Virus record (IMG/VR): IMGVR_UViG_3300035183_000801
Span: 1-20,048 of that record
DNA: 20,048 nucleotides
Source of the DNA: a virus
Direction: 5' to 3' (one strand)
In this document: one piece after another, positions 1 through 20,048 of the stretch
Layout of the letters: each line of letters opens with the position of its first letter
Numbering within the stretch: the first letter of the stretch is position 1
Made by a program: the position numbers and the translations under genes
Notes under the pieces: model-generated
What the model was told of the DNA's origin: nothing
Database searches by the model: none
What the model saw: only the letters and a program-made list of their open reading frames with translations

Positions 1-70
1 TTACGCTTAGCCCTTCCATGACTACCTTTGCGTATTCGCCTTCGCCGTCGATTTGTAGGTGCAAATACAT
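1..70 (-). CDS. Partial unknown protein, N-terminus only
   Basis: The minus strand opens with ATG at 70 and stays open for 23 codons to the window edge (MYLHLQIDGEGEYAKVV...). A strong Shine-Dalgarno, AAAGGGGGAGC, lies 6 bases upstream, matching the style of the neighbouring genes, and the gap to the preceding gene is only 36 bases. It is therefore probably the next gene of the leftward operon, cut by the window end. Too little is visible to suggest a function. Confidence 0.6.
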   Translation of the reverse strand, partial: MYLHLQIDGEGEYAKVVMEGLSV

Positions 71-106
71 TTTGTTGCTCCCCCTTTAGCCGTTTTGTAA
101 GCGGAA

Positions 107-445
107 TTACAACGCGGTGCTTCCTTCCCCTTCGACGCGGTTCGCCCCCGCGTCAGCCCCGTTGCTATTGATGTGTGTGTGTGCCGTCGTTTCGCTCCAG
201 CCCTGCAAATAGATTGCAAAGAGCGCAATCACCACCACGTCTGCCGTGAACGGAGAAAACAGCAAAGCCAAGACGCCGTAGATGAAAAGAACAGCATTTA
301 TATCAGCAACAGACGGCTCTGCCGTTTTTCCCGCAACGAAAAGCGACGCTACGAAAACGAAAATCAAAAGGAGAAGGGGTGGGGTTGGTTCCGTTTTTAG
401 CAAAGCGATATGGTAAATCGTTGCCTGCAATGCTATCCAGACCAT
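107..445 (-). CDS. Small membrane protein, about three hydrophobic helices
   Basis: This 112-residue product starts at ATG 445 behind AAGGAGAAGGGGC. Two hydrophobic stretches are clear: about residues 22-39 (LLLLIFVFVASLFVAG), and about 50-83, which is long enough for two helices (VLFIYGVLALLF, then VVVIALFAIYL). A hydrophilic, Gly/Glu/Asn-rich tail of about 30 residues follows. The size and topology would fit a holin or another phage inner-membrane protein, but the tail is not strongly basic and no family is recognised. It follows the preceding gene by 18 bases in the leftward operon. Another holin-like candidate lies at 2972-3277, so the role stays open. Confidence 0.65.
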   Translation of the reverse strand: MVWIALQATIYHIALLKTEPTPPLLLLIFVFVASLFVAGKTAEPSVADINAVLFIYGVLALLFSPFTADVVVIALFAIYLQGWSETTAHTHINSNGADAGANRVEGEGSTAL

Positions 446-463
446 GCCCCTTCTCCTTCATTT

Positions 464-952
464 CTACTTCCCCCTTTCTTCTGCGGGTTTCTCTTCTGCC
501 GTTTCTTTTATCGCCTTCTGCATAATGCTGAATATCAGCCTGTGCAGAAAGTCTTCTGCTAAAGGTGCATCTGAAACCACACAGCTCATCAGGTTCCAAT
601 TGCCGTCCAGCGTCAGCCGAATATAACCGACGTCTTCTTCTATGCCGTCGTTGTTGGCTAAGCTGAACAGCAGTTCTGCAACCGTTGCTCCTGTTGTTTG
701 GGTGTACCTAACCGTAACACCAAGCCTTCCTTCGTGGAAGTACACCCACCAACCGCCGTCTGGAACGAACCCCCTTAGTTGTGGCAGTAAAACTTTGGGG
801 TGGGTTGCTACCTGCTTGGGTGTTACTTCAATCGTTCCGTTGTTTACAACATCTAGGATAGCAACCCCATCCAAACGGAAGCGCAGGGTTAGTTGACTGG
901 TGCGAAGCACCCAGTCCATTCTGTCCTTGTCAATCATGAATAACCTGCGCAT
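464..952 (-). CDS. Unknown beta-rich protein, about 162 residues
   Basis: The start is taken as ATG 952, because GGGGTGA lies 5 bases upstream. An in-frame GTG at 961 is part of that Shine-Dalgarno and is probably not the start. The protein is predicted to be rich in beta strands (LTLRFRLDGVAIL, LGVTVRYTQ, VAELLFSLA, IRLTLDGNWNLMSC) and ends in an acidic/basic helix rich in Lys and Glu. No catalytic motif or known domain is recognised. Its C-terminal half follows the same strand-DGxW-strand-helix pattern as the right-arm proteins at 14540-15025 and 15706-16218, which suggests distant kinship. It lies 17 bases after the preceding gene in the leftward operon. Confidence 0.7.
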   Translation of the reverse strand: MRRLFMIDKDRMDWVLRTSQLTLRFRLDGVAILDVVNNGTIEVTPKQVATHPKVLLPQLRGFVPDGGWWVYFHEGRLGVTVRYTQTTGATVAELLFSLANNDGIEEDVGYIRLTLDGNWNLMSCVVSDAPLAEDFLHRLIFSIMQKAIKETAEEKPAEERGK

Positions 953-968
953 TGTTGTCACCCCAATC

Positions 969-1388
969 CTAAACTGCTTGTATGGCGAAGAGCTTGTTTA
1001 AATTAACGAGAAACCTGTCGCTGTTCACGAAGTTTATTCCCCAGTCACTGTATTTTGTGATGAAGCAACCGCCAATTTCGGTTCCCTCTTCTGTCGCTTC
1101 GTGGAAAAATACTTCCACATTTAGCCGTTCGCTTCGTTCGGTTTTGATGTGCAAAATCGTCTTTTCGTCTACGGCAAACTTCTGAGAACCTTCGGTGGTT
1201 TCTCCAGTTTGATAGAGCGTTGTGGTGTTCTTTCGCAAACGCGAAGGCGAATAGGCGAACGTGTCGGTTCCGCTCTTGATGGACACTTCGCCGTTATCGG
1301 TAACGGTCATCACCACGCCATTGGGAAACCGCACCGTTGCTTGTGTGTCGGTGAACCTAACTACAGTTTCCATTTCTGTTGATGGCAT
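969..1388 (-). CDS. Unknown beta-rich protein, 139 residues
   Basis: ATG 1388 follows AAAAAGGGGGTAG with 6 bases of spacing, so the start is well supported. The product is mostly short alternating strands (VVRFTDTQATVRF, GVVMTVTDNGEVSI, LNVEVFFHE, CFITKYSDWGINFV) and ends in a short helix (FLVNLNKLF). There is no signal peptide, membrane segment or recognised motif. The order of strand, DW/NGW turn, strand and terminal helix resembles the neighbour at 464-952 and the early-arm paralogues. It could be a small virion or regulatory protein; the sequence does not decide. Confidence 0.7.
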   Translation of the reverse strand: MPSTEMETVVRFTDTQATVRFPNGVVMTVTDNGEVSIKSGTDTFAYSPSRLRKNTTTLYQTGETTEGSQKFAVDEKTILHIKTERSERLNVEVFFHEATEEGTEIGGCFITKYSDWGINFVNSDRFLVNLNKLFAIQAV

Positions 1389-1404
1389 CGCTTCTACCCC
1401 CTTT

Positions 1405-1833
1405 TTATCGAATGACGTGAAGTTCTAACGCATGTTCGTTGCCGTCTGCAGGAAGAGTTAAGTTAAACGTCCACACGTTGTTGTTGTTTCGCACACCGCC
1501 TATCGGCTGTCCATCAAACGTCGGACTACCGTTCACCAGAGACAGCGCACCTAAGTCGACAGCCAATGAGACTTCAAGGCTTCTGTCTACGAATATGTCC
1601 GTCGAAGCCGTCGTCTCTACTGGTGCTTCGCCGACCAAATACGAAGCGGTTGCGGTCAGCGTTACTCTCTCGTCTCTATACGGGTTCAACAGAAACACTT
1701 TGATGGCGGTCTCTACGCCTGCCCTAATCCGTGTCGGCACAGAGAACCGAACGCCAACAAGCGGGTTGCTACTCTGTGCTAATGCTACCCCACCAGCTAA
1801 ACAGAGCAAAACGGTAAGCATGGTTTTTCTCAT
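1405..1833 (-). CDS. Exported protein with Sec signal peptide, beta-sandwich-like
   Basis: The start is ATG 1833, preceded by GAGGGGGTAGAAGG and overlapping the previous gene's stop as ATGA. Longer readings starting as far up as 2118 only run through the upstream gene in another frame. The 142-residue product begins MRKTMLTVLLCLAGGVALAQ, a classical Sec signal with a positive N-region, hydrophobic core and ALA-Q cleavage site after residue 19. The mature part has no cysteine and alternates strands and polar loops (VRFSVPTRIR, IKVFLLNP, VTLTATASYL, VWTFNLTLP, ALELHVI), as in Ig-like or other beta-sandwich domains. A secreted product in a phage late operon could act in lysis, superinfection exclusion or host-surface modification. 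No family is recognised. Confidence 0.75.
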   Translation of the reverse strand: MRKTMLTVLLCLAGGVALAQSSNPLVGVRFSVPTRIRAGVETAIKVFLLNPYRDERVTLTATASYLVGEAPVETTASTDIFVDRSLEVSLAVDLGALSLVNGSPTFDGQPIGGVRNNNNVWTFNLTLPADGNEHALELHVIR

Positions 1834-2462
1834 CCTTCTACCCCCTCTTTTTGTAGTTGTTTCACTTTCCTTCGCTCCAAATACACATCGCGTTGACGAC
1901 GCCACAGGTTCCAAGCCATATTCAACATCGTTTCTGGAGAAGGTTTCCCGCGAAACTGGTAAACCTGTGTCGGCGGAAAAGCGTGTTGCTGTGCGTTGAT
2001 AAACTTCCGTATGCCCATCACCCTGTCGCCAATCCGTATCGAATAGTCTAAAGAATTGACCCAAACCGCAGGTCGCACAAAGTTCCGCATCATGTCTGGT
2101 GGTAATCCGCTGTACCAAGCCGACGCCGTTAGCGGACTGTTCAACACGATGTAAAGCAAACCGCGTTGCTCCGTTCGGTCGCCATAGATGGCGTTAGAAG
2201 CGTGACGTAGAATGCTTAACATCGCCATGTATTCTTCTGGAAACTCATCATCTAACGGCGTGGACTTACAGCTGACAACCACTACGCCTTCGTTTAGCTC
2301 ACCTACGTCGTCTGCGGTGATGTCCCCGTCAATGTAGATGAACGGGTGGAAAGCGAAAAACCTGCGGACGTGATACGGACAAAGCATCATCTTCACTCCA
2401 GCTACCACCCGCTCCTCTGCGTTCTTTACGTCGCGTTTGCAGACGTCACAAAAGGTTGCCAT
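1830..2462 (-). CDS. Zinc-ribbon-like N-terminus, unknown 210-residue protein
   Basis: ATG 2462 is chosen because GAGGGGTGA precedes it by 5 bases; the in-frame GTG at 2471 is part of that site. The product starts MATFCDVCKRDV and continues about 20 residues later with CPYH, a Cys-x2-Cys...Cys-x2-His arrangement typical of a small zinc-binding module. The rest contains aromatic segments (FFAFHPFIYIDGDI, WYSGLPPDMM, VWVNSLDYSIRIGDR) and a basic, probably helical C-terminus (WNLWRRQRDVYLERRKVKQLQK). No enzyme motif is seen. It might bind nucleic acid or be a virion component. Its stop overlaps the next gene's start by four bases, which indicates translational coupling to the exported protein. 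Confidence 0.75.
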   Translation of the reverse strand: MATFCDVCKRDVKNAEERVVAGVKMMLCPYHVRRFFAFHPFIYIDGDITADDVGELNEGVVVVSCKSTPLDDEFPEEYMAMLSILRHASNAIYGDRTEQRGLLYIVLNSPLTASAWYSGLPPDMMRNFVRPAVWVNSLDYSIRIGDRVMGIRKFINAQQHAFPPTQVYQFRGKPSPETMLNMAWNLWRRQRDVYLERRKVKQLQKEGVEG

Positions 2463-2479
2463 CGGTTTCACCCCTCTTT

Positions 2480-2707
2480 CTATTTTACTTCCTCTCGAAT
2501 TATTTCTATGGCGTCGGGATACCGCAAAAGGATTTCATCCCGCAACGCTTTCGCTTCCTCTTCAGTATCACAGTAAAAGGTGTAGACCAGCGGAACAAAC
2601 CTTTCGCGTTCCTCAAAGACGCCCTCTTCAGCCTTAACGGAAGCCACCTTTACTGTCTTTGGTAGCTGTCTGTTGATGTGGATTTCAAGTACGAAACGCC
2701 TTTCCAT
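2480..2707 (-). CDS. Small unknown protein, 75 residues
   Basis: The preferred start is ATG 2707, with AAAGAGGAAAA upstream. A longer in-frame reading from ATG 2749 has a poor ribosome site and would start almost inside the terminator at 2758-2782. The product reads MERRFVLEIHINRQLPKTVK..., then VYTFYCDTEEEAKALRDEILLRYPDAIEIIREE. That suggests a small alpha/beta fold with an acidic amphipathic helix. No family is recognised. It is the first gene downstream of the operon's internal terminator, so its expression needs read-through or a promoter that I cannot identify. Confidence 0.65.
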   Translation of the reverse strand: MERRFVLEIHINRQLPKTVKVASVKAEEGVFEERERFVPLVYTFYCDTEEEAKALRDEILLRYPDAIEIIREEVK

Positions 2708-2757
2708 TTTCGTTTTCCTCTTTGTTGGTTCTCGTTTACTTAGACGCATCTTCTAAC

Positions 2758-2782
2758 AAAAAAGTTCCCCGTAAAGGGGAAC
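2758..2782 (-). terminator. Intrinsic terminator inside the leftward arm
   Basis: On the minus strand a perfect 7-bp stem GTTCCCC/GGGGAAC with a 5-base loop (2764-2782) is followed directly by six T residues (2758-2763). This is a textbook rho-independent terminator for leftward transcription, lying just past the gene at 2806-2979. It separates the packaging/capsid genes from the distal small genes. Confidence 0.85.
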
Positions 2783-2805
2783 CTTTCTAAAAAGTTATGA
2801 AAAAT

Positions 2806-2979
2806 CTATAAACCCAAGTAGCGAATGATTTCAGCTCTTATGGCTTCCTCTACGGCTTCGACCAGCTCTTCATCAATATGAAGGGTTTCGGCAATCTTCT
2901 TACGCTGGTAATCAGAAAGCCGTAGTGCCCTCTCTTCAAGCCACTGACGCAGTTTGCGCCTGAAAAGCCTTTCAAGCAT
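2806..2979 (-). CDS. Small charged helical protein, 57 residues
   Basis: ATG 2979 is preceded by GAAGGTGAT at 4-5 bases and overlaps the end of the upstream gene by 8 bases. An in-frame GTG at 2988 belongs to the ribosome site. The product (MLERLFRRKLRQWLEERALR...) is almost wholly helical: a basic first half, then an acidic stretch (LHIDEELVEAVEEAIRAEII). It has no membrane segment. Coupling to the holin-like gene suggests an accessory role in lysis or virion assembly, but nothing in the sequence proves this. It is the last gene before the terminator at 2758-2782. Confidence 0.7.
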   Translation of the reverse strand: MLERLFRRKLRQWLEERALRLSDYQRKKIAETLHIDEELVEAVEEAIRAEIIRYLGL

Positions 2980-3277
2980 TTTTATCACCTTCTTCTCCGT
3001 CGACGTTTAGCTGATGTTTGAGCTTACGCTCTATCATCTTCAATACGTCTGTTCCGCTGTATCCCAAGAGAGCCGAAAAAACGGGGTGTGTGTCCACCAC
3101 AAACCCGATAAACGCCCCAATCAGAACCGATTTGAGCGAAGCGAAAAATATCTTTCGCCCAGAAACCGATGGCAAAACAAAGCAGTCGGCGTAGGCGATG
3201 GAGTTGATAAGTCCACCCATCGCCCCCGCCAAAACACAAACCCAAGAAAAGTGCCACTGCGACAGTATCTCTACCAT
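2972..3277 (-). CDS. Holin-like small membrane protein
   Basis: ATG 3277 has AAAGGGGC upstream; a reading from a TTG at 3313 lacks a ribosome site and runs through it. The 101-residue product has two good transmembrane segments: about residues 12-30 (VCVLAGAMGGLINSIAYA) and about 50-67 (SVLIGAFIGFVVD). A third weakly hydrophobic stretch (VFSALLGYSGTDVL) follows, and then a basic tail (MIERKLKHQ). Small size, two or three helices and a charged C-terminus fit phage holin-like proteins. The GYSGTD turn resembles a motif I recall in small capsid-adjacent phage membrane proteins. The endolysin gene lies far upstream in the same arm (9093-9584). Holin activity is an inference. Confidence 0.7.
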   Translation of the reverse strand: MVEILSQWHFSWVCVLAGAMGGLINSIAYADCFVLPSVSGRKIFFASLKSVLIGAFIGFVVDTHPVFSALLGYSGTDVLKMIERKLKHQLNVDGEEGDKNA

Positions 3278-3314
3278 GTTGTGCCCCTTTCGTCTCCTTA
3301 GTTTTTGTTTCAAA

Positions 3315-4214
3315 CTACGGCGTGGTTGCTGAAGACCAAGTCATACCAATAACATCCACCGCACCAAAGCTAAACGCCATTGTAATCGCGTTCATAATTC
3401 CCTGTGTGCGAAAATCGCGTTCAGTAACTATTTCTGGTTTTTGTCTCCAGAAGAACTTCAGGGAACCAGTACTCGGTGACGCAAACACGAACCAGTCGTT
3501 TGTGTCTACAAGATAAGGATTGACAACAACTTCCAGATTGCCTTTAAACGGGTTTATAGTTCCCGCGTTAGCCTGAATTGCTGAACCCGAAAAAGAAGGA
3601 TACGACATACTGCCAACAAGTACTTTTGCTCTTGCTTCCAGCTCAGGCGGAACCATCAACACCGCAGGTTCTACCATAATCGGGTTGCCTCTCCAGTCTA
3701 CTGCCCTGCGGAATTGCCTAAGCGCAAGCCCCAAACCAATGTCGTTCAGCTCTGCCGACATTGAGTTTTGGTAAGTCCCACCCTCAACAGGATGGTCTGG
3801 AGCAAACAAAGGCTTTCCGTCCACCCACGTTGGGTTGGTAGCAATAAAGGCAGTGGTTAAAAGTTCGATGGTGTTCTGCGCCGCCCGCACCGCAGTCCTA
3901 GTCAGCCTTCCACTTACGACCTGATACTGGTCACCACGCATTAAACGCTTACTGATTGCCCACGCATAACCGTAATCCTTATGCACAAATAAAACCTTAT
4001 AACCATTTGTAGCGGTCACGAACGGAAGCTCAGCACCATCACTATCCCACTCTGGAAGCGTCGGCAAACCCACAATGTGCTGATACTCTTCATACTCTTT
4101 GTTCGAAGTGTCGACCTCAAAAATCTTTTCATAAATCGTTGGCTTTTGAAACTCACGCATCAAGATTTCGGTTAAACCAACACGCAACAAGTTAAGCTGT
4201 CCGCTTGTTATCAT
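3315..4214 (-). CDS. Major capsid protein, Mu gpT-like
   Basis: ATG 4214 follows AAAAGGGGGTGA by 6 bases. The 299-residue product matches the pattern of Mu gpT-type major head subunits. It has an N-terminal segment (LRVGLTEILMREFQ), an IYEKIFEVDTSNKEYEEYQ region, and the central signature DGKPLFAPDHPVEGGTYQNS followed by a helix, a DWRGNPI turn and LMVPPELEARAKVLVGS. The C-terminal strands (WFVFASPSTGSLKFFWRQKP, ITMAFSFGAVDVIGM) fit the coat-protein axial domain. It would assemble the HK97-fold shell. The gene lies downstream of portal, a scaffold-like gene and decoration-like genes. The length is typical for the family, and no maturation protease is seen in the window. Confidence 0.88.
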   Translation of the reverse strand: MITSGQLNLLRVGLTEILMREFQKPTIYEKIFEVDTSNKEYEEYQHIVGLPTLPEWDSDGAELPFVTATNGYKVLFVHKDYGYAWAISKRLMRGDQYQVVSGRLTRTAVRAAQNTIELLTTAFIATNPTWVDGKPLFAPDHPVEGGTYQNSMSAELNDIGLGLALRQFRRAVDWRGNPIMVEPAVLMVPPELEARAKVLVGSMSYPSFSGSAIQANAGTINPFKGNLEVVVNPYLVDTNDWFVFASPSTGSLKFFWRQKPEIVTERDFRTQGIMNAITMAFSFGAVDVIGMTWSSATTP

Positions 4215-4230
4215 AACCCTTCACCCCCTT

Positions 4231-4407
4231 TTAACCTTTGCGCTTCCGCCCCTTAATAGCTAACTCTTGGAAGCGTTGCTTCCCATACTTTTTCCTTCCA
4301 ATCCATGACGCCAACGCTTCGGGGTCTTTCACACCCCGACGCTTCAGCTTTCCGACAAGCTGTTTGAACCGCTCACCAGAACCAAGTGGTGGTTTCCTAT
4401 TTGCCAT
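4231..4407 (-). CDS. Small basic protein next to capsid gene
   Basis: The start ATG 4407 is preceded by GGGGGTGGGG and overlaps the previous stop by one base (TAATG), so translation is coupled. The 58-residue product is very basic, with the conserved-looking core VKDPEALASWIGRKKYGKQRF flanked by Lys/Arg-rich ends. Small proteins with this core recur beside head genes in phages as I recall them, but their role is not established. Nucleic-acid binding inside the head is plausible from the charge alone. It lies 16 bases upstream of the capsid gene in transcription order. Confidence 0.75.
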   Translation of the reverse strand: MANRKPPLGSGERFKQLVGKLKRRGVKDPEALASWIGRKKYGKQRFQELAIKGRKRKG

Positions 4408-5003
4408 TATCCCCACCCCCATCCTAATAGAAACTTAGGGTTGAAATAACACTTCGCTTGGTGTATCCAATGGTACGTTCCGCCGATGTAATATCGGCGT
4501 ATTCTTATTTCTCGACATATACCAGCTCTTACGCCGTAAAGCTCTTCTAAAGTGGGCGAAATCAGACCCACATACAGCACGGCAAAGATGCGCATTTCGC
4601 CTTTCACAGGATAACGCCCCAACCCAAAAGGGTATTCGCTTTTGCCCAATGCCATCCAGTCATTTTCAGGCGGAAAAATCAAGGCAGGTAAAACTACTCT
4701 TCCTTCTCTTATTATACATAATTTTCTCTTCTTTTTGACTATTCCATCATCATCATAAGGCACATCTATTAAAAAACCTGCTATCTTTCTCGTTGGCTCC
4801 GTCTGCAAACTGATTAGTATTCCATTTTGGTTTGGCGATGTATATAATGGTCTTATATAACCATCTACAACACTAACCAGCTCATGCTGTGGAATTACCA
4901 TGCCTGCATTTAGGTCGTCTGGATGTTGTGGTAACTCCACAATCTTCTCATGTTCGTTCCAGTTCGCTATAGTGTCAATCCAACCGCCGTAGGTTTCGTT
5001 CAT
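4407..5003 (-). CDS. Putative capsid-associated protein, paralogue of 5742-6305
   Basis: ATG 5003 is preceded by TGGTGA at 6 bases. The 198-residue product is beta-rich with no signal or membrane segment. It shares an order of motifs with the product at 5742-6305: AGM followed by a VDGYIRPLYTS strand (AGMLWKLDTTNGGVTPIFSS there), RKLCIIREGRVVLPALIF, and the closing IRRYYIGGTYHWI (IRYQIGSTYYWV there). Together with the position between scaffold-like and coat genes, this suggests head decoration or minor coat proteins. The C-terminus ends in the glycine/tryptophan run GWGWG, which is the translation of the G-rich ribosome site of the next gene. The function is inferred. Confidence 0.7.
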   Translation of the reverse strand: MNETYGGWIDTIANWNEHEKIVELPQHPDDLNAGMVIPQHELVSVVDGYIRPLYTSPNQNGILISLQTEPTRKIAGFLIDVPYDDDGIVKKKRKLCIIREGRVVLPALIFPPENDWMALGKSEYPFGLGRYPVKGEMRIFAVLYVGLISPTLEELYGVRAGICREIRIRRYYIGGTYHWIHQAKCYFNPKFLLGWGWG

Positions 5004-5032
5004 GTTGTTTCACCAAATATTTACGTGACTTG

Positions 5033-5066
5033 GGGTAGCCGTCGGCGTTAGCCACAACGGCTACCC
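5033..5066 (-). other. Intercistronic hairpin without a T-tract
   Basis: A perfect 10-bp stem, GGGTAGCCGT/ACGGCTACCC, encloses a 14-base loop that contains a second small GGC/GCC hairpin. It lies in the 101-base gap between the genes at 5105-5722 and 4407-5003. On the minus strand it is followed by CCAAGTCACG rather than T residues. It is therefore more likely an mRNA processing or stabilising element, or a weak terminator, than a strong intrinsic terminator. Confidence 0.6.
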
Positions 5067-5104
5067 AAATCCGCGAAACGAAACAACAGAAAACACTAAA
5101 CATA

Positions 5105-5722
5105 CTAGAACGGTTCTACAATGAAGTTCTGGTGTAACGCCACCACGACCCAACCATAGTCTTTCTGGGAAAGAGCATTAGCTAACTTGGGTGGTATAAT
5201 AACGTCTTTTACATAAAATGCATTTGGTGACGATACACCCGATTGCGAAACAACGGGAACAATGTAGTTTGTTCCCCCAATGTTTTCCTGTTTCCCGTGT
5301 ATAGCAACCTGTTTGCCTATCATATCCAGCGTGGGCTGAATATAGTTGTATGACGAATTAACAAGCCTAAACGCCACATAAATAGGCTGTTTACCACTAA
5401 GAAGATGAACGGTTAGTTTGCCTTGACAGTTGCCACCATCGACGTCATTGATTTTTTCGGGGTAACTGCCTATGATACCCAAAGGTTTGTTATTGAAAGT
5501 GTCGGTTCCTACCGTTTCGGTCGCAGACCAAGCCGAACCGTTTGATAAAAGTATAGTATCAAACGGCAGGTTGACGTTGTCAGTGGACTTTTTGCGCACA
5601 CGAATAAAACAACCCTTGTATTTGGCTACACCAGTAATAGGAGTGAAATCGTCTATGTGAATGGTTTCTCCTATTCCTGATATAACTTGGGGTGCTACTC
5701 CATCTATAGTGACGAAAGGCAT
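5105..5722 (-). CDS. Unknown structural-region protein, 205 residues
   Basis: ATG 5722 is preceded by GGGGGGTGA at 5 bases. The product is polar and beta-rich (MPFVTIDGVAPQVISGIGET, KGCFIRVRKK, GKLTVHLLSGKQPIYVAFRL, YGWVVVALHQNFIV) with Gly/Asn/Ser loops. This is the look of phage decoration, fibre or minor coat domains. A segment GKQVAIHGKQENIGGTNYIV is loosely like the closing motif of the neighbours at 4407-5003 and 5742-6305 (IGGTYHWI, IGSTYYWV). That raises the possibility of a third divergent member, but the match is weak. No enzyme motif is present. Confidence 0.7.
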   Translation of the reverse strand: MPFVTIDGVAPQVISGIGETIHIDDFTPITGVAKYKGCFIRVRKKSTDNVNLPFDTILLSNGSAWSATETVGTDTFNNKPLGIIGSYPEKINDVDGGNCQGKLTVHLLSGKQPIYVAFRLVNSSYNYIQPTLDMIGKQVAIHGKQENIGGTNYIVPVVSQSGVSSPNAFYVKDVIIPPKLANALSQKDYGWVVVALHQNFIVEPF

Positions 5723-5741
5723 AACATCACCCCCCTAGTTA

Positions 5742-6305
5742 TTAGCCTAAATCTGCCCATTTGCTACGAACTATACGCACTATCAAACGTTTATCCCTCG
5801 TGATGCCAATGACATATCCGCTGGTTTCCGAACCACCTACAATTCCGCCGACGTCTACCCAGTAATACGTTGAGCCAATCTGATATCGAATGTTTCGGTA
5901 ATACAAACCTACAGGTTTACCAATATTAGAAGGAACCGCTTGGTTATAATCAAGGTCGCCTGAGCTGTTTATAGGAAAAACCACAAGTTCCCTGTGCGGG
6001 GCGCATATGGCTACCGAGATGCGTTTGGTTGCCGTCTGACCAGCATAATCAGGCATAGCCGTTGCTACTGGGTCATTGACTTCTGTATAACCATTCAGCG
6101 ACACACCATAAAGAGTAGTCACACCGTTCAATACATCAGTAGTCGACCGCGACCCAGTAGTGTTTGAAGAGAAAATTGGCGTCACACCGCCGTTTGTTGT
6201 ATCAAGCTTCCAAAGCATACCAGCTTTAAGCAAACTCTCAGGTAAAGCACCAAGATTATACGGCAAACGTCTCACTTCAGAGAAGTCTGCTGGGTAGATG
6301 GACAT
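5742..6305 (-). CDS. Putative head decoration-like protein
   Basis: ATG 6305 is chosen over the in-frame GTG 6314 because that GTG is part of the ribosome site AGGGGGTGA. The 187-residue product has an N-terminal segment with AGMLWKLDTTNGGVTPIFSS, then short strands (LYGVSLNGYTEV, ISVAICAPHRELVVFPI, GYVIGITRDKRLIVRIVRS). The layout recalls capsid decoration/cement proteins that present an AG-x-hydrophobic strand early and alternate strands with flexible loops. It appears to be a paralogue of the product at 4407-5003. It lies between a capsid-region protein and the coat gene in the same operon. The assignment rests on pattern and context. Confidence 0.7.
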   Translation of the reverse strand: MSIYPADFSEVRRLPYNLGALPESLLKAGMLWKLDTTNGGVTPIFSSNTTGSRSTTDVLNGVTTLYGVSLNGYTEVNDPVATAMPDYAGQTATKRISVAICAPHRELVVFPINSSGDLDYNQAVPSNIGKPVGLYYRNIRYQIGSTYYWVDVGGIVGGSETSGYVIGITRDKRLIVRIVRSKWADLG

Positions 6306-6320
6306 CTCTTTCACCCCCTA

Positions 6321-6830
6321 TCATTTTGCTAAAGGATTTTCCGCAAAGAAGAAGGTGCGCCGATTTGGCTGGTATTCCGCACCTTCTCTCTTCATTTCCT
6401 CTTCTAACTCTTCCACTTTCTGGTTGGCTAAACGCCTATAGTGTCGCCGTTTTGCTTCAAGTTCTTTTTCCGTAATCTCCTTCGGACGCTTCATCAAAAC
6501 CAAATTGCCGTAAACTACGGTTCCGTCTTCTTTCCTTTCACCAGCAAACGTAGGTATTTCCTTATCGCTGTGAACGCGAACCAACTCATACCCACGCATC
6601 TTCATTTGATTAACACTACCGTCTGCACTTGTGGAAGCCCAATAATAACTCCACCCATCATCATTGTTCTTGGGGTTAAGCGGACTTACTCCAACGTAAT
6701 CGAATATCGTTCGTTCGTTTACTTCTATAGACGATGTTTCTGTAGAAGCCCCAACGGCTTCGGTGCTTCCTGCTGTGCTATTAACATCCTGAACCGCATC
6801 GGTTTTGACTTCACTATTAGTCTTCTTCAT
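6321..6830 (-). CDS. Conserved-looking capsid-region protein with coiled C-terminus
   Basis: ATG 6830 follows AAAGGGGGAATAAGG, and the start lies inside the previous gene's end (14-base overlap). The N-terminal 40 residues are low-complexity Ser/Thr/Glu. A compact core follows (WSYYWASTSADGSVNQMKMRGYELVRV...), containing GYELVRVHSDKE and YGNLVLMKRPKEI. The C-terminal helix is strongly charged (EKELEAKRRHYRRLANQKVEELEEEMKRE). The GYE...LVLM-x-RPKE pattern recalls small proteins encoded just upstream of coat genes in several tailed phages; their role is not well established. An assembly or internal head protein is plausible. Confidence 0.7.
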   Translation of the reverse strand: MKKTNSEVKTDAVQDVNSTAGSTEAVGASTETSSIEVNERTIFDYVGVSPLNPKNNDDGWSYYWASTSADGSVNQMKMRGYELVRVHSDKEIPTFAGERKEDGTVVYGNLVLMKRPKEITEKELEAKRRHYRRLANQKVEELEEEMKREGAEYQPNRRTFFFAENPLAK

Positions 6831-7524
6831 TCCTTATTCCCCCTTTGGCGAACTCCTGTACCAGTCTCTTCTTTAGAGCGTTAGGGTCAAGCTTTAGGCT
6901 TTTTGCTAACCCCTCTATCTCGGCATTACTGTAGGGCAACGGCACAAAATTACTCTCTCTTCGCCGTTCGCCAACCAAACTTTCCATGACTTCTGTCAAG
7001 ACAGACCGCTTCTCTGCTTCCGCTCTCATTCCCTTAAGTGCCCACATGAGCATTTCTACTGTCTCCCGCTTCCGCAACTCGGTGGGTAGTTTATCCACAA
7101 TCTTTATGGCGTCGTCTTCTACCGTCTTCAGCGTCGGGTTTTCGCGAACAATGGTTTCGACCAAACCCGTCTGCGGTATGTTAGCCAAAGCTTCGCGAAT
7201 ACGACGGTCTACTTCCTTTAAAACGACATTAAGCAAATCGCTTACCGTCGCGTTTTCGTCAAGCTCCACGTTGGGCTTTGCTTCGTCTTTAGCTTCAGGC
7301 TGTGGAGCGGGTTCTTCTATAATCTTTCTTGTGCGCTCCTTGTAGCGTTCCTCTTCTGCTTTGGCTTCCTCTCCAGCCTTCGCTACCAGTTCGGCGAAAA
7401 TGTCCTCATAGGTTTTGCCTTCAACACCATCGTTGCTCTCCTGCTCATCTTTTTCTTTCTCTTCAGCACCACTCTCTTTTTCTTCCCCGCCTAGACCAAG
7501 CAGGGTTTTAAACTTTTCCAGCAT
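6817..7524 (-). CDS. Putative scaffolding protein
   Basis: ATG 7524 is preceded by AAGAGGGGGAGTGA and overlaps the portal gene by 17 bases. The 235-residue product is highly charged and predicted helical. Residues 1-80 are dominated by Glu/Lys, and a middle segment (NATVSDLLNVVLKEVDRR) precedes further helices. The C-terminus is basic (LDPNALKKRLVQEFAKGG). High charge, helical content, few hydrophobics and position directly after portal are what phage scaffolding proteins show, and a basic C-terminal helix often contacts the coat. No protease motif is seen. Scaffold function is inferred from composition and place; sequence identity of scaffolds is normally too low to decide. Confidence 0.65.
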   Translation of the reverse strand: MLEKFKTLLGLGGEEKESGAEEKEKDEQESNDGVEGKTYEDIFAELVAKAGEEAKAEEERYKERTRKIIEEPAPQPEAKDEAKPNVELDENATVSDLLNVVLKEVDRRIREALANIPQTGLVETIVRENPTLKTVEDDAIKIVDKLPTELRKRETVEMLMWALKGMRAEAEKRSVLTEVMESLVGERRRESNFVPLPYSNAEIEGLAKSLKLDPNALKKRLVQEFAKGGIRNEED

Positions 7525-9103
7525 TATTCACTCCCCCTCTTAATGTTTGAATTAAACCTTGTATGTCAATCGGGGTTTGGTTCTGGTTTTCTACAGGCTT
7601 CTCCCCGATAATCAGCCTGTAGTCAACATCAAAGGCGGTAAGTATTTGACGCAGGAGATACCACTGAGCCTGCTTATTCTCCACAAACAAAGGTTCTTGT
7701 GCCAACAGATTTCTCAACAGTATCCACTTTTGTATTTCCATTTGCCTATTTGTCAACACTGTATTGAAATTATACATAAACCGATAACGGATGTCAAGGG
7801 GGTCAATCATGTGTAATGGGTTGGGATAAGGATAGCAAATGTTAGAAATCTCCTCATCATCACCCATAAGTTGCAACAGAAGCAGTTCGTGTTGAACTAT
7901 TCGGCGCATCCATTCCGCCACGAAAGTCATGAACCTTCGGAAGCGGACGGAGCCTTCCGCCATCGCTATCTCTACTTCATAGGCGGTGTTATCTCCGCTA
8001 ACTGTGGGCACACCGCTCAGAAGTTCGTTCACCCCACTTACCAGCTTGGCTAACTCCCACAAGAAGTTTTCGTCGCGTTCACTCGTTACCAGCTCCTGCA
8101 CAGGAAGTGGGGTAACATCGTCGGGACTGTCCACCACAATCTTTTTCCCCGCCGTCCACTCTTCTTTGTCTCTTAGTGCAGGAGATGTGGACACCACACG
8201 GTAAATCGGCATTAGCCTAAACGTGTTGGCGTCCACCTTCTGGTTGTGATAGACCGTTAACTCCTCTTCTATGGGCGAAAGCAAAGCACCCAAACCGCCA
8301 CTGCCGAACGGGAACAGCCTCAACAGGAACAGGGGCGCACCGTCAAAAGGCAAAGCAGACTTTTCGTCTGCCAAGAACATGTTGGCGTCGGGAAGGTAAG
8401 TAACATGGCGGTAACCCAATTCGTCATCAGGAATGTAAAACTCAGCCACCTTCGTCATGGCTTCGCTTTCTCCAGCGAACACGCTTACAGGCAACATCTC
8501 CTCTACCGACGTCGGTAGGAAAAACGGCGTTTCGCTGGTTTCAGGCAGGCTTTTCACATCTATATCAAACGCCTCTGCTACCGCCTTTTTCTTCATGTAG
8601 TGTATCCAGAATACGCCACGCTTCTCTGGATTATCCTGTAAAGGAGAAAAGAAATAAACGTTCTCAAGGGGTATCCATTCCAGAAACGGTCGTTTCCTCT
8701 TTTTGCGTTTGCCCCATCGTTCTTCAAAAACCTCTATCCCCAACCGAACAACGCCTTCTCCAAGCAGAAGAGCATCACTTAACGCTAAATAAACGGGTTG
8801 CGGTTGCGCATAGGCATTGAGTATTTTCGCTATTCCTTCCGCCAATTCGCTGTCTTCTAGGGCTTTCGGTATCACCCGCACAAAATCGGGTGAACCAAAA
8901 AGAGACAAAAACAGGCGTTCCAAAACGACGTCAAGTACCCAACGTGTGAGCGGAAGCTGTAGATTGCTTCCGCCTTCCACCGCAGGTTCACGCTGAAACC
9001 GTTCCGCATACGCCTGTCGCCTTAATTCGCGTATGCTGTCATTGCGTTGTGCATACGCCATTATGTAGTTTTGGTAAAGGTCAATCAGTTCCTTAGTCTC
9101 CAT
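7508..9103 (-). CDS. Portal protein
   Basis: This product of about 531 residues lies after the large terminase, with the endolysin in between. Several starts are possible: ATG at 9112, 9109 or 9103, and GTGs up to 9121. ATG 9103 is preferred because GGTGGTGAT lies 7 bases upstream. Features typical of portal proteins include the N-terminal tyrosine/arginine-rich helices (LIDLYQNYIMAYAQRNDS), a LTRWVLDVVLERLFLSLF helix and the LSDALLLGEGVVRLGIEVFE block. Later come a beta region around LEWIPLENVYFFSPLQ, a stem-like helix with AYEVEIAMAEGSVRFRRFM, and a long helix (AEWMRRIVQHELLLLQL). It would form the dodecameric DNA channel at the capsid vertex and dock the terminase. Confidence 0.8.
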   Translation of the reverse strand: METKELIDLYQNYIMAYAQRNDSIRELRRQAYAERFQREPAVEGGSNLQLPLTRWVLDVVLERLFLSLFGSPDFVRVIPKALEDSELAEGIAKILNAYAQPQPVYLALSDALLLGEGVVRLGIEVFEERWGKRKKRKRPFLEWIPLENVYFFSPLQDNPEKRGVFWIHYMKKKAVAEAFDIDVKSLPETSETPFFLPTSVEEMLPVSVFAGESEAMTKVAEFYIPDDELGYRHVTYLPDANMFLADEKSALPFDGAPLFLLRLFPFGSGGLGALLSPIEEELTVYHNQKVDANTFRLMPIYRVVSTSPALRDKEEWTAGKKIVVDSPDDVTPLPVQELVTSERDENFLWELAKLVSGVNELLSGVPTVSGDNTAYEVEIAMAEGSVRFRRFMTFVAEWMRRIVQHELLLLQLMGDDEEISNICYPYPNPLHMIDPLDIRYRFMYNFNTVLTNRQMEIQKWILLRNLLAQEPLFVENKQAQWYLLRQILTAFDVDYRLIIGEKPVENQNQTPIDIQGLIQTLRGGVNNAGKV

Positions 9104-9584
9104 GCTCATCATCACCACCACTCAAGTAACCCAATGTCCTTAGCCGTTCTTCAAACTCTTTGCGAATTGGCGGACAATGAGTTTGATTTAGTTGCTTGTG
9201 TAAAAAGTAGGCAGGGCGTCCCAGCCTGATAGACAAATAACCAAACAGACGCAACACGGCATCTTCAAGAAGCGGGGCATTCTGAAGCTGTTCCTCATCT
9301 GCTAACATAACCACGCCTATGCTGTGGGCGTTGTGTCCCTTAGCGTGTGCGCCTACTTCATTGATAGGACGCAGTTGCCAATACCTGCCCAGCAGGTCGA
9401 CGCCGATATGATAGCCAATATCTTTCCACCCACGCTGTTTGTGGTTCTCACGAATGGCTTCTATTTGTTGCTTCACCTTTTCGGCGGTTTTTTCGCCCCT
9501 GACCGCCGAATAGTGTAGCACAACCGCATTTATCTTTCGCGTTATTCGCTGTCCTTTGAAAAGTTCATCTGGAGTAAGAAACAT
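9093..9584 (-). CDS. Endolysin, N-acetylmuramoyl-L-alanine amidase (Amidase_2/PGRP type)
   Basis: This enzyme would cut the amide bond between N-acetylmuramic acid and L-alanine in peptidoglycan at lysis. Start ATG 9584 has AAAGAGGTGAT at 4 bases; ATG 9590 overlapping the terminase stop is an alternative. The 163-residue product shows the T7-lysozyme/PGRP layout: LHYS with zinc ligand H24, GYHIGVD with Y58, GAHAKGHNAHSIGVVM, and FLHKQLNQTHCPP giving ligands H129 and C137. The residue equivalent to T7 lysozyme Lys128 is T135, as in catalytic animal PGRPs. There is no signal peptide or cell-wall-binding domain, so release would need a holin. It is unusually placed between terminase and portal. 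T7 lysozyme also inhibits T7 RNA polymerase; no phage polymerase is visible here. Confidence 0.92.
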   Translation of the reverse strand: MFLTPDELFKGQRITRKINAVVLHYSAVRGEKTAEKVKQQIEAIRENHKQRGWKDIGYHIGVDLLGRYWQLRPINEVGAHAKGHNAHSIGVVMLADEEQLQNAPLLEDAVLRLFGYLSIRLGRPAYFLHKQLNQTHCPPIRKEFEERLRTLGYLSGGDDEHGD

Positions 9585-9589
9585 ATTCA

Positions 9590-10990
9590 TCACCTCTTTA
9601 GATAAGGATTGCCTTTGTTTCCACTTCGTCTTTCGTAAATCGCATCCATCAGCTTAATTATACCAGAAGGCGCACCAATGATGTCTTCCTCTTCTTCTTC
9701 ATTATATTCATCATAGTCAATCATGCGTAGATAATACGTTACGTACCTGAACGCATCGCAAACGTCCTTGTGTTCATCTTCAGTCATGGCTTTGGTGCTG
9801 TTTCTATAGTAAAAGTGCTTTAATCCTTCTATCAGCCTTGTGCAATTTTCGCTAATGTATATCTTGTTCCGCCGAAACATGTCGTTTATTGTTGAAATGC
9901 TCTCTTCTCTTTTCGTGGACGGGATAAGCCGTAGCGGGTGCGTAGCGTTCACAACGCTAATCATGGGTTGCCCATTGGTGTCCACCGCTTTTAGCTGGGC
10001 ATCATAGACCACCCGCATTCGCGTCGGCGGTATACCCGCATCCAAACACCACGAGACAATCTCTTCACCCAAAGCACCCAAAGGCACTCCTTTCATTACG
10101 AACTCATCAACAATATAAATCATGTCTTCAAGCTTACATGCATATATCAGTGCGCTGTTGTGTCGCCAACCCCAGTCCAAGCCGACAGCCCACAAGCTGT
10201 TGGTCGGCGGGAACGCCGTAATGCCCACCACATGACGGGTCTCGTCAAACTCATTATACACCCGTCGGCTTTGGTTCAGCATTTTGCCGTAGAGACGGAT
10301 GTCCCGCTCTTGGTCGCTCACCACCTTTTCAATATCAGCCAATACGTCCTTATCTATGTATTTGTTTTCGTACACGGAAACCTGTCGAACGAAATAGTTC
10401 GGGTCGTATTGACTGCGCTCTACCAGCTCATAAAGCCAAGTGATACCATCCAAAGGAGTGGCTGAAACCAGCATCTTTCCGTCCGTATCCAAAAGACGGA
10501 ACCGCATCGCCCTGAATTGCTCCTCTGGGCATTCCTCATCAATCCATATACCATGCAACGACGCTCCTTCCAGCTCACGTATAGTGTGTCGTTGCGTTGT
10601 GAAAGAAACGGTGGAACCGTTCTTCAGCCTAAGGATGTTAAATCTCTGGTTGTAAGCGGTTCGCCAAGAGCCACCAAAAAGTAGGGTTTCGGGTAGGTAC
10701 TTGGTGAACTTTTCCTCTATAACTTCCTTTAACTTCGCATAGTTCACCAAGTGTATACGCCACCTAACAGGCGGTTCGGGAACCTTCAGAAACGGATGCT
10801 CACCTAACAAATGCCAAATTACTTCTATGGCACAGTTTTCGGTCTTTCCGCTACGGTTCCCACCCAAAAGCACTTTATACTTCGCTGGACTTTTCCAAAA
10901 CTCCAGTATCTTATCGTTAGGCGGGATAACGAAAAGATACGGCTTTCGCGTTATATCCGATATGCTTACGACAGGTGGCTGTTTACTCAT
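9590..10990 (-). CDS. terL: Terminase large subunit
   Basis: This is the motor ATPase and nuclease that packages phage DNA into the prohead through the portal. In the 466-residue product Walker A is GGNRSGKT (residues 43-50) and Walker B is HGIWIDEE (D151, E152). The coupling motif is SATP (176-179). The C-terminal RNase H-like nuclease begins at GLDWG (D272), has VVYDAQ (D330) and ends with a DVCDAFRY acidic motif near 425. ATG 10990 follows AGGGAGATAGAGATAA and overlaps the previous gene by 8 bases. An acidic stretch (DYDEYNEEEEEDI) precedes the C-terminus. Length and motif order are normal for the family. Confidence 0.95.
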   Translation of the reverse strand: MSKQPPVVSISDITRKPYLFVIPPNDKILEFWKSPAKYKVLLGGNRSGKTENCAIEVIWHLLGEHPFLKVPEPPVRWRIHLVNYAKLKEVIEEKFTKYLPETLLFGGSWRTAYNQRFNILRLKNGSTVSFTTQRHTIRELEGASLHGIWIDEECPEEQFRAMRFRLLDTDGKMLVSATPLDGITWLYELVERSQYDPNYFVRQVSVYENKYIDKDVLADIEKVVSDQERDIRLYGKMLNQSRRVYNEFDETRHVVGITAFPPTNSLWAVGLDWGWRHNSALIYACKLEDMIYIVDEFVMKGVPLGALGEEIVSWCLDAGIPPTRMRVVYDAQLKAVDTNGQPMISVVNATHPLRLIPSTKREESISTINDMFRRNKIYISENCTRLIEGLKHFYYRNSTKAMTEDEHKDVCDAFRYVTYYLRMIDYDEYNEEEEEDIIGAPSGIIKLMDAIYERRSGNKGNPYLKR

Positions 10991-11426
10991 TTATCTCTAT
11001 CTCCCTGAACCGAACAATTCCAATCTTCTGTAGCTCCTTCAGCTCATCTCCGCGTTCGTCAAGCATACGCAGTCGATGGGCAATGTCCTCTTCCATGCGT
11101 CTACGCTCTTCATCAGACGTGGTGCGAAGCTTCAGGATTTCGGCTATTAAGCGCAGTGCAGTTACAACGGCATCAGGACGCTTGGGGTTTAGGTTCTCCT
11201 GTATAACGTCCAAAATCCCAAGCGTCCTGTTAAGCAGGTGGCTCCAGTCCATGCGATTAACATACCGCAGGGACGCTTCCACCTCTTTTTGGTTTTCATC
11301 ATAAAGACGCAACACGTCGGAAGGCGTCAAGAAAACGCCTTCCAGACGCATTTGCTGAATGATGTATTCCGCACTACGCCCTTCCGCAAACCATTGTATC
11401 AGCTTGTTCTTCTGTTCATCCGTCAT
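10983..11426 (-). CDS. terS: Probable terminase small subunit
   Basis: The 147-residue product lies immediately upstream of the large terminase in the operon and overlaps it by 8 bases, the usual place for the small subunit. The N-terminal 45 residues look like a helix-turn-helix (KLIQWFAEGRSAEYIIQQM...LTPSDVLRLYDENQ). A helical middle suited to oligomerisation follows (LLNRTLGILDVIQENL, AVVTALRLIAEILKL), then a charged helix (SDEERRRMEEDIAHRLRML). Small terminases bind the packaging start site and form rings. The sequence shows no diagnostic motif, so another DNA-binding protein cannot be excluded. ATG 11426 has AAAGGAGATGGTGA upstream and overlaps the prim-pol stop. Confidence 0.7.
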   Translation of the reverse strand: MTDEQKNKLIQWFAEGRSAEYIIQQMRLEGVFLTPSDVLRLYDENQKEVEASLRYVNRMDWSHLLNRTLGILDVIQENLNPKRPDAVVTALRLIAEILKLRTTSDEERRRMEEDIAHRLRMLDERGDELKELQKIGIVRFREIEINE

Positions 11427-13680
11427 CTGCTTTCACCATCTCCTTTATCCCTTCTAAAAAGAAGGGTTGGTTCCTTCTTACGGCATCCCTTCCTTTGGAC
11501 AGCAACGGCGTCAGGTCGGCTTGTGGTGGAGCGTAGAACACAACCCATCGGGTCTTTCCACCTACCACCGTAGGAACAAACGCGACGGGTGCTTTCCAGT
11601 CGATATCGAACAGCTCACCGCGAAGCGGTTGCTTAAAAGCGGTGTAAGCCCTGTTTAGCGTTTCGACAAGACTTAGTTCCCGCCCTTCGCTCTTCAGTTT
11701 TTCCAACGCCTCTTCAGGTGTCGACACCATGAAGGCATGGTCTTCTGTCTTTTGGAACGTGTCGTCAGTAAACGGGTCGGCGTCAGACAAGAAGCACCAG
11801 CCCTGCTCCTTCAGCCGTTTCAAAACCATATCGTCATCTCCTTCCGTTGTTGCGTCGTTCTCTGGTTCTGGTTCTTCGCGGGTGATTTCTTCAGCCGTCG
11901 TCTCTGTCGGGTATTCTATCACATTTTCTGCGATTTCGCCAACATCGGCAAACAGGGTTTTCGTTTCTTCTGGTTCGTCTTCGGGTTCACCAAGATACCG
12001 CTCCAGAAGCCGATGCTGACTGTTGGTGTAAATCTTATCGCCGTCCTCATAGAGAAGCCCCATGCGGAACATTCGACGTATGTCAGCCCTAAACGCTCCT
12101 TTGCCGTAGTTCATTATCTGTTCCGCGTCGTTGAGTTTTCTGGTGTGTATCAGCCTTATCAGCTTCGCCACGCCCTGTGGCACTACCGCCTCTTTCCGCA
12201 GAACGCCCATGTCGAAGTAAAGCGGAACCCTCTCCATATACTTCGGGTGCGTTCCACGACCGACGGCACTGAACGTCGCACCGTCTTCTTTCCTTTCAAG
12301 GCTTACCAGCACATCACAGGAGCCTTGAAAAGCCTGTGAACCCAACGGGGTGCGCTCCAGTGCTTTGTTCGTGTGGTGGACAAGAAACACCACAGGTTGG
12401 GAAGGGATGTCGCGTATTGCAAACCGTATGCTTTCGATGAACCGACCTACGCTGATGTAATCGTTGATATCCACACCCGTCATCAGTCGCCCAACGGTGT
12501 CGACAATCACCAGCACAGGGTTGAGCTTTTGGCAATGCACCCGTAAGGCTTCGATAAAGTCTTTCACTGGTTCCCTGCTTTCGGACGGGTTTGCTTCCAC
12601 GATATAAATGTCGTCTGCGGTCAATCCGTATCGTTCAGACGCCACAGTAACCATGTCCCGAATATCCGTCGCGTATTCTTCTAGGGCATACCAGAGAACC
12701 ACGCCCTGTTGGATGTTGCCGAACCACTTCGTTTCGTTCGCGGTAGAGAGAGCCAAAGACCTAATAAATGTGCTTTTCCCCGACTTGGGCGCACCGCTAA
12801 GAAGAACGACGTCCCCTCTTCTGCAGACGCCTTCCCAGAAGTATTGCCGAGAACCGCCTGCTATATCCTTCAACGCCATCACGTTCAGAAAAGGGTTTTC
12901 TTTTTCCTCTTCTGTGGTGCTTTCCAGCATCCTCAGGGTTTCCTCAAACCCATCCTCATCTGGTAGCGTCAGGGCATTACGTATCATGTTCTCCAGCTCA
13001 TCATCTGGAAGCGGAACATCCAACAGCCTATTCAGACGCCGTCCAGCATCGTAGACCTCGTCTTCGGTTACTTCTGGATGCTCCTTCATGAACACCCTAA
13101 ACTGACGCATGATACGGAACAGCGTGTCGTTCCGCTTTCCCTCAGGAACGGGGAAGTCTTGGTGTTTCGGCAGGTAAAACTCCAGCGGAAGCAACGGAAC
13201 TTCGGCTTCCGTCTTGGGCAGGTACGCGAAATCACGACCCGCTTCCGAACAGGGGGCTACGATATAAACACCCTTCCTGTTCGGTCGCAGGACTTTGTAG
13301 TCAACGGCAAACCCCGACGCCGTCTCCACCTTCGTTTCACACTTCGGATTTGCCCACAGCGGTTGGCGGAACAACAGATGACAACCGCGAACGGTCTTAG
13401 AAACGAACGGGTAAATCTCGGAAAGCCGTTCGGCGTCGGCGTTGGTGTCTATATCCACGACCACCCAACCCGTTTTAATGGAAACACCAAGCTGTCCGCC
13501 GTTGCGCAGGTGTTCCGCTAACAGGGCGTCGTCTTCACTTTCCGCCGTCCAGTTGGAAAACATCGGGGCTTTGTTTTGACAACGGAAAACGGTGTGAACA
13601 AACGGCAACCCCTTCAGGTAACGAACATAACCGATGGGGTTGCTCAAGACCGCTTCGCGTGTTACCTTCGTTCTTTTCAT
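11416..13680 (-). CDS. Primase-polymerase/helicase fusion protein
   Basis: This 754-residue replication protein would prime and unwind DNA. Residues 1-180 match the archaeo-eukaryotic primase (prim-pol) fold: KAPMFSNW near residue 40, DID with D76 and D78, GCHLLF with H101, and VDYKVLRPNRKGVYIVAPCS with D127. Residues about 180-240 form a helical linker like primase C-terminal domains. Residues 265-470 are a RecA-like ATPase with Walker A GAPKSGKST (296-304), Walker B LVIVDT (D394) and VVFLVHHTN, as in RepA/DnaB-type helicases. A winged-helix-like part and about 190 unassigned acidic residues follow. ATG 13680 overlaps the previous stop as ATGA and has AAAGGAG upstream. Its place in the packaging operon is unusual. 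Confidence 0.88.
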   Translation of the reverse strand: MKRTKVTREAVLSNPIGYVRYLKGLPFVHTVFRCQNKAPMFSNWTAESEDDALLAEHLRNGGQLGVSIKTGWVVVDIDTNADAERLSEIYPFVSKTVRGCHLLFRQPLWANPKCETKVETASGFAVDYKVLRPNRKGVYIVAPCSEAGRDFAYLPKTEAEVPLLPLEFYLPKHQDFPVPEGKRNDTLFRIMRQFRVFMKEHPEVTEDEVYDAGRRLNRLLDVPLPDDELENMIRNALTLPDEDGFEETLRMLESTTEEEKENPFLNVMALKDIAGGSRQYFWEGVCRRGDVVLLSGAPKSGKSTFIRSLALSTANETKWFGNIQQGVVLWYALEEYATDIRDMVTVASERYGLTADDIYIVEANPSESREPVKDFIEALRVHCQKLNPVLVIVDTVGRLMTGVDINDYISVGRFIESIRFAIRDIPSQPVVFLVHHTNKALERTPLGSQAFQGSCDVLVSLERKEDGATFSAVGRGTHPKYMERVPLYFDMGVLRKEAVVPQGVAKLIRLIHTRKLNDAEQIMNYGKGAFRADIRRMFRMGLLYEDGDKIYTNSQHRLLERYLGEPEDEPEETKTLFADVGEIAENVIEYPTETTAEEITREEPEPENDATTEGDDDMVLKRLKEQGWCFLSDADPFTDDTFQKTEDHAFMVSTPEEALEKLKSEGRELSLVETLNRAYTAFKQPLRGELFDIDWKAPVAFVPTVVGGKTRWVVFYAPPQADLTPLLSKGRDAVRRNQPFFLEGIKEMVKADDG

Positions 13681-14060
13681 CTTAGTTTGCCATCTCCTTT
13701 GACCAGTATGATGTTCCTGTCGTAGTTGATAGCCCAATTACTGGGATGGTCTTCTTTCACATTGTCGGGTGGAACAATGGTAAGGTCTCCTGTGGTAACG
13801 ATGAACTCCACCTCGTCTAATGTGTAGAAAAGAAGCTTTTGCACAAGACACCACATATCTGGGGAAAACATTCGCCAAAGCGGGTCGGAAACTACCGTTA
13901 TTTCACCAGACGCCACCAACCGCATCGCTTCAAGCGGTGGCGTTACCACTACTTCTTCGCCGTTACGACACTTGGCTATGAAGCGAAGGGCGTCCTTACT
14001 GCTCCTTCTAAGACGTCGAAGGTGTTCTTTATACGTAGTGTCCGTCAAAACCCATCGCAT
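13677..14060 (-). CDS. Unknown first gene of the leftward arm, 127 residues
   Basis: ATG 14060 follows TTGGGGGTGA at 6 bases and begins about 26 bases after the predicted start of transcription from the promoter at 14091-14120. The product begins with a basic helical part (YKEHLRRLRRSSKDALRFIAK) and continues with short strands (EEVVVTPP, EITVVSDP, EVEFIVTTGDLTIVPP). There is no recognised domain. As the promoter-proximal gene coupled to the primase-helicase by an ATGA overlap, it could be a regulator or a small replication partner. The basic N-terminal helix would allow DNA binding; this is inference. Confidence 0.75.
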   Translation of the reverse strand: MRWVLTDTTYKEHLRRLRRSSKDALRFIAKCRNGEEVVVTPPLEAMRLVASGEITVVSDPLWRMFSPDMWCLVQKLLFYTLDEVEFIVTTGDLTIVPPDNVKEDHPSNWAINYDRNIILVKGDGKLR

Positions 14061-14090
14061 GGGCTTCACCCCCAATCTTTTGTTTCCAGT

Positions 14091-14120
14091 TTATTATACG
14101 ACAGATTTTCCGATTTTGTT
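14091..14120 (-). promoter_or_regulatory. Promoter for the leftward arm
   Basis: On the minus strand a perfect TATAAT -10 box lies at 14098-14093, about 33 bases before the first ATG (14060). There is only a weak -35 (GGAACA, three of six matches, 18-base spacer). The 30-base stretch ending in TATAATAAA closely resembles the rightward promoter at 15094-15121: ACAAAATCGGAAAA here against ACAAATCGCAAAA there. That argues both are real promoters. Confidence 0.7.
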
Positions 14121-14146
14121 CCCGTTGGCAGAAAAATCTCAAAACC

Positions 14147-14162
14147 CTTCCTAAACGACAGA
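14147..14162 (+). repeat. Direct repeat copy 1 (CTTCCTAAACGACAGA)
   Basis: This 16-base element matches 14 of 16 bases with the copy at 14248-14263 (CTTTCTAAACAACAGA), about 100 bases away in the same orientation. It ends five bases before the rightward terminator stem. Such spaced repeats in a control region are typical binding sites for a phage regulator or initiator, but no binding protein can be named. Confidence 0.5.
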
Positions 14163-14167
14163 CGCCC

Positions 14168-14191
14168 AGCGCAAAGCGATGCGCTTTTTTT
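14168..14191 (+). terminator. Rightward intrinsic terminator in the divergent control region
   Basis: The stem AGCGCA/TGCGCT (6 bp) with a 6-base loop is followed by six T residues (14186-14191). It is oriented rightward, yet lies upstream of all rightward genes and downstream of none. It would stop antisense transcripts coming from the leftward arm, or end a small untranslated RNA. The stem is short, so strength is uncertain. Confidence 0.65.
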
Positions 14192-14247
14192 CAAAACGGG
14201 GAAGCGGGGTGGTTGGAGAATATATTCACCACCACAATATACCTAAA

Positions 14248-14281
14248 CTTTCTAAACAACAGATACTGATTGTTTAGAAAG
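14248..14281. repeat. Inverted repeat with 12-bp arms
   Basis: CTTTCTAAACAA (14248-14259) and TTGTTTAGAAAG (14270-14281) are perfect reverse complements around a 10-base spacer, within which CAG and CTG can pair further. The left arm is also the second copy of the direct repeat (14248-14263). It is followed by neither T nor A tract, so it is not an intrinsic terminator. It may be an operator or an initiator-binding site. Confidence 0.75.
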
Positions 14282-14323
14282 CATAGTTACGAAAATACAA
14301 TTCTTTCTTACTTACTAACTAAT

Positions 14324-14355
14324 GGGTATGTATGTTTTTAAAAACATACATACCC
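14324..14355. repeat. Perfect 32-base palindrome
   Basis: The half-site GGGTATGTATGTTTTT is followed immediately by its exact reverse complement, with no spacer. It lies in the middle of the AT-rich region between the divergent arms. It could be extruded as a cruciform or bound by a dimeric protein. Neither strand carries a T-tract after it, so a terminator role is unlikely. Confidence 0.85.
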
Positions 14356-14539
14356 GTAATATATTAATTTATATTTATTTATTATTTATTACGTTTCAAA
14401 GAAAATTGTGTTTTATAAGTTACAACCGATAATAACCACTTACTTTCTAATAAAAAAAAACATGCGATTTGGGAACTTTTTTAGCAAAGCCGTCGTCTAA
14501 AGAAGCGAAAACCAAAAACCTAAAAAGGGGGTGCTTTAT

Positions 14540-15025
14540 ATGCGCTACAAACTTTCCGCCGACCGCTTCATGGTGGTTGTCTATTGTAACAACGAGAAGC
14601 GCAACATTGATAATGTTGTATTAGAAGGAAAGATGGTGCTTCTCGATGTGAACACCAAACATCGTTGGGGAACTATTTATGCGACACCAGACGACATAGC
14701 GAACGAATGGGGGTTCGATGCTGACGAATACAGCTATGACGAAAGCAACGGCGAAATCCACACGTGGAAGTGGTATGAAGTAGACGACGTGGTGCTTCAC
14801 GTGATTGTTTACAGCCCAAAGGAAAACTCCAATGAAGAACTGGGACGTGTGGTCATAGCTGTAGAAAACAGCGAAGCCATCAACAGCCTGTTTACGTTCT
14901 TGACGGATTTTAAGGGCTGGATGTTGATAGAGACAAACGGCGATGTGGAAGCACCGCTGACCAAATACGGCGTCAGGAGATGGACAGAAAAGGAGCGGGA
15001 GCTTCGTGAGCAGGAAATGAAGTAA
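14540..15025 (+). CDS. Unknown early-arm protein, paralogue of 15706-16218
   Basis: ATG 14540 is preceded by AAAAGGGGGTGC at 6 bases. The GTG at 14531 belongs to that site. The 161-residue acidic product is the first rightward gene. It is clearly homologous to the product at 15706-16218: GFDADEYSYDESNGEIHTWK here against QFDADDYTHDEELGITHTWR there, and NSLFTFLTDFKGWMLIET against NSLFTFMTDFNGWVFTET. It has no known domain, signal or membrane segment. The acidic, beta-rich composition would suit a small host-takeover or DNA-mimic protein, but nothing proves this. It is followed by a strong terminator, so it is probably expressed as a single-gene transcript. Confidence 0.8.
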   Translation: MRYKLSADRFMVVVYCNNEKRNIDNVVLEGKMVLLDVNTKHRWGTIYATPDDIANEWGFDADEYSYDESNGEIHTWKWYEVDDVVLHVIVYSPKENSNEELGRVVIAVENSEAINSLFTFLTDFKGWMLIETNGDVEAPLTKYGVRRWTEKERELREQEMK

Positions 15026-15038
15026 TCCACAGCCCTTT

Positions 15039-15076
15039 GCGGGATGCATAGTTTTTTCTTTATGCATCCCGCTTTT
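15039..15076 (+). terminator. Strong rightward intrinsic terminator
   Basis: A perfect 12-bp stem, GCGGGATGCATA (15039-15050) and TATGCATCCCGC (15061-15072), with a 10-base loop is followed by TTTT and then AAAA. It lies 14 bases after the stop of the first rightward gene and just before the promoter at 15094-15118, so it isolates that gene from the rest of the arm. Confidence 0.9.
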
Positions 15077-15093
15077 AAAATCACGGAACGGAA

Positions 15094-15121
15094 ACAAATC
15101 GCAAAAGCGTGGTATAATAAA
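15094..15121 (+). promoter_or_regulatory. Rightward promoter with extended -10
   Basis: TGGTATAAT (15110-15118) is a full extended -10 box. A consensus -35 is lacking (GAAACA at 15091-15096 with a 16-base spacer, three of six matches), which extended -10 promoters tolerate. It lies 35 bases before ATG 15153 and right after a terminator. The upstream ACAAATCGCAAAA segment resembles that of the leftward promoter at 14091-14120. Confidence 0.75.
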
Positions 15122-15152
15122 GCGAAACCGAAACAGGAAAGGAGCGAAAGAA

Positions 15153-15674
15153 ATGGTGGAACGAGAAGAAACCTATCTCTGCGATACCCCCGCAGATAAA
15201 CTGATAATCGTAGCAGAAGGGTTTTCCAACCAAGATGTAGCAGAAGAATACCGATACCTGAAGAAAGGACACAAGACGGTAGGCATTCGCTTCTTCAGCG
15301 ATTACGGTTTGCACTATCCGCGTAACGCCGTCGAAGTTATCACAGACAGCCTGCGTGTCCACTTCACCGTAACCCCGCTGGTTATCGCCGTCAATCCGCT
15401 TACCAGTTTCTTTAAGTCGGTTTACGGAAGCCGTAATGAAAACTTGACCACAGCTCTTTTTACGCTTTTTTACCATCGGTTGTTTGCACCACAGGCTTAC
15501 ATACTGTCTCCAACAGTAGACCAAGAGATAGTTTATATTCTAGAAAGCATCGGATACCCAGAGCCACCCGTTAACCTGATTAAGGACGTTCAAACGCCTG
15601 TAGCAAAGGCTTTTGAACTTCTTCAAAAATGGGGCTTAGAAAACGGGAACTTTTTTGGAGAACAATACGTCTAA
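15153..15674 (+). CDS. Unknown protein, 173 residues
   Basis: ATG 15153 has AAAGGAGCGAAAG at 3-9 bases and sits behind its own promoter. The product appears to be a soluble alpha/beta protein: KLIIVAEGFSNQDVAEEY, VGIRFFSDYGLHYP, VHFTVTPLVIAVNPLTSFF, LFTLFYHRLFAPQAYILS, EIVYILESIGYPEPP. It ends with a helix (PVAKAFELLQKWGLEN). The VIAVNP and YILSP strands could belong to a Rossmann or RNase H-like fold, but no complete catalytic set is visible. It is inserted between two paralogues that share no similarity with it. The function is not recognised. Confidence 0.75.
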   Translation: MVEREETYLCDTPADKLIIVAEGFSNQDVAEEYRYLKKGHKTVGIRFFSDYGLHYPRNAVEVITDSLRVHFTVTPLVIAVNPLTSFFKSVYGSRNENLTTALFTLFYHRLFAPQAYILSPTVDQEIVYILESIGYPEPPVNLIKDVQTPVAKAFELLQKWGLENGNFFGEQYV

Positions 15675-15705
15675 TAAACAGAAAACTAAACAGGGGGTGA
15701 AAACC

Positions 15706-16218
15706 ATGATGACCGTTGGACAGAACAAACTGCGCTACCGCTTCTACTCTGGAGAGCTGACAGCGTTCGTGGATGTCGACCAAGAGAAGCGCATCGTTCG
15801 CAATGTGGAGATTGAAGGAGAGTTCCCGCTTCTCGTTGTCAATCCCGTCCACCAAATCGCAACGCTGTGGATGCTGACCGACGACCTGACCGATGAATAC
15901 CAGTTCGACGCAGATGACTACACCCACGACGAAGAACTGGGCATCACCCACACGTGGAGATGGCATGACGAAAATGGCAACACCGTCCTGCGGGTTGTGG
16001 TGCATTATCCCGCCGACAACGAACAAGACGACGTGGCACAGGTGGTTGTTTATCTTGAAGACCCAGACGATGTGGTTCCGATGAAAAACAGCCTGTTCAC
16101 GTTCATGACGGACTTTAACGGCTGGGTGTTCACCGAAACCTACGGCAACGTTGCTGACGACCTTACCGCGTTGGGTCGTTATTTTAGCGAAACCCGTCGG
16201 GAAGGAGAAGAAGAATGA
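15706..16218 (+). CDS. Unknown early-arm protein, paralogue of 14540-15025
   Basis: ATG 15706 (or ATG 15709) follows AGGGGGTGA; an earlier in-frame reading from 15655 would overlap the previous gene and has no ribosome site. The 170-residue acidic product (many Asp and Glu; DDLTDEYQFDADDYTHDEE) is plainly related to the first rightward gene over nearly its full length. The similarity persists in the DNA (for example 16089-16130 against 14882-14923), so the duplication is not ancient. The C-terminus carries the strand-FNGW-strand-helix pattern. No domain is recognised. It overlaps the next gene as ATGA, so the two are coupled. Confidence 0.8.
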   Translation: MMTVGQNKLRYRFYSGELTAFVDVDQEKRIVRNVEIEGEFPLLVVNPVHQIATLWMLTDDLTDEYQFDADDYTHDEELGITHTWRWHDENGNTVLRVVVHYPADNEQDDVAQVVVYLEDPDDVVPMKNSLFTFMTDFNGWVFTETYGNVADDLTALGRYFSETRREGEEE

Positions 16219-16679
16219 GCGCAACGGTTCTTGATGTGCCCAAGAGCGAATACTACACGCTCAACACCCGTCGTTTCAACATTGACGGCATGGACGTTTC
16301 CGTTTTCGCCCCGATGGGGTTCATCATGAACGGAACCATCTCTAACGGCGAACAGTTCTCTGTGGCGTTTGATGCCGTGAGGGGAAAATCGGTTTTGTCT
16401 GCAGGTGTAAAAGACTACGAACCTACGGTAGTGGACTTCAGAACCTTTCCTGAAGGGGAAGGCTTTGAAAAATCGACCGACTTTCATTTTCGCGTGAACG
16501 GGAACGAAATCGCACTAAGCGTAGTCAAAACAAAGGAAGGCACATTCCTTTCGTTCGTGTTCTGCGAAAAAGACAGTGAAGACGCCTACTTTCTGCTCCA
16601 CCTGACCAGAGACGGTTACACCATCAGAGGAGCAGGAAACACAAACAAACGGATTAACAAAATCTTAGGGGGTGAATGA
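16215..16679 (+). CDS. Unknown beta-rich protein, 154 residues
   Basis: ATG 16215 overlaps the previous stop by four bases and has GGAAGGAGAAG upstream. The product is composed mainly of strands (YYTLNTRRFNIDGMDVSVFA, FHFRVNGNEIALSVV, TFLSFVFCEKD, YFLLHLTRDGYTIRG) and ends in a short basic helix (NKRINKIL). It has no signal peptide or membrane segment. Overall layout and size resemble the neighbouring paralogue pair and the left-arm proteins at 464-952 and 969-1388, without clear sequence identity. It sits just upstream of the annealing protein, separated by one base plus the stop-start junction. Function unknown. Confidence 0.75.
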   Translation: MSATVLDVPKSEYYTLNTRRFNIDGMDVSVFAPMGFIMNGTISNGEQFSVAFDAVRGKSVLSAGVKDYEPTVVDFRTFPEGEGFEKSTDFHFRVNGNEIALSVVKTKEGTFLSFVFCEKDSEDAYFLLHLTRDGYTIRGAGNTNKRINKILGGE

Positions 16680-16680
16680 A

Positions 16681-17469
16681 ATGGCAAACAAAGCAACAAC
16701 CACCAAGCTTGGCGAACTGGTGGAAATCCTGTCGGAGCCGTTCGCCGTCGAAGAACATGAATACCGCGTGGTTGCCCAAACCAAGAGCGGGTTCTGGATG
16801 GCGTATTACGTCGACCTTAGGAAGATGGAAGAGCGACTGCAGAAGGTGCTTCCCGCTGGTAGCAACGTGTCGTTCGCCATCAAAGAGATTGATGAAATTG
16901 CCGACGCCGTGTATGCGTTGGGGAGCCTTCGGATTGAAATCCCCGACGGCGAAGGCAGAACGTTCTACGAAGTAACCGACGCTGGTTACGCCGTAACCAG
17001 TTCGGCGGAACCGCCCAAGTCCGCCGTAACCGATTTGTATCGCCGACTGCTGAGCCACTTCGGTATTGGGCGGTATCTCTACCACCTGCCGAAGATACAC
17101 CTGAGCGGAAAGAACGACAACGGTCGTTTCATCTACGACGCCGACCCGCTGGACGCCCTGCGCCATGCGATGTCGCTGACGGGTAAAGAGCGACCCGAAG
17201 TCCTTTTCTACCCGCCAAAGAAGCAGAGCGACGGCGAAGCTGTTACCACCCGAAGCAGTGGAGATGCCGACATAAAAGACGACTGGTTGGACTACTTCGG
17301 CGTGGACAGCAAAGAAGAAGCAGTGGACGCTTTCGTGGACGAAGTCGGGGTAACCCGAAAACAGGCGGTGGTGTATATGAGAAACACCACACCTGAAGCT
17401 TCTAATGGCGGTATTGATAAGACGACCGTGAAAGCGTTCCTTGACAAACTGCTTGGCAACAAGCGGTAA
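16681..17469 (+). CDS. Rad52-type single-strand DNA annealing protein
   Basis: This protein would anneal complementary single strands during phage recombination and replication repair. ATG 16681 has TAGGGGGTGA at 5 bases; the in-frame GTG 16672 is part of that site. In the 262-residue product residues 10-60 match the Rad52/Rad22 N-terminal pattern (FAVEEHEYRVV, then FWMAYYVDLRKMEERLQKVLP). Residues 82-105 give the central strands, and 112-137 end in FGIGRYLYHLP, the signature helix of the family. The C-terminal 90 residues are a linker plus an acidic helical part (DWLDYFGVDSKEEAVDAFV). It is followed by a terminator and then by a resolvase, nuclease and DNA polymerase, a coherent recombination block. 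Mode of action is inferred from the family. Confidence 0.82.
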   Translation: MANKATTTKLGELVEILSEPFAVEEHEYRVVAQTKSGFWMAYYVDLRKMEERLQKVLPAGSNVSFAIKEIDEIADAVYALGSLRIEIPDGEGRTFYEVTDAGYAVTSSAEPPKSAVTDLYRRLLSHFGIGRYLYHLPKIHLSGKNDNGRFIYDADPLDALRHAMSLTGKERPEVLFYPPKKQSDGEAVTTRSSGDADIKDDWLDYFGVDSKEEAVDAFVDEVGVTRKQAVVYMRNTTPEASNGGIDKTTVKAFLDKLLGNKR

Positions 17470-17489
17470 AGAAAAGAACCAAAGAAAAG

Positions 17490-17518
17490 GGGGCAGGGCG
17501 GTTGCTCTGCCCCGTTTT
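17490..17518 (+). terminator. Intrinsic terminator within the replication block
   Basis: A 10-bp GC-rich stem (GGGGCAGGGC/GCTCTGCCCC, one G-T pair) with a GGTT loop is followed by G and TTTT. It lies 20 bases after the annealing-protein stop. The resolvase ribosome site AGGTGAAGAG starts two bases beyond the T-tract, so there is no room for a promoter between. The short T-tract suggests partial termination that lowers downstream expression. Confidence 0.75.
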
Positions 17519-17531
17519 CAGGTGAAGAGAT

Positions 17532-18044
17532 ATGGAAATCAGGGAAGCCTATTTGATAAAATGTGAGCCACCAAAGATAGGGGCAATATGCATCGACCCA
17601 GCTTCCACAGGTTGGCGTGAAGGGCTTGAAGAAAAACCGTATAGGGGAAACTGGGGGCTTCTGTTTTCCACGAGGGAAGGACTGCACTGTTACACGTTAT
17701 ATGCTTCCAGCGGAGAGGTCTGTGATTTTATTCAAAGGTTTATATTTACGAACACAGACCCACATGAAGAAGACCAAGCCATAATAGAAGAACCAGTTTA
17801 TCCGAACATCAAATTGGCTGGAGCGTGTGGCTTCGTTAGCGGTTACCTAAAGGGCTACGGAATAACAACCCAGTGGGTACACCCTTCCAACTGGGCACAA
17901 AGGGCGGGGGTGGATTACAGGAAACTGGGCTTCAAAAGATACACTCCGTCGGAACACATCATTGATGTTATCGGAATGTATTTCCTTATTTACGGTAAGG
18001 TCGAAAAAGCGACCGTTAAGAAAAACGGTAACGGAGAGGGATAA
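17532..18044 (+). CDS. RuvC-like Holliday junction resolvase
   Basis: This nuclease would cleave branched DNA made during recombination or replication, clearing it before packaging. The 170-residue product carries the RNase H-like acidic set: D22 in AICIDPASTGW on the first strand, E86/E87 in AIIEEPVY, and the C-terminal helix EHIIDVIGMYF with E141/H142 and D145. A central VHPSNWAQRAGVD segment precedes that helix, where RuvC-type proteins have their substrate loop. ATG 17532 has AGGTGAAGAG upstream. It stands between the annealing protein and a Cas4/RecB-like nuclease. Size fits RuvC (about 170). Other RNase H-like nucleases are possible, but D-E-D order and context favour a resolvase. Confidence 0.8.
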   Translation: MEIREAYLIKCEPPKIGAICIDPASTGWREGLEEKPYRGNWGLLFSTREGLHCYTLYASSGEVCDFIQRFIFTNTDPHEEDQAIIEEPVYPNIKLAGACGFVSGYLKGYGITTQWVHPSNWAQRAGVDYRKLGFKRYTPSEHIIDVIGMYFLIYGKVEKATVKKNGNGEG

Positions 18045-18051
18045 GACGACT

Positions 18052-18867
18052 GTGCATAAAATAGCGTTTTACAAACTAGAAAATTACCATCAGTGTCCAC
18101 TGCGTGTAGCACTGATGGAACACTTCGGTTACAAAGGAAAGCTTTTCCTCCCCCAATTTGTTGGCTTAATTGCTCATGAGTATTACGAACGTCTCATAGG
18201 TCGTTGGGCAGGCTATGAAGAGCCGTTTGTTCTTGATGAGGTGGTGAAAAAGGTCATCAGAGACCGCGAACCCGTCTTTAGCATAGAAGAAGGGCTGAAG
18301 GCATGGGAAAACCAGCCCCGTGAACTGTGGGAGCAACACCTGCTTGGACTTTTAGAAAGCGAACGAAAGGGGCTGTTCCAAAGGGAATATGAAGGGTGGA
18401 AACCGTTGAGCGACGACGTTGTGCTTCATGGTTTCTGTGATGTTATCATCGACAGGGGAGACGAAAAAGAAATCATCGACCTGAAGTTTACGAGAAAGAA
18501 ACACAGATATAACTACAACCAGCTTCTGGTTTATTCACATCTTTTCGAAGCCCAAAAGGTTTCTTTCTTATTTTTCGAACCCGACGGAAACGTCGAGAAG
18601 CGAACCGTAGAAGTAAACCCTAACAGCAGTAAGCTTAACCGTCTGCTTGGTGAAATGCGGTGGTTGGCAGAGCGGATAGGGGAAGGGAACTTCGCGGGGT
18701 TCAGACCTAAACACGGAAGCACATGCCACCCCAACAGGTGCGCCATGTGGGATTTCTGCCCAGAAGTCCAGATAGGAAAGGACGGTGTTCAGTATGAGGA
18801 ACATCCTGACTGGGAAGGATTGGAAGGTTATCCTTCCGAAGACGAACTATGTTTTGATGAAGAGTAA
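18052..18867 (+). CDS. Cas4/RecB-like PD-(D/E)XK nuclease with Fe-S cysteines
   Basis: This protein probably trims DNA ends to feed annealing. The 271-residue product shows RecB-nuclease motifs in order: H42, E112, GFCD with D130, IIDLK with D143 and K145, and QLLVY with Q157. One cysteine near the N-terminus (C15 in YHQCPLR) and three at the C-terminus (C225, C230, C236) have the arrangement that binds a 4Fe-4S cluster in Cas4 and AddB. The start is GTG 18052, seven bases after the resolvase stop with GGAGAGGG upstream. An in-frame ATG at 17962 would overlap the resolvase by more than 80 bases without need. There is no CRISPR array or cas1/cas2, so this is a phage recombination nuclease rather than part of a CRISPR locus. 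Confidence 0.85.
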   Translation: MHKIAFYKLENYHQCPLRVALMEHFGYKGKLFLPQFVGLIAHEYYERLIGRWAGYEEPFVLDEVVKKVIRDREPVFSIEEGLKAWENQPRELWEQHLLGLLESERKGLFQREYEGWKPLSDDVVLHGFCDVIIDRGDEKEIIDLKFTRKKHRYNYNQLLVYSHLFEAQKVSFLFFEPDGNVEKRTVEVNPNSSKLNRLLGEMRWLAERIGEGNFAGFRPKHGSTCHPNRCAMWDFCPEVQIGKDGVQYEEHPDWEGLEGYPSEDELCFDEE

Positions 18868-20048
18868 CGAAGTCAGAAGTCCCGTTTGCACCTATGAGAA
18901 CGGGTTGGCACTCGTTCCAAGCCCAACTGGTTTTTTACCAGACGGGGTCGGCGAACTGATACGAACGGGTCTAAGGGCGACCCCGCCACACAGGATAGCG
19001 GTGTTTGATGTGGAGACCACAGGGTTAGACAAAGACCGCGATAAGGTTTTGCTTATCGGTCTGTTGCTCCATGACGAAAAAAGCAGGACGGTCATTTTAG
19101 AGGGCGACGAGAAAACCATCCTGAAGGAGCTTAAAAAGCAACTGGATGCTTTTTCTCCTGATGTTATCGTGGGACACAACGCCTTCAAGTTTGACTGTCC
19201 GTTCATCAACAGCAGGATGGAAATCAACGGGTTGGTTCCCCTTTTCAGGGGAGAAACCGCCAACGTTAGAGTGGGCACTGAGCAAAAAGAGATAGTTGTT
19301 TACTTCGTGGGCGACACCCCAGTCCACGACACGTATATATTGGCACAGCGTCTGGACGGTTTTGGCTATCATAGCGAAAGCTTTAACCTGAAGTCATTGG
19401 CGGTGGCGTGGTTAGGAATGGAAGACTGGGGAGACTACGAAACCGCCAAAGACAAAAAGGAATACCTAGAAAAAGACTTGGAAGCAACCTACAGGCTTTA
19501 TCGGTTTTCAGTAGCTCACTGGGACGCTTTGGTGAAAATCGTTCCCGTTCCATACAATCCTTTCTTGGGGAACGGGATGCTGGTGAATACCCTTTTCACC
19601 GCTTTGTTGCTTCCCTTTATGCCACCACCAAAGCAACCGCAAAAGACGGAATACGAAGGCGGATACGTAGACATAAGGAGATACGGATACTTCAAACCAG
19701 TGGGACATCTAGACGTGGTGTCGATGTATCCGCATCTCATGCTAAATATAAAGCCATGTTGGGATAAATACGGCATGTTTTCTCGTGTGGTTCGCCTTAT
19801 GCTGGATTGGCGATTAAAGGAGAAGGAGAAAGCCAAGCGGGGCGACAAAGACGCCCAGAAAAACCAAATGGCTATTAAAATCCTAATAAACAGCTTCTAC
19901 GGTTTTCTGGGTGCTACGTTCCGCTTTAGCGACCCGCTGACGGCACAGGAGATTACCAGACGCGGTAGGGAAACCGTAAAGAAGCTTTGCGATAAGCTCA
20001 GCGAATACGGCTTTGAAGTAATCGAAGTTGATACCGATGGAGTATATT
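18857..20048 (+). CDS. polB: Family B DNA polymerase, N-terminal part, cut by window end
   Basis: This is the replicative polymerase with proofreading exonuclease. ATG 18857 overlaps the nuclease stop by 11 bases and lacks a good ribosome site, so re-initiation is likely. The frame stays open for 397 codons to the window end. Exonuclease motifs: FDVETTGLD (D51, E53), VGHNAFKFD (N108, D113) and YLEKD (Y203, D207). Polymerase motifs: EGGYV, motif A LDVVSMYPHLM (D286), motif B KILINSFYGF (K341) and motif C DTDG (D392, D394). The fingers helices resemble archaeal Thermococcus-type enzymes. Only 50 residues precede Exo I, against about 140 in archaeal enzymes, so the usual N-terminal domain is missing or elsewhere. 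No protein-priming insertions are evident between motifs A and B. Confidence 0.95.
   Translation, partial: MKSNEVRSPVCTYENGLALVPSPTGFLPDGVGELIRTGLRATPPHRIAVFDVETTGLDKDRDKVLLIGLLLHDEKSRTVILEGDEKTILKELKKQLDAFSPDVIVGHNAFKFDCPFINSRMEINGLVPLFRGETANVRVGTEQKEIVVYFVGDTPVHDTYILAQRLDGFGYHSESFNLKSLAVAWLGMEDWGDYETAKDKKEYLEKDLEATYRLYRFSVAHWDALVKIVPVPYNPFLGNGMLVNTLFTALLLPFMPPPKQPQKTEYEGGYVDIRRYGYFKPVGHLDVVSMYPHLMLNIKPCWDKYGMFSRVVRLMLDWRLKEKEKAKRGDKDAQKNQMAIKILINSFYGFLGATFRFSDPLTAQEITRRGRETVKKLCDKLSEYGFEVIEVDTDGVY

Follow-up and report, generated by a model that had tools for sequence, protein, structure and literature searches.

A perfect 32-base palindrome lies in the gap between two divergent blocks of genes in this viral DNA, which was analysed over its whole length of 20,048 bp (the window). 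Because at least two further inverted repeats, missed by the earlier note, share the gap with it (Table 1), the element is an array. A hairpin array was found at the same gap in every related contig that spans it (clades A-D), with compensatory changes in the arms of the main palindrome. The array directly precedes a small ORF and a primase-helicase gene, and stands opposite a Rad52/Erf-nuclease-PolB module. Judging from sequence, we see about an even chance that the palindrome belongs, as one of several hairpins, to a DNA hairpin or cruciform array forming part of the phage replication origin.

The palindrome and the gap around it

On re-reading, the coordinates, length and perfection of the palindrome given in the earlier note proved exact. 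Its placement in an AT-rich site between divergent operons was also right, in agreement with the gene orientations, which are minus for all genes left of the gap and plus for all genes right of it. No other perfect palindrome in the whole 20,048-bp window had a half-length above 8. A search for stems of 13 bp or longer, with one mismatch and a loop of up to 15 allowed, gave a single further stem, which has a loop, at 10906-10940. When the 474-bp gap was put through 500 dinucleotide shuffles, the longest half-length was 4.95 on average and 9 at most, compared with 16 observed. These shuffles ruled out a chance origin, which had already been called unlikely; by our own arithmetic the chance of such a palindrome is <1e-5 over the whole window. 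An intrinsic terminator was likewise rejected, as the earlier note had held, because the two sides of the palindrome are flanked by GTAATATATT and ATTAGTTAGT, with no T-run (U-tract) on either side. The terminator scan of the region did not return 14324-14355. Comparison of the palindrome region with phage and plasmid records gave weak matches at E 0.6 or none.

Table 1. Features of the gap and of the genes on its two sides (window coordinates)
Feature	Positions	Strand	Description
Primase-helicase	11416..13686	-	Prim-Pol (PF09250), weak PriCT_1 and AAA_25 (PF13481, RepA/RecA-like)
129-aa conserved protein	13677..14066	-	First gene left of the array; relatives alignable
Sigma-70-like leftward promoter	14093..14121	-	Of the small ORF/primase operon; GAACAA, 17-bp spacer, TATAAT
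Intrinsic-terminator-like hairpin with T tail	14168..14191	+	Left of the array, reads rightward; from scan
Third inverted repeat, imperfect	14209..14235	.	Adjoins G-rich box GTGGTTGGAGAATATATTCACCACCAC; predicted in DNA folds
Second inverted repeat	14248..14281	.	CTTTCTAAACAA, 10-nt loop CAGATACTGA, TTGTTTAGAAAG; 12 bp, perfect
Main palindrome	14324..14355	.	16-bp arms GGGTATGTATGTTTTT/AAAAACATACATACCC, apex TTTTTAAAAA, no spacer
A/T-rich flank	14356..14400	.	Right of the main palindrome
First gene right of the array	14540..15025	+	Product without assignment
Rightward replication/recombination module	16672..20047	+	Rad52/Erf annealing protein, 170-aa ORF, PD-(D/E)XK nuclease, family B DNA polymerase

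The other elements of the gap have counterparts in the related contigs. The second inverted repeat is found at the same place in L004 and L011, as AAATTACATAAA..TTTATGTAATTT in L005, L012 and L008, and as an 18-bp stem in L021; the third corresponds to GGGGTGGTAAGAATTACTACCCC in L005 and GGTGTAGTGAAATATCACTACACC in L008. In L005 and L012 the place of the A/T-rich flank is taken by a 46-bp A/T palindrome, which is perfect in L005 and has one mismatched pair in L012. The terminator-like hairpin is visible in L004 and L011 as well. The leftward promoter, which was read from the sequence and not returned by the consensus scan, is kept in the relatives and points away from the gap. Single-stranded DNA folds fell far below those of shuffled sequences (z of -6.8 and -7.6 for the window, -14.5 for the L012 array and -4.1 for L021), and in the contigs that were read, long stems without a loop occurred nowhere but in this gap. 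No iteron-like set of direct repeats was present in the window gap.

Compensatory change in related contigs

Relatives were found by primase queries as viral contigs with 63-93% protein identity, and up to 100% for partial ones; they represent about four independent lineages, all fragments. Queries with the first rightward gene and PolB found no contigs, and when Rad52/Erf and the 15153 gene were used for scanning, all contigs recovered were already known. Among cultured relatives, the window gave no DNA match and the terminase and primase gave matches of <30% identity; no relative was found in host genomes. For a 24-nt motif from the non-coding element described below, one match was found in Pseudomonas; it falls within a reading frame of 656 aa, and we attribute it to chance.

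Versions of the main palindrome occur in clades A-C, and their arms differ yet remain symmetric. In clade A, the palindrome of L011 is identical to that of the window, and L004 has the same arms with an A-run insertion at the apex; both contigs carry an additional 18-bp GC hairpin that is missing in the window. In clade B (L005 and L012) the palindrome is perfect over 38 bp, with ACGGGTATTACTG(AA or GG)AATA followed by its complement, and is accompanied by a GC hairpin (TTTAAA-type apex) and the A/T palindrome mentioned above. The corresponding palindrome of the clade C contig L008, GGGTCTTATTG..CAATAAGACCC, contains one mismatch. In clade D (L021), an 18-bp stem that encloses a 13-nt loop is accompanied by weaker palindromes, and no clear homologue of the main palindrome was found there.

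The earlier note had named conservation in relatives and compensatory changes in both arms as checks, and both were observed. The palindrome stands at the same position in the window, L011, L004, L005, L012 and L008, and nearly every difference in the left arm is mirrored on the right. MAFFT did not align the arms of the palindrome correctly, and pairs were therefore counted after the arms had been aligned outside-in. Over the 16 outer pairs of four distinct sequences, 63 of 64 cells were Watson-Crick and none was a wobble (G.T or A.C), and only 40-45 of 64 were Watson-Crick when right arms were swapped between sequences. In pairwise comparisons, the left-arm differences that were mirrored with both pairs intact numbered 7/7, 7/7, 7/8, 2/2, 3/3 and 4/5. 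The neighbouring hairpins covary too, both between L005 and L012 (GC hairpin 2/2, A/T palindrome 2/3) and between L004 and L011 (GC hairpin 2/2). Within clade A the arms are constant and the spacer to their right drifts, and an outer GGGT..ACCC is common to clades A-C. Across these sequences, shape and symmetry are kept, and arm sequence is not. The wobble-free pairing is what would be expected of symmetry at the DNA level rather than of an RNA hairpin.

Several side observations concern the layout of the relatives. A 95-bp tandem duplication in L008 (2461-2642) comprises the whole palindrome and its flanks, with copies 98% identical. In clade B, inverted G-rich boxes bracket the array of L012 (4183-4640), with AAGCAGGGGGTGGGG.. 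on the left and the complement of TAAGCAGGGGGGGTAGGG.. on the right, making the region roughly symmetric by eye. L004, L006, L009, L010 and L011 end inside or just past the gap; palindromes or repeats probably broke the assembly at these places, and it is possible that hairpin ends lie behind them.

In window orientation, a conserved non-coding element of about 130-150 nt, with the core GCTGTARAGCCRACGTRGCGCAAT, lies to the left of the array. It occurs at L004:343-495, L005:4432-4582, L012:4799-4926 and L008:2906-3253 and also in L009, L010 and L011, is present in two copies in L008, L009 and L010, and is largely missing from the window and L021. In clade A the element carries a rightward terminator, and in the window it is deleted. 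No Rfam match was found. Folded as RNA, its two strands gave mean z of -1.5 and -1.4 and no consistent fold.

Neighbouring genes and alternative readings

The Prim-Pol domain of the primase-helicase passed the Pfam cut-off (PF09250, E 1e-6), and its helicase part matched AAA_25 and primase/helicase PHROGs; no SF3 helicase family was among its matches. This protein is a candidate user of the array. The 129-aa protein had no significant family in Pfam, PHROG or NCBIfam. Structure models of this protein and of the product of the 15153 gene had mean pLDDT of 40 and 48, too poor for use. The other minus-strand genes left of the gap include those for terminase, amidase, portal and a Mu-like capsid protein. 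To the right, the family B DNA polymerase gene runs off the contig end. Located between the array and the 15153 gene, the first rightward gene has a terminator-like hairpin of its own behind it (15039-15072) and resembles the gene at 15655-16218; both match one and the same place in the relatives.

Of the two candidates in the earlier note, an origin element and a dimer operator for an early/late switch, origin or structural DNA fits better, and the switch is without direct support. A DNA-binding dimer operator, or a pair of them, controlling the divergent early and late operons would explain why the site lies between these operons, and agrees with the constant clade A arms beside a drifting right spacer, with the maintained outer GGGT..ACCC and with a weak promoter-like match that overlaps the palindrome apex in the window. 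It nevertheless appears doubtful, because the arms vary between clades while the symmetry does not, because perfect symmetry through the centre over 32-38 bp exceeds what a dimer needs, because several different and unrelated hairpins adjoin each other, and because the conserved leftward promoter is about 200 bp from the palindrome, with no overlap. In addition, no second copy of the arm motif was found in the window, even with 2 mismatches allowed, so an operator regulon was rejected, and no repressor-like family was found among the neighbouring genes scanned. The turnover of the arms, the kept symmetry, the lack of wobble pairs and the presence of several hairpins together favour DNA structure over an operator and also over RNA. 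A hairpin acting at the RNA level, as a leader or antisense RNA structure, would be compatible with compensatory change too, and a conserved, possibly transcribed element adjoins the array in relatives. We consider it very improbable, given that there are no G.U-type cells, that the palindrome is without a following U-tract, that promoter sequences right of the array in L005, L012 and L008 point away from it, and that Rfam gave no match.

Structural DNA could also serve a purpose other than an origin, such as a transcription insulator, a topological sink, or a lagging-strand or recombination-dependent start site. The divergent operons around the array with an intrinsic terminator on its left, the DNA-level symmetry, and the Rad52/Erf protein and nuclease encoded nearby are in line with such roles, but nothing specific links the array to them and the adjoining primase-helicase favours initiation; we regard this explanation as unlikely. 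The symmetry might instead be a mutational by-product without function. Quasi-palindromes are known to be corrected by template switching (e.g. PMC7202029, PMC3820800); switching between the arms would perfect them and yield exactly mirrored changes. Although template switching may be the process that maintains the symmetry, a by-product would leave unexplained why several hairpins occur at one place in all lineages, why long loop-free stems are absent elsewhere and why clade A arms are constant beside a drifting spacer, and is improbable.

If the palindrome were a protelomerase target, formed where two covalently closed hairpin ends are joined, its length and perfection would be accounted for, since replication through a hairpin makes the product symmetric; the contig L006/L016 also ends near the palindrome centre. 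Protelomerase systems have one target site per genome and a protelomerase gene. The long near-perfect palindrome resembles the sites of N15 and its relatives, but here each phage has several different palindromes, PF16684 was unmatched in 10 related contigs, all of them fragments, and the window, L004, L005, L008, L012 and L021 read straight through the region. We give this reading hardly any credence.

The replication-origin reading and its precedents

A role of the array in replication is suggested by the primase-helicase operon on one side, the replication module on the opposite side and a nearby GC-skew minimum. In the window, cumulative GC skew reaches its minimum at 14569, and in four relatives the minimum lies no more than about 0.8 kb from the array; this signal is confounded because the gene strand flips at the gap from minus on the left to plus on the right. 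Several points count against the origin reading. Iterons, which many initiator origins have, are absent from the window gap; the side of the operon on which the array lies and the helicase type differ from those of pRN1, described below; clade D is without a clear palindrome homologue and only about four independent lineages are available; and template switching could mirror arm changes without selection. Since the contig is a fragment, a further origin may lie outside it.

From these features we infer extrusion, protein binding and origin activity as follows. Negative supercoiling together with the A/T-rich flanks, or prior melting, would allow hairpins to extrude at the palindrome and at the repeats beside it. 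The Prim-Pol/RepA-like primase-helicase of the adjacent operon would load at the hairpins, possibly assisted by the small conserved 129-aa protein, and lay the first primers, which the phage PolB would extend outward in both directions.

The nearest precedent is the Prim-Pol replicon pRN1 of Sulfolobus islandicus, which needs a stem-loop conserved in shape and not in sequence, and in which a compensating mutation restored replication (PMC4234260). As with ORF904 of pRN1, a Prim-Pol domain is fused to a helicase domain and stem-loop structure near the gene is conserved while sequence is not. However, pRN1 has a single stem-loop of about 100 nt located 3′ of the rep gene, whereas an array of separate palindromes is located 5′ of the operon here, and the pRN1 helicase is SF3, whereas that of the phage is RepA/RecA-like (AAA_25). 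In the RSF1010 oriV, the hairpins ssiA and ssiB are single-strand initiation sites used with the RepA helicase and RepB′ primase (PMC4434180, PMC4234260). The phage protein similarly combines a RepA-like helicase with an AEP-type primase, fused in one protein as judged by domain matches only. In contrast, RSF1010 uses iterons with RepC, its polypeptides are separate, and each strand carries one short hairpin with a loop, whereas the window gap has no iterons and the phage stems exceed those of RSF1010 in length and mostly lack a loop. A primase GTG start signal, as in pRN1 and RSF1010, looked by eye neither conserved nor consistently placed 3′ of the hairpins here. Because the SF3 helicase, the 3′ location and the iterons were not found, we do not assign the array to either family. 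The setting resembles that of c2-type lactococcal phages (Ceduovirus), whose sequence-diverse origin occupies the gap that separates the divergently oriented early and late modules (PMC7150918). Here too the array is in a non-coding gap between divergent modules, with early/late timing inferred from gene content, and gap sequence varies between groups. The c2 origins, however, involve a non-coding transcript, PE1-T, and are independent of phage proteins. Set against this transcript, the conserved non-coding element described above carries a rightward terminator in clade A, is deleted in the window, and gave neither a consistent fold nor an Rfam match.

More tentatively, the array may represent a class of origin made of back-to-back loop-free palindromes, read by shape by a fused Prim-Pol/RepA-like helicase, with arms that vary only jointly. 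If the origin reading is true, stem-loop-dependent Prim-Pol initiation would extend from crenarchaeal plasmids to a group of uncultured tailed phages, and the related contigs would provide natural compensatory variants for asking whether the initiator reads DNA shape or sequence. Palindromes that covary, placed between divergent operons and close to a Prim-Pol gene, would then offer a simple origin-finding signature for phage contigs.
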